Position numbers and translations under genes: made by a program
NCBI RefSeq assembly: GCF_017795885.1
Contig: NZ_CP059297.1
Location: 1,307,001-1,371,000 of the forward strand
Origin: Brevundimonas sp. AJA228-03
GTDB taxonomy: Bacteria; Pseudomonadota; Alphaproteobacteria; Caulobacterales; Caulobacteraceae
Direction: 5' to 3'
Length of the DNA stretch: 64,000 nt
Notes under the pieces: model-generated
What the model was told of the DNA's origin: nothing
The model's input: only the letters and a program-made list of their open reading frames with translations
Database searches by the model: none
In this document: positions 1 through 64,000 of the stretch, piece after piece
Layout: each line of letters begins with the position of its first letter
How positions within the stretch are numbered: the first letter of the stretch is position 1

Positions 1-1
1 G

Positions 2-775
2 AATCTGAACGCCACGAACCGCGACCTGGATATCTCCCAGAACCGGATCAACACTGGCAAGAAGGTCAACAACGCCAAAGACAACGGCGCCATCTGGGCT
101 ATCGCCCAGCAGCAGCGCTCTGAAGTCACCGCCCTGAATACCGTAAGGGAAAGTCTGGCGCGGGGGTCTTCGGCCGTCGACGTCGGCCTCGCTGCCGGCG
201 AGTCGATCTCTGACCTCCTGGTCCAGATGAAGGACAAGGCCCTGGCTGCGACCGACAGTTCGCTGAACACGGCTTCGCGTGCCGCCCTGAACGAGGATTA
301 CAAGGCACTCCGCGATCAGATCACCACCGTGGTCACCAACGCGTCGTTCAACGGCCTGAACATGCTGAACGCCACGACCGGCTTCAGCGCCCTGTCCAAC
401 TCGACGGGCACCGCCCTGCGCGTCAAGGGTGAAATCCTGTCGCTGAACGGTGGCAATGTGACCGTGACCGCGACCTCCAGTATCGGCACCCGGACCCTGG
501 CCACCGCGCAACTGACCGCGGTTAACACCTCGATCAACAATGTCTCCTCTGCCCTGGCGCGCCTGGGCACGGGCGCCAAAGCGTACGACACCCACTCGAC
601 GTTCATCACCAAGCTGTCTGACGCCCTGGAGAACGGCGTTGGCAACCTGGTCGATGCGGATCTGGCGAAGGAAAGCGCACGACTGCAGTCGCTGCAAACC
701 AAGCAACAGCTGGGTGTGCAGGCTCTGTCGATCGCTAACCAATCGTCCGGGACCCTGCTCGGCCTGTTCAGATAA
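2..775 (+). CDS. Flagellin, 5'-truncated by the window edge
   Basis: Flagellin subunit of the extracellular flagellar filament. The frame is open from base 2, so the true start lies outside the window; 257 codons plus stop are visible. The visible N-terminal part has the flagellin D0/D1 pattern (NRINTGKKVNNAKDNGA, then AIAQQQRSEV). The C-terminus carries LVDADLAKESARLQ followed by LGVQALSIANQ, the classic terminal coiled-coil helix. The central domain is very short, as in Caulobacter flagellins. The next complete flagellin has the same C-terminal signature, so these are paralogues in a flagellin cluster. The family call is firm; which paralogue it is cannot be decided here. Confidence 0.95.
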   Translation, partial: NLNATNRDLDISQNRINTGKKVNNAKDNGAIWAIAQQQRSEVTALNTVRESLARGSSAVDVGLAAGESISDLLVQMKDKALAATDSSLNTASRAALNEDYKALRDQITTVVTNASFNGLNMLNATTGFSALSNSTGTALRVKGEILSLNGGNVTVTATSSIGTRTLATAQLTAVNTSINNVSSALARLGTGAKAYDTHSTFITKLSDALENGVGNLVDADLAKESARLQSLQTKQQLGVQALSIANQSSGTLLGLFR

Positions 776-788
776 CAAACCGGCGGAA

Positions 789-811
789 GGGCGGGGCATT
801 GTGCCCCGTCC
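789..811 (+). terminator. Hairpin after the first flagellin
   Basis: A 10-bp stem (GGGCGGGGCA with TGCCCCGTCC, one G-T pair) with a 3-base loop lies 13 bases after the flagellin stop. There is no clean T run, only CTCTTTC eleven bases later, so it could be a weak terminator or an mRNA 3' stabiliser. Confidence 0.4.
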
Positions 812-855
812 GACCGCTCTTTCAGGAGCCGCCGGCCTTACCGGCGTGAGGAGCC

Positions 856-1140
856 ATGGAAACGAATGCGAAGCTGACCGTCGTCCCCACCGTCGTCGCC
901 GCCCCGTCGTCAACGACGCCAGGCGGAGACTTCCAACAGGAACGCGCCGCGGATGATGCCATAAGGACTGCGCGGTACCGCCTGATCATCGAGGAAGGCT
1001 CCACCAAGGGGAGCTTTGTCTACAAGACCATGGACAGCGAGACCGGAAAGGTCGTGCGCCAGTTCCCTCGGGAACAGGTGATGAAGATGTCCGAAAGCGG
1101 CGGCTATACGGCCGGTGGGCTGATCGACACCAGCGCCTGA
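856..1140 (+). CDS. FlaG-family flagellar protein
   Basis: Small (94 aa) cytoplasmic protein with a FlaG-like core in its second half: LIIEEGSTKGSFVYKTMDSE, then TGKVVRQFPREQVMKM. This matches the family pattern in which a short beta hairpin leads into 'D.ETGEV(I/V)RQ.P.E.(V/L)'. FlaG proteins sit beside flagellin genes and influence filament length or assembly in other bacteria. The first 35 residues are low-complexity and variable, which is usual. It lies between two flagellin genes in the same orientation, about 80 bases after the first, and is probably transcribed with the flagellar set. The family is recognised by pattern only; the role in this organism is inferred. Confidence 0.75.
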   Translation: METNAKLTVVPTVVAAPSSTTPGGDFQQERAADDAIRTARYRLIIEEGSTKGSFVYKTMDSETGKVVRQFPREQVMKMSESGGYTAGGLIDTSA

Positions 1141-1278
1141 TTTTCGGGCGTCAGAAAAAGACAATCCAACCGCGCGGGCCCGCCCGACGCGGGCGATATC
1201 CGTTGCGAAACGCCGTTAACCATACGCTCACAGTTCTCGCATTAGCCTTGCGGCCAACATCCCGGGGCAAGAAGACCT

Positions 1279-2109
1279 ATGAGCAACAGCGTTCACACCA
1301 ATGCCGCAGCCGCCACCGCGCTGCAGAACCTGTCTCGCACCAACGACAACCTGACCAGCGTGCAGAACCGCGTGTCCACGGGGTTGAGAGTCCAGGGTGC
1401 CAAGGACAACTCCGCCATCTGGGCCATTGCCCAGAGCCAGCGCGCCGATATCGGGGCGCTTGCGGCCGTGAAGCAGAGCCTGGATCGCGCCACCTCGATC
1501 GCCGATGTCGCCCTCTCGGCCGGCGAGTCGATCTCGGACCTTCTGAACCAGATGAAGGAAAAGGTCGTCGCGGCCAAGGACGTTTCGCTCAGCACCCAGT
1601 CTCGGTCCTTGCTGAACTCGGACTTCAAGGCCCTGCTGCGCGCGATCAGCTCGGCCGTCGAAAACGCTTCCTTCGATGGCGGCAACATCCTGAATGGCGT
1701 GCTGACCAACGGAATCAAATTCCTGGCCAATGCCGACGCGACGTCCTTCGTCACGCTGTCAGGCAAGAACCTGACGCTGTCGGGGTCGATCATCTCGCTG
1801 GGGCTGGCCGACAGCCTGCTGACGCTCACGGGCGCGACCACGGCCCTCACCAAGCTGGACAACTCCATCAACACGCTGAACTCGGCGATGGGCGACCTCG
1901 GGTCCCAGGCCAAGCAGATCACGGCGCACAGCACCTTCGTGACCAAGCTCAGCGATACGGTGGAGAGCGGAATCGGCAATCTGGTGGACGCCGATCTGGC
2001 CAAGGAAAGCGCGCGCCTGCAGGCCCTGCAGGTTCAGCAACAGCTCGGTGTGCAGGCCCTGTCGATCGCCAACCAGGCGCCGCAGATCATCCTGTCGCTG
2101 TTCCAGTAG
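1279..2109 (+). CDS. Flagellin
   Basis: Complete 276-aa flagellin, the filament subunit exported by the flagellar type III apparatus. The N-terminal D0/D1 helix (NLSRTNDNLTSVQNRVSTGL) and the C-terminal helix (LVDADLAKESARLQ, LGVQALSIANQ, ending LSLFQ) are conserved with the truncated flagellin upstream. The short central region gives the 25-29 kDa size typical of Caulobacterales flagellins. The ATG starting MSNSVHTN fits the family N-terminus. An ordered sigma-54 site was sought upstream and not found with correct spacing. It may have its own promoter in the 138-base gap after the FlaG-like gene. Confidence 0.95.
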   Translation: MSNSVHTNAAAATALQNLSRTNDNLTSVQNRVSTGLRVQGAKDNSAIWAIAQSQRADIGALAAVKQSLDRATSIADVALSAGESISDLLNQMKEKVVAAKDVSLSTQSRSLLNSDFKALLRAISSAVENASFDGGNILNGVLTNGIKFLANADATSFVTLSGKNLTLSGSIISLGLADSLLTLTGATTALTKLDNSINTLNSAMGDLGSQAKQITAHSTFVTKLSDTVESGIGNLVDADLAKESARLQALQVQQQLGVQALSIANQAPQIILSLFQ

Positions 2110-2112
2110 ATC

Positions 2113-2238
2113 TCAGCCGAATCGTCGGCTCCCCTGGCCGATGACGACACGGGCCGGGCGACGCCGAGGCATATTGGCCCGTTCGCCGAAGCCGTACAGC
2201 GCAAGCAGGGACTGAATAAGCGACTTCGGAAAGATCAT
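2113..2238 (-). CDS. Small ORF (41 aa) antisense to the flagellar genes
   Basis: A 41-codon ORF on the minus strand fills the gap between the flagellin and the FlaEY-like gene. It begins with ATG preceded by a strong Shine-Dalgarno (AGGAGC, seven bases upstream). The product MIFPKSLIQSLLALYGFGER continues into an arginine-rich tail: a hydrophobic, possibly amphipathic N-terminal helix followed by a basic end (pattern PRRRPARVVIG). I recognise no family. The stop lies three bases from the convergent flagellin stop. The good ribosome site argues for a real gene, but short length and high GC make chance plausible. Confidence 0.45.
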   Translation of the reverse strand: MIFPKSLIQSLLALYGFGERANMPRRRPARVVIGQGSRRFG

Positions 2239-2350
2239 CGTCTTGCTCCTGTCTGGCAGGACCAAAACACGATTCGCAAATCTTCGTTCCTGACCCGGAC
2301 GTTAATGGCCCGTTGAGCCCGTTGTGCGAAAGTGACGCCAGGAGTTTAAC

Positions 2351-5170
2351 GTGGCGGTCAACAACGGTTATCTGGCTGGACTGTATGGGGGAAGCTACGA
2401 CCCCGCGCAGTCGGCCGCCCTGACGAAATCGGCCGCCAGGAAGCCCCAGCCCACGGCACCGTGGAGCACGGCCGCGCAGGCGACGGCACCCAAGGCCGAT
2501 GCCCTGGTCCGTCAGGCGCTGGGCGGTCGCGCGTTCGTCGATGAAGACGCCGCCCGACTGGATGTGAAGGGCGCGTCCGCCGACTACAAGAAGCTGTTCG
2601 CCCTCTATCAGGGCCTCGATACCCTCAACGCCCTGGCCAACCGGGCCACGACCAAGGGGCTGTCACCGACCGAACTCGCACAGGTCCAGAAGCGTTTCGC
2701 GGCCGGGCTGCAAGAGATCGGTGCCTATCTGCCCAAGGCGGATTTCGAGGCGTTGCGTCTGGTGCAGGGCACCTCCACCAGCCTGTCCAAGACGACGGCC
2801 GCGGTGCCGAAGGACAGCGCCAACTCCATCACCGGCCCGATCCACGAAGGCTCGGTGGACACGCCCGTGGCCGCCTTTGCCGGAGACACGCGGTTCAGCA
2901 TCACGATCAAGGTGCCCGCCGGTCTGTCGACCGCGACGACCAGCATCGCCATCGACCTGTCCGAACTGGGTTCCGCGCCGCGCACGCTGGATGCCGTGAC
3001 CGGGCTCATCAACGGAAAGCTGCAGGCCGCCGGGTTCCAGACCCGCATCGGCCGCGACCAGATCAAGGCGGAACCCAAGACCGTCACCGTCAACGGCAAG
3101 CCCGTGACCCTGCCGGCCGGGCCGGACAAATGGGCCCTGGCGATCCGGGGGACCTCGACCGAGACCGTCGGCTTCTCCGCGCCCGACACCTCCGATGCCG
3201 TCTATGTCGTGCAGTCGGCAGGCGCGGCCGCCCAGACCACCACGACAACGGTCAATGGCGTCAAGACCACCAAGACGACCGTGCCCGCCAGCACGGTCAA
3301 TCAGCTGCTCAAGTTCCAGAGCGACGGCGGGACCGCCACGGCCCCCACGGGCGGCAACATCGGCGAGACCCGCTGGGTCGCCGGTCGGCTGTCGCAGGAA
3401 AAGCTGCCGGACGACGTCAAGACCGTCCGCGCCAGCGCTGTGGGACCGGACGGATCCCTATGGCTGGTGGCCGACGTCGAATCCGGCCCCGCCAACCAGC
3501 CGATCAAGGGCAGCCAGGACGTGGCGCTGCTGAAATACGACACCGCCGGGCGGCTGATCGCGACGCGGACCCTGGGCGCGGCGTCGAGCGCCAGCGGGTT
3601 CGCCCTGGCGGTCGACGCCGACGGAACTGTCGCCGTGGCCGGTTCGGTCACAGGCTCGCTCAACACCTCGACCACCGATGCGGGCAAGACAGGAGAGGCG
3701 GCGACCGTCGCCGACAGCTTCGTCACCGTGTTCGACAAGGACGGACAGGAACAGTGGACCCAGCGTCGGGGCGCGCGCGCCGCCGACGAGGCCACCAGCG
3801 TCACCTTCGGAGCCAATGGCCTGGTCTATATCGGCGGCCGGGCCAAGTCGGCGCTAACCGGCTCGACCGCAATCGGGGGATGGGACGGTTATGTCCAGGC
3901 CTTCAAGGCCGGTGAGCCCTATCCCACGGCCGGCATCGTCCCCAAGGTCATCGGACAGGCCCAGTTCGGGACAAGTTCCGACGACGGAGTCGACGCCGTG
4001 ACCGTCGACGGATCCAGTCTCTATACCGCCGGGGTCGAGAACGGCCGGGCCGTCGTGCGGCGCTTCTCCCTGGACGCATCGGGTGTGCCCAGTCTGGCCT
4101 CGACGCGAGACCTGGGCGTGATCGCGGGCGAGATCGCCGGGCTGTCGGTCTCGAACGGCAAGGTCATCCTGACCGGCACCAGCCGCGACAGCGGCCTTTC
4201 CGCCGGCACCACGACCCGGGCAAACTCCGGTGGCAAGGATGTCTTCGTCGCGGCCCTGTCCACCAACCTCGTCGCCGCCGGCACCGATCGGCTGACCTGG
4301 TATGGCCAGGCCGGCGAGGATTCGGCCGCCGATGTGAAGGTCGTGGATGGCAAGGTCTGGATCACCGGGATCGCCAACCGCGCGGCGGACGCCAAGGACA
4401 CGGACCCGACCAACGCCTATCTGACCCGGCTCGATCCCCTGACCGGTGCGGTGGAATACACGCGGACATGGTCCGGCGACGCCGATCAGGCCAAGCCGAT
4501 GACCCTGGCCGTGGCCAGGAACGGGGCGAGCGTGCTGGACCGGCTCGGGCTGCCGCAGGGCGAGATCGATCAGTCGGATTCCAAGCTGCTGACGGCCGCG
4601 ACCTCCGCGCGCGTCGGGGACCGGTTCTACATCAGCCCGGCGGACGGCGGCCGTGCCGCGGCCGTCACCATCGACGCCAAGGACACCCTGGCGACCCTGG
4701 CCCGCAAGATCAGCGTGGCCTCCGCCGGCAAGCTGAAGGTCACCATCGCCTCCGAGGGGGGCACCGCCACCGGCAAGGACGGTACGACGACCACCACGAC
4801 CGGCGGTCTGCAACGGCTGTCCATCACGGCCAAGGACGGCAAGACCGGTGCAGTGCTGACCTCGGGGGAGACGGGGCGCGACGCCCTGCTGGGTCTGGGG
4901 CTTTCGCCCGGCTACATCGGGCTGGCGGTGGGGGACACCAAGACCCGGACCTATGGCCTCGGCCTGCCCTCCAACCTGACCCTGTCGAACGCCGATACCA
5001 TCAAGGCGGCCGGGGAAAAGCTGCAGGGCGCGATGAAGGCGGTTCGCGACGCCTATCGCGGCCTGGCCACGCAGGCCACGAACGCGTCGGCCAGTGGCCC
5101 GGTCCCCACCTATCTGACCAACCAGATTTCAAACTATCAGGCCGCGCTTTCGCGTCTCACAGGTTCCTGA
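2351..5170 (+). CDS. Large flagellin-adjacent protein, FlaEY-like
   Basis: A 939-aa protein starting at GTG, with an AGGAG ribosome site just upstream. Residues about 1-130 are Ala/Lys/Thr-rich and include LAGLYGGSYDPAQSAAL. The middle (about 340-720) has repeated blade-like segments (DGSLWLVADV, DGTVAVAGSV, NGLVYIGGRA, NGKVILTGTS, DGKVWITGIA), suggesting a beta-propeller. The last 60 residues are helical (KLQGAMKAVRDAYRGLA). Caulobacter encodes a protein of about this size next to flagellin genes, called FlaEY, reported to influence flagellin expression and motility. Position, length and layout support that equation, but I could not compare sequences. There is no obvious signal peptide. Confidence 0.6.
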   Translation: MAVNNGYLAGLYGGSYDPAQSAALTKSAARKPQPTAPWSTAAQATAPKADALVRQALGGRAFVDEDAARLDVKGASADYKKLFALYQGLDTLNALANRATTKGLSPTELAQVQKRFAAGLQEIGAYLPKADFEALRLVQGTSTSLSKTTAAVPKDSANSITGPIHEGSVDTPVAAFAGDTRFSITIKVPAGLSTATTSIAIDLSELGSAPRTLDAVTGLINGKLQAAGFQTRIGRDQIKAEPKTVTVNGKPVTLPAGPDKWALAIRGTSTETVGFSAPDTSDAVYVVQSAGAAAQTTTTTVNGVKTTKTTVPASTVNQLLKFQSDGGTATAPTGGNIGETRWVAGRLSQEKLPDDVKTVRASAVGPDGSLWLVADVESGPANQPIKGSQDVALLKYDTAGRLIATRTLGAASSASGFALAVDADGTVAVAGSVTGSLNTSTTDAGKTGEAATVADSFVTVFDKDGQEQWTQRRGARAADEATSVTFGANGLVYIGGRAKSALTGSTAIGGWDGYVQAFKAGEPYPTAGIVPKVIGQAQFGTSSDDGVDAVTVDGSSLYTAGVENGRAVVRRFSLDASGVPSLASTRDLGVIAGEIAGLSVSNGKVILTGTSRDSGLSAGTTTRANSGGKDVFVAALSTNLVAAGTDRLTWYGQAGEDSAADVKVVDGKVWITGIANRAADAKDTDPTNAYLTRLDPLTGAVEYTRTWSGDADQAKPMTLAVARNGASVLDRLGLPQGEIDQSDSKLLTAATSARVGDRFYISPADGGRAAAVTIDAKDTLATLARKISVASAGKLKVTIASEGGTATGKDGTTTTTTGGLQRLSITAKDGKTGAVLTSGETGRDALLGLGLSPGYIGLAVGDTKTRTYGLGLPSNLTLSNADTIKAAGEKLQGAMKAVRDAYRGLATQATNASASGPVPTYLTNQISNYQAALSRLTGS

Positions 5171-5257
5171 GGACAGGCGGCCTTCCCGGTTGACGCATGG
5201 GGGGCGCGCGGGGTTATTGAGCCCTGACGCTTTCGCCGCCCCCGAGTGCCCCGGACC

Positions 5258-5959
5258 ATGCAGCTTCCCAACGACAATCGGGTGATCCTGGCCATCGGTG
5301 CCGGCGTGGCGATCCTGGCCGCGATCGTGCTGGCCCTGATCTTCGGCGGCAGGAAGGATCAGACCCAGGCTCCGCCGGTGGACAGGCCCGCCGGCCTCCA
5401 GGTCGATCTGGCCGATGCCCCGTCGCTGGAGCCGACGCGCGAGCTGCGCTGTTTCGTCGACGGTCAGTTCGTCGGCATGGCGACCCTGGCCGACTGTGCC
5501 CGGCGCAATGGACTGGCCACCGACGGCCTGGATGTCGGCCTGGACGCCAGCGGAAATCTGGCGGCGGCCCCGACGGCGTCGTTCGCGCCGCCGCCGGACC
5601 TGCCGACGTCCGAGGTCGCGGACCTGAACGACGGGCTCGACACGCCCGAGGCGACCCTGCCCGAGAAACCCGGCGGCCAGGCCGAGCGCGAGCCCCAGGT
5701 CCAGCGCGCGTCGGGCGCGCCCTGCCTGCGCTACACGGGTTCGGAATGGCGCCAGATCTCGACCGACATGAGTCTGGGCCAGTGCGTCCAGGCGCTTTAC
5801 GCCGGCACCTGCGTTTCGCCCGGAGACGCCCAGTATGGCCAGCACGGCAGTCTGACGCTGCGTCTGGTGCCGCGTCGGGTCGAACAGTCCAACGACAACA
5901 CCCGATTCCGCATCCTGGCCGACCAGGACCGGAACTGCCAGTTCCCGGACCTGAAATGA
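5258..5959 (+). CDS. Membrane-anchored, cysteine-containing envelope protein
   Basis: A 233-aa protein of unrecognised family. Residues about 9-30 (VILAIGAGVAILAAIVLALI) form one membrane helix, followed by a Pro/Ala-rich linker and periplasmic-looking segments. Six cysteines occur in the soluble part (RCFVDG, DCARRN, PCLRYT, QCVQAL, TCVSPG, NCQFPD), consistent with disulfides outside the cytoplasm. The ATG is chosen over a GTG four codons upstream because MQLPNDNR gives a normal short cytoplasmic N-terminus. Its stop overlaps the next start (ATGA), so the two are probably translationally coupled. Any link with the flagellar genes upstream is positional only. Confidence 0.7.
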   Translation: MQLPNDNRVILAIGAGVAILAAIVLALIFGGRKDQTQAPPVDRPAGLQVDLADAPSLEPTRELRCFVDGQFVGMATLADCARRNGLATDGLDVGLDASGNLAAAPTASFAPPPDLPTSEVADLNDGLDTPEATLPEKPGGQAEREPQVQRASGAPCLRYTGSEWRQISTDMSLGQCVQALYAGTCVSPGDAQYGQHGSLTLRLVPRRVEQSNDNTRFRILADQDRNCQFPDLK

Positions 5960-6390
5960 TGCGCGCGATGGTTCGCGTCCTGCTTCTTTCCGCCTTCGCT
6001 GCGACCGGCTGTGCCGAGAAGCTGAAGGCGCCGTATGACAAGGGCGTCTGCTATGCCCTGGGCACGCCCGAGGGCCAGGATCCCCAGTTCAACGTCGTGG
6101 CCCGCGATCAGCCGGCGATCGAATACTGCGCCGCGCGCCTTGAGGAGATGCGGGCCCGGTTCCTGGGCATGGGCGGCAACAAGCGTGAGGTGATCGGGTC
6201 CTATCAGGGCCGTTTCATCTTCGTCGATGGACGCGGCGTGTCCTATGGCAAGTCGCTGGACGGAATCCGTTTCTTCGCCCTGGCCCGCACGGGCGACGGT
6301 CGCCTGGCAGTGCCCCAGGCGATCGAGCGCGAGACCAACGGTCTCAGCATCATCGAGGAAGCAGCGCCGCCCACGCCCCCGGCGGGCTAG
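5956..6390 (+). CDS. Putative lipoprotein or secreted protein
   Basis: A 144-aa protein whose start overlaps the stop of the upstream membrane protein by four bases, the usual sign of translational coupling. The N-terminus (MMRAMVRVLLLSAFAATGC) is a signal peptide ending in a weak lipobox (Ala at -3, where Leu is usual, then Thr-Gly-Cys). The mature part contains CYALGTPEGQ and a conserved-looking stretch RFIFVDGRGVSYGKSLDGIR. Two cysteines follow the lipobox. I do not recognise the family. The pair probably works together in the envelope; that is inference from coupling and shared location. Confidence 0.65.
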   Translation: MMRAMVRVLLLSAFAATGCAEKLKAPYDKGVCYALGTPEGQDPQFNVVARDQPAIEYCAARLEEMRARFLGMGGNKREVIGSYQGRFIFVDGRGVSYGKSLDGIRFFALARTGDGRLAVPQAIERETNGLSIIEEAAPPTPPAG

Positions 6391-6467
6391 AACGAAACCG
6401 GAACACGTGTTAACGATCGCGACGGGCAGACCCGCGTGGTCGAGATTTCAGAAAGAGAACCAAGCTC

Positions 6468-6959
6468 ATGGCGGGAAGCGTCAACAAGGTCATCCTGGTC
6501 GGCAATCTGGGGCGCGACCCTGAAATCCGGTCGATGCCGAACGGCGACCGGATCGCCAATATGTCGATCGCCACGTCGGAGACCTGGCGCGACAAGTCCT
6601 CGGGCGAGAAGAAGGAAAAGACCGAATGGCACCGGGTCTCGATCTTCAACGACAACATCGTCAAGGTCGTTGAAAACTATGTGAAAAAGGGCACCACCGT
6701 CTATATCGAGGGCCAGCTGCAGACCCGGAAATGGACCGACAAGGACGGTGTCGAGAAATACACGACCGAGGTCATCGTCGGCCGGTTCAACGGCCAGCTG
6801 ACCCTGCTGGGCGGCCGCGACGGGGGCGGGGCCTCGCAGGGTGGCGGCGGGGGTCGCGGCGGCGACGACGACTATTCGTCCGGCTTCTCGACCGGCGGGG
6901 CGAACAAGCCCAGCGGCCCGCGCGAAAGCTACGACCTGAACGACGACATTCCGTTCTAG
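6468..6959 (+). CDS. ssb: Single-stranded DNA-binding protein
   Basis: The 163-aa SSB, which coats ssDNA as a tetramer and recruits replication and repair proteins. The OB fold spans residues about 1-115 (KVILVGNLGRDPEIR, EWHRVSIFND, YIEGQLQTRKW). A Gly/Asp-rich flexible linker follows, and the acidic tip ends in DDIPF, the motif bound by exonuclease I, PriA and RecO. Length is typical. The ATG has a purine-rich ribosome site (AGAAAGAGAA) upstream. Its stop codon overlaps the convergent TPR gene by four bases. Confidence 0.98.
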   Translation: MAGSVNKVILVGNLGRDPEIRSMPNGDRIANMSIATSETWRDKSSGEKKEKTEWHRVSIFNDNIVKVVENYVKKGTTVYIEGQLQTRKWTDKDGVEKYTTEVIVGRFNGQLTLLGGRDGGGASQGGGGGRGGDDDYSSGFSTGGANKPSGPRESYDLNDDIPF

Positions 6960-8944
6960 GGTCTGACCGACACCCTGTTCGCCCCCAGTCGCCGCACCAC
7001 CTCGGCCCGGTCGGCGGCGGACAGGTCCATGCGGGCGGCTTCGGTGTATCTCTCACGGGCCTGATCGCGGCGACCTTGCGCCTCCAGTGCCCGGCCCCAG
7101 GCTAGGTGCAGGGCACCCCAGCGGGGGGCGCGGTCGGCGGCGGCGCGGTATTTGCGGATCGCGCCGCCTTCGTCGCCCTGCGCCATCAGGGCGTCGCCCC
7201 AGTGCTTTTGAGGGTCCGCCCAGCGAGGACCGCGCTCGACGGCCTGTTCGTAGAAGTCGATGGCCCCGGCGATGTCGCCGCGCGCCATCAGCATCTGGCC
7301 GCGTTCGGCGAAGGCGAAGGGCAGGGACGGCCCCTGCCGCCGCGCCTCGGCCGACCAGCGGTCCGCCGCCGCCCGATCCCCCGCCAGCTCCGCGATCCGC
7401 GCCCGCGTCGTGAGGCAGCGATAGCAGCTGGTCGGCGTCCGCCCGATCAGGGCAGCGGCTTCGTCCAGCCGACCCATCCGCGCCATGACCTCAGCTATCC
7501 GGGGCCAGATCACCATCGGTATCTGCGCGATGTATTCGGGCTGGCTCACGACGGCCTCCCAGGCCTGCAGCTCCGCCAGGGCCTGCGGCCACAGCTCGCG
7601 CGCTATCAGAAGGTCGGCGCTTGGGATCGACAGACCGTAGTACCCCCCGGTGATCCGGTAACTCTGGATCGCCGACGCGACCCCGACGTCCGTCAGGACC
7701 CTTCGGGCCTGGGCGAGGTCATGCGCGGCGACCAGAAGTCTGGCTTGAAACAATGGGGCGGCCCGAACACTTCCCGCGTAGTCCGGTTTGCCTGCCAGCG
7801 TGCCAGCCAGATCCGCCGCACCCACCGCGTCTCCCTGATAATCGGCGATCAAGGCCCGGTTGACGATCTCGATAATCTCGGCGGGGCCGGGCTGCAGGTC
7901 TCGGCGGCCGGGCCCGCTCAGGATGCGGACGGCTCGGGTCCGGGCTGCCAGCGCGCGTTCCAGATCGCCAGCGGCGTGATACCAGGTCGCCAGGTTGTTA
8001 TCGGCCGGTGCAAACTCGGGATAGATTTCGAGCGCGCGTCTGCCAAGGCCGATGGCTTGATCGAAATCACCCTGCCTGGCTGCGTCGATACCCAAGGCCA
8101 TAATGGCATAGGCGCGATCCAGCGCCCCCCCTCCAGTGGCCAGCTTCCTCATGACAGCCAGTCCCTCGTCTCGCCGTCCCCCGTTCTGGAGGTACCAGCC
8201 GTACCGATAGGGCTGGGTCATCTCATAGATGGCCTCGGCGGCGCCCTGCACCAGGGCGTCCAGATCACCGGTCGGGCTGACGATGGTGCGACCGCCGCCG
8301 GACGGGGTTCGCACCGTCATGGACAGGCCTTCACCCGCCCGCGTCACCTCGCCGGAAATGACCGTCTCGCGACCCAGGGCACCCCGCAGCCAGCGATCCA
8401 GTTCGCCGATGGAGACGCCCGTGGAGGGGATTTCCACGCTGACGTCCCCCTGCCAGTTGCTGGCATAGGTATTGGCGGCGCGGGCCGAATCCGTCTCCGC
8501 CTGAAGCCGGTTGAGCCGGTCCAGCAGTTGCGAGGAGACGGCCCGGCTATCCAGCCCCCGCTGGGCCAGATCGGGCGGTGTCGTCAGCGGCTGGATGACC
8601 AGGCCGCTGGCCTGTCGGGCGTTCCAGACGAACCCCAACACGCCCGCTGCGAGCAGAAGAACGACGACGGCAATGGCGATGTCCCGCACCGCCTTGATCC
8701 GGTTCCGGAACCGCTCGTTGCGGGCGAGGCCGATCTGTTCGCGGGACAGGTTGGCCTCTTCACGGGCGACATCGATCTGCTCGCGCATCAGGGCGGCATT
8801 GATGCGAAGCACCTCCAACGCAGCATCGCCGGGCGTCTGGCCGCTGGCGGCGATCTCCATGGCGATCTCGACGGGATCGGGCGTGGAGGGGGCGGCCGGT
8901 CGCGGGCGACGAGGCCGTCCGGTCGGCTTGTTTGTGTCGGTCAT
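6956..8944 (-). CDS. Membrane-anchored TPR protein (paralogue 1)
   Basis: A 662-aa protein. The basic, proline-rich N-terminus and a short coiled coil (about 50-85) precede one membrane helix (about 90-112, IAIAVVVLLLAAGVLGFVW). Next comes a domain starting SGLVIQPLTTPPDLAQRGLD (about 115-290), then TPR-like helical repeats to the C-terminus (AERGQMLMARGDIAGAIDFY, HWGDALMAQGDEGGAIRKYR, AWGRALEAQGRRDQARERYT). The topology suggests cytoplasmic N-terminus and periplasmic TPR scaffold. It follows its paralogue with a two-base gap, so they form an operon. The last 140 residues are almost identical to the paralogue while the middle is diverged. Function unknown; TPRs imply protein partners. Confidence 0.75.
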   Translation of the reverse strand: MTDTNKPTGRPRRPRPAAPSTPDPVEIAMEIAASGQTPGDAALEVLRINAALMREQIDVAREEANLSREQIGLARNERFRNRIKAVRDIAIAVVVLLLAAGVLGFVWNARQASGLVIQPLTTPPDLAQRGLDSRAVSSQLLDRLNRLQAETDSARAANTYASNWQGDVSVEIPSTGVSIGELDRWLRGALGRETVISGEVTRAGEGLSMTVRTPSGGGRTIVSPTGDLDALVQGAAEAIYEMTQPYRYGWYLQNGGRRDEGLAVMRKLATGGGALDRAYAIMALGIDAARQGDFDQAIGLGRRALEIYPEFAPADNNLATWYHAAGDLERALAARTRAVRILSGPGRRDLQPGPAEIIEIVNRALIADYQGDAVGAADLAGTLAGKPDYAGSVRAAPLFQARLLVAAHDLAQARRVLTDVGVASAIQSYRITGGYYGLSIPSADLLIARELWPQALAELQAWEAVVSQPEYIAQIPMVIWPRIAEVMARMGRLDEAAALIGRTPTSCYRCLTTRARIAELAGDRAAADRWSAEARRQGPSLPFAFAERGQMLMARGDIAGAIDFYEQAVERGPRWADPQKHWGDALMAQGDEGGAIRKYRAAADRAPRWGALHLAWGRALEAQGRRDQARERYTEAARMDLSAADRAEVVRRLGANRVSVRP
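6990..7405. repeat. Near-identical 3' segment shared by the two TPR genes (second copy near 8961-9390)
   Basis: About 415 bases at the 3' end of paralogue 1 match the 3' end of paralogue 2 almost base for base, including silent positions. Similarity falls sharply upstream of the motif ADRWSAEARRQGPSLPFAFA. This looks like recent gene conversion or a mosaic duplication. Confidence 0.8.
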
Positions 8945-8946
8945 GA

Positions 8947-10896
8947 TCAGGTCCTCGCCCCCAGCCGCCGCACCACCTCGGCCCGGTCGGCGGCGGAGAG
9001 GTCCATGCGGGCGGCCTGCTCATACTTCTCACGGGCCTGATCGCGGCGACCTTGCGCCTCCAGTGCCCGGCCCCAGGCCAGGTGCAGGGCACCCCAGCGC
9101 GGGGCCCGGTCGGCAGCGGCGCGGTATTTGCGGATCGCCCCGCCTTCGTCGCCCCGAGCCATCAGGGCGTCGCCCCAGTACTTTTGAGGGTCCGCCCAGC
9201 GAGGGCCGCGTTCGATGGCCTGTTCATAGAAATCGATGGCCCCGTCCAGGTCGCCGCGCGCCATCAGCATCTGGCCGCGTTCGGCAAAGGCGAAGGGCAG
9301 GGACGGCCCCTGCCGCCGCGCCTCGGCCGACCAACGATCCGCCGACGCCCGATCCCCCGCCAGCTCCGCGATCCGCGCCCGCTCGCGCACACACAGGTAA
9401 CAGTCCAGAGGCGTGGCGGCGATCAGGGCCTGGGCCCCGGCCAGATCACCGGTCCGGGCCCGGGCGTAGGCGAGGCGGGGCCAGATGGAGGTCATACGGT
9501 CCGTCCTGTCGCGCAGGTCCAGGGTCGGGGCCACCTCTGTCTCGAAGGCCTCCAACGCCGCCAGGGCCTGCGGCCACTGATCCCGGCTCGCCGCCGCCGC
9601 GGCCCGGAGAGCGAGCAGGGGGTCGCCCATGCCCGGACGGCCCGGGGTCCTGAGGTTCTGCTCCTCGATCAGGCGCGACAGCGCCGAAGGCTGGTGGAGC
9701 GCGATCAGGGCCGCCATGCGCAGATCGCGAGGATTCGTGGTGCCCGGTTGGCCGCTGTTCAGGACGCGAGTCCAGAGATCCTGTGCCTGCCGCCAATCCC
9801 CTTGAAGTTCCGCCGCTCGGGCGGCGAAGACGAGGGGCAGGCGTTGCCGCCTGTTTTCGGCGGTCTTGGCCCGGTTGTGCGGTTTGGACCAGGAAGCCCC
9901 CACGCGCTGACTATGACCGAGTGCGGCCTCGGCATGTCCGACGGACAGGCAGGAGTCGGCCAGGTTGCCCCGAAAGACGGGGTGATCCGGGTCGATCTCG
10001 AGGACGGCCTCGAGAATGGGGATGGAGTCCCGCGTTGTCGTGTCCCTGGCTACGGCAAAACCATTGTAGGCCCAGAGGCGTTCGGTCTGCGACGGACTGT
10101 CCAGCAGGGCCGTTAGGATGGCCCGGCTGCGACTGTAAAGCGCCCGCTGCTCCGGGCCGTCAGACAGGTCCTGGCCCGTGGTCCGGAGATACTGTGAATA
10201 GCGATAGGGCTGGGTCTGTTCATAGACCTGTTCGGCCGCCTGTTTCATCAGGGCTTCGGGCCGATCAGCCGGGCCCCGCAACCTGACCGCCTTGCCGTCG
10301 CTGGTGCGGACCACCAGTTCCAGTCCGTCCCCGGTTCGGCTCAGGCCGCCGTTGATGAAGGTCTCCTGGCCCAGCCAGCGGGTCAGGGCGGTATAGGCGC
10401 CGGTCAGCGACAGGCCGCCCGCCTCGACCTCGACGGTGATGGCCCCGCTCCAGTCGTTGCGGAAACTGGCCGCCGGCCGGGGTGAGACGGTCGCCGCCTC
10501 CAGCCGGACCAGTTCGTCCTGGAACAGGGCGGCGACGGCGCGGCCGTCCAGACCGTCCTCGACCAGCTCCGGCGGGACGGAGAAGGGCTGGATCACCAGA
10601 CCGGTCGTCCGGCTGGCACTCCAGACCACGGCCCCGACCGCCACCACGAGGGCGACGACCATGGCGGCGATGGCGATGTCGCGGATGGAGCGGATGCGGT
10701 TGCGGAAGATCTCGTTACGGGCCAGCACGCCCTGATGCGTCAGAAGCGCGGCATTGGCGTGAAGCACCGCCATGGCCGCCTCCGCCGGAGTCTTGCCCGT
10801 GGCGGCGATCTCCATGGCGATCTCGACCGGATCGGGTGTGGTGGGGGCCGCCGGTCGCGGACGCGCCTTGCGCCCCTTGGGTTTGTCGATCGTCAT
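8947..10896 (-). CDS. Membrane-anchored TPR protein (paralogue 2)
   Basis: The upstream partner (649 aa) of the tandem TPR pair, with the same architecture: a basic N-terminus containing TPDPVEIAMEIAATGKTP, a membrane helix (about 77-100, IAIAAMVVALVVAVGAVVW), a domain beginning TTGLVIQPFSVPPELVEDGL, and C-terminal TPR repeats. The central 400 residues differ strongly from the paralogue, while the last 140 match closely at the DNA level as well. Gene order and the two-base spacing indicate co-transcription from the region around 10.9 kb. I recognise the architecture but no defined pathway. Confidence 0.75.
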   Translation of the reverse strand: MTIDKPKGRKARPRPAAPTTPDPVEIAMEIAATGKTPAEAAMAVLHANAALLTHQGVLARNEIFRNRIRSIRDIAIAAMVVALVVAVGAVVWSASRTTGLVIQPFSVPPELVEDGLDGRAVAALFQDELVRLEAATVSPRPAASFRNDWSGAITVEVEAGGLSLTGAYTALTRWLGQETFINGGLSRTGDGLELVVRTSDGKAVRLRGPADRPEALMKQAAEQVYEQTQPYRYSQYLRTTGQDLSDGPEQRALYSRSRAILTALLDSPSQTERLWAYNGFAVARDTTTRDSIPILEAVLEIDPDHPVFRGNLADSCLSVGHAEAALGHSQRVGASWSKPHNRAKTAENRRQRLPLVFAARAAELQGDWRQAQDLWTRVLNSGQPGTTNPRDLRMAALIALHQPSALSRLIEEQNLRTPGRPGMGDPLLALRAAAAASRDQWPQALAALEAFETEVAPTLDLRDRTDRMTSIWPRLAYARARTGDLAGAQALIAATPLDCYLCVRERARIAELAGDRASADRWSAEARRQGPSLPFAFAERGQMLMARGDLDGAIDFYEQAIERGPRWADPQKYWGDALMARGDEGGAIRKYRAAADRAPRWGALHLAWGRALEAQGRRDQAREKYEQAARMDLSAADRAEVVRRLGART

Positions 10897-11050
10897 CCGG
10901 CCCCCCGTGCGCTTACGGTGCAGCTTGCCAAAACCGGACGCGAGGTCAAACCCCGTTTGGCGTATCAGGCCGGGGTCGAACCTTGAAACCGAAACGCCCT
11001 GTCACCTGGTGTGACGCGCCCTGGTGCCCCCATTGTGCGATAGGCCTTGC

Positions 11051-11959
11051 GTGCCCGTGATTCCCGACAAGCCCCACAGCCCGCTGACCCTGATGGAGAT
11101 CGGCGCGATCGTCGCCATCGTGGTGATCTGGGGGGCGAACAATGCGGCGGCCAAGGTGGCGACCGACGTCCTGCCGCCGCTTCTGACGGGTGCGCTGCGG
11201 TTCGCGATCGCGTCGGTCTGCCTGATCCCGTTCGTGCGACCGCCGTTTCCGAACTGGAAAAGCCTGCTGCTGATCGTGGTGATCGGAGGGCCGCTTCATT
11301 ACGGCCTGCTGTATCTGGGATTTTCACTGGCCGAGGATGTCAGCCCGGTGTCGGTGGCCTCGCAGCTGTGGATCCCCTTCACCGCCGTGTTCGCCTTCCT
11401 GTTGCTCGGCGAGCGTCTGTCGAGGGCGGCCCTGGCGGGGCTGGTGGTGGCGTTCGCCGGCGTGGTCTGGATGACGGCCGATCCGCACGCCCTGCATGAC
11501 TGGCCGGCCATTCTGATCGTCGCGGCCGCCAGCGCCTGCTGGGCCGTGACCACGGTGATCGCGCGGCGCACGACCTCTATCCCGCCGTTGAAGATGCAGG
11601 GGCTGCTGGCCCTGTTCGCCCTGCCGACCCTGGCCTTCGGCTCCGCCTTCACCGAACACGGTCAGGTCGAGGCCGTCCGGGCGGCGACGCCGCTGATCTG
11701 GATCTGCCTGCTGTGGGCCGGGGTCGTGTCGTCGGTGTTCGCCACCTCGATGGTCTTCTGGCTGGTGCAGAAGCGCGAGGCGGGGCGGGTGACGCCCTAT
11801 TTCCTCGCCACCCCGGTGGTGTCCATCGCCATCGGCTGGGGGTTCCTGGGCGACGTCCTGACGCCGCAGATCCTCGCCGGTTCCGCCCTGACCATGGGCG
11901 GGGTCGCGGTCGTGGCCCTGGCGGAGCGGGGCCTGCGCGCCGGTGCCGCCAAGGCCTGA
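11051..11959 (+). CDS. EamA-family drug/metabolite transporter
   Basis: A roughly 300-aa inner-membrane protein with about ten predicted helices in two EamA halves (first IVVIWGANNAAAKVATD, second starting near ILIVAAASACWAVTTVIARR). DMT/EamA proteins export metabolites, amino acids or drugs; the substrate cannot be read from sequence. No ATG lies at the N-terminus. GTG at this position gives MPVIPDKP, while GTG 27 bases upstream or ATG at 11093 (MEIGAIVAI) remain possible. It is divergent from the TPR operon and convergent with sodC, so it is likely a single-gene unit. Confidence 0.85.
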   Translation: MPVIPDKPHSPLTLMEIGAIVAIVVIWGANNAAAKVATDVLPPLLTGALRFAIASVCLIPFVRPPFPNWKSLLLIVVIGGPLHYGLLYLGFSLAEDVSPVSVASQLWIPFTAVFAFLLLGERLSRAALAGLVVAFAGVVWMTADPHALHDWPAILIVAAASACWAVTTVIARRTTSIPPLKMQGLLALFALPTLAFGSAFTEHGQVEAVRAATPLIWICLLWAGVVSSVFATSMVFWLVQKREAGRVTPYFLATPVVSIAIGWGFLGDVLTPQILAGSALTMGGVAVVALAERGLRAGAAKA

Positions 11960-11968
11960 TGGGTCGTC

Positions 11969-12538
11969 CTAGCCCGCCGCCATGACCCCGCAGACCACGC
12001 GGTCGCCCGCGCCGCCGATCGGCTGGGAGGTGTGGTCGTCGGCGTTGGCGTGGATCACGATGGCCGAGCCGTCCGCGTCCCACAGCCATTCGCCCGGGCC
12101 TTCGTCGGCGATGCGGGCGCGGGTGGTGAACAGTTCGGCCGAGACCGAGCCATCGGCGGCGGCGAAGATGTTGGGCAGGTCGCCGTCGTCGGGACCCCCG
12201 GCGTTCAGCAGGCCGTGCGGTTTTGCCGGCATGCCGTGGTTCACATGGGCACCGGCTGCGGTGAAGGTCGGCGTGCACTGGCCCACCGAATGAATGTGCA
12301 CCCCATGCCAGCCCGGCGTCAGGCCGGTCGCCTCGATACGGATCAGAAGGCCCGTCGCGCCTTGCGTCAGGACGGCGCGACCGACCCGGGCGCCCGCGGC
12401 GTTGACCAGCGTCGCCTCGCCGAAATCGCCCGGCGAGGCGCGTGCCATCACGTGGTCGCCATAGTCATTGGCCGTGACGCTGACACAGGCGCCCAGGGGC
12501 AGAGCCAGCAGGGTCAGGGAGAGCAGAGCCTTGCGCAT
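11969..12538 (-). CDS. sodC: Superoxide dismutase Cu-Zn family lipoprotein
   Basis: A 189-aa periplasmic Cu/Zn superoxide dismutase-like protein that would dismute superoxide to peroxide and oxygen. The signal peptide ends in a perfect lipobox (LGAC at about 15-18), so it is probably lipid-anchored. Family motifs are clear: GWHGVHIHSVGQC (two Cu His), AHVNHG (bridging His), KPHG (second Zn His), GDLPN (Zn Asp), and VIHANADDHTSQP (fourth Cu His). The two disulfide cysteines (GQC and VVCGV) are present. The position normally holding the third Zn His, in GPHxGDLPN, reads Asp (GPDDGDLPN). Start is ATG with MRKALL. Confidence 0.9.
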   Translation of the reverse strand: MRKALLSLTLLALPLGACVSVTANDYGDHVMARASPGDFGEATLVNAAGARVGRAVLTQGATGLLIRIEATGLTPGWHGVHIHSVGQCTPTFTAAGAHVNHGMPAKPHGLLNAGGPDDGDLPNIFAAADGSVSAELFTTRARIADEGPGEWLWDADGSAIVIHANADDHTSQPIGGAGDRVVCGVMAAG

Positions 12539-12670
12539 CGTTTTCGTCCTTTCACGGATGGGGTCGAAACCCGGAAAAAGCCTGCGAAACTTTGCTTCGC
12601 CGACCCCCGGATGCTAGAAATCACCTTAGCGGATCACGTTCCGATTCCGGCCATTTAAAGCCAGATTTCC

Positions 12671-15451
12671 TTGACTGACGACAGCTTCGACAATGACGCG
12701 CCCCTGCCTGTTCCATCGGGAGGGCCCTTCGATCCGGGCGGCGACATCTCCGTGATCTCCATCGAGGACGAGCTGAAACGCTCCTACCTCGACTATGCCA
12801 TGAGCGTGATCGTCAGCCGGGCGCTGCCGGACGCGCGCGACGGCCTGAAACCGGTTCACCGTCGCATCCTGTATTCGATGCACGACCTGAACATGACGCC
12901 GGAGCGGTCGTATTCGAAATGCGCCCGCGTGGTCGGCGACGTGCTGGGCCGGTTCCACCCGCATGGCGACGCCTCGGTCTATATGGCCCTGGTCCGCATG
13001 GCCCAGCCCTTCTCGATGGGGCTGATGCTGATCGACGGCCAGGGCAATTTCGGCTCGGTCGACGGCGATATGCCGGCCTCGATGCGTTACACCGAGGCCC
13101 GGATGGCCCCGGCCGCCAGCGCCCTGTTGACCGACATCGACAAGGACACGGTCGATTTCCAGCCGAACTACGACGAAAAGGAGCTGGAACCCGTCGTCCT
13201 GCCGGCGCGGATTCCGAACCTGCTGGTCAATGGCGCAGGCGGCATCGCCGTCGGTATGGCGACCAACATTCCGCCGCATAACCTGGGCGAGATCGTTGAC
13301 GCGCTCGTCGCCCTGCTGGACGACCCGAACATTTCCGACGACGCCCTTCTCGACATTGTCCCGGGGCCAGACTTTCCGACCGGCGGCGAGATCCTGGGCC
13401 GCACCGCACCCCGCAATGCCCTGCGCGAAGGCCGGGGCTCGGTCGTCGTGCGCGGCGTCGCGTCGGTCGAGACGATCCGCAAGGACCGCGAGGCCATCGT
13501 GGTCACCGAACTGCCGTTCCAGGTCAACAAACAGACCCTGATCGAACGCATCGCCGAAATGGTCCGCGAAAAGCGTCTGGAAGGCATCTCCGACGTCCGC
13601 GACGAATCCGACCGCGCGGGCATGCGGATCGTCATCGAGCTGAAGCGCGATGCGTCCGGCGACGTGATCCTGAACCAGCTGTGGCGCTATACCGCCATGC
13701 AGTCGTCGTTCGGCGTCAACATGCTGGCCCTGAACCATGGCCGTCCCGAGCAGATGGGCCTGCGCAAGCTGCTCGAGGTCTTCCTGGAGTTCCGGGAGGA
13801 AGTCGTCGTCCGCCGGGTCAAGTTCGAACTGGCCAAGGCCCGCGACCGCGGCCATGTCCTGGTCGGTCTGGCCGTCGCCGTCGCCAACATCGACGAGGTC
13901 ATCCACATCATCCGCTCGTCGGCCGATCCGGCCGAGGCGCGCGAGCGGCTGCAGGCCAGGGCCTGGCCCGTCGGTGACATGATCGCCCTGGTCGAGCTGA
14001 TCGCCGATCCGCGTTCGGTCCTGATCGACGGCGACAGCCTGAAGCTGACCGACGAACAGGCCCGCGCCATCCTGGGCCTGACGCTCAGCCGCCTGACCGG
14101 CCTCGGCCGCGACGACATCTTCGGCGAGGCGAGGGGTCTGGCCGACACCATCCAGGGCCACCTGACCATCCTGTCGGACCGCAAGAACATCCTGGCGATC
14201 ATCCGCGAGGACCTGCTGGACGTCCGCAACCAGTTCGCCGTGCCGCGCCGCACCGTCATCGGCGAGGGCGACTTCGAGCTGGAAGACGAGGATCTGATCC
14301 CGCGCGAGGACATGGTCGTGACCGTGACCCATGGCGGCTACGTCAAGCGGGTGGCGCTCAACGCCTATCGGACCCAGCACCGTGGCGGCAAGGGCAAGTC
14401 CGGCATGACGATGAAGGACGAGGACGCCGTCGTCGGCGTCTTCTCCGCCTCGACCCACACGCCGGTGCTGTTCTTCGCGACCAACGGCAAGGCCTACAAG
14501 CTGAAGGTCTGGCGTCTGCCGCTGGGCGCGCCGACCTCGCGCGGCAAGGCCTTCGTCAACCTGCTGCCGATCGAGCCGGGCGACAGCATCATGAACGTCC
14601 TGCCCCTGCCCGAGGACGAGACGACCTGGGGCGATTACGACATCATGTTCGCCACCCGCTCGGGCGATGTGCGCCGCAACAAGCTCAGCGACTTCGCCAC
14701 CGTCAACCGGGCTGGCAAGATCGCGATGAAGCTGGAAGACGGCGATCACATGGTGGGCGTGGCCCTGTGCACGGCCGAGGACGACGTCCTGCTGACGACC
14801 GCCCTGGGCCGCGCCATCCGCTTCAAGGCCGACGACGTGCGGGTGTTCAAGGGCCGGGATTCGACCGGCGTCCGGGGCGTGCGTCTGCAAGGCGACGACG
14901 CCGTTATCTCGATGGCCGTGCTCGGCCGGGTCGATGCCACGCCCGATGAGCGGGCGGCCTATGTGAAGCACGCCAACGCCATGCGTCGGGCGACCGACGG
15001 CGAGGACGACACCGCCGTCGCCGAGGCGGATGACGAGGCGGAAGGCTCGGGCGACGCCGCCCTGTCGGTCGAGCGGATCGCCGAACTTGGTGCGGCCGAG
15101 CAGTTCATCCTGACGGTCACCGAGACGGGCTTCGGCAAGCGATCCTCCGCCTATGAATACCGGCGCACCGGTCGGGGCGGGCAGGGGCTGACGGCCCATG
15201 GACTGGGCGGTCGCGCGGGCACACGTCTGGCTGCCGCCTTCCCGGTCGAGGAAACCGACGACCTGCTGCTGGTCACCTCCAACGGCCAGATGATCCGCAC
15301 GCGCGTGGGCCAGGTCCGGATCGTGGGTCGCTCGTCGCAGGGCGTGACCATCTTCCGCACCGCCGAGGGCGAGCGGGTGGTGTCGGTCGAACGGCTGGCC
15401 GAGACGGGCGGCGGGGATGAGTCCGATGTCGAGGGTGACGGCGAAGGCTAG
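12671..15451 (+). CDS. gyrA: DNA gyrase subunit A
   Basis: The 926-aa GyrA breaks and rejoins DNA to introduce negative supercoils, with GyrB. The N-terminal domain shows [17 protein letters not shown], and the C-terminal part has beta-pinwheel repeats including the GyrA box-like [10 protein letters not shown]. The catalytic Tyr region is AARSxYT-like, here [12 protein letters not shown]. The start is TTG: an in-frame TAA lies 15 bases upstream and the next in-frame ATG is deep in the conserved domain. In the quinolone pocket, [14 protein letters not shown] places Ala101 and Met105 at the positions of E. coli Ser83 and Asp87. An acidic insertion (about 770-800) sits in the C-terminal domain. 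Confidence 0.98.
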
Positions 15452-15622
15452 TCCCTCTCCCGGCGGGAGAGGGCTTGAGGCTCGCAGAGCGCAGCGATGC
15501 GTCTCAGCCGAAAGGGTGAGGGGTTTCCGCTCAGCTTTTGGCAACGTCCCCTCACCCTTTCGCGCCAGAACGACGGCTTCGCCGCCGTGCGCTCAAGCCC
15601 TCTCCCGCCGGGAGAGGGAGGC
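15451..15622. repeat. Large composite inverted repeat
   Basis: The arms CCCTCTCCCGGCGGGAGAGG and CTTGAG are mirrored at the other end, each itself palindromic. Inner arms GAAAGGGTGAGGGG and its complement flank the centre near 15540. The element fills the whole interval between gyrA and the next gene. It resembles a dispersed palindromic (MITE-like) element and could form a long hairpin in the transcript. Confidence 0.8.
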
Positions 15623-16417
15623 ATGACCACACTCCTGATCGACGGCCTGCCGGCCACCGAGGCGGACCTCCACTACCTCGCCCTGGTCAACTACGGGGCC
15701 TACACCTCATTTCGGATCGAGGAGGGGGGTGTGCGGGGCCTGGCCCTGCATCTGGGGCGGCTGGAGGCCTCTTCGGTCGAACTGTTCGGCGCGGCGGTGG
15801 GCGAGGCCCGGTTGCGCGAGGTGCTGCGGGCGGCGCTGGCCGGACGGGACGCGGCCTGGGTGCGTCTCAGCCTGTTCTCGCCGGACATCTGGCCCCGGAT
15901 GCCGTCAGGAACCGGCGTGCCCAGGGTCATGACGTCGGTTTCGCCGCCACCGCCGCCCCTGGCCGACAGTCTGCGCCTGCAGGTCCGGACCTATGGGCGC
16001 GAGGAACCGCACATCAAGCATACGGCCAGCATGGGCCTGATCCGGGCCCGCCGATCCGCCCGCACGGACGGTTTCGACGACGCCCTGTTCGCGGATCCGG
16101 ACGGCGTGGTTTCGGAAGGCAGCAGCTGGAACATCGGCTTCGTCGCGGGTGACACCGTGGTCTGGCCCCAGGCCCCGATGCTGGCGGGCGTGGCCCAGGC
16201 CCTGATCGCGCAGGAGCTTTCCCGGGCCGGTCTGGACCAGCGCACCGCGCCGGTGAATGTCGCGGACCTCGCAGGCTTCGATGCCGCCTTCATCTGCAAC
16301 AGCGCGACCCCGGCCTGCCCGGTGACCGCCATCGGCGACCAGACGTTCGACGCGAACCCGGACCTGATCGACCGCATCCGCGCCGCCTGGGCGGCGAACC
16401 CGATCGAGCCGATCTGA
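15623..16417 (+). CDS. PLP-dependent class IV aminotransferase
   Basis: A 264-aa fold-type IV PLP enzyme, the family containing branched-chain and D-amino acid aminotransferases and aminodeoxychorismate lyase (PabC). Motifs include YGAYTSFRIEEG near the N-terminus, HIKHTASMGLI with Lys132 as the likely Schiff-base residue, DDALFADPDGVVSEGSSWNI, and NSATPACPVTAIGD near the C-terminus. The ATG directly after the palindromic repeat was chosen because upstream extension would translate repeat DNA; GGGAGAGGGAG serves as ribosome site. No pab gene lies nearby, so the exact substrate is undecided. Confidence 0.85.
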   Translation: MTTLLIDGLPATEADLHYLALVNYGAYTSFRIEEGGVRGLALHLGRLEASSVELFGAAVGEARLREVLRAALAGRDAAWVRLSLFSPDIWPRMPSGTGVPRVMTSVSPPPPPLADSLRLQVRTYGREEPHIKHTASMGLIRARRSARTDGFDDALFADPDGVVSEGSSWNIGFVAGDTVVWPQAPMLAGVAQALIAQELSRAGLDQRTAPVNVADLAGFDAAFICNSATPACPVTAIGDQTFDANPDLIDRIRAAWAANPIEPI

Positions 16418-16442
16418 CGGCTCGACCGGCCAGTCGCCCGAT

Positions 16443-18380
16443 CTAGCGGCGACGCGGCGTGAACAGGTCGCCCAGACGGTCGGGCGTGCCCTCGATCCGC
16501 TCCAGGTGCGGGTATTTCAGACCGTCATGATAGTCGAAAGTCACGGTGCGGAAATGGGTGCCGTCCTTGACGATCAGCTCGATCTTCCGGTCCGTGCCTT
16601 TGGCGGCGGTCACGGCATCGGCCAGACGCGAGGCCGAGGCCTCCTCGCCGTTGATGGCGATGATCTGCATCCCGCTGGCCAGTCCCTGCTGGAAGGCCAG
16701 GCCGTTCCACATCACGCCCCCGATCTGGTTGGTCGCGCTGGTCTGGAAGCCAAGCGAATAGGTGAAGTCGTTGCGGTGGTATTCTGCGTACAGCGTCTTC
16801 TGATAGTCGCTGGGCGTATCGGTATAGACCAGCCGGTACCCGCCGCGCTCCAGACCATCCAGCGGCGCGCCGGGGCCGTGGCCGTCCAGGCGGGTCCGCA
16901 GGAAGGTCGCCCAGTCGTATTCGACCACGCCGTTCAGCGCCGCGACCACGTCGTCGAAGGTGTAGGGGTTCTCGTCGAAGGCCCCGTCGTTCATGCCGTA
17001 GAAGGCGCGCGCGAAATCATCCAGCGATTTGCGGCCATTGGTGCGCTCGCGGATCAGGGTGTCGGCGTCCAGCCAGATCAGCTGACCCTCGACATAGTAG
17101 TCCTCGCTGCGCTGCCAGGCGCGCCAGCCGATCGGGCGGCGCTGCTGGATGATCGGGTCATTGGTCGTGTCCTGCATCGCGCGCCATTCGCGCCCGACGG
17201 TGTTGTCATAGGTCGCCGCGTCGAGGGCCAGGGCGTCCAGCGCCTGCTCACGGGAATGCAGGCCTGACCGGGCGGCCAGCACCTTGCCCCAGAACTGGTT
17301 CTGTCCCTCGTAGACCCACAGCAGCGAGTCCTGCATCGGCGTGTTGTAGTTCGGGACCATCTGACCCATCGGGCGACGATATTTGCCGTCCCAGGAGTGA
17401 TCGTATTCGTGCGGCAGCAGATCGCGGTCGCCGAGCCGGGATTCCCAGTCGGTGAAGAAGCCGGGATCGACGCTGTTCTCCGATGACCGGTGATGCTCCA
17501 GCCCGATCCCGCCCAGACGGTCGGTGATGGCCACCAGGAAATCGTAGTGATCATAGTGGCGCGCGCCGTGCAGCCGGTCGGCCTGCTGGACCAGATTGCG
17601 CAGGATCGTGATCTGCTCGTCCGTCGCGGCCAGGTTTTCCTCGGCATCGGCCACAAGGTTCAGCCGCACGGGCGAGCGGCCGCCCGGATCCAGATCGATC
17701 TGGCGGAAATGTTCTCCGGCGAACAGGGGGCTGTCGACCAGCACGTCCAGCGGCACGGGCTTGAAGGTGGTGACGGCCCCGTCGGTGGTCCCGGTCTCCA
17801 GGGCGGTGCCGAACTTCCAGCCATCGGGCAGGGTCAGGGTGGCCTGGGCCGTGATGTTCCGGTGGAAGCGCCCGGCCGGATACAGCAGCATCTTTTCCCA
17901 CTGCACGTTCAGCATCTCGGCCGTCATGGTGACCCGACCCTGGCTTTGGGTCGTGGGCGACAGGTGCTGGAAGGTGGCGACGACCTCGGTCGCGCCGGCC
18001 GGGACCTCGATGTGGAAGGCGAAGGGGTTGAGCGTATCGCGCACCCATTCGACCCTCTGGCCGTTAGCGGTGAAGATCAGGCCGCCCAGCTGGGTGATCG
18101 GCCCGGTCGGACCGTGTTCGCCCGGCAACCATTCGGGGAAGAACAGGGTCAGCGGTCCCGCGCCCTCGACCGGGATGGTCTCACGCACCTGATAGATGCG
18201 GCGGTTCAGGTCGGTCGCATCGACCTCCAGCCGCACGACGCCGGGCCAGGCCTGATCGACGACGGCGGGGATGGCTTGCGGGGTCTGCGGATGGCCGGCG
18301 TAGGCATCGACCTGGGCCAGGGCGGGGGTCGAGGCGAGCACGAGGGTCGCAAGGCAAACCGGGAGAGCGAGACGCTTCAT
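16443..18380 (-). CDS. M61-family metallopeptidase (glycyl aminopeptidase type)
   Basis: A 645-aa secreted zinc peptidase. The signal peptide is MKRLALPVCLATLVLASTPA, cleaved after ALA. The N-terminal beta domain (about 30-220) precedes the catalytic domain, with zinc motif HEYDHSWDGK (His324, Glu325, His328) and the downstream Glu ligand in YEGQNQFWGK, the M61 pattern. A C-terminal PDZ-like domain (about 535-620) contains GLAFQQGLASGMQIIAINGE. Length matches the family. ATG 18380 was chosen over one 19 codons upstream because it starts the signal peptide directly. It probably digests peptides in the periplasm. Confidence 0.92.
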   Translation of the reverse strand: MKRLALPVCLATLVLASTPALAQVDAYAGHPQTPQAIPAVVDQAWPGVVRLEVDATDLNRRIYQVRETIPVEGAGPLTLFFPEWLPGEHGPTGPITQLGGLIFTANGQRVEWVRDTLNPFAFHIEVPAGATEVVATFQHLSPTTQSQGRVTMTAEMLNVQWEKMLLYPAGRFHRNITAQATLTLPDGWKFGTALETGTTDGAVTTFKPVPLDVLVDSPLFAGEHFRQIDLDPGGRSPVRLNLVADAEENLAATDEQITILRNLVQQADRLHGARHYDHYDFLVAITDRLGGIGLEHHRSSENSVDPGFFTDWESRLGDRDLLPHEYDHSWDGKYRRPMGQMVPNYNTPMQDSLLWVYEGQNQFWGKVLAARSGLHSREQALDALALDAATYDNTVGREWRAMQDTTNDPIIQQRRPIGWRAWQRSEDYYVEGQLIWLDADTLIRERTNGRKSLDDFARAFYGMNDGAFDENPYTFDDVVAALNGVVEYDWATFLRTRLDGHGPGAPLDGLERGGYRLVYTDTPSDYQKTLYAEYHRNDFTYSLGFQTSATNQIGGVMWNGLAFQQGLASGMQIIAINGEEASASRLADAVTAAKGTDRKIELIVKDGTHFRTVTFDYHDGLKYPHLERIEGTPDRLGDLFTPRRR

Positions 18381-18478
18381 GAAGGGTTTCCGGGAAGGGC
18401 GTCGGGAAGGCCCCTTCGCTTGGCGGCGCGAGATCACGCCTGTCCGGTCACCGCGTCAAGCCTTGCCGCCGGGACGGA

Positions 18479-19000
18479 TCACGATGCCGGTGTGACGTCC
18501 AGCAGTTCGACCTTGAACAGCAGGGTCGAGTTCGGCGGCAGTTCGTCCCCGCCGACCCAGCGGTCGCCGTAGCCCAGCGATGCGGGGATGGCGAAATAGA
18601 AGGTCTCGCCGACGTGCATCAGGGCCACGCCCTCGGTCCAGCCGCGGATGACGCGGTTCAGCGGGAACTCGGCCGGTTCGCCGCGGTCGTAGGAGCTGTC
18701 GAACTTGCGCCCGTCGATAAAGGTGCCCTCGTAGTGAACCTTGACCGTGTCGGTGGCGGTGGGCTGGCGACCTTCGGGATGGGCGCGGCCCTCGCGGCGA
18801 TACTGCAGGCCCGATGCGGTGGTCGTCCATCCTCGACGCTGGCCGTTCCAGGCGAGATAGGCGGCCTGACCGGCCTCGTACTCGGCCGGGGTCGAATGGG
18901 CGGACGGGTCGGGCGTCGGCACGGGCGCTGTGGCACAGGCGGCGAGCGCCAGGGTTGCCAGAGAAAGGGGGGCGAAGAGGGCGGGGGCGTTCAGCTTCAT
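18479..19000 (-). CDS. FKBP-type peptidyl-prolyl isomerase lipoprotein
   Basis: A 173-aa envelope foldase of the FKBP family, which interconverts cis and trans prolyl bonds. The signal peptide ends in the lipobox LAAC (about 19-22). The FKBP domain (about 75-170) shows VKVHYEGTFIDGRKFDSSYD, EFPLNRVIRGWTEGVALM, IPASLGYGDR and LLFKVELLDV, retaining most of the aromatic pocket (Tyr, Phe, Asp, Trp, Tyr). It lies in the same direction as the M61 peptidase gene with about 100 bases between. It is likely anchored to a membrane, folding periplasmic proteins. Confidence 0.92.
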   Translation of the reverse strand: MKLNAPALFAPLSLATLALAACATAPVPTPDPSAHSTPAEYEAGQAAYLAWNGQRRGWTTTASGLQYRREGRAHPEGRQPTATDTVKVHYEGTFIDGRKFDSSYDRGEPAEFPLNRVIRGWTEGVALMHVGETFYFAIPASLGYGDRWVGGDELPPNSTLLFKVELLDVTPAS

Positions 19001-19033
19001 GCCGGAAGGCTTAGCAGCGTCTCCTCCCCGTCG

Positions 19034-20266
19034 CTAGGCGGCCGCATCCAGACGATCGCGCCGTGCCTTGAGAAACAGCGCCTCGGCCGGGGACGGCCCC
19101 AGCGCGAGGGCGGTGTCATAGGCCTGGCGCGCGTCCCTGTCCCGTCCCAGGCGGGCGAACATCCCGGCGCGGGCGGCGTGCAGCGGCAGCCAGCCTTGCA
19201 CGTCGATGCCGAGCAGGGCGTCGAGTGCGGCGGCCGGGCCCTCGATCTCGGCCAGGGCCACGGCACGGTTGGTGCGGATCACCGGGTCGTCACGCTGGAG
19301 CAGCAGCAGGTTGTAGAGCCCCAGGATGGCGGCCCAGTCGGTGCGCCCGGTCCTGGCGCGGTCGGCGTGGGCACCGTGGATCGCCGCCTGAAGCGCGCGC
19401 GGGCCGGGCACGGTACGCCGGGCGTGGGACGCGGCGGCCGATCGGGCCATGAAGCGACCCGCCTCGGCGATCAGCGCCGCATCCCAGTCGGCCGTATTCT
19501 GCTCGGTCAGGGGAACCATGGCCCCGTCGGGGCTGAGGCGGGCGGGGCGGCGGGCCTCCGTATAGCGCACCGTGGCGGCCAGGGCCTGAGCCTCCGCATC
19601 GTCGGGGGCGAGACGGGCCAGCAGGCCGGTCAGGTTCAGCATTTCGGCGGCGAAATCGGCATGGGGACCGGCCCCGGCGGCGTCGGCGTGGGCCTGGGCA
19701 TAGGCCACCTCCAGCGTCGACAGGACGGCGTCCATCCGCTCCGGCCAGCGGTCCGGGGAGGGGACATCATAGGGCACGCCCGCCTCGGCGATCTTCCTTT
19801 TGGCGCGAACCAGGCGCTGGGCCAGGGTCGGCTCCGGGGTCAGGAAGGCGGCGGCGACCTCGGCCGTGGACAGGCCGCAGACGGTCCGCAGGGTCAGGGC
19901 CGCCCGGGCATCCGGGCTGACGGCCGGGTGGCAGCAGACGAAGATCAGCCGCAGCCGCTCGTCGGGAATGGGCTCATCGAGCGCCATGACGTGATCCTCG
20001 GGGGTGGGTTCGGGTGCGGCGTCGTCGGGTCGCCAGGCGGCCGCCGTCGCGCGCCGTCGATAGCGGTCCAGCACCCGGCGACGGGCGACCGCATAGAGCC
20101 AGGCGGCTGGATCGGCGGGCGGTGCGTCGCCCCAGCGCTCAAGGGCACGGGCGCAGGCCTCGGCAAAGGCCTCCTCGGCCAGATCGAGATCGCGAAAGGC
20201 GGCGGCGAGGGCAGAGACCACCCGGCCGCCCGCATCCCGGAACGTCTGGTCGAGGAGACGGCTCAC
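19034..20266 (-). CDS. ECF sigma factor with C-terminal extension (ECF42 type)
   Basis: A 410-aa sigma-70-family factor. Region 2 occupies about 10-75 (AAFRDLDLAEEAFAEACARA, AWLYAVARRRVLDRYRR). Region 4 lies at about 110-165 (RLIFVCCHPAVSPDARAALT, GLSTAEVAAAFLTPEPTLAQ). A 240-residue helical TPR-like extension follows (NTADWDAALIAEA, LGRDRDARQAYDTALALGPS). This layout, plus the DGPF protein immediately upstream, defines the ECF42 group, where the extension rather than an anti-sigma factor is thought to govern activity. The start is GTG. It is co-oriented with the YCII gene nine bases away. Confidence 0.9.
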   Translation of the reverse strand: MSRLLDQTFRDAGGRVVSALAAAFRDLDLAEEAFAEACARALERWGDAPPADPAAWLYAVARRRVLDRYRRRATAAAWRPDDAAPEPTPEDHVMALDEPIPDERLRLIFVCCHPAVSPDARAALTLRTVCGLSTAEVAAAFLTPEPTLAQRLVRAKRKIAEAGVPYDVPSPDRWPERMDAVLSTLEVAYAQAHADAAGAGPHADFAAEMLNLTGLLARLAPDDAEAQALAATVRYTEARRPARLSPDGAMVPLTEQNTADWDAALIAEAGRFMARSAAASHARRTVPGPRALQAAIHGAHADRARTGRTDWAAILGLYNLLLLQRDDPVIRTNRAVALAEIEGPAAALDALLGIDVQGWLPLHAARAGMFARLGRDRDARQAYDTALALGPSPAEALFLKARRDRLDAAA

Positions 20267-20275
20267 CGGGATCGA

Positions 20276-20641
20276 TCAGCCCTGCGGCGGCGGGGCCAGC
20301 ATGGGGCGGATCTCGATCGAGCCCGTCTTGGCGATCGGCAGCTTCTTCGCCCATTCGATGGCGGCGTCGAGGTCCGGCACATCGATCATATAGAGCCCGC
20401 CCAGCTGCTCGCGCGTCTCGGCGAACGGGCCATCGTGGACGGTGCGCCCGGACGGGGTGACCCGCACGGTGGTGGCGGTGTCGGGGCTCTTCAGGCCCGC
20501 CCCGCCGACGATGACGCCGGCGGCGCCCATCTCCTGGCCATAGGCGGTGTGGGCGGCGATGATGTCGAGCCAGGCCTGGCCGCTGTCGCCTTCGGGATAG
20601 GCCTCGGCGTGGGGTTCGTGGATCAGCAGGGCATATTGCAT
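20276..20641 (-). CDS. YCII-related (DGPF) protein
   Basis: A 121-aa cytoplasmic alpha/beta-barrel protein of the YCII/DGPF family. It shows the naming motif (HDGPFAETREQLGGLYMIDV) and an N-terminal strand MQYALLIHEP. These proteins are partners and usual targets of ECF42 sigma factors; their biochemical activity is not established. It lies nine bases upstream of the sigma gene on the same strand, so one transcript is expected, probably autoregulated. Confidence 0.9.
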   Translation of the reverse strand: MQYALLIHEPHAEAYPEGDSGQAWLDIIAAHTAYGQEMGAAGVIVGGAGLKSPDTATTVRVTPSGRTVHDGPFAETREQLGGLYMIDVPDLDAAIEWAKKLPIAKTGSIEIRPMLAPPPQG

Positions 20642-20825
20642 GGGGTCAGCCTCCGGTTTGGGTCGCCTGATCGGACGCTCCGATCCTGCACGACAACAGA
20701 CAGACGCGCGAGGGTCGGCCGGATCGACAGGCCCGGCGGATTAATTCGAGGTCATGACGTCGAGTTAAAATGACTTCGCCCGGTCAGGGGGTCACTTTCG
20801 CCCCAGCCCCAGGGAGGAACCCACC

Positions 20826-21770
20826 ATGACCAGGTCCATTACCGCCGCCTTCGCCATTATCGCCGCCGTCGCCGCGACCTTCGTCGCCGCCGTCCCCGCA
20901 TCCGCCGCCGACGGGCCCGAGGTGCGCGTGCGTCGCGCCGCCGCCCGGATGGTGGTGATCGTCGAGGATCGCACCGATGTCGCCGTCGAGATCGAGCCCG
21001 GATCGGGCGGGCTGCCCCTGCCGACCGTGACCCGTTCCGGCAACGAGGTCCGCATCGACGGCGGTCTGGGTCGCAACCCGATCCGCAACTGCCGCACTGG
21101 CCCCGAAACCGCGCGTCAGCCGGGCGACGGGGCCTCGGTCGAGGTTCGCAACAAGGGTCGGGTCGATCTGTCGGCCGCGCCCCTGATCGTGGTGCGCACG
21201 CCCCGGACCGTGGATGTCAGCACTGAAGACTCGGCGATCTTCGGGGCCATCGGCCGGGGCGCGACCTCTGTCGCGCTGGGGGCCGGCGGTTGCGGCGACT
21301 GGACCATGGCCAACACCTCGGGCCACGCCGATCTGTCGGTCGGCGGATCGGGCAACATTCGCGCCGGGACGTCCGGTAGCCTGGAGGCCGCCATCGGCGG
21401 CTCGGGCCAGGTGACCGCCGGGGCGACGGGTGACCTGGACGCCTCGATCGGCGGATCGGGCACCATTATCGTCACCCGGGCAACGGGCGCGATCGAGGCC
21501 GCCATCGGCGGCTCCGGCGACGTGCGCGTCGGCGGCGGTCGTCCCCGTTCGGTCGAGGCCGCCATCGGCGGTTCGGGCGACATCGTGATCCAGGGCGACG
21601 CCGGCGCGCTGGAAGCCTCCATCGCCGGATCGGGCAACATCACGGTCACCGGGACGGTGGCCAGCCTGGACGCCAGCCTCGTCGGCGGCGGCGACGTCAC
21701 GGTCGGCCGGGTCACCGGCCCGGTCTCCCAGTCCGTCATGGGCGGCGGACGGGTCCATATCGGCACCTGA
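20826..21770 (+). CDS. Secreted GIN/DUF2807-like repeat protein
   Basis: A 314-aa exported protein: the signal peptide about 1-28 ends at ASAAD. The C-terminal half consists of short beta-helix-type repeats with core (A/S)xGGSGxIxV (VGGSGNIRAG, AIGGSGQVTA, SIGGSGTIIV, AIGGSGDVRV, AIAGSGNITV, LVGGGDVTVG). This is the pattern of the putative adhesin domain DUF2807. The function is likely surface or periplasmic but unproven. A strong AGGGAGG ribosome site precedes the ATG. A hairpin terminator follows, isolating it from the ribosomal operon. Confidence 0.8.
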   Translation: MTRSITAAFAIIAAVAATFVAAVPASAADGPEVRVRRAAARMVVIVEDRTDVAVEIEPGSGGLPLPTVTRSGNEVRIDGGLGRNPIRNCRTGPETARQPGDGASVEVRNKGRVDLSAAPLIVVRTPRTVDVSTEDSAIFGAIGRGATSVALGAGGCGDWTMANTSGHADLSVGGSGNIRAGTSGSLEAAIGGSGQVTAGATGDLDASIGGSGTIIVTRATGAIEAAIGGSGDVRVGGGRPRSVEAAIGGSGDIVIQGDAGALEASIAGSGNITVTGTVASLDASLVGGGDVTVGRVTGPVSQSVMGGGRVHIGT

Positions 21771-21798
21771 TCTCCCCCGGGTCAGAACGCCGTAGGGA

Positions 21799-21835
21799 GA
21801 CGGCCCGGGAGCGTGGAACCCCCCGGGCCGTCTTT
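21799..21835 (+). terminator. Intrinsic terminator after the DUF2807-like gene
   Basis: A perfect 11-bp GC stem (GACGGCCCGGG with CCCGGGCCGTC) and a 12-base loop, followed by TTT. It separates the adhesin-like gene from the ribosomal protein operon. Confidence 0.75.
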
Positions 21836-22132
21836 CCCACAGAAACCGGTTCGAAGCCCTTCGGCGCGCTTGACGAAACCGGACTCACTCGTCATAAGCG
21901 CCAACTCTTGTTGGACCGGCTGTGCAGCTCTCGGGTTGCAGACGCGGTTCGCAGGAACGACCCGGCCCGTTCTTTGTAGCGATCCAGGACTTCAACGGCC
22001 TTCGCGGGTGACTGCGTGGGCCGATCGTTTTTGCGGACGTGCGTACTCTGAAGGCACTCGTGCCTGAAGGCCTCCGGTCTTTGAAATGGTTCACAGGGAC
22101 GCAGGTTCGCCTGCTTGGGAAATACGACCGAT
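21836..22132 (+). other. Leader region of the ribosomal protein operon
   Basis: About 300 bases with no convincing gene. It must hold the promoter and a 5' leader for rpsJ. Local GC drops around the promoter candidate and around 22070-22130. I saw no clear regulatory hairpin or L4-binding structure of the enterobacterial type by eye. Confidence 0.5.
21870..21898 (+). promoter_or_regulatory. Candidate sigma-70 promoter for the S10 operon
   Basis: TTGACG at the -35 position, a 17-base spacer and CATAAG at -10 (four of six matches to TATAAT). It lies about 235 bases before rpsJ, directly after the terminator of the preceding gene. Predicted by eye only. Confidence 0.4.
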
Positions 22133-22438
<306 letters not shown>

Positions 22439-22460
22439 AGAAACAAAGGCGGGATCCGAT

Positions 22461-23213
22461 ATGCGCACGGGCGTGATCGCCAAGAAGCTGGGCATGACCC
22501 GCGTGTTCGCCGAAGACGGCGCACACGTTCCGGTCACTGTGCTCCAGCTCGACGACTGTCAGGTCGTCGGTCAACGCACTAAGGAGCGGGACGGCTACGT
22601 CGCCCTGCAGCTGGGTGCCGGGACCAAGAAGGCAAAGAACACCAACAAGGCTCAACGCACGACGTTTGCGAGTGCAGAGGTCGAGCCCAAGCACGTCGTC
22701 ATGGAATTCCATGTTTCGGACGACGCGCTGATCGACGTCGGTGCGACCCTGTCGGCCGACCACTTCGTCGCCGGCCAGAAGGTCGACATCCAGGGCGAGA
22801 CGATCGGCAAGGGCTTCCAGGGCGGCATGAAGCGCTGGAACTTCGGTGGTCTGCGCGCGACCCACGGCGTGTCCGTGTCGCACCGCTCGCTGGGCTCGAC
22901 GGGTAACCGTCAGGACCCCGGCAAGACCTTCAAGGGCAAGAAGATGGCCGGACACCTGGGTGTCGAGACCATCACCACCCAGAACCTGACCATCGTCCGT
23001 GTGGACGCCGAGCGCGGCCTGATCCTGGTCAAGGGCGCTGTCCCGGGCCACGAAGGCAGCTGGGTCAAGGTCCGCGACGCGCACAAGAAGCCGCACGCCG
23101 ACCTGCCGTTCCCCGGCTCGTTCAAGACCAGGGGCGGCGCTGCAGCCGCTCCGGCCGAAACGCCCGCTGAAGAGCCGGCCGCGGTCGAAACCGTCGAAGG
23201 CGGTGAAGCGTAA
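22461..23213 (+). CDS. rplC: 50S ribosomal protein L3
   Basis: 250 aa; L3 nucleates 23S rRNA folding and reaches into the peptidyl transferase centre. Recognised by [16 protein letters not shown], the long loop [20 protein letters not shown], and [15 protein letters not shown]. It has an Ala/Glu-rich C-terminal tail of about 25 residues beyond the E. coli protein. Start ATG follows a spaced purine-rich site. Its stop overlaps the rplD start by one base. Confidence 0.98.
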
Positions 23214-23881
23214 TGAAACTCCCGGTCATCAAACTCGACGGCAAGGCCGCCGGTGACGTTGCGCTGTCGGATGTCGTCTTCGGCATCACCGACATCCGCG
23301 GCGATCTGCTGGCACGCTACGTCAACTGGCAACTGGCCAAGCGCCGCGCCGGCACCCACAAGGTCCAGACCCGGAACGAGAACTCTCGCACCGGCAAGAA
23401 GATGTACAAGCAAAAGGGCACCGGCGGCGCGCGTCACGGTTCGCGTCGTGCCCCGCAGTTCGTCGGCGGTTCGCGTGCCTTCGGCCCGATCGTTCGCGAT
23501 CACGGCTTCGACCTTCCCAAGAAGGTCCGTGCCCTGGCCCTGCGTCACGCCCTGTCGTCCAAGGCCAAGACCGGTGACCTGGTCATCGTCGACGCCCTGA
23601 CAGTCAAGGACGCCAAGACCTCCGCCCTGCGCGAGACCTTCGGCAAGCTGGGCTGGACCCGGACGCTGATCATCGCGGGTCCGGAAGTGGATGCGAACTT
23701 CGCCCTGGCGGCGCGCAACATCCCGCAGATCCACGTCCTGCCGAACGCCGGCCTGAACGTTTATGACATCCTGCGCGCTGACACGCTGGTGCTGACGAAG
23801 TCCGCCGTGGAGGCCATCGAGGCCACCTACGCCGACTACAAGCCCTCGCGTCGCGAGCAAGCCGAGAAGGAAGCCGCGTAA
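23213..23881 (+). CDS. rplD: 50S ribosomal protein L4
   Basis: 222 aa; early assembly protein lining the exit tunnel. Conserved loop [20 protein letters not shown] and [20 protein letters not shown]. In E. coli L4 represses its own operon; no equivalent leader structure was recognised here. It overlaps rplC and rplW by one base at each end, so translation is coupled. Confidence 0.98.
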
Positions 23882-24183
23882 TGGCCGCCGCTCCAACCGC
23901 CAAACACTACGACACCATCCTGTCGCCGATCATCACCGAGAAGGCGACGATCCTGTCGGAGCAGAACAAGGTCGTGTTCCGCGTCGCGGGCACCTCGACC
24001 AAGGACGAGATCGCCGCCGCGGTCGAAAGCCTGTTCAAGGTCAACGTCCTGAAGGTCAACACCCTGGTCCAGAAGGGCAAGACCAAACGCTTCCGCGGCA
24101 TCATGGGCCGTCGGGTCGACATCAAAAAAGCGATCGTGACGCTGGCCGAAGGCCAGTCGATCGACGTAACCACGGGGCTCTGA
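23881..24183 (+). CDS. rplW: 50S ribosomal protein L23
   Basis: 100 aa; sits at the tunnel exit and docks signal recognition particle and trigger factor. Recognised by [39 protein letters not shown] and a [11 protein letters not shown]-terminal strand. Start overlaps the rplD stop. Confidence 0.97.
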
Positions 24184-24187
24184 TCAG

Positions 24188-25021
24188 ATGGCCTTGAAAA
24201 CATACAATCCGACATCGCCGGGCCGTCGCGCCCTGGTGCTGATCGACCGCTCGGAGCTCTTCAAGGGCCGTCCCGAGAAATCGCTGACCGAAGGCCTGAC
24301 CAAGTCGGGCGGACGCGGTCAGGGCGGGCGCATCGCCGTCCGCTTCCGCGGCGGTGGCGCCAAGCGCCTGTATCGCAAGATCGACTTCAAGCGCCGCAAG
24401 TTCCAGACGGCGACCGTCGAGCGGCTGGAGTACGACCCCAACCGCACCGCCTTCATCGCCCTCATCACCTATGAGGACGGCGAAAAGGCCTACATCGTCG
24501 CGCCGCAGCGCCTGAAGGCGGGCGACATGATCGTGGCCGGCGAAAAGACGGACGTGAAGCCGGGCAACGCCATGCCGCTGCGCTCGATCCCCGTCGGCAC
24601 CATCATCCACTGCGTAGAGATGAAGCCGGGCAAGGGCGCCCAGCTGGCCCGTTCGGCCGGCGCCTATGCCCAGCTGGTGGGTCGCGATCAGGGTTACGCC
24701 CAGATCCGCCTCGGCTCGGGCGAGCTGCGCATGGTGCTGGACGGCTGCATGGCCACGGTGGGCGCCGTTTCGAACGCCGACCACATGAACCAGAACCTCG
24801 GCAAGGCCGGTCGCGTTCGTCACATGGGCTTCCGCCCGCACGTGCGCGGCGTCGCCATGAACCCGGTCGACCACCCGCACGGTGGTGGTGAAGGCAAGAC
24901 CTCCGGCGGCCGGACCCCGGTCACGCCGTGGGGCAAGGACACCAAGGGCACGCGTACCCGCAAGAACAAGGCGACGGATCGCTTCATCATCCGTAGCCGC
25001 CACCTCAAGAAGGCTCGCTAA
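24188..25021 (+). CDS. rplB: 50S ribosomal protein L2
   Basis: 277 aa; binds 23S rRNA near the peptidyl transferase centre and supports subunit joining. Motifs: [40 protein letters not shown], and the C-terminal [18 protein letters not shown] holding the conserved His thought important for activity. Four bases after rplW. Confidence 0.98.
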
Positions 25022-25023
25022 AG

Positions 25024-25302
25024 ATGGCTCGCTCCTCCTGGAAAGGCCCGTTCGTCGACGGGTATCTGCTCAAGAAGGCCGACGCCGTCTCGACGTCGGG
25101 CCGCAAGGACGTGATCAAGACCTGGTCGCGCCGCTCCACCATCCTGCCGCAGTTCGTCGGTCTGACGTTCGGTGTCCACAACGGTCACAAGCACGTCCCC
25201 GTGCACGTGAACGAGGACATGGTCGGCATGAAGCTGGGCGAGTTCTCGCCCACCCGTTCGTTCCCCGGCCACGCCGCGGACAAGAAGGCGAAGCGGAAGT
25301 AA
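25024..25302 (+). CDS. rpsS: 30S ribosomal protein S19
   Basis: 92 aa; forms a head complex with S13 near the A site. Recognised by [39 protein letters not shown] and [20 protein letters not shown]. Two bases after rplB. Confidence 0.98.
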
Positions 25303-25303
25303 C

Positions 25304-25684
25304 ATGCCCAAGACCAACAACCCCCGCCGCGTCGGCGAAACCGAAGCGCGCGCCAAGCTGACGAACGTCCGCATCAGCCCGCAGAAGCTGAACCTGGTCG
25401 CCCAGTCCATCCGTGGCCTGCCGGTCCAGAAGGCCCTGAACGAGCTGGAGTTCAGCCGCAAGCGCATCTCCGACGACGTCCGCAAGGTGCTCTACAGCGC
25501 CGTGTCGAACGCCGAGAACAACCACAACCTGGACATCGACAGCCTGGTCGTTGCCGAGGCCTTCGTGGGCAAGAACCTGGTGATGAAGCGTTTCGCGAGC
25601 CGTGCTCGTGGCCGTTCGTCCCGCATCCTGAAACCGTTCAGCGAGATCACCATCGTGGTCCGTGAAGCCGGCGAGGCCGCCTGA
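25304..25684 (+). CDS. rplV: 50S ribosomal protein L22
   Basis: 126 aa; its long hairpin lines the exit tunnel, where macrolide-resistance changes occur in other bacteria. Recognised by [40 protein letters not shown] and the loop [20 protein letters not shown]. Start follows rpsS by one base and the stop overlaps rpsC. Confidence 0.98.
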
Positions 25685-26433
25685 TGGGTCAGAAAATCAA
25701 TCCGATCGGTTTCCGCCTCGGCGTGAACCGTACCTGGGACAGCCGCTGGTTCGCCGACGGCCCGTCCTACGCCCGGCTGCTGCACCAGGATCTGGCGCTG
25801 CGCACCTGGCTGAAGGAGCGTCTGAACGCCGCCGGCGTCAGCCGCATCATCATCGAGCGCCCGCACAAGAAGTGCCGCGTGACGATCTATGCCGCCCGTC
25901 CGGGTGTCGTGATCGGCAAGAAGGGCGCCGACATCGAGAAGCTGCGCAAGGACATCTCGGCCCGCACCGAAGGCGAGGTTCACCTGAACATCGTCGAGGT
26001 CCGCAAGCCCGAGACCGACGCCCAGCTGATCGCCGAGAACATCGCGCAGCAGCTGGAACGCCGGATCGCCTTCCGCCGCGCCATGAAGCGCGCCATGCAG
26101 TCGGCCATGCGCCTGGGTGCCAAGGGCGTCCGCATCAATGTGTCGGGTCGCCTGGGCGGTGCCGAAATCGCGCGGATGGAATGGTATCGCGAAGGCCGCG
26201 TGCCATTGCACACCCTGCGCGCCGACATCGACTACGGCTTCATCGAGGCCAAGACGACCTACGGCATCATCGGCGTGAAGGTCTGGGTGTTCAAAGGCGA
26301 AGTGCTCGAGCACGATCCGATGGCCCAGGACAAGCGCTGGGCCCAGGAAGCCGCCGGTCCGTCGTCCAACGAAGGCCGTGAACGCGGCCCGCGCCGCGAT
26401 GACCGCGGCGGTCGCCGTGGCCGTGAGGGCTAA
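25684..26433 (+). CDS. rpsC: 30S ribosomal protein S3
   Basis: 249 aa; part of the mRNA entry site. KH domain with [20 protein letters not shown] and C-terminal domain with [20 protein letters not shown] and [20 protein letters not shown]. The C-terminal tail is Arg/Gly-rich ([13 protein letters not shown]), as in other alphaproteobacteria. Start overlaps the rplV stop. Confidence 0.98.
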
Positions 26434-26436
26434 GAG

Positions 26437-26877
26437 ATGCTGCAACCGAAGAAAACCAAGTACCGCAAGGCCTTCAAGGGCCGTATCCACGGCGCGGCCA
26501 AGGGCGGCTTCTCGCTGAACTTCGGCTCCTATGGCCTGAAGACGCTGGAGCCGGAACGCATCACCGCGCGTCAGATCGAGGCGGCTCGCCGCGCGATCAC
26601 CCGCCAGATGAAGCGTCAGGGCCGTGTCTGGATCCGCGTGTTCCCGGACGTTCCGGTCTCGGGCAAGCCGGCCGAAGTCCGCATGGGCAAGGGCAAGGGC
26701 GCGGTGGATCACTGGGCGGCGCGCTGCCACCCGGGCCGGATCCTGTTTGAAATCGACGGCGTCGCCGACGACGTAGCCCGCGAGGCCCTGCGTCTGGGCG
26801 CCGCCAAGCTGCCGGTCCGCACCAAGGTGGTCACCCGCCTCGACGCCGGCGTCTCGCACGTGGAGCACGTTGCCTGA
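26437..26877 (+). CDS. rplP: 50S ribosomal protein L16
   Basis: 146 aa; organises the A-site tRNA pocket of the 50S subunit. Starts [20 protein letters not shown] and contains [40 protein letters not shown]. It overlaps the rpmC start by one base. Confidence 0.98.
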
Positions 26878-27074
26878 TGACCAAGATCGCCGACCTTCGC
26901 TCCCAGACGACCGACCAGCTGGGCGACCAGCTGCTGTCGCTCAAGAAGGAGCAGTTCAACCTGCGCTTCCAGGCCGCCACCGGCCAGATGGAAAAGACTC
27001 ACCGCGTCGGTGAAGTCCGCAAAGACATCGCTCGCATCTCCACGCTTCTGCGTGAGAAGCGTTCGGCTTCGTAA
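26877..27074 (+). CDS. rpmC: 50S ribosomal protein L29
   Basis: 65 aa, two-helix protein at the tunnel exit next to L23. Recognised by [31 protein letters not shown] and a [18 protein letters not shown] end. Stop-start overlap with rplP. Confidence 0.96.
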
Positions 27075-27083
27075 GGAAACCCC

Positions 27084-27335
27084 ATGCCCAAACGTATTCT
27101 CGAAGGCGTGGTCGTGTCCGACAAGGGCGACAAGACCGTCGTCGTCGTCGTCCAACGCACGCTGCTGCACCCGGTCATGAAAAAGATCGTGCGCCTGTCC
27201 AAGAAGTACCACGCCCACGATGAGGCGAACGCCTTCAAGGAAGGCGACGTCGCCCGCATCCGTGAGTGCGCCCCGAAATCCAAGCTGAAGCGCTGGGAGG
27301 TCCTCTCGAAGGACACTCCGGCCTCGGCGTCGTAA
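27084..27335 (+). CDS. rpsQ: 30S ribosomal protein S17
   Basis: 83 aa OB-fold primary binding protein of the 30S body. Recognised by [39 protein letters not shown] and [16 protein letters not shown]. Ribosome site AAGGAAA upstream. Confidence 0.97.
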
Positions 27336-27354
27336 TCGAAAAGGATCTGATCAT

Positions 27355-27723
27355 ATGATCCAGATGCAAACTAACCTGGAGGTGGCCGACAATTCGGGCG
27401 CTCGCCGGGTCATGTGCATCAAGGTGCTCGGCGGCGCCAAGCGTCGCTACGCCTCGGTGGGTGACACGATCGTCGCCTCGGTCAAGGAAGCTATTCCTCG
27501 CGGCCGCGTCAAAAAGGGTGAAGTGGTTCGCGCCATCGTCGTGCGCACCGCCAAGGACATCCAGCGCAAGGACGGCTCTGTCATCCGCTTCGACAAGTCG
27601 GCCGCCGTCATCGTCAACAAGCAGAACGAGCCTGTCGGCACGCGGATCTTCGGCCCGGTTCCACGCGAACTGCGCGCCAAGAACCACATGAAGATCATCT
27701 CGCTGGCCCCGGAGGTCCTGTAA
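27355..27723 (+). CDS. rplN: 50S ribosomal protein L14
   Basis: 122 aa; contacts 16S rRNA in an intersubunit bridge and is the docking site of RsfS. Starts [20 protein letters not shown], with [20 protein letters not shown] and [21 protein letters not shown] ribosome site AAAGGATCTG precedes ATG. Confidence 0.98.
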
Positions 27724-27725
27724 CC

Positions 27726-28034
27726 ATGGCCGCCAAGATCAAGAAGGGCGACCGCGTCGTCGTCCTGGCCGGAAAAGACAAGGGCCGTACGGGCGAAGTC
27801 GCCAAGGTCCTGCCGACGGAGAACCGCGTGATGGTGACCGGGATCAACATGGTCCAGCGCCACACCCGTCCGTCCCAGGGTGACCCCCAGGGCGGCATCA
27901 AGAACAAGGAAGCCTCGCTTCACCTGTCGAACGTCGCGATCGCCGACGCCAACGGCAAGGCCAGCCGCGTCGGCTTCCGCATGGAAGGCGACAAGAAGGT
28001 GCGCTTCGCCAAGACCACGGGAGACGTCATCTGA
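27726..28034 (+). CDS. rplX: 50S ribosomal protein L24
   Basis: 102 aa; assembly initiator with a KOW motif ([20 protein letters not shown]) and [19 protein letters not shown]. Two bases after rplN; stop overlaps rplE start by one base. Confidence 0.97.
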
Positions 28035-28594
28035 TGGCCGACACCAAATATACGCCGCGTCTGAAGGACGACTACAACAGCCGCATCAAGGGCGTGCTGA
28101 CCGAGAAGTTCGGCTACACCAACCCGATGCAGACGCCCAAGCTGGACAAGATCGTCCTGAACATGGGCATCGGCGAAGCGGTCGCGGACTCCAAGAAGGC
28201 GAACGCCGCCCTCAAGGATCTGACGCAGATCGCCGGCCAGAAGGCGGTCCCGACCAAGGCCCGCACGTCGATCGCCGGCTTCAAGCTGCGCGAAGGCATG
28301 GTCATCGGCGGCAAGGTCACCCTGCGTGGCGACCAGATGTACGAGTTCCTCGACCGTCTGATCACGATCGCCCTGCCGCGCGTGAAGGACTTCCGGGGCC
28401 TGAAGCCTACGTCGTTCGACGGCCGCGGCAACTACGCCATGGGTCTGAAGGAGCACATCGTGTTCCCGGAGATCAACTACGACCAGATCGATCAGATGTG
28501 GGGCATGGACATCATCGTCTGCACCACGGCTCGGACCGACGACGAGGCGCGCGCGCTTCTGACCGAGTTCAAGTTCCCGTTCGTGAAGAACTGA
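28034..28594 (+). CDS. rplE: 50S ribosomal protein L5
   Basis: 186 aa; binds 5S rRNA and contacts P-site tRNA. Recognised by [40 protein letters not shown] and [20 protein letters not shown]. Overlaps rplX by one base. Confidence 0.98.
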
Positions 28595-28613
28595 GCGGGA
28601 AGGGAAAAGCACA

Positions 28614-28919
28614 ATGGCTAAGAAAAGCGCCGTGAACCGCAACGAGATGGTGAAAGCCCTCGTCGCCAAATACGCCGACAAGCGTGCCGCCCTGAAGGCG
28701 ACCGCCAACGACGAGAGCCTGCCTCTGGAAGAGCGTTTCGACGCCCGCCTGAAGCTGGCCGAGCTGCCGCGCAACTCGGCGGCCGTCCGGATCCGCAACC
28801 GCTGCGAGGTGACGGGCCGTCCGCGCGCCTTCTATCGCAAGCTGAAGATGAGCCGGATCGCGCTGCGCGAACTCGGCAACCTGGGCCAGATCCCGGGCCT
28901 GACGAAGTCCAGCTGGTAA
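28614..28919 (+). CDS. rpsN: 30S ribosomal protein S14
   Basis: 101 aa, the long zinc-free form: the CxxC pairs of the short form are absent and only one cysteine is present ([20 protein letters not shown]). C-terminus REL...[11 protein letters not shown] is canonical. GGGAAGGGAAAAG upstream serves as ribosome site. Confidence 0.98.
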
Positions 28920-28933
28920 GGGGAGCGACAGAC

Positions 28934-29332
28934 ATGATGATCAACGATCCCCTGAGCGACATGATCGCTCGCATGAAGAACGCGGCCATGCGCAAGCGTT
29001 CCAAGGTGCTCACCCCGGCCTCCCGCCTGCGCCAGCGCGTCCTCGACGTGCTGCAGGACGAAGGCTACATCCGCGGCTATTCGCTGGTTCAGAACCCCGG
29101 TGAATTCCCGCAGTTCGAGATCGAGCTCAAGTATTTCGACGGCCAGCCGGTCATCGCCGAGATCGCACGCGTGTCCAAGCCGGGCCGCCGCGTCTACTCC
29201 GCGATCTCCGACCTGAAGCCGATCAAGAACGGCCTGGGCATCTCGATCCTTTCGACTTCGAAGGGCGTCATGTCCGACGCCGCCGCTCGCGACGCCAACG
29301 TCGGCGGCGAAGTCCTCTGCAGGGTCTACTGA
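28934..29332 (+). CDS. rpsH: 30S ribosomal protein S8
   Basis: 132 aa; central 16S rRNA binder and, in E. coli, translational repressor of the spc operon. Recognised by [31 protein letters not shown] and the C-terminal [20 protein letters not shown], where the family usually has 'STSKGVMTDxxAR'. Confidence 0.98.
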
Positions 29333-29333
29333 G

Positions 29334-29867
29334 ATGTCCCGTATCGGAAAACGTCCCATCACCGTGCCGAAAGGCGTCACCGTCACCATCGACGGCCAGA
29401 CCATCACCGTGAAAGGCCCGAAGGCCGAGCGGTCCTGGACCCTGGCCGAAGAGGTCGAGCTGACCCAGACCGACGGCGAACTGAACCTGGCCATCCGTGC
29501 CGACACCCAGCGCGCCCGCGCGATGTGGGGTCTGTCGCGGACCCTGGTCGACAACATGGTCGTCGGCGTCACCGACGGCTTCGAGCGCACGCTCGAACTG
29601 GTCGGCGTCGGCTATCGCGCCGCGATGAAGGGCAACGATCTGTCGCTGCAGCTGGGCTTCTCGCACGAAGTGGACATCAAGGCTCCGGCCGGCGTGACCT
29701 TTGCGGTGCCCAAGCAGACCGAGATCAAGATCTCCGGCCCCGACAAGCAGGTCGTCGGCGAACTGGCGGCCAACATCCGCAAGCTGCGGCCCCCCGAGCC
29801 CTACAAGGGCAAGGGCGTCCGTTATGCCGGCGAGAAGGTGCGTCGCAAGGAAGGCAAGAAGAAGTAA
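29334..29867 (+). CDS. rplF: 50S ribosomal protein L6
   Basis: 177 aa with two similar alpha/beta domains near the factor-binding site. Starts [20 protein letters not shown] and contains [20 protein letters not shown], and [19 protein letters not shown]. One base after rpsH. Confidence 0.98.
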
Positions 29868-29870
29868 GCC

Positions 29871-30233
29871 ATGGCATCGACCCTCAAGCAAAAAGCCGCC
29901 AAGCGGACCGAGCGCAACCGCCGTCGCCTCAAGGCGATGGGCAACGGTCGCCTGCGCCTGTCGGTGCACCGTTCGGACAAGAACATCTCGGCCCAGATCA
30001 TCGACGATACCCAGGGCATCACGGTCGCCGCCGCCTCGTCGCTGGAAGGCGCCAAGGCCGGGACCTCGAAGGGGTCCAACAAGGAGGCCGCTGCCGCCAT
30101 CGGCAAGCTGGTCGCCGAGCGGGCCATCGAGAAGGGCATCAAGGACGTGGTCTTCGATCGCGGTGGCTACATCTATCACGGACGGGTGAAGGCGCTGGCG
30201 GATGCCGCGCGTGAAGCCGGCCTGAACTTCTAA
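29871..30233 (+). CDS. rplR: 50S ribosomal protein L18
   Basis: 120 aa; brings 5S rRNA into the large subunit. Basic N-terminus with [20 protein letters not shown], then [19 protein letters not shown] and [20 protein letters not shown]. Three bases after rplF. Confidence 0.98.
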
Positions 30234-30243
30234 GGACCGACAG

Positions 30244-30870
30244 ATGGCCCAAGCACCCCAACGTGGCGGCGGACAAGGCGGCAACGACCGCAACCGACGC
30301 GACAACCGCAACGCCCCCGCCGTCGACGGTCCGGATTCGGACATCGTCGAGAAGCTGGTGCACATCAACCGCGTCGCGGCCACCGTCAAAGGCGGTCGTC
30401 GCTTCTCCTTCGCAGCCCTGATGGTCGTCGGTGACGGCAAGGGTCGCGTGGGCTTCGGTCACGGCAAGGCACGCGAAGTGCCGGAAGCCATCCGCAAGGC
30501 GACCGAAGAAGCCAAGAAGACGATGATCCGCGTGCCGCTGCGCGAAAACCGCACCCTGCACCACGACGGCAACGGCCGTTGGGGCGCCGGCAAGATCATG
30601 ATGCGCGCTGCCCCTCCCGGCACCGGCGTGATCGCGGGTGGTCCGATGCGCGCCGTCCTGGAAACCCTCGGCGTCGCCGATGTGGTGGCCAAGTCGACGG
30701 GGTCGTCCAACCCCTACAACATGATCCGCGCGACGTTCGAGGCGCTGAAGGTCCAGTCCTCGCCGCGTCAGGTCGCCTCCAAGCGTGGCAAGAAGGTCGC
30801 CGACCTGATGGGCCGCCGCAACGATGGCGCTTCGTCTGTGGAAGCCGCGCCCGAAGCCGTGGAGTCCTGA
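30244..30870 (+). CDS. rpsE: 30S ribosomal protein S5
   Basis: 208 aa; acts in decoding fidelity and mRNA unwinding. The dsRBD-like core [20 protein letters not shown] is followed by [20 protein letters not shown] and [20 protein letters not shown]. About 30 extra low-complexity residues at each end make it longer than the 166-aa E. coli protein. Confidence 0.98.
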
Positions 30871-30872
30871 GA

Positions 30873-31067
30873 ATGGCCAAGACTGACGCCAAGACGGTTA
30901 CCGTCAGGCAGACCGGCTCGCCGATCCGCCGCAAGAACGACCAGCGCGCCACCCTGGTGGGCCTGGGTCTGAACCGCATGGGCCGCGAGTCCACGCTGGA
31001 AGACACCCCCTCGGTCCGCGGGATGATCGCCAAGGTCGCCCACCTGACCGAGATCGTCGAGAAGTAA
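30873..31067 (+). CDS. rpmD: 50S ribosomal protein L30
   Basis: 64 aa. Recognised by [20 protein letters not shown] and [20 protein letters not shown], the short bacterial form. ATG lies two bases after the rpsE stop. A palindromic repeat separates it from rplO. Confidence 0.95.
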
Positions 31068-31075
31068 GCCTTCGG

Positions 31076-31169
31076 GAGTGGCGAGTGCCGAGTGGCGAGT
31101 GACGAGTGAAAAGCATCCGGGTTCAAGGCCGCTGCTCTACTCGTCACTCGTAACTCGCCACTCGCCACT
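31076..31169. repeat. GAGTGGCGAGT palindromic repeat, copy 1
   Basis: Inverted repeat of about 31 bases per arm (left AGTGGCGAGTGCCGAGTGGC..., right the complement with about two mismatches) around a 32-base centre. Each arm is a run of GAGTGNCGA units. It lies in the rpmD-rplO gap and would form a very stable RNA hairpin inside the superoperon transcript. Confidence 0.85.
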
Positions 31170-31229
31170 TTCGTGAAACAGCCGAGTTCGCCCAACCAGC
31201 GAGCGCTAGCACCCGAAAGGATCAGGCAC

Positions 31230-31823
31230 ATGAAACTGAACGAAATCCGCGACAACGAAGGCGCGCACAAGAAGCGCATGCGGGTCGGCCGTGGCCCGGG
31301 TTCGGGCAAGGGCAAGACCGCCGGTCGCGGCGTCAAGGGCCAGAAGTCGCGTTCGGGCGTCGCCATCGGCGGCTTCGAAGGCGGGCAGATGCCGCTGTAC
31401 ATGCGGATGCCCAAGCGCGGCTTCAACAATCCGAACGCCCTGAAGCTGGCCGAGGTGAACCTGTGGCGCCTGCAGGACGCCGTGGATGCGGGCAAGCTGG
31501 ACGCCAAATCCGAACTGAACGGCGAGGCCCTGGTGGCCGCCGGCGTGATCCGTCGCACCAAGGACGGCGTGCGTCTTCTGGGCACCGGTGAGCTGAAGTC
31601 GGCCCTGAAGCTGGTCGTCTGGTCGGCCACGGCCGGTGCGAAGAAGGCCATCGAGGCCGCCGGCGGCTCGGTCGTCGAGCAGCGGATCGAGGCCGAGGCC
31701 AAGGCCGCCGCGCGCGTCGAGAAGCGCAATGCCGCCAAGGGCAAGGCGCCCGCGCCCAAGGCTCCGCGTGGCGATGCCAACAAGATTTCCGCCCGCACGA
31801 CGCGCACCGCGTCCAAGGCGTAG
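31230..31823 (+). CDS. rplO: 50S ribosomal protein L15 with C-terminal extension
   Basis: 197 aa; late assembly protein of the 50S subunit. The standard part is clear ([59 protein letters not shown]). About 40 extra Lys/Ala/Arg-rich residues at the C-terminus go beyond the usual 145-160. The ATG was chosen because upstream codons run into the palindromic repeat; AAAGGATCAGG upstream is the ribosome site. Confidence 0.97.
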
Positions 31824-31837
31824 CAATAAAGCTCGGG

Positions 31838-31862
31838 GGGCGGTCTCGCTATGAGGCCGCCC
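31838..31862 (+). terminator. Hairpin between rplO and secY
   Basis: A 10-bp stem (GGGCGGTCTC with GAGGCCGCCC, one G-T pair) and 5-base loop followed by TTC only. The weak T tract suggests partial attenuation or mRNA processing rather than full stop, because secY must still be expressed. Confidence 0.45.
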
Positions 31863-31932
31863 TTCACCTATCTGGACGTTGGCCCCGGATTCGTTCGATC
31901 GGCCGCGTACTGATCAGTCGGGGTAACGACAC

Positions 31933-33312
31933 ATGGCTTCGGCCGCCGAACAACTCGCCGCCAACATGAACATGGGCTCGTTCGCGAAAGCGACCGAGCT
32001 GCACAAGCGTCTGCTTTTCACGCTGGGCGCCCTGCTGGTCTATCGCATCGGCACCTATGTGCCGATCCCGGGGATCAACTCCGAAGCCTTTCTGCAGTTC
32101 TTCAACAATCCGGACGGCCAGCGCGGCATCCTGGACATGTTCAACATGTTCTCGGGCGGCGCGGTCGAGCGGATGGCCGTCTTCGCCCTGAATGTGACGC
32201 CCTACATCTCGGCCTCGATCATCGTCCAGCTGATGGGCAGCGTGTATCCGCCGTGGGAAAAGCTGAAGAAGGAAGGCGGCGAAAGCGGCCGCAAGCAGCT
32301 GAACCAGTACACCCGCTATCTGACCGTGGTCCTGGCCCTGGCGCAGTCGTTCGGCATCGCCGCCGGACTGAACGCTCAACCGCAGTTGGTCGACAATCCC
32401 GGACTGTTCTTCATCGCCACGACGGTCGTTTCGCTGACCGGCGGAACCATGTTCCTGATGTGGCTGGGCGAGCAGGTGACGGCGCGCGGGGTCGGCAACG
32501 GCATCTCCCTGATCATCTTCGCCGGCATCGTCGCGGTCCTGCCGGGCACGATCGGCCGTCTTCTGGGTCTGGCCCAGCAGGGTCAGCTGTCGGCCTTCGC
32601 CCTGCTGTTCATCCTGGTGATGGTCGTGGCCGTGGTGGTCTTCATCGTCTTCATGGAACGCGCCCAGCGTCGCCTGCTGATCCAGTATCCCAAGCGCCAG
32701 GAAGGCAACCGGATGGCGGGGGGCGAGCGCTCGTTCCTGCCGCTGAAGGTCAACACCGCCGGGGTCATCCCGCCGATCTTCGCCTCCTCCCTGCTGCTGC
32801 TGCCATCGACCGTGGCGAATTTCGCTGCGACCGCCAACCTGCCGGCCTGGCTGGAATGGCTGCCGACCGTGGCCGCCCAGCTGACACATGGCCAGCCGCT
32901 GTTCATGGTGCTGTACGGCGTGCTGATCGTCTTCTTCTGTTTCTTCTATACGTCGATCACCTTCAACCCCGAGGACACGGCCGAGAACCTGCGCAAATAC
33001 GGGGGCTTCCTGCCGGGGATCCGTCCGGGCAAGCGGACGGCGGAATATCTGGACTATGTCCTGACCCGCCTGACCGTGATCGGCGCTGCCTATATCACCG
33101 CAGTCTGCCTGCTGCCCGAGATCGTGTCCGCCAACTTCGGACAGGGTCTGTATTTCGGGGGCACCTCGGTGCTGATCGTGGTTTCGGTGACGATGGACAC
33201 GGTGGCGCAGATCCAGTCCCAGTTGCTGGCACACCAGTACGAAGGCCTCATCAAGAAGGCCAAGCTGCGTGGCCGTGGCGGTCGCGGCGCGCCCGCGCCC
33301 TCGAGACGCTAG
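31933..33312 (+). CDS. secY: Preprotein translocase subunit SecY
   Basis: 459-aa channel of the Sec translocon with ten membrane helices. Conserved segments: RIGTYVPIPGINSEAFLQFF, SIIVQLMGSVYPPWEKLKKE, YTRYLTVVLALAQSFG, and the cytoplasmic loop FLPGIRPGKRTAEYLDYVLT. A plug-region FSGGAVERMAVFALNVTPYI is present. It follows rplO, its usual neighbour. Confidence 0.98.
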   Translation: MASAAEQLAANMNMGSFAKATELHKRLLFTLGALLVYRIGTYVPIPGINSEAFLQFFNNPDGQRGILDMFNMFSGGAVERMAVFALNVTPYISASIIVQLMGSVYPPWEKLKKEGGESGRKQLNQYTRYLTVVLALAQSFGIAAGLNAQPQLVDNPGLFFIATTVVSLTGGTMFLMWLGEQVTARGVGNGISLIIFAGIVAVLPGTIGRLLGLAQQGQLSAFALLFILVMVVAVVVFIVFMERAQRRLLIQYPKRQEGNRMAGGERSFLPLKVNTAGVIPPIFASSLLLLPSTVANFAATANLPAWLEWLPTVAAQLTHGQPLFMVLYGVLIVFFCFFYTSITFNPEDTAENLRKYGGFLPGIRPGKRTAEYLDYVLTRLTVIGAAYITAVCLLPEIVSANFGQGLYFGGTSVLIVVSVTMDTVAQIQSQLLAHQYEGLIKKAKLRGRGGRGAPAPSRR

Positions 33313-33375
33313 GACTTTGATGGGCCATCGCGCTTCGCGCCACGTGAGCCCTGGGCCCGGGGAGGGGCGCCGAGC

Positions 33376-33942
33376 ATGAACCTGATCCTGTTCGGGCCCC
33401 CCGCGGCCGGCAAGGGCACCCAGGCCAAGCGGCTGGTCGAACAGCGCGGCATGGTCCAGCTGTCCACCGGCGACATGCTGCGCGAGGCGATCGCTTCCGG
33501 CTCCGAGCTGGGCAAGCAGTGCCAGGAGATCATGTCGAGGGGCGGCCTGATCGCCGACGACATCGTCATCGCCCTGATCGCCGCCCGTCTGAAGGAAGCC
33601 GAGGAGGCCGGTGGGGCCATCTTCGACGGCTTCCCCCGCACCATCGCCCAGGCCGAGGCGCTGGACGCCATGCTGGTCAAGCTGGGCAAGAAGATCGACG
33701 CCGTGGTGCGGCTGAAGGTCGACGACGATGCCCTGCTGGCGCGGGTCTCGAAACGGTTCGCCGAGCAGGGCCGCCCGGACGACAATCCCGAGAGCTTCAA
33801 GGTCCGGCTGGAGGCCTACAACCGCAACACCGCGCCGCTGCTGCCCTACTATGGCGACCGGGGTCTGCTGACCGAGGTGGACGGCATGGGCTCGATCGAG
33901 ACGGTCGCTGCCGCGATTTCCGGGGCCCTCGCCCGGGCCTGA
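33376..33942 (+). CDS. adk: Adenylate kinase, short form
   Basis: 188 aa; converts AMP plus ATP to two ADP. Walker A is FGPPAAGKGTQAKRL, the AMP site STGDMLREAI, and DGFPRT is conserved. It lacks the extended LID domain with zinc cysteines, so it is the short form common in alphaproteobacteria. It follows secY, the standard spc-operon order. Confidence 0.97.
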   Translation: MNLILFGPPAAGKGTQAKRLVEQRGMVQLSTGDMLREAIASGSELGKQCQEIMSRGGLIADDIVIALIAARLKEAEEAGGAIFDGFPRTIAQAEALDAMLVKLGKKIDAVVRLKVDDDALLARVSKRFAEQGRPDDNPESFKVRLEAYNRNTAPLLPYYGDRGLLTEVDGMGSIETVAAAISGALARA

Positions 33943-34197
33943 GCCGGCTGAACCTGAACGGGAGATGAGCCCCGCGGTCAGGCGCCGTCGTCGCCGCTCT
34001 GCTATGGATGGTTTCGGCCGGCCGCAGCGTTTGGTCGGCCGAGCCTGGCGGCAAGCGCCGCGACCGGAGCCACGACCATTCCCGCCACGACCAAATCCGC
34101 GAGACGCTGGCGTCAGGGCGGCATCCTGCTGGCCGTCGCGTCGCTGCATGCGGGTCTGTTCGCGCTCATCGGCCTGGGGCATGCGCCGCCACCGGTC

Positions 34198-34800
34198 GTG
34201 GTCCGGAGGCCGATCGAGGTGCAGCTGGTCGAACCGATCCCAAGTCCTCCACCACCCCCTCCGCCCGAGCGACCCGCCCCGGCGGCCGGGGGCGGCGCAC
34301 CGGCGGCACCCTCCGTCGTGCATGTCTCGCCCCGACCCGTGCCGCGTCCCGAACTTACAGCGCCCCCCAGTCCCGCGCCCGCGCCGTCTGTCATTGTCGG
34401 GGTGTCCGACCCGCCGGACATCTTGCCGGGACCGGGCCAGGGTGGCCAGGGCAACGGAACGGGTGACGGGGAGGGGCAGGGCGATGGGCCGGGAGCGGGC
34501 TCTGGCCCCCTCATCCTGCGCGGAGCGTCCAGCGGAGAAATCCTGGCCCTCGTGCCACCGGAGGCGCGCCGTCGGCGGGTGCCGGGTCGGGCGTCGGTCA
34601 CCTGCGTGATCCGGTCCGATACGCGGCTGGAGGGCTGCCGCGTCGTGTCCGAAAGTCCGCAAGGGCTGGGCTTTGGCGAGGCGGCGATCCGTGTGGCGGA
34701 AACCCATTTCCGCTTTCGCCCGCCGACGACGGCTGGGGGGCGACCGGTCGAGGGATTCCGGGCGACGGTTGTGGTCCTGTTCGGTCGTCAGCAGGCGTGA
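34198..34800 (+). CDS. TonB-like C-terminal domain protein, start uncertain
   Basis: Energy-transducer type protein. The coordinates use the first ordinary start (GTG), giving 200 aa: VQLVEP then a Pro-rich linker (PSPPPPPPPERPAPA) and a TonB C-terminal-like domain (VTCVIRSDTRLEGCRVVSES, GFGEAAIRVAETHFRFRPP). The same frame stays open upstream to 33958 and encodes the expected membrane helix just before the GTG (GGILLAVASLHAGLFALIGL, preceded by ARRWRQ). No ATG, GTG or TTG lies in frame upstream; a CTG at 34045, a non-standard start or a frameshift is needed. The position between adk and rpsM is unusual. Confidence 0.7.
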   Translation: MVRRPIEVQLVEPIPSPPPPPPPERPAPAAGGGAPAAPSVVHVSPRPVPRPELTAPPSPAPAPSVIVGVSDPPDILPGPGQGGQGNGTGDGEGQGDGPGAGSGPLILRGASSGEILALVPPEARRRRVPGRASVTCVIRSDTRLEGCRVVSESPQGLGFGEAAIRVAETHFRFRPPTTAGGRPVEGFRATVVVLFGRQQA

Positions 34801-34939
34801 ATATCCCGCCCGTCCCCCTCAGGCGTTGACGCAATCTGAATCGCCTGTATAAGGCGCGCTTCCCGCGAAGGGCGCCACGCTCCTGGTCTGTTGACCGGAG
34901 CGTTTATTGCGTCCGGTTTGCGCGTACCTGGAGATCTTC

Positions 34940-35308
34940 GTGGCCCGTATCGCTGGCGTCAACATTCCGACCAACAAGCGCGTCGAAATCGCGCTTCAGT
35001 ACATTCACGGCATCGGCCCGGCCGCGGCCAGGGACATTACCGGCAAGGTGGGCATCGAGGCCTCGCGCCGCGTGAACCAGCTGACGGACGCCGAAGTCCT
35101 GCAGATCCGCGAGACAATCGACAAGGATCACACCGTCGAGGGCGACCTGCGCCGCGAGACGTCGATGAACATCAAGCGTCTGATGGACCTGGCCTGCTAC
35201 CGCGGCCTGCGTCACCGCAAGGGCCTGCCGGTCCGCGGCCAGCGCACCCACACCAACGCCCGCACCCGCAAGGGTCCCGCCAAGCCGATCGCCGGCAAGA
35301 AGAAGTAA
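34940..35308 (+). CDS. rpsM: 30S ribosomal protein S13
   Basis: 122 aa; binds the 30S head and contacts P-site tRNA and L5. Start is GTG giving [20 protein letters not shown], the family N-terminus; GAGATCTTC precedes it. Other motifs: [20 protein letters not shown] and [20 protein letters not shown]. First gene of the alpha part of the superoperon here. Confidence 0.98.
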
Positions 35309-35317
35309 GGCAGACAC

Positions 35318-35707
35318 ATGGCCAAGGAACCGGGTCGCGTAAAGAAACGCGAGCGCAAGAACATCACCTCGGGCGTCGCCCATGTGAATGCGTCTTTCAA
35401 CAACACCATGATCACGATCACCGATGCCCAGGGCAATGCGATCTCGTGGTCGTCGGCGGGTCACATGGGCTTCAAGGGGTCGCGCAAGTCGACGCCCTAT
35501 GCCGCCCAGATGGCCGCCGAAGACGCCGGCAAGAAGGCCCAGGAACACGGCGTCAAGACGCTGGAAGTCAATGTCTCGGGTCCTGGCTCCGGCCGGGAGT
35601 CGGCCCTGCGCGCGCTGCAGTCGGTCGGCCTGACCATCACGACCATCCGCGACGTCACGCCGATGCCGCATAACGGCTGCCGTCCCCCCAAGCGCCGCCG
35701 CGTCTAG
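35318..35707 (+). CDS. rpsK: 30S ribosomal protein S11
   Basis: 129 aa; lines the mRNA exit on the 30S platform. Recognised by [40 protein letters not shown] and [20 protein letters not shown]. Nine bases after rpsM. Confidence 0.98.
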
Positions 35708-35796
35708 ACCCACCCGCCGCCGACCCTATTCAACGCCCGTCCTGCCGCCCTGACGAGGAGCGAGGGACGGGCGACCTCCGTATCCAAGGGACACCC

Positions 35797-36816
35797 ATGA
35801 TCGAACGTAACTGGCAAGAGCTGATCCGTCCCGAGAAGCCGCAGATCGAGCTGGGCTCCGACGCCCAGCGCAAGGCCCGCCTGGTGGCCGAGCCCCTCGA
35901 ACGCGGTTTCGGTGTGACGCTCGGCAACGCCCTGCGCCGCGTGCTGCTGTCATCGCTGCAAGGCGCGGCCGTGACGGCCATCCAGATCGATGGCGTCGTG
36001 CACGAATTCTCGTCGCTGGAAGGCGTGCGGGAAGACGTCGTCGACATCGTCCTGAACATCAAGCAGCTGGCGCTGCGCATGCACGCCGAGGGGCCCAAGC
36101 GCATGACCCTGCGCGCCACCGGCCCCGGGCCCGTGACCGCCGGCCAGATCGACGTCCCGTCGGACATCGAGGTGCTGAACCCCAACCACGTCATCTGCAC
36201 CCTGGATGACGGTGCCTCGATCCGCATGGAACTGACCGTCCAGAACGGCAAGGGCTATGTCGCGTCCGAGTTCAACCGTCCCGAAGACGCCCCGATCGGC
36301 CTGATCGCCGTCGATGCCCTGTATTCGCCGGTCAAGCGCGTGGCCTATCGCGTCGAGCCGACCCGTCAGGGCCAGTCGCTGGACTATGACAAGCTGGTGC
36401 TGGAAGTCGAAACCAACGGTGCCGTCTCGCCTGTGGACGCCGTGGCCTATGCCTCGCGCATCCTGCAGGACCAGCTGCAGATCTTCATCACCTTCGACGA
36501 ACCGAAGAAGGCCGTCGAGGCCTCCGAAGGCAAGCCCGACCTGCCGTTCAACCCGGCCCTGCTGAAGAAGGTCGACGAGCTGGAGCTGTCGGTCCGTTCG
36601 GCCAACTGCCTGAAGAACGACAACATCGTCTACATCGGCGACCTGATCCAGAAGACCGAGGGCGAGATGCTTCGCACCCCGAACTTCGGCCGCAAGTCGC
36701 TGAACGAGATCAAGGAAGTGCTGACCTCCATGGGTCTGTCGCTCGGCATGGACGTGCCGAACTGGCCCCCGGAAAACATCGAAGACCTGGCCAAGAAGTT
36801 CGACGACCAAATTTAG
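35797..36816 (+). CDS. rpoA: RNA polymerase alpha subunit
   Basis: 339 aa; the dimer scaffolds RNA polymerase assembly and its C-terminal domain contacts UP elements and activators. N-terminal domain: [21 protein letters not shown]-terminal domain with two helix-hairpin-helix motifs: [40 protein letters not shown]. Standard length and position. Confidence 0.99.
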
Positions 36817-36820
36817 TTAA

Positions 36821-36894
36821 GTGGTGAGTGGTTAGGGGCGAGTGGCGAGGGGATCCTGCGCTTTTCTCGCCACTCGTCACTCGGCACTCGCCAC
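36821..36894. repeat. GAGTGGCGAGT palindromic repeat, copy 2
   Basis: A second, shorter member of the family seen between rpmD and rplO. The 29-base arms pair at about 22 positions (inner GGCGAGTGGCGAG with CTCGCCACTCG perfect) around a 16-base centre. It occupies nearly the whole rpoA-rplQ gap. Confidence 0.8.
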
Positions 36895-36908
36895 TAGGAG
36901 AGACCCCG

Positions 36909-37325
36909 ATGCGCCACGGCGCCGCCCACCGCAAACTCGGCCGCACGGCCAGCCATCGCACCGCCATGTTCGCGAACATGGCCGCGTCGCTGATCAAGCA
37001 CGAGCAGATCACCACGACCCTGCCCAAGGCCAAGGAACTGCGTCCCTTCGTTGAAAAGCTGGTCACGCTCGGCAAGAAGGGCGACCTGCACGCCCGTCGT
37101 CAGGCCATCAGCCACGTTCGCGACGTGACCCAGGTCGGCAAGCTGTTCGAGACGATCGGCCCGCGCTATGCCGACCGTCAGGGCGGCTACATCCGCATCA
37201 TGAAGGCTGGCTATCGCCATGGCGACAACGCCCCGATGGCAGTGATCGAGTTCGTCGACCGCGACACCTCGGCCAAGGGTCTGGATTCCGGTCCGGTCGC
37301 GGATTACGAGGGCGACGACGAATAG
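36909..37325 (+). CDS. rplQ: 50S ribosomal protein L17
   Basis: 138 aa; last gene of the superoperon. Recognised by [40 protein letters not shown] and [20 protein letters not shown]. The ATG with AGGAGAGACCCC upstream is preferred; further upstream lies the repeat. An acidic tail of about 20 residues follows the core. Confidence 0.97.
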
Positions 37326-37351
37326 GCTGTCGGCGACAGCGTCAGGATTTG

Positions 37352-37386
37352 AGGGCGATCCGCATGACCGGGTCGCCCTTTTTCTT
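37352..37386 (+). terminator. Intrinsic terminator after rplQ
   Basis: Stem AGGGCGA with TCGCCCT, 14-base interval with extra pairing, followed by TTTTTCTTT. This is the best terminator in the window and closes the ribosomal superoperon. Confidence 0.85.
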
Positions 37387-37413
37387 TGCCCGGGCGTGGG
37401 GCAGGGTGGTGCC

Positions 37414-37896
37414 ATGCAGATCGACATCGTCCCCTATCGCCCCGACCATGCCGCCGCCTGGGTCGCTCTGAACGAACACTGGATCCTCGACGGGGGCTAT
37501 GCGCTCGAGGCCAAGGACCGGCTGGTGCTGGACGATCCGGAGGGGGCGGTCCTGTCGAAGGGCGGGGCCATCTTCATGGCGGAGCGGGACCCCGGCCTTC
37601 GCCGGGGTGAACGGGAGGCGGTCGGATGCTGTTCGTTGATGGTCATGCCGGACGGCGGCTGCGAGGTCGGCAAGATGGCGGTGGCGCCGGACGCGCAGGG
37701 GTTGGGTCTGGGACAAAAGCTGCTGGAGGCCTGCGAGGCCCACGCCCGGGCCGTCGGGTCACCCCGTCTGTATCTGGAAACAAATACCTCCCAGACCCAC
37801 GCCATCGCCCTGTATCGCCGCTTCGGCTTCGTCGACCTGCCGCCGCAACCCAGTCCCTATGCCCGTTGCAATGTCTGGATGGAGAAGCGGCTGTGA
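37414..37896 (+). CDS. GNAT-family acetyltransferase
   Basis: 160 aa; GNAT enzymes move an acetyl group from acetyl-CoA to an amine. The acetyl-CoA motif A is clear (GKMAVAPDAQGLGLGQKLLE), followed by PRLYLETNTSQTHAIALYRR and the C-terminal RFGFVD. The N-terminal IVPYRPDHAAAWVALNEHWI resembles MarR-associated GNATs. Substrate unknown. Its stop overlaps the GST start (GTGA), so the two are coupled. Confidence 0.88.
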   Translation: MQIDIVPYRPDHAAAWVALNEHWILDGGYALEAKDRLVLDDPEGAVLSKGGAIFMAERDPGLRRGEREAVGCCSLMVMPDGGCEVGKMAVAPDAQGLGLGQKLLEACEAHARAVGSPRLYLETNTSQTHAIALYRRFGFVDLPPQPSPYARCNVWMEKRL

Positions 37897-38579
37897 CCGA
37901 CCTGATCCTCTACAGTCACCCGTTCTCGTCCTACTGCCAGAAGGCGATCGTGGCCTTTTACGAGAAGGACCTGCCGTTCACCCAGCGGATGCTGGAGGAC
38001 GAGGGGGCGATGGCGGAGCTGAAGGCGGCCTGGCCGTTCGGGCAGTTTCCGGTGCTGAAGGAGGGGGCGCGCCACTTCGCCGAGGCGTCGATCATCATCG
38101 AGCGGCTGGACCAGATCGACCCCTCGACGCCGATGATCCCGACCGATCCGGACCTGGCGCTGGAGACGCGGTTCATGGACCGGGTGTTCGACAATCACGT
38201 CCAGTCGAACCAGCAGCGGATCATCTACAATGCCCTGCGCCCCGAGGCGGATCGCGACCCCCTCATCGTGACGGAGGCGAAGGCAAAGCTGGAGACGGCC
38301 TATGCCTGGCTGGACGGGGTGATGTCGGGCCGGACCTGGGCGGCGGGCGAGGCCTTCACCTTGGCCGACTGCGGGGCGGCACCGGGGCTGCTTTACGCCC
38401 ATTGGACCCACCCGATCCCCAAGGATCTGCCCCACCTGTGGGCCTATCGCCGCCGCCTGCTGGCCCGGCCCAGCTATGCCCGGGCCCTGGACGAGGCCCG
38501 GCCGTACCGGGGCTATTTCCCGCTGGGCGCGCCGGACGAGGATTGGCCGCCTACTCCTTCGACAGGTCCTGACGGCTGA
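37893..38579 (+). CDS. Glutathione S-transferase family protein
   Basis: 228 aa. The thioredoxin-fold N-terminal domain (LILYSHPFSSYCQKAIVAFY, GQFPVLKEG, FAEASIIIERLDQ) is followed by the helical GST C-terminal domain (ETAYAWLDGVMSGRTWAAGE, FTLADCGAAPGLLY). Start GTG overlaps the GNAT stop. It probably conjugates or reduces electrophiles with glutathione; the substrate is not predictable. The 3' end overlaps the convergent permease gene by 29 bases. Confidence 0.9.
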   Translation: MTDLILYSHPFSSYCQKAIVAFYEKDLPFTQRMLEDEGAMAELKAAWPFGQFPVLKEGARHFAEASIIIERLDQIDPSTPMIPTDPDLALETRFMDRVFDNHVQSNQQRIIYNALRPEADRDPLIVTEAKAKLETAYAWLDGVMSGRTWAAGEAFTLADCGAAPGLLYAHWTHPIPKDLPHLWAYRRRLLARPSYARALDEARPYRGYFPLGAPDEDWPPTPSTGPDG

Positions 38580-39420
38580 ACCAGGCGATGGCGGCGGTGA
38601 GGGGGGCGAGGGTCCAGAGGGTCAGGCTGACGATGGCCTTCAGCGCCAGGCCGTCGGGCTGTCCGGGCGCGCCGCCGATCGTGACCTTCAGGGTGTCATA
38701 GGCGAGGCCGGGGAGCAGCAGCTGGGCCTTCCACTGGGTCGGCTCCCAGCCCAGCAGGGGCAGGCCCGGGCCGCCCAGAAACGACTGGGCGAAGCCGATG
38801 ACGACCGGCACGAAGAGGCTGGCCAGCAGCGAACGGGTGACCACGGCGGTCAGCAGGGCGATCATGGCGTACTGGACGATCCGCACCCAGGCCAGCAGGA
38901 CCAGAAGCACGAACTGACCGGCCTCGAACCCCTCCGGGTCGATGGTGAGCGCCTTGCCATAGATCAGGGCCTCGCTGAGGCTGTAGATCAGGCCGGCGAC
39001 CAGAAAGGTCGCCATGGTCGCCAGCGCCGCCAGCTTGAACACCGCGACCTTGCCGAGGATCAGATTGACCCGGCTGTTGCGGGCACTGGTCAGTCGCCAG
39101 GTCTCCCAGCGATAGTCGCCGGCATAGAGGGTGGCGGCGCCGATCAGCATGAAGACGAGGACCGCGCCATTGGCCATGGCACTGACACCGACCCCCAGGC
39201 CGTCCATCAGGTTCACGGGGGCAGCGGCCAGCAGGTCCGCAGGCAGACGGGCCGCGGCGGCGAGATCGGCGGCCTTGCTCTTGTTGACCCAGTGATAGAT
39301 CAGGCCGCCGAGCACGAACAGCAGCGGGACGAAGAAGACGCTCCATAACACGGCCATGCGATTGCGGACGAGCCGGTAGGCCTCGGAGCGCAGGGCATCG
39401 GGCAACAGGGTCACGCTCAT
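38551..39420 (-). CDS. ABC-2 type transporter permease
   Basis: 289-aa inner-membrane subunit with about six helices (VLWSVFFVPLLFVLGGLIYH, MANGAVLVFMLIGAATLYAG, MATFLVAGLIYSLSEALIY, MIALLTAVVTRSLLASLFVP). It overlaps the ATPase gene by four bases and is the permease half of that exporter. A loop contains WETWRLTSARNSRVNLILGK, a pattern seen in ABC-2 permeases. Substrate unknown. Confidence 0.85.
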   Translation of the reverse strand: MSVTLLPDALRSEAYRLVRNRMAVLWSVFFVPLLFVLGGLIYHWVNKSKAADLAAAARLPADLLAAAPVNLMDGLGVGVSAMANGAVLVFMLIGAATLYAGDYRWETWRLTSARNSRVNLILGKVAVFKLAALATMATFLVAGLIYSLSEALIYGKALTIDPEGFEAGQFVLLVLLAWVRIVQYAMIALLTAVVTRSLLASLFVPVVIGFAQSFLGGPGLPLLGWEPTQWKAQLLLPGLAYDTLKVTIGGAPGQPDGLALKAIVSLTLWTLAPLTAAIAWFSRQDLSKE

Positions 39421-40337
39421 CGGATCGCCTCCACATGCTGGACGGAACCGGTTTCGGTCATGAAGACGCTTTCCAGATCGGCCCCGATCCAGCGGGCCTC
39501 CTCGATGTCGACACCGGCCTCGACCAGGGCGCGGATCAGGGCGGGGGCCTCGGCGCGGGGCAGGGTGGCAAGCAGGGCGTCGCCCTCGACCGTGGCCCGG
39601 TCGCCGAGGATGGCCATGGCCGGCGCCATCGGGGTCAGGGACAGGCGCAGGCGTTCGCCGGCCGAGGTCAGGTCGGTGACGGAGCCCTCGCGGACCAGGG
39701 TGCCCCGGTTCAGGATGGCGACGCGGTCGCAGACGCGCTGGACCTCCAGCAGCTGGTGGCTGGCCAGGACGACCGTAATGCCGTCCTTTTCCGACAGGGA
39801 GCGGATCAGGGCGCGCATCTCCTGGATGCCGGGGGGATCCATGCCGCTGGTGGGCTCATCGAGGATGACCAGTTCCGGCTCGGTGATCAGGGCGGCGGCG
39901 ACGCCCAGGCGTTGCAGCATGCCGACGGAAAAGCCGCGCACCTTGCGGTCCGCCGCCTCGGTCAGGCCGACCCGCTCCAGCCAGCCGGAGACAAGGGCGG
40001 CGTCGGGGGTCAGGCCGTGGGCGAGGGACAGCCAGTCCAGCACCTGGCGGGCGGTCATGAAGGGCGGGAACCGCGGCGTCTCGATCATCGAGCCCATGCG
40101 GCGGCTGGCGGCGACGTCGCCGACGCCGGCCCCGACTCTGGCGCCCATGACCATGGCCTCGCCCTCGGTCGGGCGGATCAGGCCCAGCAGGATGCGGAAC
40201 AGGGTCGACTTGCCCGCCCCATTGGGGCCCAGCACGCCATAGACGCCGCCGCGCGGGATGGTCAGGCTGAGCCCGTCCAGGGCGCGCACGGTCCCGTAGG
40301 TCTTGGTCAGGGCGCGGGTCTCGATCACGGCGGTCAT
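39417..40337 (-). CDS. ABC transporter ATP-binding protein
   Basis: 306-aa ATPase. Walker A GPNGAGKSTLFRILLGLIRP, signature region VRGFSVGMLQRLGVAAALI, Walker B LVILDEPTSGMDPPGI and switch His in VLASHQLLE. The C-terminal 80 residues form the extension usual for ABC-2 exporters. It is the first gene of a two-gene operon with the permease. Confidence 0.95.
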   Translation of the reverse strand: MTAVIETRALTKTYGTVRALDGLSLTIPRGGVYGVLGPNGAGKSTLFRILLGLIRPTEGEAMVMGARVGAGVGDVAASRRMGSMIETPRFPPFMTARQVLDWLSLAHGLTPDAALVSGWLERVGLTEAADRKVRGFSVGMLQRLGVAAALITEPELVILDEPTSGMDPPGIQEMRALIRSLSEKDGITVVLASHQLLEVQRVCDRVAILNRGTLVREGSVTDLTSAGERLRLSLTPMAPAMAILGDRATVEGDALLATLPRAEAPALIRALVEAGVDIEEARWIGADLESVFMTETGSVQHVEAIR

Positions 40338-40412
40338 GCCCGGACCTTCGCCCGGTCAGGGGCGGTCGGCAAGCGGTCAGAGATTAAGCTTCGGACAGGT
40401 ACAGGGGCGCCG

Positions 40413-41036
40413 TCATCGTCGCTTTCGGCCGTGTTTGATCTGTCGGCGGCGGTCGGCGCGGTTCAGGGGGACCGGTTCGGCGTCGGCGGGCGACAGGTCG
40501 GCGGAATTCGCGTGCACATCGTGCAGATCGTGCAGTTCCCGCCGGGCCGTCAGCGCGCGGTCGGTCGCCATCAGGGCGCGCGCCTCATGCTCCAGGGTGC
40601 GGGCGCTGGCGGTCGCCTTGCGGAGCAGGTCGTTGGCGCGACGGTTCTGGTCGAGGGCATCGCGGCTCTGTTCGCGGGCTTCTTGGCGGGCGCGGCGGTC
40701 GTCGGCCTCGGCCTGACGGGCGACCGCATCGGCGAAACGGGCCCAGCGCAGGGCCTCGGCGACCAGCCCGCGCCGGGCGGCCTGGGCCATGCGGGAGCGG
40801 GCCATGCGACGCAGCTCGGCCTCGTCGACCTCGGTGTCGGGCTCATCGTCGTATTCGAACGGTTCGGGATCGGGCTGGTCGGCGCGCCGCCAGTGCTTTT
40901 CGGCGGCGCGGGCGCGAAACGTGCGAACGCCCAGGTCGAGCCGGGCGCAGACACTCTCGGCCGGTTCACCCGCCAGATAGGCCTCGCGGGCCTGGTCCCA
41001 GGTGTCTTCGGATCGGATGCGGTAGGGGGCGGTCAT
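40413..41036 (-). CDS. Hypothetical protein with HTH-like N-terminus
   Basis: 207 aa. The first 45 residues (WDQAREAYLAGEPAESVCAR, LDLGVRTFRARAAEKHWRR) read like a helix-turn-helix that selects by 'class' as in small terminase or resolvase-type DNA binders. The middle (about 85-180) is a charged, Ala/Arg/Glu-rich helical region, and the end is basic (LNRADRRRQIKHGRKRR). ATG 41036 was chosen over 41090 because it begins directly before the HTH. DNA binding is an inference; I recognise no named family. Confidence 0.65.
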   Translation of the reverse strand: MTAPYRIRSEDTWDQAREAYLAGEPAESVCARLDLGVRTFRARAAEKHWRRADQPDPEPFEYDDEPDTEVDEAELRRMARSRMAQAARRGLVAEALRWARFADAVARQAEADDRRARQEAREQSRDALDQNRRANDLLRKATASARTLEHEARALMATDRALTARRELHDLHDVHANSADLSPADAEPVPLNRADRRRQIKHGRKRR

Positions 41037-41212
41037 GGGCGCAGGGTAGAGGGGGCCTGCGTCAGGATCGGTCGTGGGGCGTCGGGCCATGCGTTGCAGG
41101 CCTGTCGTCGAGCGCGTCTATGCAGAAAGCAGAGCCTGATCGGCTGATGTGGAATCGCGTCGCGATTCCACCGATGCCGTGACTCATGCGCTGCGTCCCC
41201 GGGAGCAAAATC

Positions 41213-42412
41213 GTGCTGCGTTTTATGATCGTCCTTCTGGCCTTGCTGCTGGCCGCCTGTGCCACCGCCCCTGCGACGCGCGACCCGGGGCAACCTCGCC
41301 CCCTGACGATCCTGGTGTCCATCGACGGGTTCCGGTCGGACTACCTGACGCGGGGCGTGACGCCACAGCTGTCGCGGCTGGCGGCGGAGGGGGCGACGGG
41401 TTCGATGCGGCCGTCGTTTCCCAGCGTGACCTTTCCCAACCACTACACCCTGGTGACGGGTCTGCACCCTGACCACCACGGCATCGTCGGCAACAGGTTC
41501 GTCGATCCTGTGCTGGGCGGGTTCACGATGGCGAGCAAGGAGACGGGATTCTGGGACCAGGCCGAGCCGATCTGGGTGACGGCGGAGAAGGCGGGCCTGA
41601 AGGCTGCGACGATGTTCTGGCCGGGGTCGGAGACGGAAATCCGGGGGGTGCGGCCGAGCTGGTGGCTGCCGTTCGACCAGGCGGTGAGCGGCGATGCCCG
41701 GGTGGATCGGCTGCTGGCCTGGATCGACGAGACGCCGCGTCCGGACTTCGCGACCCTGTATTTCGACACGGTGGACACGGCCGGCCACACCTTCGGCCCC
41801 GCCGCCCCGGAAACCGACCGAGCGGTGGCGGACGTGGACATGTCCATCGCGCGCCTGATCAGCGGGCTGAAGGACCGGGGTCTGTGGGAGACGACCACTC
41901 TGGTCGTGGTGGCCGACCACGGGATGGCGGCGACGTCGCTGGAGCGGGTGATCTATCTGGACGACCTGATCGATCCGGCCAGGGTGACGGTGCTGTATGC
42001 CGGCGCCCTGGCCTCGATCGAGCCGGTGGCGGGCCACGAGGCGGAGGTCGAGGCGGCCCTGGTCAAGCGCCATCCGCACGGCGAATGCTGGACGCGCCGG
42101 ACGATCCCGGCGCGGTTCGTGCTGGGCTCCAACCCGCGCGTGGCGTCCATCGTCTGTTCCGCCGACATCGGCTGGCTGTTCGCGGTCCGGGCGCGCCCGG
42201 TGACGGCCACCGGCGGGGCGCACGGCTATGACAACGCCGCGCCCGAGATGCAGGCCCTGTTCATCGCCCATGGGCCGGGCATCGCGCAGGGCGTGGTGCT
42301 GAGAGACCTGGACAGTGTCGATGTGCAGCCCCTGCTGGGGCGTCTGCTGGGGATCGCCGTGCCGGCGGGCGACGGCCGGGCGGCCGATACGCTGCCGGCC
42401 ATGAGACGGTAA
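41213..42412 (+). CDS. Alkaline-phosphatase-fold phosphodiesterase/pyrophosphatase (ENPP type) lipoprotein
   Basis: 399 aa. The short signal peptide ends in the lipobox LAAC. The nucleotide pyrophosphatase/phosphodiesterase core shows ILVSIDGFRSDYLTRGVTPQ (first metal Asp), SFPSVTFPNHYTLVTGLHPD (Thr nucleophile in TFPN), YFDTVDTAGHTFGP and VVVADHGM (metal Asp-His), plus HGYDN near the end. It would hydrolyse phosphodiester or pyrophosphate bonds outside the inner membrane. GTG was chosen because GGGAG lies seven bases upstream; ATG 41186 or 41225 remain possible. Confidence 0.9.
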   Translation: MLRFMIVLLALLLAACATAPATRDPGQPRPLTILVSIDGFRSDYLTRGVTPQLSRLAAEGATGSMRPSFPSVTFPNHYTLVTGLHPDHHGIVGNRFVDPVLGGFTMASKETGFWDQAEPIWVTAEKAGLKAATMFWPGSETEIRGVRPSWWLPFDQAVSGDARVDRLLAWIDETPRPDFATLYFDTVDTAGHTFGPAAPETDRAVADVDMSIARLISGLKDRGLWETTTLVVVADHGMAATSLERVIYLDDLIDPARVTVLYAGALASIEPVAGHEAEVEAALVKRHPHGECWTRRTIPARFVLGSNPRVASIVCSADIGWLFAVRARPVTATGGAHGYDNAAPEMQALFIAHGPGIAQGVVLRDLDSVDVQPLLGRLLGIAVPAGDGRAADTLPAMRR

Positions 42413-42482
42413 CACACCGCCTTGAAGCCGCCCGAAATCGGTACAGATATGCGTATCCGGGATGACTGAACTCTGGAATGCC

Positions 42483-43880
42483 ATGAAGATCTCGACCCTC
42501 GCCCTCACCGCGGCGCTGGCGCTGGCCGCCTGCGGCAACGCCAACTCGACCAAGGCCCAGGACGGCGTCTTCGCCGAGCCGACCAACCGGACGCCGCCGA
42601 CCGACGTCTCGACCATGAAGCAGAGCTTCTCGCCCGTCGTGCGCGAGGCGGCCCCGGCGGTGGTGAACATTTCGGCGCGGTCGGTGCAGCGGGTGCAGGC
42701 CGACCCCTTCTTCCAGATGTTCGGCGGCGGAATGCCGCGCGAGCGGGTGGCGGAATCGGCGGGCTCGGGCGTCATCGTGCGCTCGGACGGCATTGTGGTG
42801 ACCAACAACCATGTCATCGAGGGGGCCCAGCAGATCCGCGTCGTCCTGAACGACCGGCGCGAGTTTCCGGCCGAGGTGATCCTGGCCGACGAACGGTCCG
42901 ACATCGCGGTGCTGAGGCTGACGGGGGTGACCGAGCAGCTGCCGGTCCTGGCCATCGACGACCGCGAGGAACAGCAGGTCGGCGACCTGGTTCTGGCCAT
43001 CGGCAATCCGTTCGGGGTGGGCCAGACGGTGACCAATGGCATCATCTCGGCCCTGAACCGGACCGAGACCGGCATTTCGGATTCGGGGTCGTTCATCCAG
43101 ACGGATGCGGCGATCAATCCCGGCAACTCCGGCGGGCCGCTGGTGGACATGGACGGCGATGTGATCGGCATCAATACGGCGATCTTCTCGCGGTCGGGGT
43201 CGTCCTCGGGCGTCGGGTTCGCGGTGCCGGCCTCGATGGTGCGGCGGGTGGTGGACTCCGCGCTGGGCGGCGCGACGGCGGTGGTCCGGCCCTGGCTGGG
43301 GGTGAAGGGCGACAGCGTGACGGCGGACATCGCCCGCTCGCTGGGCCTGGCCCGGCCGCAGGGGCTGATCGTCACGGACGTCTATGCCAACGGGCCGGGG
43401 GCGCGGGCGGGCCTGCGCGAAGGCGACGTCATCACCGCCATCGACGGGGCCGAGATCAACGACCAGGGCGGGCTGAACTTCCGCATCGGGACGAAGACCC
43501 CCAACGACAGCGTGGCCGTGACGGTCCTGCGCGAGGGGCGGCCCCAGACGTTGAACGCGCGGGTCCAGACCCTGCCGGGCGATGCCAAGGGCAATGGCCA
43601 GACGATCGAACAGGGCCCGTTCGCCGGGGCCCAGGTGGCGGCGCTGAACCCGGCGCTGGCCGACCGGCTGGGGGGGGATCCCTTCGCCAGCGGAGCGATC
43701 GTCACCGATGTGGCCCGCAACAGCTATGCCTATCGCGCCAACGGCTTCCTGCCGGGCGATGTGGTGACCCGGATCGACGGGCGGCCCGTGCGCAACCTTG
43801 CGGCGATCCAGGGCGCGACGCGGGGGTCGGAAGTGTCCCTGTTGCGGCAGGGCCGGGAGATGTCGGGGCGGGTGCGCTAA
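42483..43880 (+). CDS. Do/HtrA-family serine protease, probable lipoprotein
   Basis: 465 aa. Signal peptide with lipobox LAAC (about 14-17). The trypsin-like domain has the full triad: His110 (VTNNHVI), Asp140 (RSDIAVLRL) and Ser216 (NPGNSGGPLV). Two PDZ domains follow (about 260-350 and 375-465; RPWLGVKGDSV, DVYANGPGARAGLREGDVIT, FLPGDVVTRIDGRPV). DegP/DegQ-type proteases degrade misfolded periplasmic proteins; lipid anchoring would fix it to a membrane. ATG 42483 starts the signal peptide directly; an ATG seven codons upstream is also in frame. Confidence 0.93.
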   Translation: MKISTLALTAALALAACGNANSTKAQDGVFAEPTNRTPPTDVSTMKQSFSPVVREAAPAVVNISARSVQRVQADPFFQMFGGGMPRERVAESAGSGVIVRSDGIVVTNNHVIEGAQQIRVVLNDRREFPAEVILADERSDIAVLRLTGVTEQLPVLAIDDREEQQVGDLVLAIGNPFGVGQTVTNGIISALNRTETGISDSGSFIQTDAAINPGNSGGPLVDMDGDVIGINTAIFSRSGSSSGVGFAVPASMVRRVVDSALGGATAVVRPWLGVKGDSVTADIARSLGLARPQGLIVTDVYANGPGARAGLREGDVITAIDGAEINDQGGLNFRIGTKTPNDSVAVTVLREGRPQTLNARVQTLPGDAKGNGQTIEQGPFAGAQVAALNPALADRLGGDPFASGAIVTDVARNSYAYRANGFLPGDVVTRIDGRPVRNLAAIQGATRGSEVSLLRQGREMSGRVR

Positions 43881-44299
43881 AGGCCCGTCTTCGGCCCCAG
43901 GAAGGACCATATGTGCCCGAAAGGGTCGGTCATCTTGCCATGGCGGCCATAGAAATCGTCTGTGGCCGGGCGGATCGTTACGGCGCCTTCCGCCTTTGCG
44001 CGGGCCATCCAGGCATCCACGTCGTCGACGGCCAGAGCGATGTTGCAGGTGCTGCCGTTCAGATGGTGCGGCGCCCGGGTTCCGATCCGGTCCTCGAGCT
44101 CCGGGAACTCGTCGGCCAGATAGATCGTGCCGCCGTTGATCGAGAGGGCACCGTGGCCCAGGCGGCCATCCGGTTCATCGTGACGCAGGATGATCGTCGC
44201 GGCGAAGGCACGGACATACCAATCGAGGGCTGTCGGGCCGTCATGGACGACCAGATAGGGCACCACCGGAGGATCAGGCGGGACGTAGGGCTCCGACAC
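43877..44299 (-). CDS. VOC-superfamily (PhnB-like) protein 2
   Basis: 140 aa glyoxalase/bleomycin-resistance fold protein. Motifs: VVPYLVVHDGPTALDWYVRA, INGGTIYLADEFPE, ALAVDDVDAWMARAKAEGA, and MTDPFGHIWSF, the usual C-terminal metal-site strand. GTG start lies one base after the stop of the paralogue upstream. It overlaps the convergent protease stop by four bases. Activity cannot be assigned. Confidence 0.85.
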   Translation of the reverse strand: MSEPYVPPDPPVVPYLVVHDGPTALDWYVRAFAATIILRHDEPDGRLGHGALSINGGTIYLADEFPELEDRIGTRAPHHLNGSTCNIALAVDDVDAWMARAKAEGAVTIRPATDDFYGRHGKMTDPFGHIWSFLGPKTGL

Positions 44300-44300
44300 G

Positions 44301-44720
44301 TCAGGTGTTCCGGATCGGCGATCCGATCGACCAGCTGTGGCCGAAGGGGTCCTTGAGCACGCCGTAGCGGTCGCCCCAGAACTGGTCGGCCAGGGGGTGG
44401 ACGGGAACCGCCCCGGCGGTGATGGCGCGGTTCCACCATTCGTCGACATCGTCGACATAGAGGTGCAGGGTGACCGACTTCGGCTCCACATCGACCTCGC
44501 CGCCGTATTCGGGAAACTCGTCGGACAGCATGACGCTGCCGCCATTGATGTGCAGGTGGACGTGCAGCAGGCGTTCGCCGTCGTCGGCGACCATGCGACG
44601 GACCTCCACCGCTCCGAGGGCGGCGCGATAGAATTCGGCGGCCGCATCAGCCCCGCGCGAGGCGATGCTGAGGTAGGGGGTGATGCCGGTCAGCGGCCGG
44701 GGGGCCTCCACCTGTTCCAT
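44301..44720 (-). CDS. VOC-superfamily (PhnB-like) protein 1
   Basis: 139 aa paralogue of the neighbouring VOC gene: ITPYLSIASRGADAAAEFYR, INGGSVMLSDEFPE, LHLYVDDVDEWWNRAITAGA, VLKDPFGHSWSIG. The two share motif order and probably arose by tandem duplication; they may form a heterodimer. ATG 44720 precedes MEQVEAPRP; an upstream ATG at 44783 overlaps the divergent rarA start and is rejected. Confidence 0.85.
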   Translation of the reverse strand: MEQVEAPRPLTGITPYLSIASRGADAAAEFYRAALGAVEVRRMVADDGERLLHVHLHINGGSVMLSDEFPEYGGEVDVEPKSVTLHLYVDDVDEWWNRAITAGAVPVHPLADQFWGDRYGVLKDPFGHSWSIGSPIRNT

Positions 44721-44755
44721 GACGCGCCTCTTTCGGGTCGAATTCCGGAGGTGAA

Positions 44756-46096
44756 ATGGGGACGGGCAGCGCCTATCTGTCAAGCCGCATGACCGACCTG
44801 TTCGAAGCCTCCGGCATCCATCCCCCCGACGCGCCGCTGGCCGACCGGCTGCGGCCCGCCTCGCTGGACGAGGTGGTGGGGCAGGATCATCTGCTGGGCG
44901 AGGGTGGCCCGATCCGGCGGATGATCGAGGCCGGGCGGCTGGGCTCCATGATCCTGTGGGGGCCGCCGGGGACGGGCAAGACGACGATCGCGCGGCTGCT
45001 GGCCAGGGCGGCAGGCTATCAGTACCAGCAGATCTCGGCCGTCTTCTCGGGCGTCGCGGACCTGAAGAAGGCGTTCGAACAGGCGCGGGTGCGACGCGCG
45101 GCGGGGCAGTCGACCCTGCTGTTCGTGGACGAGATCCATCGCTTCAACCGGGCCCAGCAGGACGGGTTCCTGCCCTTCGTGGAGGAGGGGGTGGTGACCC
45201 TGGTCGGGGCGACGACGGAGAATCCGTCGTTCGAACTGAACGGGGCCCTGCTGTCGCGCAGCCAGGTGTTCGTGCTGAAGCGGCTGGACGATGCGGCGCT
45301 GGATCAACTGTTGATTCGAGCCGAGGCGGAGGAGGCGGCGGCCCTGCCGCTGACGGCCGAAGCGCGTCAGGCGCTGCTGGCCCTGGCCGACGGGGACGGG
45401 CGATACCTGCTGACCATGGCCGAGACCCTGTTCGCCATGCCGCCGGAGCCGCTGGATGTGCCGGCGCTGGCCGCGACGCTTCAGCGGCGCGCTCCGGCTT
45501 ACGACAAAAGTAGAGAAGAACACTATAACCTCATATCTGCATTGCATAAATCGGTGCGAGGATCGGACCCGGACGCGGCGCTGTACTGGCTGGCGCGGAT
45601 GCTGAACGGGGGCGAGGATCCGCTGTATCTGGCGCGCCGGATCGTGCGGATGGCGGTCGAGGACATCGGCGAGGCCGACCCGCTGTCGCTGCTGGTCGCC
45701 AATGCGGCCAGGGACACCTACGACTTTCTGGGGTCGCCGGAGGGTGAGCTGGCCCTGGCCCAGGCGGTGGTGCATCTGGCGACTGCGCCCAAGTCGGTCG
45801 GGGTCTACGAGGCCTTCAAGGCGGCGAAGCGGGCGGCGGCGGAGACGGGCTCGCTGATGCCGCCCGCCCATATCCGCAACGCCGCGACCAAGCTGATGAA
45901 GTCGCTGGGCTACGGCAAGGGCTACCAGTACGATCCGGACACCGAGGAGGGCTTCTCGGGCGCCAACTTCTTTCCCGACGAGATGGAGCGGCGGGTCTTC
46001 TACAGGCCGAAGGGCGAGGGCCACGAGGAGAAGGTCAAGGCACGACTGGAGCGGTGGGCGGCGATGCGGGCGGCAAAGTCGCAAGGTAGTATGTAG
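44756..46096 (+). CDS. rarA: Replication-associated recombination ATPase RarA
   Basis: 446-aa AAA+ ATPase (RarA/MgsA) acting at stalled replication forks. Walker A WGPPGTGKTTIARLLARAAG, Walker B LLFVDEIHRFNRAQQDGFLP, sensor 1 GATTENPSFELNGALLSRSQ. The C-terminal tetramerisation part includes SALHKSVRGSDPDAALYWLA and KAAKRAAAETGSLMPPAHIR. The first ATG has a strong GGAGGT site, but the conserved N-terminus starts 11 codons later (MTDLFEAS), so 44789 is the alternative. Confidence 0.97.
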   Translation: MGTGSAYLSSRMTDLFEASGIHPPDAPLADRLRPASLDEVVGQDHLLGEGGPIRRMIEAGRLGSMILWGPPGTGKTTIARLLARAAGYQYQQISAVFSGVADLKKAFEQARVRRAAGQSTLLFVDEIHRFNRAQQDGFLPFVEEGVVTLVGATTENPSFELNGALLSRSQVFVLKRLDDAALDQLLIRAEAEEAAALPLTAEARQALLALADGDGRYLLTMAETLFAMPPEPLDVPALAATLQRRAPAYDKSREEHYNLISALHKSVRGSDPDAALYWLARMLNGGEDPLYLARRIVRMAVEDIGEADPLSLLVANAARDTYDFLGSPEGELALAQAVVHLATAPKSVGVYEAFKAAKRAAAETGSLMPPAHIRNAATKLMKSLGYGKGYQYDPDTEEGFSGANFFPDEMERRVFYRPKGEGHEEKVKARLERWAAMRAAKSQGSM

Positions 46097-46129
46097 AGAG
46101 TCGGCGATCGATCTGGAGGATTATCACTG

Positions 46130-46426
46130 ATGGCGATCAAGCTTCATTCCAGTTTCGCGGTGCATCCGGGCCTGTGGCTGCGCACCGAGGTCGTGGAGCC
46201 GCACGGGCTGAGCGTAACCGCCCTGGCCCAGGCGCTGGGCGTGACGCGGCAGGCCATGAGCCAGGTGTTGAATGGACGCGGCGGTGTCTCGGCCGAAATG
46301 GCCATCCGGTTCGAGAAGGCGTTCGGTCTGAGTGCCGACACGCTGATGCGGATGCAGGCGGCGCATGATCTGGCCGGTGCGCGCGCGCATGCCGACGACA
46401 TCCGGGTGGACCGGATCGCGGCCTGA
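46130..46426 (+). CDS. HigA-family XRE regulator, apparently orphan
   Basis: 98 aa. The architecture matches HigA antitoxins: HPGLWLRTEVVEPHGLSVTA, then the helix-turn-helix ALAQALGVTRQAMSQVLNGR and SAEMAIRFEKAFGLSADTLM. HigA normally follows the toxin gene higB, but the 33 bases upstream only separate it from rarA, and no HigB-like ORF lies nearby. It may be a solitary regulator or a survivor of a lost module. Confidence 0.85.
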   Translation: MAIKLHSSFAVHPGLWLRTEVVEPHGLSVTALAQALGVTRQAMSQVLNGRGGVSAEMAIRFEKAFGLSADTLMRMQAAHDLAGARAHADDIRVDRIAA

Positions 46427-46498
46427 GTTCCATCACTGACCTTGCCGTCCTCGATGGCAGGCGTATCGTCAGTCCCCGAACAGCCTTGGGAGGGAACG

Positions 46499-46954
46499 AT
46501 GGTCAGCATCATGAGCGACACGCGGTCGGGGCGCGTGCCCCGGCATTACTGGGTGGTCGGCCTGGTCGGGCTGCTGTGGAACAGCTATGGGCCGTTCGAC
46601 TATACGATGACCCAGACGGGCGGGGACGCCTATCTCCGCGGCGTCGGCATGACCGACCCGCAGATCGCCTATTTGCATGCCATGCCGGTCTGGATGACGG
46701 GCGTGTGGGCCGTCGGCGTCTGGGGGGCCCTGCTCGGCTCGATCCTGCTTCTGGCGCGCAAGCGGCTGGCGTTTCCGGTCTTCGTGGCGTCGCTGGCGGC
46801 ATTTCTGGTCAGCCTGATCTATCAGTACGGCCTGTCGAACGGCGCAGCGGTGATGGGCGACACGGCGTGGATCATGAACGCGGTGATCCTGGCGGGCTGC
46901 GTCTTCCTCGTCTGGTATTCGCGGATGATGGCGAAGCGCGGCTTTCTCCGCTAA
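46499..46954 (+). CDS. Small four-helix membrane protein
   Basis: 151 aa with about four membrane helices (HYWVVGLVGLLWNSYGPFDY, VWAVGVWGALLGSILLLARK, FPVFVASLAAFLVSLIYQY, NAVILAGCVFLVWYSRMMAK). The first segment, 'LWNSYGPFDYTMTQ', recurs in unnamed alphaproteobacterial proteins I can picture but cannot name. GGGAGGGAACG lies just before ATG. Function unknown. Confidence 0.7.
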   Translation: MVSIMSDTRSGRVPRHYWVVGLVGLLWNSYGPFDYTMTQTGGDAYLRGVGMTDPQIAYLHAMPVWMTGVWAVGVWGALLGSILLLARKRLAFPVFVASLAAFLVSLIYQYGLSNGAAVMGDTAWIMNAVILAGCVFLVWYSRMMAKRGFLR

Positions 46955-46963
46955 CCGGCGGGG

Positions 46964-47701
46964 GTGACGCCCAGAACCCCCGTAGCCCTGACCGAGGACG
47001 AGATCGCCGCCGTCCGGTCGTGGGTGATCCACGAGGACGCCGCGGTCATCGCCTTCGCCAAGCCGGCCGGACTGTCCAGCCAGGGCGGGCGGATCCAGGC
47101 GCATACGCTGGACGACCTGCTGTGGGCCTTCGCGCGGTCGAACGGCAAGCGTCCGGAGCTGGTGCACCGGCTGGACCGCGACACTTCGGGTGTCATCCTG
47201 GCGGCCAGGACCAAGCCGGCGGCGAGCTTTCTGGGCAAGGCGATTCAGGCCCACCGGCTGACCAAGACCTATCTGGCCCTGGTCCCGGCCGCGCCGGAGC
47301 CGGCCCAGGGCGACATCAATGTGCCGCTGGTGCGCGAGGAGATCGGGCGCGAGAGCTATATGCGGGTGGCGGCCTTCGACACGAAGGGGGCGCAAGGATC
47401 GCGGAGCCGGTACCGGACGCTGGCGGCCAGCGCGGAGGGGGCTCTGGTCGAGCTGCAGCCCTTCACCGGGCGGATGCATCAGTTGCGGGTGCATATGGCG
47501 CATATCGGCCGGCCGCTGATCGGGGACGTCCGCTATGGCGGGGCGCTGACGGCGGCGGGACGGGGCGCACCCCGGCTGATGCTGCACGCGACGTCGCTGA
47601 GGTTTCCGCATCCGGAGGGCGGCGAGCGGACGGTGACGGCGGAACCGCCGGAAGATTTCAGGGCGCTGGCGGAGGCGATGGGGCTCAATCCTCACCCGTA
47701 G
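46964..47701 (+). CDS. RluA-family pseudouridine synthase without S4 domain
   Basis: 245 aa. Catalytic motif HRLDRDTSGVIL carries the Asp nucleophile; other motifs are AFAKPAGLSSQGG, LTKTYLALVPAAPEP, and PFTGRMHQLRVHMAHIGRPL. There is no N-terminal S4 domain, as in RluA and TruC. It isomerises uridines in rRNA or tRNA; the exact site is unknown. Start GTG is ten bases after the upstream stop. Confidence 0.9.
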   Translation: MTPRTPVALTEDEIAAVRSWVIHEDAAVIAFAKPAGLSSQGGRIQAHTLDDLLWAFARSNGKRPELVHRLDRDTSGVILAARTKPAASFLGKAIQAHRLTKTYLALVPAAPEPAQGDINVPLVREEIGRESYMRVAAFDTKGAQGSRSRYRTLAASAEGALVELQPFTGRMHQLRVHMAHIGRPLIGDVRYGGALTAAGRGAPRLMLHATSLRFPHPEGGERTVTAEPPEDFRALAEAMGLNPHP

Positions 47702-47749
47702 GGGGAGGGGGACCGCCCCGGGGCCGTCGCGGAGGCGCGCGACGGCCGG
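47690..47749. repeat. CCTCACCCGTAGGGGGAGG repeat with terminator-like hairpin
   Basis: The first half matches the start of the repeat near 51018. The second half forms a 9-bp stem (GGCCGTCGC with GCGACGGCC). It sits between convergent genes and may terminate both. Confidence 0.6.
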
Positions 47750-47756
47750 TCCTCGC

Positions 47757-48920
47757 TCAGCGGCCGCGGGTAAGGGCGCGGTATTCGACCAGACGTTCCT
47801 TGTCGCGCCGGACCTGGTCGCCGACCGTGTTGTCGACGTCGAGCGAGGCGTAGCGGACCCAGCCATCGACCCCCAGCTTGTCCTTCACCGCCGCCGTCGG
47901 TGTCCGCCAGCGGTAGTAGGACAGCCATGAGACGATCAGCGCCATGACGAGGGCCACGACCTGCAGCACGCGGAAGCCGGCCTCGTTGGCGGGCGGCGCG
48001 GGCCAGAAGGCAAAGACGGCGGCCCAGACCAGCAGGACGAGCGGGGTCGAGATCCGGCCGACCCAGCGCATCCAGTAGCGTTCGCGGCGCACGCGCCACA
48101 GCTCCATCTGGGCGTATTTCTCGAGATATTCCATGCGCGCGGCGATCCACAGCACCAGCCGGGTCAGGAACAGGGCCCGCTGACCCCAGCCCTTGCCGTC
48201 GGTGGCGAACTGGGTCTCGGCCTGGTCGGACAGGGCGCGGGCGTTGGTGAACAGGTTCTGCAGCTCGCGTGTGCGCTGGACGATCTCGCGCGAGAGCTCG
48301 TAGGAATCGTTCTCCAGCCGGAAGCGGTACTGAACGAACAGGATCGACGAGACGCCGAAGAAGAGACCGAGGGCGACCAGCATGCCCAGGATGGCGAGGC
48401 CCAGCCCCTGGGGCTGACCCCCCGTCCATTCGGCGAACAGGCCGGGGCCAAGGATCGCCATGGCGGCGAAGGCGACCAGGGCCAGTCCCTGGGTCAGCCG
48501 CTTGGTGAGGACGTGAATGCGCAGGGCGTTGAAGACGCGACGGCCATAGCCGTAGATCCGGCCGCGAATGTCCGCCTCGACCGGGAAACGATCCTCGATC
48601 TGGCGGCTGAACAGGACGTGGAAACGGTCCGGCTTGTTCTCGGTCTCCCAGAACGGAAAGATATCCAGCGCCTGGTTGAAGTACTGATCGATATTGGCGG
48701 AGATCACCCGGATCGCTTCCGGGTCCATGGTGAAATAGTCGCTCTCCTGGATCGGGCGCAGAATGCCTTCGTCCGAGACCGCCGGGGTCGGCCGGGGCGG
48801 CGGGGTCGCGGGCGGCGGCGTGCGCGGGATGGCGTCGGCAGGCGGCGCGACGGGAGCCTCCGGCGTGTGCGGGATCGGTTCCACCGATGGCTGCGGCGCG
48901 TGGGGATCGTCGTGTGACAT
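47757..48920 (-). CDS. Hypothetical multi-pass membrane protein
   Basis: 387 aa. A Pro-rich N-terminus (about 1-55) precedes a soluble region (GILRPIQESDYFTMDPEAI). Two helices (about 140-200: LALVAFAAMAILGPGLFAEW, LAILGMLVALGLFFGVSSIL) are followed by a long coiled-coil-like segment (about 205-280) and two more helices (PLVLLVWAAVFAFWPAPPAN, VVALVMALIVSWLSYYRW). No family recognised. ATG 48920 is the first start that avoids the intergenic segment. Confidence 0.7.
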   Translation of the reverse strand: MSHDDPHAPQPSVEPIPHTPEAPVAPPADAIPRTPPPATPPPRPTPAVSDEGILRPIQESDYFTMDPEAIRVISANIDQYFNQALDIFPFWETENKPDRFHVLFSRQIEDRFPVEADIRGRIYGYGRRVFNALRIHVLTKRLTQGLALVAFAAMAILGPGLFAEWTGGQPQGLGLAILGMLVALGLFFGVSSILFVQYRFRLENDSYELSREIVQRTRELQNLFTNARALSDQAETQFATDGKGWGQRALFLTRLVLWIAARMEYLEKYAQMELWRVRRERYWMRWVGRISTPLVLLVWAAVFAFWPAPPANEAGFRVLQVVALVMALIVSWLSYYRWRTPTAAVKDKLGVDGWVRYASLDVDNTVGDQVRRDKERLVEYRALTRGR

Positions 48921-49057
48921 GGGGAAGGCCGTAAACCCTTGCGAACTCTGACCCGGCACTATGACAGACGTCGCCGCCGGGCGGACGACGTTCTCTCGGC
49001 ACGCGAAGCCGGTATCGCCGTTAACCGTACCGGGCGGCAAGTGACGTTTTGGTCAGG

Positions 49058-49081
49058 TCCCCCTCCCCCGGAGGGGGAGGA
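49058..49081. repeat. Short palindrome of the G5-AGG family
   Basis: TCCCCCTCCCCC pairs with GGAGGGGGAGGA with almost no loop. It is the same sequence type as the arms near 47.7 and 51.0 kb, placed just after the DUF2214 gene stop. Confidence 0.55.
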
Positions 49082-49516
49082 TCAGTAGCGTGCCATGGCC
49101 GCGGCGAAGGCGACGAGCGGGAACAGGAGCAGCACCTCGATGCGGACCCACAGGGCGGCGCGGGACACCTCGGTCGCCGGCGGGCGGAAGCCGGGTTCGG
49201 CCCTGAGCGCGCGGCTCCATCTGACGAACTGGATCGTGGGGGCGATGGACAGCAGGCCGATGACGACGAAAGTCGCGATCTTGGCCCAGAAGAAGGGATT
49301 GTCCTGATAGGCGACCCAGCCCTTGGCCCCCCAGATCACGCGGGCGACGCCGATGACGACGATCAGGGCGGCCACCCCGCCATAGCCGGCGTCGATCCGC
49401 GACAGGCGGGCGATCGGGACCGGATCGGCCCGCAGATATGCCAGCTCCATCGCCAGCATGATCGCCAGTCCGAACACCAGCAGATGGTGGACGATGGCCA
49501 GGACCAGATCGAGCAT
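49082..49516 (-). CDS. DUF2214-family membrane protein
   Basis: 144 aa with four helices (LVLAIVHHLLVFGLAIMLAM, GYGGVAALIVVIGVARVIWG, FWAKIATFVVIGLLSIAPTI, IEVLLLFPLVAFAAAMARY). The early His-His in 'VHHLLVF' and the overall size fit the DUF2214 family, which has no established function. It is divergent from crcB with 48 bases between. Confidence 0.75.
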   Translation of the reverse strand: MLDLVLAIVHHLLVFGLAIMLAMELAYLRADPVPIARLSRIDAGYGGVAALIVVIGVARVIWGAKGWVAYQDNPFFWAKIATFVVIGLLSIAPTIQFVRWSRALRAEPGFRPPATEVSRAALWVRIEVLLLFPLVAFAAAMARY

Positions 49517-49564
49517 GCAAGCCTCCCTGTGCTTTCGGCGATTGCGCGTTATAAGCCCCGGATC

Positions 49565-49960
49565 ATGACACGATTTCTGCTGGTCGCCATCGGCGGGGCC
49601 GTCGGCTCCATGGCGCGCTATGGCGTGGGGCTTCTGGCCGGGCGGATGGTCCCTGCCAGCGGCTGGCCGTGGGGGACGCTGGCGGTGAATGTCGTCGGCG
49701 GTCTGGCGATGGGGCTGCTGGTCGGATGGATGGGTCTGAGGGCCGGAGCGGCGCAGGAGACGGTCCGGGTGTTCGCCGCCGTCGGCATTCTGGGCGGGTT
49801 CACGACCTTCAGCGCCTTTTCGCTGGAGACGGTGCTGATGATCGAGCGGCGGGACTATGGACTGGCGGCGGCCTATGTCGGCCTGTCGGTGGTGCTGGCG
49901 ATCGCGGCGGTGTTCGCCGGGCTGATGGTGGCGCGTCGGGCCTTCGGGGTGGCGGCGTGA
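49565..49960 (+). CDS. crcB: Fluoride channel CrcB/FluC
   Basis: 131 aa with four helices; the dual-topology dimer exports fluoride. Signatures: AIGGAVGSMARYGVGLLAGR, NVVGGLAMGLLVGWM with the conserved Asn, and GGFTTFSAFSLETV with the TTFS Phe-box. Its stop overlaps the next start (GTGA). No fluoride riboswitch was recognised in the short upstream gap. Confidence 0.95.
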   Translation: MTRFLLVAIGGAVGSMARYGVGLLAGRMVPASGWPWGTLAVNVVGGLAMGLLVGWMGLRAGAAQETVRVFAAVGILGGFTTFSAFSLETVLMIERRDYGLAAAYVGLSVVLAIAAVFAGLMVARRAFGVAA

Positions 49961-51009
49961 GCTACGACCCCAAGGAGACCGCGCCCGAGGTGCCGCAGCC
50001 CAAGGGGCCGGTCGGGGCGCGCGAGCCGCAGATCCTGTATGTCGCCGAGGCCGAGGACGGCATCCGTCTGGACCGCTGGTTCCGCAGGCGCTGGCCGCAT
50101 CTGTCGAATATCCAGGTGCAGAAGATGGCGCGCGGCGGCCAGATCCGGGTCGACGGCGCCCGCATCAAGCCCGAGGGGCGGCTGACCGCCGGGGCGGCCG
50201 TGCGGGTGCCGCCGATCCCCGAGCCGATCGTCCGCGCGCCCGGCGAGCACATGGCCCTGACGCCCGCCGACATCGCCTTTGCCAAGTCCATGGTCCTCTA
50301 TGAGGACGATCTGGTCATCGCCCTGAACAAGCCGTGGGGCCTGGCCGTGCAGGGGGGGACCAAGACGACCCGCCACGTCGACCGGCTGCTGTCGGCCTGG
50401 GGCGAGGGGATGGAGCGGCCCCGGCTGGTGCACCGGCTGGACCGGGACACCTCGGGCGTCCTGCTGCTGGGCAAGGGACCGGAGGCGGCCAAGCGGCTGG
50501 CGGGGGCCTTCGCGCGGCGTCAGGCCAAGAAGACCTACTGGGCCATCGTCATGGGCCTGCCGAAGCCCGCCGACGGCCAGATCAGCGTGCATCTGAAGAA
50601 GTCGGGCATCAACGACTATGAGATCATGCGGCCGGCCGATCCCAAGGAGAACGGGGCCGAGCCGGCCGAGACCGCCTATGCCGTCATCAGCCACGCGGCG
50701 CAGCGGGCCTCGTGGATGGCGCTGCGGCCCTTCACCGGGCGGACGCATCAGTTGAGAGCCCACATGAAGGCGATCGGCCATCCCATTCTGGGTGATCCGA
50801 AATATGGGGACGAGGCCTCGGGTCAGCTGAGCGGGCCGCTGAAGCTGCAGCTGCATGCGCGACGGATCGAGCTGGATCATCCGTCGGGCGGCACCCTGGT
50901 GGTCGAGGCCCCGATCAGCGCCGAGCTGCGGGCCGGTTTCCAGCATTTCGGCTTCGACGAGGGCGAGGCGGACCACGATCCGTTCGCGGGGGTGAGGCGG
51001 CAGCGATGA
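49957..51009 (+). CDS. RluC/RluD-like pseudouridine synthase with S4 domain
   Basis: 350 aa. N-terminal S4 RNA-binding domain (about 30-80: IRLDRWFRRRWPHLSNIQVQ, GQIRVDGARIKPEGRL) and catalytic domain with HRLDRDTSGVLLLG, KKTYWAIVMGLPKPADG, PFTGRTHQLRAHMKAIGHPI. RluC modifies 23S rRNA positions 955, 2504 and 2580 in E. coli; S4 plus length fit RluC best. GTG start overlaps the crcB stop, suggesting co-translation. Confidence 0.92.
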   Translation: MSYDPKETAPEVPQPKGPVGAREPQILYVAEAEDGIRLDRWFRRRWPHLSNIQVQKMARGGQIRVDGARIKPEGRLTAGAAVRVPPIPEPIVRAPGEHMALTPADIAFAKSMVLYEDDLVIALNKPWGLAVQGGTKTTRHVDRLLSAWGEGMERPRLVHRLDRDTSGVLLLGKGPEAAKRLAGAFARRQAKKTYWAIVMGLPKPADGQISVHLKKSGINDYEIMRPADPKENGAEPAETAYAVISHAAQRASWMALRPFTGRTHQLRAHMKAIGHPILGDPKYGDEASGQLSGPLKLQLHARRIELDHPSGGTLVVEAPISAELRAGFQHFGFDEGEADHDPFAGVRRQR

Positions 51010-51017
51010 GCGTGATC

Positions 51018-51148
51018 CTCACCCGTAGGGGGAGGGGGACCGCGGAGCGGTGGAGGGGGACAGCCTCGGACACCGGCTTCGGATCAGGCCCCCTCCGTCG
51101 CGGCGCGAAGGCGCGCCGCGCCACCTCCCCCGACGGGGGAGGATTTCG
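51018..51148. repeat. Palindromic repeat between rluC-like and HAD genes
   Basis: ATCCTCACCCGTAGGGGGAG at the left, CCTCCCCCGACGGGGGAGGA at the right, with inner complementary runs (GGAGGGGGAC, GGCCCCCTCC) and GCGGCGCGAAGGCGCGCCGC. It shares its left end with the repeat at 47.7 kb and supplies the ribosome site region for the HAD gene. Confidence 0.7.
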
Positions 51149-51823
51149 ATGAAGCGACCCCTCGCCGTGTTCGACATCGACGGGACGCTGGTCGACAGCC
51201 GGGCGTCGATCCTGCAGGCGGCGACGGAGGCGGCGCGGCACCTGGGCCTGCCCGATCCTCACTATGACCGCGTGCGCCAGATCGTGGGACTGAGCCTGCC
51301 GCATGCGCTGGCGGTGCTGGAGCCGGACCTGGGCCCTGCCGAGCTGGAGCGGTTCACCGAGGCCTTCCGGGCCAGTTTCGGGCGGATGTTCGACGCCGGC
51401 CATGAGGAGCCGCTGTATCCGGGGGCGATGGAGACCCTGCGTTGCCTGCATCGCGACGTCTGGCGCCTGTCGCTGGCGACGGGCCAGAACCGGCGGGGCG
51501 TGGCACGGAACCTCATGCGGGAAGGCTGGGGCGAGCTGTTCGTGTCGTCGCACTGTGCCGAGGACGGGCCGGGCAAGCCGGACCCGGCGATGCTGCGGGC
51601 GGCGATGGCGGCGGCGGGGGCGGATGCGGCCTCGACGATCATGATCGGCGACACGGCCCACGATATCGCCATGGCGCTGAATGCCGGGGTCCGGCCGCAG
51701 GGCGTGGGCTGGGGCTTTCACACGCCGGAGGAACAGATCGCGGCGGGTGCGCCGCACGTCGCCACCGACTTCGCCGACCTGGAGGTCGCGCTGGACCGTT
51801 TCGCCTCGAGAGCCTTCGCATGA
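51149..51823 (+). CDS. HAD-superfamily hydrolase (subfamily IA)
   Basis: 224 aa phosphatase-like protein. Motif I VFDIDGTLVDS (Asp nucleophile), motif II LATGQNRRG, motif III Lys in GKPDPAML, motif IV IMIGDTAHDIAMA. The helical cap lies at about 18-90. The family includes phosphoglycolate phosphatase and pyrophosphatases; substrate not predictable. It overlaps the ATP12 gene by four bases, an arrangement that suggests one transcript with it. Confidence 0.92.
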   Translation: MKRPLAVFDIDGTLVDSRASILQAATEAARHLGLPDPHYDRVRQIVGLSLPHALAVLEPDLGPAELERFTEAFRASFGRMFDAGHEEPLYPGAMETLRCLHRDVWRLSLATGQNRRGVARNLMREGWGELFVSSHCAEDGPGKPDPAMLRAAMAAAGADAASTIMIGDTAHDIAMALNAGVRPQGVGWGFHTPEEQIAAGAPHVATDFADLEVALDRFASRAFA

Positions 51824-52578
51824 GCCACATCCCGCCGCTGGACCCCCGCGTCGCCGCCAGGAAGGGGTTTCGCGAATCCGAGGAACGGCTGAAGCGGTTC
51901 TGGACGAATGCCTCGGTCGAGCCGGACGAGGGCGGCCATGTCGTGCTGCTGGACGGCCGCGCGCCAAAGACGCCCGCGCACGCCCGCTTCGTTCTGCCGA
52001 CCGAGGCGGCGGCGTGGCTGGTCGCCGACGAATGGGCCGCCCAGGGCGAGTTCATCGAACCGGGCACCATGCCCGCGACCCGACTGGCGGCCACCGCCAT
52101 CGACCGGGTCAGCCAGACGCGCGAGCCGGTGGCCGACGAGATCGCGTCCTATGTGGGGTCGGACCTGCTCTGCTACCTGGCCGAACACCCGACTTCTCTG
52201 GTCGTCGAGCAGACGCAACGGTGGGCCCCGTGGCGCGACTGGGCGGCGGCAGACCTGGGCGTCCATGTCGAGGCGACGCAGGGGATCATCCATCGGCCGC
52301 AGCCGCCGGAAAGCCTCGACCGCGTGCATGCGCTGGCGCTGGCGCTGGACGACTTCGCCCTGACCGGGCTGGCCACGGCCGTGCCGCTGTTCGGCAGTGC
52401 GATCCTGGGGCTGGCGGTGCAGCGCGGCGCGCTGGACGGCGCGGCAGCGTTCGAGCTGAGCCGCCTGGACGAGGCGTTTCAGGAACGCCAGTGGGGCGTC
52501 GACGCTGACAATGCCGAACGCACCGAGACCCGCCGTGCGGAGGCGGCGTTGCTGGACCGGTGGTTCCGGGCGCTCTAA
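51820..52578 (+). CDS. ATP12-family F1-ATPase assembly chaperone
   Basis: 252 aa. Recognised by KRFWTNASVEPDEGGHVVLL, LDGRAPKTPAHARFVLPTEA, IEPGTMPATRLAATAIDRVS and SYVGSDLLCYLAEHP. Mitochondrial Atp12 chaperones the F1 alpha subunit, and alphaproteobacteria carry homologues. The C-terminal helical part is normal length. It overlaps the HAD gene stop by four bases. Confidence 0.92.
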   Translation: MSHIPPLDPRVAARKGFRESEERLKRFWTNASVEPDEGGHVVLLDGRAPKTPAHARFVLPTEAAAWLVADEWAAQGEFIEPGTMPATRLAATAIDRVSQTREPVADEIASYVGSDLLCYLAEHPTSLVVEQTQRWAPWRDWAAADLGVHVEATQGIIHRPQPPESLDRVHALALALDDFALTGLATAVPLFGSAILGLAVQRGALDGAAAFELSRLDEAFQERQWGVDADNAERTETRRAEAALLDRWFRAL

Positions 52579-52581
52579 CCC

Positions 52582-54699
52582 CTAGCCGTTCGGCTTCTTC
52601 TTGTTCCTGAACGGTTTCTTGTCGCCAGCGGGCTTTGCGGCGGGCTTGCCGCGTGCGTCCCGGGTGGCCCAGGGGCGGTCGCCGCCCTTGGGTTTGCCCT
52701 TCCACGGTTTTTCGCCGGGTGCCGAGGGTGCGGCGTCGCGGTTGACCCAGGGCTTCTTGCCTTCGGGCGTCGGGGCGTCGGCCGTGCGTTTCACCCAGGG
52801 TTTCTTCGCCGGGGCGTCGCCGGTCTCGACCTTTCCGGCCCAGGGCGTGCGTTCGACGGCCTCGGGCTTGTCGCGCTTGACCCACGGCTTCTTCTCGAAG
52901 GGCGGCTTGTCAGCACGCGGGGCGCTGTCTCGGGGCGCGCGATCATCCCCGGTCTTGCTGGCCCAGGGCTTGCGCTCGGGACGTTCGGGGCGGTCGCCGC
53001 CGACCGGCGTCTTGTCCCAGCGGCTGGCGGGGCGTTCCTTCGGTCCCGGCGCGACGGCGTCCTGAACGGTCACGCCGTCCTCGGTCGAGGCGGCGACGGC
53101 GGCCCTGAACCGGGCCTCGGCCTCCCTGGTGATCTCGAACTTGGTCTCGCGGTCGAAGATCTTGATCGAGCCGATGTCGCGCTTGGTGACATGGCCAATG
53201 CGGCAGAGGGTCGGCAGCAGCCATTTCGGATCGGCGTTCTTGTCGCGGCCGATGTTGATGCGGAACCAGGTCATCTCGCCGCTCCGGGCGAAGTCCTGGA
53301 ACGGCGCATCGGTCTGGCCGCGCTCGTTCTTGCCGGTCTCCTGCTGACGCTTCATGCGGTCGTCGTCATAGACGTCCTCGGGCGCGGGCAGCTTCTGGCG
53401 GTACAGGCGGATCAGGGAGGCGGCGACCTGTTCGGGCGTGGTGCGCTCCAGCAGCAGGCGGCCCAGTTCCAGCGCCTCGGCATCCTCGACCGGGGCGGTC
53501 AGGGCGGGGTCGGCGAGCAGGCGTTCGCGGTCCTTCTCCAGGATCATCTCGGCCGACGGCGGACCCGACCATTCGGCGACGATGGCCGCCGACTGCAGCA
53601 TCAGCTCGACCTTGCGGCGGCGGGTGTAGCTGACCAGCAGGACGGAGACGCCCTTCTTGCCGGCGCGACCCGTCCGGCCCGAGCGGTGCAGCAGGCCCGC
53701 CTTGTTGACCGGGATTTCGGCATGGATGACCAGACCCAGGTCGGGCAGGTCCAGACCGCGCGCGGCGACGTCGGTGGCGACGCAGACGCGGGCGTGGCCG
53801 TCGCGCAGGGCCTGAAGCGCCTCGGACCGCGCGCTCTGGGTCAGTTCGCCGGACAGGCCGACGACGGAGAAGCCGCGTTCGCGAAGGCTGGCCGTCAGGT
53901 GCTTCACCCGCTCGCGGGTGTTGGCGAACACCAGGGCACCGGGGGCCTCGAAATAGCGCAGCACATTGACGACCGCGAGTTCGATCTCGTTGGGCGCGCA
54001 GCGGATGGCCTTGTACTCGATGTCGGCGTGGGACTTGGTGCCCGACACGGTGTCGATGCGGACGGCGTCGCGCTGATAGGTCCGGGCCAGCTGGACGATG
54101 TCGCGGGCCAGGGTGGCGCTGAACATCAGGGTGCGGCGGGTGGCGGGTGCCGCCTCGAGGATGAAGGTCAGGTCTTCCTGGAAGCCCATGTCGAGCATCT
54201 CGTCGGCCTCGTCCAGCACGACGGCGCGGGCTTCGGACAGGTCGAGCGCGCCGCGTTCCAGATGGTCGCGCAGGCGGCCGGGCGTGCCGACGACGATGTG
54301 GGCCCCCCGCTCCAGCGCGCGACGCTCGACCTTGGGGTCCATGCCGCCGACGCAGGCGACGATCCGGGCCCCGGTCTGGGCATAGAGCCAGGTCAGTTCG
54401 CTGGCGACCTGCTGCGCCAGTTCGCGGGTGGGGGCGATGACCAGGGCCAGGGGGGTGCCGAAGTCGGTGAACCGCTCGGCCTCGCCCAGCAGGGTGGGGG
54501 CCAGCGCCAGGCCGAAGGCGACGGTCTTGCCCGATCCCGTCTGGGCGGAGACGAGCAGGTCGCGGCCAGCCCCGGCCTCGACGCCGCCGTCGTCCGACAG
54601 GGCGGCTTCCAGCACGGCGGCCTGGACCGGCGTCGGCTCGGCATAGCCGCGTTCGGAGAGAGCGCGGTCGAGCGCGGGATGACTGGCGGGGAAGGGCAT
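52582..54699 (-). CDS. DEAD-box RNA helicase with repeat-rich tail
   Basis: 705 aa ATP-dependent RNA helicase. Q-motif region GYAEPTPVQAAVLEAA, motif I SAQTGSGKT, Ia PTRELAQQ, Ib TPGR, II DEADEMLDMGF, III SAT, VI HRSGRTGRAGKKG. A DbpA/CsdA-like RNA-binding domain follows (about 470-540: FRINIGRDKNADPKWLLPTL, RDIGSIKIFDRETKFEI). The last 150 residues repeat a KKPWVKR-type unit (KPWASK, KKPWVKRD, TPWAGK, KKPWVKRT, KKPWVNRD, KPWKGK). ATG 54699 starts MPFPASHP; earlier starts lack conservation. Confidence 0.95.
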   Translation of the reverse strand: MPFPASHPALDRALSERGYAEPTPVQAAVLEAALSDDGGVEAGAGRDLLVSAQTGSGKTVAFGLALAPTLLGEAERFTDFGTPLALVIAPTRELAQQVASELTWLYAQTGARIVACVGGMDPKVERRALERGAHIVVGTPGRLRDHLERGALDLSEARAVVLDEADEMLDMGFQEDLTFILEAAPATRRTLMFSATLARDIVQLARTYQRDAVRIDTVSGTKSHADIEYKAIRCAPNEIELAVVNVLRYFEAPGALVFANTRERVKHLTASLRERGFSVVGLSGELTQSARSEALQALRDGHARVCVATDVAARGLDLPDLGLVIHAEIPVNKAGLLHRSGRTGRAGKKGVSVLLVSYTRRRKVELMLQSAAIVAEWSGPPSAEMILEKDRERLLADPALTAPVEDAEALELGRLLLERTTPEQVAASLIRLYRQKLPAPEDVYDDDRMKRQQETGKNERGQTDAPFQDFARSGEMTWFRINIGRDKNADPKWLLPTLCRIGHVTKRDIGSIKIFDRETKFEITREAEARFRAAVAASTEDGVTVQDAVAPGPKERPASRWDKTPVGGDRPERPERKPWASKTGDDRAPRDSAPRADKPPFEKKPWVKRDKPEAVERTPWAGKVETGDAPAKKPWVKRTADAPTPEGKKPWVNRDAAPSAPGEKPWKGKPKGGDRPWATRDARGKPAAKPAGDKKPFRNKKKPNG

Positions 54700-54894
54700 G
54701 GGATTTCCGTAGGGCGCTTCGCCCGGATTGGCGAGGCTGCAGGTCGTTTTGGGAGGGCGGGGCCTATGCTCCCCGATCAAGGCCGAATGGTGGTGGTGGC
54801 CGAATGATGTCGAAATCTGATCCCGGCTACGCGACGGGATGACAGCGCAGCCCGGGACGGGCAGTGTGCCGCCGTTATTCGGGGGGGAATCTCA

Positions 54895-57261
54895 ATGCGC
54901 AAACTGCTGTTTTCGACGGTCCTTTCGGTCACCCTGGCGGGCGGGTCTTTGCTGACCGGGCCGGTCTGGGCCCAGACACAGTTGCGGCCGGGCGGGCAGA
55001 CCCAGGGCGAGCTGGGACGCGGGGACGACCAGCTGGATTCCGGCGAGTACGTCGACATCTATGAGGTGCAGGGCCGGGCGGGTCAGCCGCTGTCGGTGAC
55101 GATGCGTTCGGACGACTTCGACACCTATCTGATGGTGCGGGGGCCGGGCGATTTCGAGCAGGACAACGACGACGGCGGCGACGACGGCACCAACTCCATG
55201 CTGGACGTGCGGCTGCCGGTCGACGGAACCTACCGGATCACGGCGACCAGCTTCGAGCCCGGCGAAAGCGGACGGTATTCGCTCAGCCTGGGGGCAGGCG
55301 GCAATGGTCCGCGCGGCGGCAATATGGGCGGAGACGCAGGCGGGGGGGGCCTGTCGCCCGATCGCCCGGCCAGCGGCGTTCTGGCGTCCGGCGACCGGAC
55401 CCTGTCGACCGGAGAGTTCGCCGATATCTGGAGCTTCCCGGTGCGGCGCGGCCAGACCTATTCCGTCAGCCTGAACGCCAGCGACTTCGACCCCTATCTG
55501 ATCCTGCGCGGACCGGGCGGCCTGTCCGAGGACAATGACGACGACACCGGCCAGCGCGGTACCCGCAACAGCCGTATCCGCTTCACCGCCCCGGCCGACG
55601 GGACGGCGAGCGTGTCGGCCACCAGTTTCGCGAGCGGCGAGACGGGGCGTTATCAGATCGCGCTGGAGGAGGGCGGTCGCGGTTCGGGTGGGCCGGGGCG
55701 GTCCCAGCAGGGGGCCTATCAGCCGCCCGAGCGGCCCGTGCAGGGCGCGATCACCGTCGGCCAGACCGTCAGCGGATCGCTGGGGCGCGGCGATCGCCAG
55801 CTGGATTCGGGCGAATACATCGACACCTACACCGTGCGGGGACGCCGGGGTCAGCAGCTCGACCTGCGCCTGACGGGCGACGGTTTCGATCCGTACCTGG
55901 CCATTCAGGGCCCGGGCGGGTTGTCGGAATTCAACGACGACGACTCCGAAGGCGGGGGTCTGGACAGCCGCCTGTTCGTGACCCTGCCGGCCGACGGCGA
56001 GTACCGCGTCACGGCCACCAGCTATGAGGCCGGGGAGGCCGGGGACTATCGGCTGAGCGTCGTTCCCGCCACGGGGCGCGGGCAGGCCGGTCGGCCGCAG
56101 CAGGACAGCTATGTCGAGAACGACCGCGGGCGCCGCGAGGTGGCCGGCGGCACGATCCGCATCGGCGACACCGTGGGGGGCACGCTCCAGTCCGGCGACG
56201 ACCAGCTGGAGTCGGGCGAATACGTCGACACCTTCACCTTCCGCGGCCAGCGCGGCCAGCGGGTGGCGGCGGAGCTGACCTCCTCGGCGTTCGACGCCTA
56301 TGTGCTGATGACCACGCCCTCGGGCGAGCAGCTGGAGAACGACGACGGCGAGGACAGCACCGACAGCCGCCTGGACACCGTCCTGACGGAAGACGGCGAA
56401 TACACGGTCGCGGTGACCAGCTATCAGCCCGGCGAGACCGGATCGTATCGCTTCAGCGTACTGCCCAGCCAGGGGTCGCAGCGTCAGGCCGCCGTGCCGG
56501 GCGGTCCGCGCGTGTTCGCCATCATGGTCGGCATTTCCGACTACGGCGATGAGGCCAACAACCTGCCCTATACCGACGAGGACGCCGAGAAGCTGGCCGA
56601 GACGCTGGACCGCGAGGGCGTGCTGAACGCCTCCAGCGTGGTCCTGACCAATGCCGAGGCCACCGTGGCCGGCGTGCGTCGCGCCTTTACCGCCGTGGCG
56701 CGCGAGGCCGGGCCGGACGACATGTTCCTGTTCTTCTTCTCGGGCCATGGCAGCCAGGAAGACTCCGTCACCAGCGCCCAGGAGCCGGACGGCCGCACTG
56801 AAACCATCGTCCTGAGGGACGGAGAGATCACCGATCAGGAAATGGCCCGGCTGTTCAACAGCCTGGACACGCGGCTGTCGCTGCTGGTGCTGGACAGCTG
56901 TTTCTCGGGCGGCTTCGCGCGCAATGTCGTGGACCGGCCGGGCGTCATGGGGCTGTTCAGCTCCGAAGAGGATCTGACCAGCGCGGTGGCGGACAAGTTC
57001 GAGGCGGGGGGCTATCTGTCCCACTTCCTGCGGGCGGGTCTGGCCGGCGACGGCGACGGCGACGGGGACGGGGCGGTGACGGCGGGCGAGCTGGCCACCT
57101 ATCTGCGGGCCCAGTTCGTGGCCGAGGTCCGGGGCGTGGAGTCCGAGACCATGGAGGGCCAGCGCAACTACCAGAACCTGGTCATCGACCGGGGCGGGGT
57201 GCAGATCGACGACATCGTGCTGCGCCTGGCGTCGTACGGCTCATCGGCGGGCGGTCTGTAG
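54895..57261 (+). CDS. Secreted caspase-like protein with four PPC-type domains
   Basis: 788 aa. A signal peptide (about 1-27, ending WAQ) precedes four repeated beta domains (about 35-140, 155-255, 275-385, 400-520), each with GDxQLDSGEYxDxYxxxG-like starts and FDxYLxxxGPxG cores, the PPC pre-peptidase C-terminal type. The C-terminal peptidase C14 fold (about 535-785) starts RVFAIMVGISDYGDEANNLP. It has the catalytic His618 in FFFSGHGSQE and Cys669 in VLDSCFSGG, so the dyad is intact. Probably an exported orthocaspase cutting after basic residues; substrate unknown. Ribosome site is GGGGGGGAATCTC. Confidence 0.9.
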   Translation: MRKLLFSTVLSVTLAGGSLLTGPVWAQTQLRPGGQTQGELGRGDDQLDSGEYVDIYEVQGRAGQPLSVTMRSDDFDTYLMVRGPGDFEQDNDDGGDDGTNSMLDVRLPVDGTYRITATSFEPGESGRYSLSLGAGGNGPRGGNMGGDAGGGGLSPDRPASGVLASGDRTLSTGEFADIWSFPVRRGQTYSVSLNASDFDPYLILRGPGGLSEDNDDDTGQRGTRNSRIRFTAPADGTASVSATSFASGETGRYQIALEEGGRGSGGPGRSQQGAYQPPERPVQGAITVGQTVSGSLGRGDRQLDSGEYIDTYTVRGRRGQQLDLRLTGDGFDPYLAIQGPGGLSEFNDDDSEGGGLDSRLFVTLPADGEYRVTATSYEAGEAGDYRLSVVPATGRGQAGRPQQDSYVENDRGRREVAGGTIRIGDTVGGTLQSGDDQLESGEYVDTFTFRGQRGQRVAAELTSSAFDAYVLMTTPSGEQLENDDGEDSTDSRLDTVLTEDGEYTVAVTSYQPGETGSYRFSVLPSQGSQRQAAVPGGPRVFAIMVGISDYGDEANNLPYTDEDAEKLAETLDREGVLNASSVVLTNAEATVAGVRRAFTAVAREAGPDDMFLFFFSGHGSQEDSVTSAQEPDGRTETIVLRDGEITDQEMARLFNSLDTRLSLLVLDSCFSGGFARNVVDRPGVMGLFSSEEDLTSAVADKFEAGGYLSHFLRAGLAGDGDGDGDGAVTAGELATYLRAQFVAEVRGVESETMEGQRNYQNLVIDRGGVQIDDIVLRLASYGSSAGGL

Positions 57262-57375
57262 GCCGGCCAGCTGCAGCGTCGCGCCCGGGGATCGAACGGT
57301 GCCCGGGCCGGTGGAAAGCGATCCCTGCAATCCCGATTTCCGCGCCCGGTTCACCCGCCTTGCGTTGCCAGGTCA

Positions 57376-57462
57376 TCAGTGCGCCATGGAATGTTCCATA
57401 GTCGCCGACATCATTCCCGTTGAATTCGCGATGGCAGCGATGGCCGGAAGAACGTCGAACAT
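57376..57462 (-). pseudogene. N-terminal relic of the MLDVLLAVVAISGS family
   Basis: A 28-codon ORF reads MFDVLPAIAAIANSTG and then stops after MEHSMAH. The first 16 codons match the leader of the neighbouring family codon by codon (MFDVLLAVVAISGS), with drift in both DNA and protein. The body is missing. It is either a decayed copy or a very short peptide gene. Confidence 0.55.
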
Positions 57463-57516
57463 GCCCGCGTCCCTTGTTTATTCGGACGTTATTGCTCAGA
57501 TGCGCTGTTCTTGAGC

Positions 57517-57876
57517 TCACTGGCTTTGCGGCATGCACTGCGACAAAGCAGGTTCAGCCACGTGTTGTCCAGTGTTGATTATATCAAGTATTTGACCTCG
57601 AAGCGTTTGGTATAAATCCTCCACCTGGCGGTCACTATAGCCGAGTTCTCGACCAATTTCGATCGCCTTACGCTTGAAATCAGATGCTGCCGCCTCACCT
57701 GATCCACGAAATCCTTGATCATCCAGAGTCGTCGCGTCAAAGGCTTCGTGAGCCAGACTGAGCACCGCTGCGCAGTCCGTGGCATGGTCAAGGTTCATTT
57801 CAAGGTCGGGATGTGGGGAAGGACGGTCCCACTGTGAACCCGAAATGGCAATAACGGCCAGAAGAACGTCAAGCAT
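57517..57876 (-). CDS. Small array protein A (leader-conserved, body-variable family)
   Basis: 119 aa of unrecognised function. The N-terminus MLDVLLAVIAISGSQ is shared with three other genes in the next 2.6 kb. A second shared patch (HATDCAAVLSLA) holds an early Cys, and a late Cys lies in SQCMPQSQ. The body (SDFKRKAIEIGRELGYSDRQ) is helical and unlike the others. ATG 57876 follows a good AGGAG site (AGGAGTTAGAT). The hydrophobic start lacks basic residues, so it is not a standard signal peptide. Two cysteines suggest a disulfide outside the cytoplasm. Confidence 0.7.
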   Translation of the reverse strand: MLDVLLAVIAISGSQWDRPSPHPDLEMNLDHATDCAAVLSLAHEAFDATTLDDQGFRGSGEAAASDFKRKAIEIGRELGYSDRQVEDLYQTLRGQILDIINTGQHVAEPALSQCMPQSQ

Positions 57877-58010
57877 ATCTAACTCCTGAGTGTGGACACG
57901 TGTTTCCTGACTTCCATGCGACATCGCGCAGCGGAAGCGGTGCATTGTGTCTCCGGGCTTATCGAACTGAAGACATACGGCCCCCCCGGGCCACGTGCGT
58001 CTGCGCCCGA

Positions 58011-58352
58011 CTATCGTCTCAGGACACAGAGCGCGTGGGGAAAATCGACAGGATTAGGCTGGCCGGTGTAGCGCGGCCCTTTCTGGAGACTGCATTCGTC
58101 ATCGAGCGCATAACGCGGGATCTCGAGCCTTTGTTTTTCAAATGTAGGGTATCCCCGATCGATCCGACAATACATGTTATCGCCGATCTGTTCTGCTTGG
58201 GCAGCGTCACCATACCAGCGACGGCAGACTGCGTTCCAGTCGATGGGAATACTGTCCTGACCCGGGTCCTGAACCCTGGCTATGGATGGCGCAGCCGGTG
58301 CGGCCAGGGCCAGCATGGCGGACAGGGCGAAAAGCACGCGTCGAGATGGCAT
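58011..58352 (-). CDS. Secreted four-cysteine small protein
   Basis: 113 aa. A classical signal peptide (MPSRRVLFALSAMLALAAPA, cleavage near ASA/PSIA) precedes a mature domain with four cysteines (AVCRRWYG, MYCRIDRG, DECSLQKG, ALCVLRR), likely two disulfides. It does not share the MLDVLL leader, but lies inside the array on the same strand, and one copy of the array's repeated DNA module lies upstream. A GAGGGAAC ribosome site precedes ATG. No family recognised. Confidence 0.7.
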   Translation of the reverse strand: MPSRRVLFALSAMLALAAPAAPSIARVQDPGQDSIPIDWNAVCRRWYGDAAQAEQIGDNMYCRIDRGYPTFEKQRLEIPRYALDDECSLQKGPRYTGQPNPVDFPHALCVLRR

Positions 58353-58455
58353 CCTGTTCCCTCATGACGGACGGCCCGACCCCCGGACGAGGCGATTTCA
58401 GCGCCTGTCCCGATCGGCATCTGGCCGCAGTTGATCTAAGGACCAAGGGTATCCA

Positions 58456-58560
58456 GACGGGTTCGCCGGTCAAACCGTCCGAACCTGACGGGTCCGTGGG
58501 GCGTGCGTCCGATCAAGCGGTGGCCGACCGCGCGCCGGCCCGCCGGACCGCCATGCGTTA
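58456..58560. repeat. Array upstream module, copy 1
   Basis: About 100 bases matching the modules at 59.5-59.7 and 60.45-60.6 kb. The core is GGTCAA(N)5CCGAACCTGACGGGT, followed by CGATCAAGCGGTGGCCGACC in copies 1 and 2. Here it lies between the C-terminal relic and the four-cysteine gene. Confidence 0.8.
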
Positions 58561-58737
58561 CCGGGGGCGGTCCACGCGTACGCCCGGCAATCTCAGGCAC
58601 TGCTCCCAATACGGCCTCGGAAAAGGAGAGAACCCGCTGGTCCGCTCTTCTGCGTCCCGGCGGCGAACGATTTCGTCCAGACCATCGATGTATCGCATGC
58701 CGCGTTCTTCAATAAGGTTGAACAGCCCGGCCAAGTC
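58558..58737 (-). pseudogene. C-terminal relic of an array gene
   Basis: A frame open for 59 codons directly after a stop, encoding LAGLFNLIEERGMRYIDGLD, then DEIVRRRDAEERTSGFSPFP, and ending YWEQCLRLPGVRVDRPR. The late C-L-x-L cysteine motif matches the other members (CMRL, CLEL), but there is no leader and no good start. It overlaps the last 29 bases of protein B in another frame. It reads as the body of a fifth family member whose 5' end was replaced by recombination. Confidence 0.5.
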
Positions 58738-59068
58738 TCATGCAGGTTTGCACATTTTCTGAACCAAAGACTTCGGATTGTATGCCTTGGCTTACGAGGC
58801 GTTGGTCGGCTTCACGCAGGGCATCTCTTCGTGCGTGAATTGCGTCAAAAACTCCCCCGGTGACTGGGACGCCATGGGGTAGACTAATCGCTGACGTTGC
58901 CAGGATGTTGTAGAAGCTATATAAAGTGTCTTGCCGATACGCATTGCCAGGCCGATTCATGGCCTCACTGAGAACGGCTGCGCAATTGACAGCGTTTTCG
59001 TAGGTCGGCTCAAGGTCATTGCTCGGTGAACCCGAGATGGCCACGACAGCCAGAAGCACGTCCAACAT
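58709..59068 (-). CDS. Small array protein B
   Basis: 119 aa. N-terminus MLDVLLAVVAISGSPSNDLE and NAVNCAAVL are nearly identical to protein C, and the first 95 bases of the two genes match almost base for base. The body (YRQDTLYSFYNILATSAISL) is unrelated to C. The late Cys is in VQTCMRLGR. The start follows GAGGGTTTGAT, 15 bases after the stop of protein C, so B and C form an operon. Function unknown. Confidence 0.72.
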   Translation of the reverse strand: MLDVLLAVVAISGSPSNDLEPTYENAVNCAAVLSEAMNRPGNAYRQDTLYSFYNILATSAISLPHGVPVTGGVFDAIHARRDALREADQRLVSQGIQSEVFGSENVQTCMRLGRAVQPY

Positions 59069-59083
59069 ATCAAACCCTCTAGT

Positions 59084-59500
59084 TTATCGAAGTCCCAATT
59101 CGTGTGTAAATTCATAAAGATGATCGGAAAGTTCCAGGCACCTTGTCACAATTTCTGGATTAGAAGGCACAATTTCTGGATTAGAGAGAGCAGAGTCAAC
59201 GGCTGGCTTCATCGCGCGTTCAACGGGTTCACGCATGGCAAGTTGTCGTGCTGCAACTGCCTCATCAACAGCGGCAGAGCTAGCGGCAGATCTCCAGTCT
59301 ATTTCGGGTGCGAGCAAGCGCGCTGCGTACTTCAATCGATTTATGTGAACAGTAAACAAATCAACGTAACCATCAAGGGCATCATACCTACTCCTCAAAT
59401 AGAGAACGGCTGCGCAATTGACAGCGTTTTCGTAGGTCGGTTCAAGCTCATCGCTCGGTGAACCCGAGATGGCCACGACAGCCAGAAGCACGTCCAACAT
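59084..59500 (-). CDS. Small array protein C
   Basis: 138 aa. Conserved leader MLDVLLAVVAISGSPSDELE and patch NAVNCAAVL, then a body found only here (YDALDGYVDLFTVHINRLKY, RQLAMREPVERAMKPAVDSA). The late Cys lies in VTRCLELSD. A 21-base tandem duplication near the end encodes SNPEIVP twice. The gene is AT-richer than the window, a sign of transfer. Start follows a CAGGATGTAGAT site and a conserved upstream module. Function unknown. Confidence 0.72.
   Translation of the reverse strand: MLDVLLAVVAISGSPSDELEPTYENAVNCAAVLYLRSRYDALDGYVDLFTVHINRLKYAARLLAPEIDWRSAASSAAVDEAVAARQLAMREPVERAMKPAVDSALSNPEIVPSNPEIVTRCLELSDHLYEFTHELGLR
59147..59188. repeat. 21-base tandem duplication inside protein C
   Basis: Two copies of a 21-base unit beginning CACAATTTCTGGATTAGA differ only at the final bases. 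They encode SNPEIVP and SNPEIVT in frame, a recent slippage event. Confidence 0.9.
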
Positions 59501-59670
59501 ATCTACATCCTGATTTCGATCATCCGGTTTTTCGAACAGCGCACGACATCGCGCACCGAGCAGTCAATAATGTCATCGAGACGGGTTTGCCGGTCAAGCA
59601 GTCCGAACCTGACGGGTCGGTGCGACGTGCGCCAGATCAAGCGGTGGCCGACCGCGCGCCTGCCCGCATG
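59501..59670. repeat. Array upstream module, copy 2
   Basis: The longest copy: the segment next to the start codon (CTGATTTCGATCATCCGGTT, GCACGACATCGCGCACCG) matches copy 3, and the distal segment (CCGAACCTGACGGGT, CGATCAAGCGGTGGCCGACC-like) matches copy 1. It likely holds the promoter and leader of protein C. The IS remnant begins right after it. Confidence 0.8.
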
Positions 59671-59671
59671 T

Positions 59672-60052
59672 GGACCTTGGTCGTCCGACCGCCGCGCGAC
59701 CGGCCTATGGCGTGAGCTGAGGCCCCCCTTTTGCGCCCGCCGCCGAGCGGTGCGCCTTGACCGAGGTCGAGTCGATCATGGCCGTCACCGGCGGGTCGGC
59801 CGCCTCGCCGAGCGACGCCAGGATCCGCTGCCACAGACCTCGCTTGCTCCAGCGATTGTAACGGTTGAACACCGTCGTATAGGGCCCATAGACGTCCGGA
59901 AGAGCGCGCCAGCGACACCCCTCGCGCAGCCGATGAACGATACCCGAGATCACCCGGCGATCATCCACCCGCCGCTTGCCCGTATAGACCTTGGGGATGT
60001 GCGGCTCGATCACAGCCCACTGCGCGTCCGACAACCAGAAATGATCCGCCAT
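59672..60052 (-). mobile_element. IS5-family transposase remnant, 3'-truncated
   Basis: The first frame (MADHFWLSDAQWAVIEPHIP, HRLREGCRWRALPDVYGPYT) carries the first catalytic Asp in MIDSTSVKAHRSAAGAKGG. It then stops, while the next frame continues AIGRSRGGRTTKVH. The switch lies at a run of four A and six G (minus strand), the slippery site used by two-frame IS5-group elements. The sequence ends at KVH and joins array repeat DNA, so the second and third catalytic residues are lost. The element is inactive. Confidence 0.85.
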
Positions 60053-60127
60053 GATCCAAGCCTCCTCAGAAGCTTGACTCACAATAGTCAGATCAACTCA
60101 ATTGCGTATATTACACAAAAATCCTTC

Positions 60128-60454
60128 TCATGTAAAGTAAAGGGCAAGGTACACGCAACTTGGAATTTCTACAACGCGGTGATCTCCGTTTGCATTTATC
60201 TCTCGTCTTCGCGCTTCCACGTCATTAACAACGTCGGATTCGCTCTTGTTAAGTCCGCTTTGAGCGGCGAACACGCGCGCTCCCCTCAACAACCTACGTC
60301 TGGCCTCCGGAACATCATTCATCTGCTGTGCATCTTGCAAAATGGCTAAGCAAGTGACAGCGTTTCCATAGTTCGGATCAAGCCATGGGCTCTGTGAACC
60401 CCAGTTGTACTGTGAACCCGAGATGGCCACGACAGCCAGAAGCACGTCGAACAT
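60128..60454 (-). CDS. Small array protein D
   Basis: 108 aa. Leader MFDVLLAVVAISGSQYNWGS, patch NAVTCLAIL with the early Cys, and late Cys in IPSCVYLALYFT. The body (ARRRLLRGARVFAAQSGLNK) is unrelated to the other members. ATG follows the strong site AGGGGGTAGAT. The stop lies about 75 bases before the IS remnant, so the C-terminus may have been altered by the insertion. Function unknown. Confidence 0.68.
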   Translation of the reverse strand: MFDVLLAVVAISGSQYNWGSQSPWLDPNYGNAVTCLAILQDAQQMNDVPEARRRLLRGARVFAAQSGLNKSESDVVNDVEARRREINANGDHRVVEIPSCVYLALYFT

Positions 60455-60591
60455 ATCTACCCCCTGATTTCGATCATCCGGTTTTCTGAACGGCGCACGA
60501 CATCGCGCACCGGGCAGTGAACAGTGTTATCGAGGCGGTTTCGCTGGTCAAGCATTCCGAACCTGACGGGTCGGTGTGACGCGCGCTTCAT
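60455..60591. repeat. Array upstream module, copy 3
   Basis: About 135 bases upstream of protein D matching copy 2 from the ribosome site outward: CTGATTTCGATCATCCGGTT, GCACGACATCGCGCACCG, and CCGAACCTGACGGGTCGGTG. It ends about 20 bases before the tRNA-Val gene. Confidence 0.8.
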
Positions 60592-60610
60592 CCGTCCAGG
60601 AGGGAATGAA

Positions 60611-60685
60611 TGGTGGATGCGACAGGGATTGAACCTGTGACCCCCTCGGTGTGAACGAGGTGCTCTCCCGCTGAGCTACGCATCC
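60611..60685 (-). tRNA. tRNA-Val (anticodon CAC)
   Basis: A complete cloverleaf: acceptor GGATGCG with CGCATCC, D arm GCTCAGCGGGAGAGC, anticodon stem CCTCG/CGAGG with loop TTCACAC, T arm ACAGG/CCTGT with loop TTCAATC, and an encoded CCA end. Anticodon CAC reads GUG valine codons. It marks the border of the accessory array. Confidence 0.97.
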
Positions 60686-60749
60686 ATCTCGGGCCCGGAT
60701 CACCGGGGAGGCGGGGACATAGCCCGCTCCCCGACAGGTGGCAAGGGGA

Positions 60750-62039
60750 TCAGATCCCCGCTGCGACCACCGTGTCGGGCGTCGCGGCGTCCGGGTCGCC
60801 GGGCAGCCAGGCGACGTGGCCGTCATAGATGCCCTGGTTCAGGATGCTCTCTTCCTTCGCCACCAGAACGGGGACCAGCATCTGGCCGGTGACGTTGGTG
60901 GCCGTGCGCATCATATCGATGATCCGGTCGATGGCGACGATATAGCCGATGCCCTCCAGCGGCAGGCCGGCCGTGGACAGGGTCAGGGTCAACATGACGA
61001 TGGAGGTGCCCGGCACCCCCGCCGTCCCCAGCGAGCCCAGGATCGCGGTCAGGCCGATCAGGACATACTGGGTGATCGTCAGGTCGATGCTGAAGTACTG
61101 GGCGATGAAGATGGAGGCGATGGCCGGATAGATGGCTCCGCAGCCGTCCATCTTCACATTGGCGCCCAGGGGCGCGGCGAAGGCGGCATAGGCCTGGGGC
61201 ACGCCGAGCCGCTCGACCGTCTGGCGCAGGGTGATCGGCAGGGTGCCGAGCGAGGAGGAGGTGGCGAAGGCCGTCTGTTGCGCGGCGAAGGCCCCCCGGA
61301 AGAAGCTGGCGGCCTTCAGCCCGTGCAGCTTCAGCAGGCCGGAATAGACGATCAGGATGTGGAACAGGCAGGCCGCATAGATGGCCAGGATGAACTTGCC
61401 CAGCGGCAGCAGCGCCTCCCAGCCATAGCCGCCGACGACCGAGCCGATCAGGCCGAAGACGCCGAACGGGGTCAGCTGGATCACCCAGCGGGTGATGCGG
61501 AAGACGATGGCGGCGCCCTCGTCGACCAGCCGCCGCGCCGTCTGGGCCCGGTCGCCGAGCGCCACCAGGGCCGCCCCGACCAGGGCCGAGAAGAAGATGA
61601 TCTGCAGCACCTTGCCCTCGGCCAGGGCGGCGAAGGGATTGGTCGGGACGATGCCGATCAGCACCTCCAGCGGGGTGGGGATGTCGCGCTCGCGCACCTC
61701 GCCCAGCGGCAGGTTCGACAGGCCGAGGCCGGGATTGATCAGGTGGCCGAAGGCGAAGCCGACCAGCACGGCCAGCAGGGAGGTGATGGCGAACCACAGG
61801 ATGGTCCGCGCCCCCAGCCGGATCGCGCCCGCCCCCGCACCCAGTTTCGCGATCGAGGAGGCGATGGTGAACAGCACCAGGGGCGCGACCACCATCCGGA
61901 TCAGGTTCAGATAGACGTCGCCGATCGGCTGGAGCCAGACCTCCGCCCGCTCGCGCAGGATCAGCCCGGCGACGATGCCGAGCGCGAATCCGAAAGCGGT
62001 GCGCTGCCACAGGGGAATGGCGAAGAAGCGTGCGAGCAT
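60750..62039 (-). CDS. DAACS-family dicarboxylate/amino acid:cation symporter
   Basis: 429-aa inner-membrane transporter of the GltP/DctA family, moving dicarboxylates or glutamate/aspartate with sodium or protons. About eight helices, the serine-rich loop TAFATSSSLGTLPITLR, GANVKMDGCGAIYPAIASIF (family NMDGT site), and GTAGVPGTSIVMLTLTL. The substrate-binding helix 8 shows DRIIDMMRTATNVTGQMLVP with the conserved Arg-Thr-Asn pattern. ATG 62039 gives MLARFFAIPLW; an in-frame upstream ATG adds a non-homologous segment. Confidence 0.93.
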   Translation of the reverse strand: MLARFFAIPLWQRTAFGFALGIVAGLILRERAEVWLQPIGDVYLNLIRMVVAPLVLFTIASSIAKLGAGAGAIRLGARTILWFAITSLLAVLVGFAFGHLINPGLGLSNLPLGEVRERDIPTPLEVLIGIVPTNPFAALAEGKVLQIIFFSALVGAALVALGDRAQTARRLVDEGAAIVFRITRWVIQLTPFGVFGLIGSVVGGYGWEALLPLGKFILAIYAACLFHILIVYSGLLKLHGLKAASFFRGAFAAQQTAFATSSSLGTLPITLRQTVERLGVPQAYAAFAAPLGANVKMDGCGAIYPAIASIFIAQYFSIDLTITQYVLIGLTAILGSLGTAGVPGTSIVMLTLTLSTAGLPLEGIGYIVAIDRIIDMMRTATNVTGQMLVPVLVAKEESILNQGIYDGHVAWLPGDPDAATPDTVVAAGI

Positions 62040-62373
62040 GAGGCGGTCTTTCCGGAGGGGCACCGCAGCATCGGCGTCCACGACCCAAACCGCAACGGCC
62101 TCGGTGACGAGGGTTTCAAACGCCAAGGTTTAGAAAATCTCGCGCCGGGGTTCAGGCAGGCGGAAGGTTCGATACGCACCGAGAGGAAAGGGACATCATC
62201 ATCCCTTGTCGCGGCCCCGCCCGTCGCCGCCCATCCCGCCATCCTCGGTCACCCGCGGATCGAGACGGCGCGGTCGGACTTCGACGCGGCGAGGGCGGCG
62301 ACGCGTCGCACTTGATCGGAGGCATTCCCCCGGTCACATTTCCCTTGGATTAACCGCTAGGTCAGGCCTGCGC
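62040..62373. other. Intergenic region without recognised gene
   Basis: About 330 bases between the symporter start and a small membrane ORF. It should contain the symporter promoter (minus strand). I see no convincing coding frame, RNA gene or terminator; local AT enrichment near 62335-62355 could hold a plus-strand promoter. Confidence 0.4.
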
Positions 62374-62502
62374 ATGACTGAGTCCTCTGAAGATCAAGCG
62401 CCGAGGTCGGCGCTAAATCGCCTGGGCAGCCTCATTGCGTCGGCGGCGTCGATCGCCCTCCTGGTTCTTATGCTGGCGCGACACATGGGCTGGCTGGAGT
62501 AA
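62374..62502 (+). CDS. Small membrane protein (42 aa)
   Basis: A 42-codon ORF too short for most gene callers. A hydrophilic N-terminus (MTESSEDQAPRSALNRLGSL) leads to one membrane helix (IASAASIALLVLMLARHMGW) ending WLE. The layout, a single-span small protein with polar N-terminus, is typical of real small membrane proteins. The ribosome site is weak (AGGTC, 11 bases upstream). Function unknown. Confidence 0.45.
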   Translation: MTESSEDQAPRSALNRLGSLIASAASIALLVLMLARHMGWLE

Positions 62503-62546
62503 GCCCTGTCCGATGCCCAGCTTGCGCTGTGGCCTGGTCTGGCCCC

Positions 62547-63263
62547 TCAGACCCCCGTCATTGCCCGTACCACATAGTGGTCGACCACGATCATATCGAC
62601 GGCCTCTTCCACGTCCTCGAAGGCATCGACGATGATGTCGCCGCCCAGATCCTCGACCGGAATGGGCGTGTAGCCGAAGCTGACGAGCACGCAGGGGATG
62701 CCGGCGTCCTTCGCCGTGCCGGCGTCGGGGGCGGCGTCGCCGACCATGATGGCGCGGGCCGGGTCGCCGCCGACCGAGGTGACCGCCTCGATCAGGTGGG
62801 CGCCCGAGGGCTTTCTTTCGCTGACGCGGTCGGGTCCGACGATGGCGGCGAAGTGGCGGGTCAGGTCGATCTTGCCCAGAAGCAATTCGGACAGGTCGCT
62901 GCGCTTGTTGGTGACGACGACGAGGGTCGCCCCGCGCGCCGACAGGGTCTCCAGCGTCTCGACCACGCCCTCGAACGGCGTGGACTCGTCGGCGATGTGG
63001 GCGATGTAGTCGGCGATGAAGGCGTCGAACAGGTCCGGGTCGCGGGCCTGGTCCAGCGGCGCGCCGGCCAGGGTGAAGCCGTGTTCCAGCAAGGCCCGCG
63101 CCCCGCCGCCGATCAGCGCCCGCGCGCCCTCCATCGGCACGGGCGGCAGACCCTTGAGCACCAGCATGCGGTTCAGGGTGCCCACCAGGTCCTGGTGCGT
63201 CTCGACCAGGGTGCCGTCCAGGTCGAAGGCCAGGGTCCAGCCTTCCAGGTCGCGTTCGATCAT
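62547..63263 (-). CDS. gph: Phosphoglycolate phosphatase-like HAD hydrolase
   Basis: 238 aa. Motif I AFDLDGTLVET, motif II VVVTNKRSDLS, motif III RVSERKPSGAHL with Lys, and motif IV IMVGDAAPDAGTAKDAGIPC. The N-terminal position of motif I and alpha-helical cap fit Gph, which removes 2-phosphoglycolate formed during DNA repair or oxygenation. ATG 63263 (MIERDLEGW) is chosen; an ATG two codons upstream also reads. It is divergent from glmU. Confidence 0.85.
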   Translation of the reverse strand: MIERDLEGWTLAFDLDGTLVETHQDLVGTLNRMLVLKGLPPVPMEGARALIGGGARALLEHGFTLAGAPLDQARDPDLFDAFIADYIAHIADESTPFEGVVETLETLSARGATLVVVTNKRSDLSELLLGKIDLTRHFAAIVGPDRVSERKPSGAHLIEAVTSVGGDPARAIMVGDAAPDAGTAKDAGIPCVLVSFGYTPIPVEDLGGDIIVDAFEDVEEAVDMIVVDHYVVRAMTGV

Positions 63264-63345
63264 GCCCACATCTCCGGCCCGGAGCCTCCCGTCCGACCCC
63301 GGGATGGGCTAGACCTCGCGCGTTGACTAGCCGCCGGACCGATTC

Positions 63346-64000
63346 ATGACCACTCCCCATCCACGCGCCGCCATCATCCTCGCCGCCGGTCAGGGCACGC
63401 GGATGAAGTCGCCGGTGCCCAAGGTGCTGCATCCGGTCGGACACCGCGCCATGCTGGACCACGCCATCGACGCGGCCGAGGCTTTGGGCTGCGAGCGGAT
63501 CGTGGTCGTGGTGGGGGCCCATTCACCCGAGGTGCGGGCCCATGTGATGAAACGGCTGGGCGAGGATGCCATCGCGGTCCAGGACCCGCCGCTGGGCACC
63601 GGCCATGCGGTCCGCGCCGCCGAGGCCGTGCTCGGCGACTTCGTCGGCCAGGTGGTCGTCACCTATGGCGACGTGCCCCTGCTGCGGGCCTCCGACATCG
63701 AGGCGGTGTTCGAGGCGCATGACGGGGTGACGGTGATCGGCTTCGAGGCGGCCGATCCGGGGGCCTATGGCCGACTGGTCATGGACGGCGACACCCTGAC
63801 CGCCATCACCGAGGCGAAGGAGGCGTCCGAACAGGTTCTGGCCCTGACCACCTGCAACTCGGGCGTGATGGCCGCACCGGTCGGGCTGCTGTTCGACCTG
63901 CTGGCCGAGGTGACGAACGAGAACGCCAAAGGCGAATTCTATCTGACCGACGTGGTCGAACTGGCCCGCAAGCGCGGGGCGCCGACGCGGGCGGTGATGG
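63346..64000 (+). CDS. glmU: GlmU, 3'-truncated by the window edge
   Basis: The first 218 residues of bifunctional N-acetylglucosamine-1-phosphate uridyltransferase/glucosamine-1-phosphate acetyltransferase, which makes UDP-GlcNAc for peptidoglycan and lipopolysaccharide. The visible part is the uridyltransferase domain: [20 protein letters not shown] (signature, with Val where Leu is usual), [33 protein letters not shown] and [20 protein letters not shown]. The acetyltransferase half lies outside the window. Confidence 0.96.

Follow-up and report, generated by a model that had tools for sequence, protein, structure and literature searches.

A tandem array of diverged two-cysteine genes sharing a leader, next to tRNA-Val in Brevundimonas

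Strings of small, non-identical tandem paralogues sharing near-identical DNA blocks of about 55-130 bases are described in Firmicutes for the T7SS immunity genes esaG and tipC and for the lpl tandem lipoproteins, and in the available text of PMC9484751 recombination at these blocks alters copy number and yields mosaic genes. In the same text, TipC is variable in its middle, conserved in blocks near both ends and predicted to carry a lipoprotein signal, while tsaI of S. aureus, which has a single 5' block, gives little evidence of recombination. We analyzed a locus of comparable appearance in a 64,000-nucleotide stretch of the genome of Brevundimonas sp. AJA228-03 (the window), a strain close to B. 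subvibrioides strains. Like the esaG, tipC and lpl strings, the locus holds at least three adjacent non-identical paralogues, here four intact genes and one broken gene, with a 113-aa gene of another kind between them, and the sister strain G121 carries four intact leader genes. Near-identical blocks again lie inside diverged genes, and a breakpoint between strains again falls at a block. The Firmicutes systems differ in their host phylum and their proteins, and esaG and tipC have more than one block as far as the available text describes them, whereas the Brevundimonas array has only a 5' block; by analogy, the single-block tsaI would count against a recombination reading here. As far as the databases and literature searched show, the protein family is undescribed, whereas its mode of evolution is already known.

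The array lies entirely on the minus strand between a caspase-like gene and a tRNA-Val gene (CAC; 60611..60685; ARAGORN, Rfam tRNA E 1e-13), which forms its upstream border, and its leader genes are transcribed in the order D, C, B, A. Directly behind the tRNA is an upstream module (60455..60610; repeats D2 and D4, D/1' alignment) that is conserved before gene 1' of G121 and leads into gene D (60128..60454; 108 aa, Cys35 and Cys100). Between D and C lies the remnant of a truncated IS5-family transposase (DUF4096; 59671..60108; Pfam PF13340 E 9e-27 for ORF 59705-60082), 87% identical to an Aminobacter plasmid record annotated as IS5 family transposase. A second copy of the upstream module (59501..59667; repeats D2 and D4) precedes gene C (59084..59500; 138 aa, Cys29 and Cys121), and gene B (58709..59068; 119 aa, Cys29 and Cys109) follows C at a distance of 15 bases. 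Behind B are a 3'-end fragment left over from an orthologue of G121 gene 2' (58558..58664; BLASTN against G121, ORF tail) and a third module copy (58451..58543; repeat D4, 89% identical to the copy before C), followed by the 113-aa companion gene (58011..58352), which has a signal-peptide-like start and four cysteines. Gene A (57517..57876; 119 aa, Cys35 and Cys114) is the orthologue of G121 A' by BLASTN, and the last unit is pseudogene E (57324..57462; repeat D5, BLASTN pieces, profile match at 57317-57436), a leader with a shortened piece of body whose orthologue E' is intact in G121. The first-pass annotation was silent on pseudogene E, the 113-aa ORF, the remnant at 58558-58664, the IS5 fragment, the tRNA-Val gene and the three-copy upstream repeat.

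The four ORFs that the first-pass annotation had listed are present at those coordinates, and its leader motif M(L/F)DVLLAV(V/I)AISGS and its two cysteines per protein were confirmed in all four, which also have a Cys patch in common; with minor changes, the leader together with exactly two cysteines recurs in 4/4 genes of G121. The near-identity it had noticed in the 5' DNA of two genes holds for B and C, which agree at 96 of 99 bases counted from the ATG and, beyond these, at 162 of 253 aligned bases. In C and D, 43 of the 45 bases that begin at the ATG agree, as do 127 of 158 in the upstream DNA, so that the stretches of identity end differently, running from about -3 to +99 in B/C and from the upstream region to about +42 in C/D. 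Among B, C and D the leader DNA is 98-100% identical (93-95% against G121 1'), while identity outside the leader is 0.48-0.54, near background. The repeated DNA falls into families D1-D5, and the upstream and leader DNA of D matches four other sites in the locus (E 1e-62 to 8e-9). Against describing the leader simply as constant, A and A' have diverged more over their first 30 codons than over the remainder (dN 0.197 vs 0.112).

The statement that the remainder of each protein is unrelated did not survive. With the leader included, identity between B and C is 38-45% along at least 95-105 residues of B (38% over 95% of B), and B, C and D emerged as diverged relatives when profiles were built from the bodies after the cysteine patch, leaving one protein out at a time: shuffled sequences scored as well in 0/1000 cases for B, 0/1000 for C and 3/1000 for D, and in 0-3/1000 for the whole set of B, C, D, 1', 2' and E', whose bodies are thereby shown to be homologous at the level of profile comparison. 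For A the corresponding figure is 38/1000, and 161/1000 for A', making the apparent kinship of A's body marginal. The predicted structure of B, the one array protein modelled (AlphaFold2; mean pLDDT 80.6, pTM 0.75, residues 1-15 under 50), has four core helices at residues 23-37, 46-62, 70-93 and 103-116, of which the outer two each contain a cysteine.

Strong matches to the array were found in 2 of the 131 Brevundimonas genomes searched, this one and G121. Behind the tRNA-Val gene, D and 1' have a promoter and leader that are 91-94% identical; in the 330 upstream bases including the tRNA, 299 of 317 aligned bases agree. Binned identity remains at 0.88-1.00 from -200 to +42 and then falls to 0.56-0.60, and across the bodies it is 0.620 against a shuffled mean of 0.615 (200 shuffles); Fisher's test on the D/1' comparison gives p 6e-23. 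Since the D and 1' bodies are thus at random level while the flanking genes of the two strains are 95.6-96.7% identical, the alignments show that the body of the first unit was replaced between them, on the basis of a single clear breakpoint, just after the leader, in a single pair of strains. This bears out the earlier picture of a recombining 5' module in that promoter and leader recur at this position in G121 before a body at shuffled level, and corrects it in that the bodies are not unrelated. Nor were the same bodies found conserved at low dN/dS: only A of the four has a G121 orthologue, with dN/dS about 0.75 compared with 0.12 for the neighboring caspase-like gene, and after codon 30 dN (0.112) equals dS (0.105). 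The 113-aa gene, whose G121 orthologue is 81% identical, has dN/dS 0.69 and no further match among the 131 genus genomes at E<=0.001. Both ratios would also fit relaxed selection.

Taken together, the array, its shared blocks and its broken units (the 2' remnant behind B and the broken E), all shown by the sequence comparisons, make it probable that this is a tandem paralogue array in which recombination or unequal crossover at the shared blocks swaps bodies behind a standing promoter and leader and deletes units. Each unit encodes a hydrophobic 14-residue leader and a highly diverged two-cysteine domain, and units have near-identical DNA in common in the upstream module, in the first 42-99 coding bases, or in both. 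Homologous recombination or unequal crossover between these blocks would delete units or set a different body behind a promoter and leader already in place. The body replacement most likely came about through recombination at the leader block. Apart from the truncated IS5 transposase, no recombinase was seen among the ORFs read at the cluster, and homologous recombination with deletion between direct repeats is therefore the simplest cause.

A possible though on balance unlikely account is that the locus is a decaying island, in which foreign low-GC small genes beside a tRNA were once duplicated and now drift, deletions between repeats leaving chance chimeras with no selected function. Consistent with decay are the broken E, the 2' remnant and the truncated IS5, the GC content of A-D (0.49-0.53, vs 0.674 for the whole window), the dN/dS of about 0.7, and the occurrence of strong matches, and likewise of the companion gene, in just 2/131 genus genomes; the spot between the caspase-like gene and tRNA-Val holds other, variable cargo in other genomes. 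Decay sits less well with eight intact ORFs across two genomes, each with exactly two cysteines, with the good confidence of the four helices predicted for B, and with A and A' differing at about 46 of 354 bases without a stop, a weak point given that 3.7% of point changes produce a stop and under two would be expected. No tRNA-derived attachment repeat was found, the tRNA 3' end (19 bases, <=3 mismatches) occurring only once in the window.

The retention of promoter and leader in a first unit whose body differs between strains, together with the lack of an upstream module of B's own, 15 bases after C, would also be expected of a programmed system resembling antigenic variation, with the tRNA-proximal unit as expression site and the downstream units as donors. 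This is very unlikely: the only recombinase seen in the cluster is the broken IS5, C has its own module copy, and the array profile found no extra copies in either genome beyond the described units and the E remnant, whereas a donor would be expected to persist after recent copying (the D and 1' bodies were not among the DNA queries). Capture of unrelated bodies by a common leader, the picture drawn in the first-pass annotation, could account for the shuffled-level identity of the D and 1' body DNA and the marginal kinship of A's body, yet it is made highly improbable by the body-profile results for B, C, D, 1', 2' and E', the C-terminal cysteine in common, and the similarity of B and C over nearly the whole of B. 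Recombination between tandem paralogues thus remains the reading we prefer, and it makes the locus a compact example, from a free-living genus, of a promoter and leader that stay while the protein body is replaced between near sisters. Because this mode of evolution resembles that of toxin-immunity strings, knowing the binding partners of the bodies would either lead directly to an unknown conflict or show that drift at a tRNA hotspot can likewise give rise to arrays of this type.

At 14 residues the leader is very short; it contains no Lys or Arg, has Asp at position 3, and is a poor textbook signal peptide. It may nevertheless export the protein, which would place the products outside the cytoplasm, and the two cysteines could form a disulfide. 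The products may be periplasmic proteins with a binding function whose variability is maintained by immunity-like conflict rather than by drift. A fuller version, in which a fast-turnover repertoire of disulfide-pinned four-helix envelope proteins derived from a core Brevundimonas domain receives new binding bodies by leader-block recombination in an immunity- or decoy-like arms race, strikes us as quite unlikely. By eye, no toxin or secretion gene was seen beside the array among the window ORFs, and the sheath protein VipB, taken as a proxy for T6SS, was found in neither this genome nor G121 (0/2; control search positive in E. coli). A promoter scan of 57100-60800 predicted 6 sites against 1.1 expected in this AT-rich region, among them 59110-59081 directly before B and none inside the D upstream module, whose predicted RNA fold is barely above shuffles (z -1.5; 12/200 as good).

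Searches of Pfam, NCBIfam, PADLOC and PHROGs with the array genes yielded no convincing family and none above chance (best PHROGs E 0.014, unknown function). Protein B had no match among plasmids and phages, the best 8 of 140 plasmid records matching the array locus all hit the IS5 stretch, and the array profile confirmed no relative in genome and viral contigs (leader-derived pattern only, records near the window possibly left out). Foldseek returned no match at E<=0.001 against PDB (B and a single-copy Brevundimonas family) or against viral structures (B), and a literature search turned up no paper on the array recognized by title. Class-level matches outside the genus in two genomes (G409, G660) were partial (profile 38-105), lay inside 959- and 627-aa frames and were taken as chance helical matches. 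For the T2SS pilotin PulS/OutS, Pfam returned no family so named at E<=1 (20 and 8 members) and PDB no such sequence at E<=10. Among the families listed by fold comparison, the resemblances to PulS and Tai4 had low Z and were not counted as evidence of membership; the Tai4 match was tied with unrelated folds, and this T6SS immunity protein differs in that it has six helices and shares an operon with its effector.

The single-copy Brevundimonas family (SYDEAVRCAG...) resembles the array proteins in its hydrophobic start, its Y-x-x-x-V-x-C-A type patch, its two cysteines and its predicted helix order, but differs in having one well-conserved match per genome and no array. Exactly two cysteines are present in 8/8 array proteins and 20/20 aligned family members, and they lie in the first and last core helix in both models (B and family member L023). 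For array and family, hhalign gave 90.6% and E 1.3e-6 over 95 columns, or 42 columns under another gap setting; with the leader removed, 24 columns remained, and their score of 28.6 exceeded the highest value, 19.7, among 200 column shuffles. Body profiles alone reached significance in neither direction, with 15-639/1000 shuffles as good one way and, in the reverse comparison of three members, 85, 294 and 952. Distant kinship of array and family is likely but unproven. In the four loci read by eye, the single-copy family adjoins a LysR-like ORF.

The array is a real and small one whose 5' module has been recombined, and its family has no entry in the libraries searched; its way of evolving is already known. 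Behind a tRNA-Val gene (60611-60685, minus strand) lie, on that strand and in this order, gene D (60128-60454), an IS5 fragment, C (59084-59500), B (58709-59068), a gene remnant, a gene for a 113-aa protein (58011-58352), A (57517-57876) and a broken fifth copy, E, beyond which comes the 3' end of a caspase-like gene on the opposite strand. The four ORFs of the first-pass annotation, with their common 14-residue leader, the patch holding the first cysteine (Cys patch) and the second cysteine, were all borne out, with exactly two cysteines per protein. The ATG follows a few bases after a purine-rich stretch (AGGAGT in A, AGGGGG in D), consistent with the short start. The 113-aa ORF encodes four cysteines and a signal-peptide-like start, and its upstream module is common to C and D. 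An Rfam Plastid-ycf2 match scoring under the gathering cut-off (60613-60685, plus strand), antisense to the tRNA-Val, is probably an artefact of that tRNA.

Queried against its own genome, B returned four matches, every one inside the array locus. At E<=0.01 the array profile matched 7 of 131 genus genomes, strongly in the window's genome (best 2.6e-41) and in G121 (best 1.3e-43) and weakly in the other five (0.001 to 0.0085); in four of these five (G063, G083, G052, G044) the match is the site of a well-conserved single-copy family of two-cysteine Brevundimonas proteins. The fifth, G089:C48:2663-2836 (E 0.0085), lies away from the single-copy sites. Among 299 genomes of the bacterial family, only the window's genome and G121 matched at E<=0.001, and at class level 3 of 385 genomes matched, in a draw evidently without G121: the window's genome and two partial matches within long frames. 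In the protein collection B found a single entry, P0001, the window's own C, and the profile found four, two from the window (P0001, P0025) and two assigned to G121 (P0023, P0024). G121, which also shares the 113-aa gene (2 of 131 genus genomes), is the sole other carrier found.

After the leader, and with the Cys patch included, the four window proteins share 18-33% identity. In leave-one-out profiles built from the part beyond the Cys patch, taking in the G121 genes 1', 2', A' and E', none of 1000 shuffles scored as high as B, C or 1'; one did so for E', three each for D and 2', 38 for A and 161 for A'. Six of the eight bodies (B, C, D, 1', 2', E') are thus related, and A and A' marginally. 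The AlphaFold2 model of B, computed from an alignment of the eight array sequences, has four core helices (mean pLDDT 80.6) and a low-confidence leader, and we read it as a predicted four-helix bundle.

The flanks of the array are 95.6-96.7% identical between the window and G121, where 1' occupies the position of D. From the symporter gene through tRNA-Val and promoter to the leader, identity is 91% over 404 aligned columns, ending where the leader ends: bins up to base +42 stand at 1.00, 0.88, 0.92, 1.00, 0.95 and 0.95 and those past it at 0.60, 0.56 and 0.57, and the body identity of 0.620 is at the level of shuffled sequence (mean 0.615). Gradual mutation cannot explain this drop, given the dS between the two genomes (0.178 for A/A', 0.164 for the caspase-like gene). 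From the position of the breakpoint, we infer that the body was replaced by recombination at the leader block. Shared tracts within the window have differing ends, running from about -3 to +99 in B/C and from upstream to about +42 in C/D. The tail of a 2' orthologue lies 3' of B, E is shortened in the window and intact as E' in G121, and A and the 113-aa gene each stand in simple orthology to a gene of G121. It follows that turnover took place in the tRNA-proximal half of the array and not in the distal half. A longer ancestral array, in which crossover between leaders removed different members in each strain, would yield the D/1' difference.

The dN/dS ratio is 0.75 for A/A', 0.69 for the 113-aa gene and 0.12 for the caspase-like gene; within A/A' the first 30 codons have dN 0.197 and dS 0.451, and the remainder 0.112 and 0.105. 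Paralogue ratios (B/C 0.93, 2'/E' 0.43, B/1' 1.42) are hard to read, as the genes are mosaic. GC is 0.49-0.53 in A-D versus 0.674 in the window, and GC3 0.43-0.52 versus 0.89 in the caspase-like gene. Composition and dN/dS point to a foreign origin and to fast or relaxed evolution, the two not being separated.

The interval that runs from the caspase-like gene to tRNA-Val (57262-60611) is a variable spot in Brevundimonas, as follows from its other gene content or near absence in relatives. A tRNA scan of 30 loci, whose flanks of at most 1.5 kb leave the tRNA-Val beyond reach in most, placed it about 30 bases or less from the end of the caspase match in four (L167, L168, L170, L171) and about 560 bases away in a fifth, L177. 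Seven of 16 longer stretches carry it 1.7 to 4.3 kb downstream of the caspase-like gene, and in none of the 16 did an array gene match convincingly (best E 0.008). Other genes fill the interval in the five relatives with ORFs listed, two of which (L194, L195) are alike in kind of content. The interval of G119 is likewise occupied by other genes. The PADLOC caspase model hits residues 539-709 of the caspase-like protein (E 9e-18), and a search with the last 253 residues of that protein gave matches at E<=1e-20 in 43 of the 131 genus genomes. The protein (54895-57261) also has repeated domains, PPC-like by eye.

Of the 131 genus genomes, 77 matched the single-copy family profile at E<=0.01; one of these matches is B of the array (E 0.005) and three (G049, G076, G093) are weak or fragmentary, leaving 73. 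At four of its loci (L007, L012, L023, L033) the core two-cysteine gene, to which neither Pfam nor NCBIfam gives a name, adjoins by eye a LysR-like regulator and a conserved ORF of about 415 aa; no close relative of that regulator was found in the window's genome or G121 (best 34%). Body-only comparisons of array and single-copy family were not significant: out of 1000 shuffles, 15 to 639 did equally well in one direction, and 85, 294 and 952 for three members in the reverse. Aligned with hhalign, the two gave 90.6% (E 1.3e-6) over 95 columns, 78.5% over 39 with a four-row profile and 79.8% over 42 at another gap setting; without the leader the values were 53.6%, 24 columns and a score of 28.6, where 200 column shuffles reached 19.7 at most and the reversed profile scored 10.2. 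The AlphaFold2 models cover B and one single-copy member, and in the latter (86.1) four core helices follow one another as in B. The Cys patch, the pair of cysteines and the order of the helices make it likely that the array and the single-copy family are distantly homologous.
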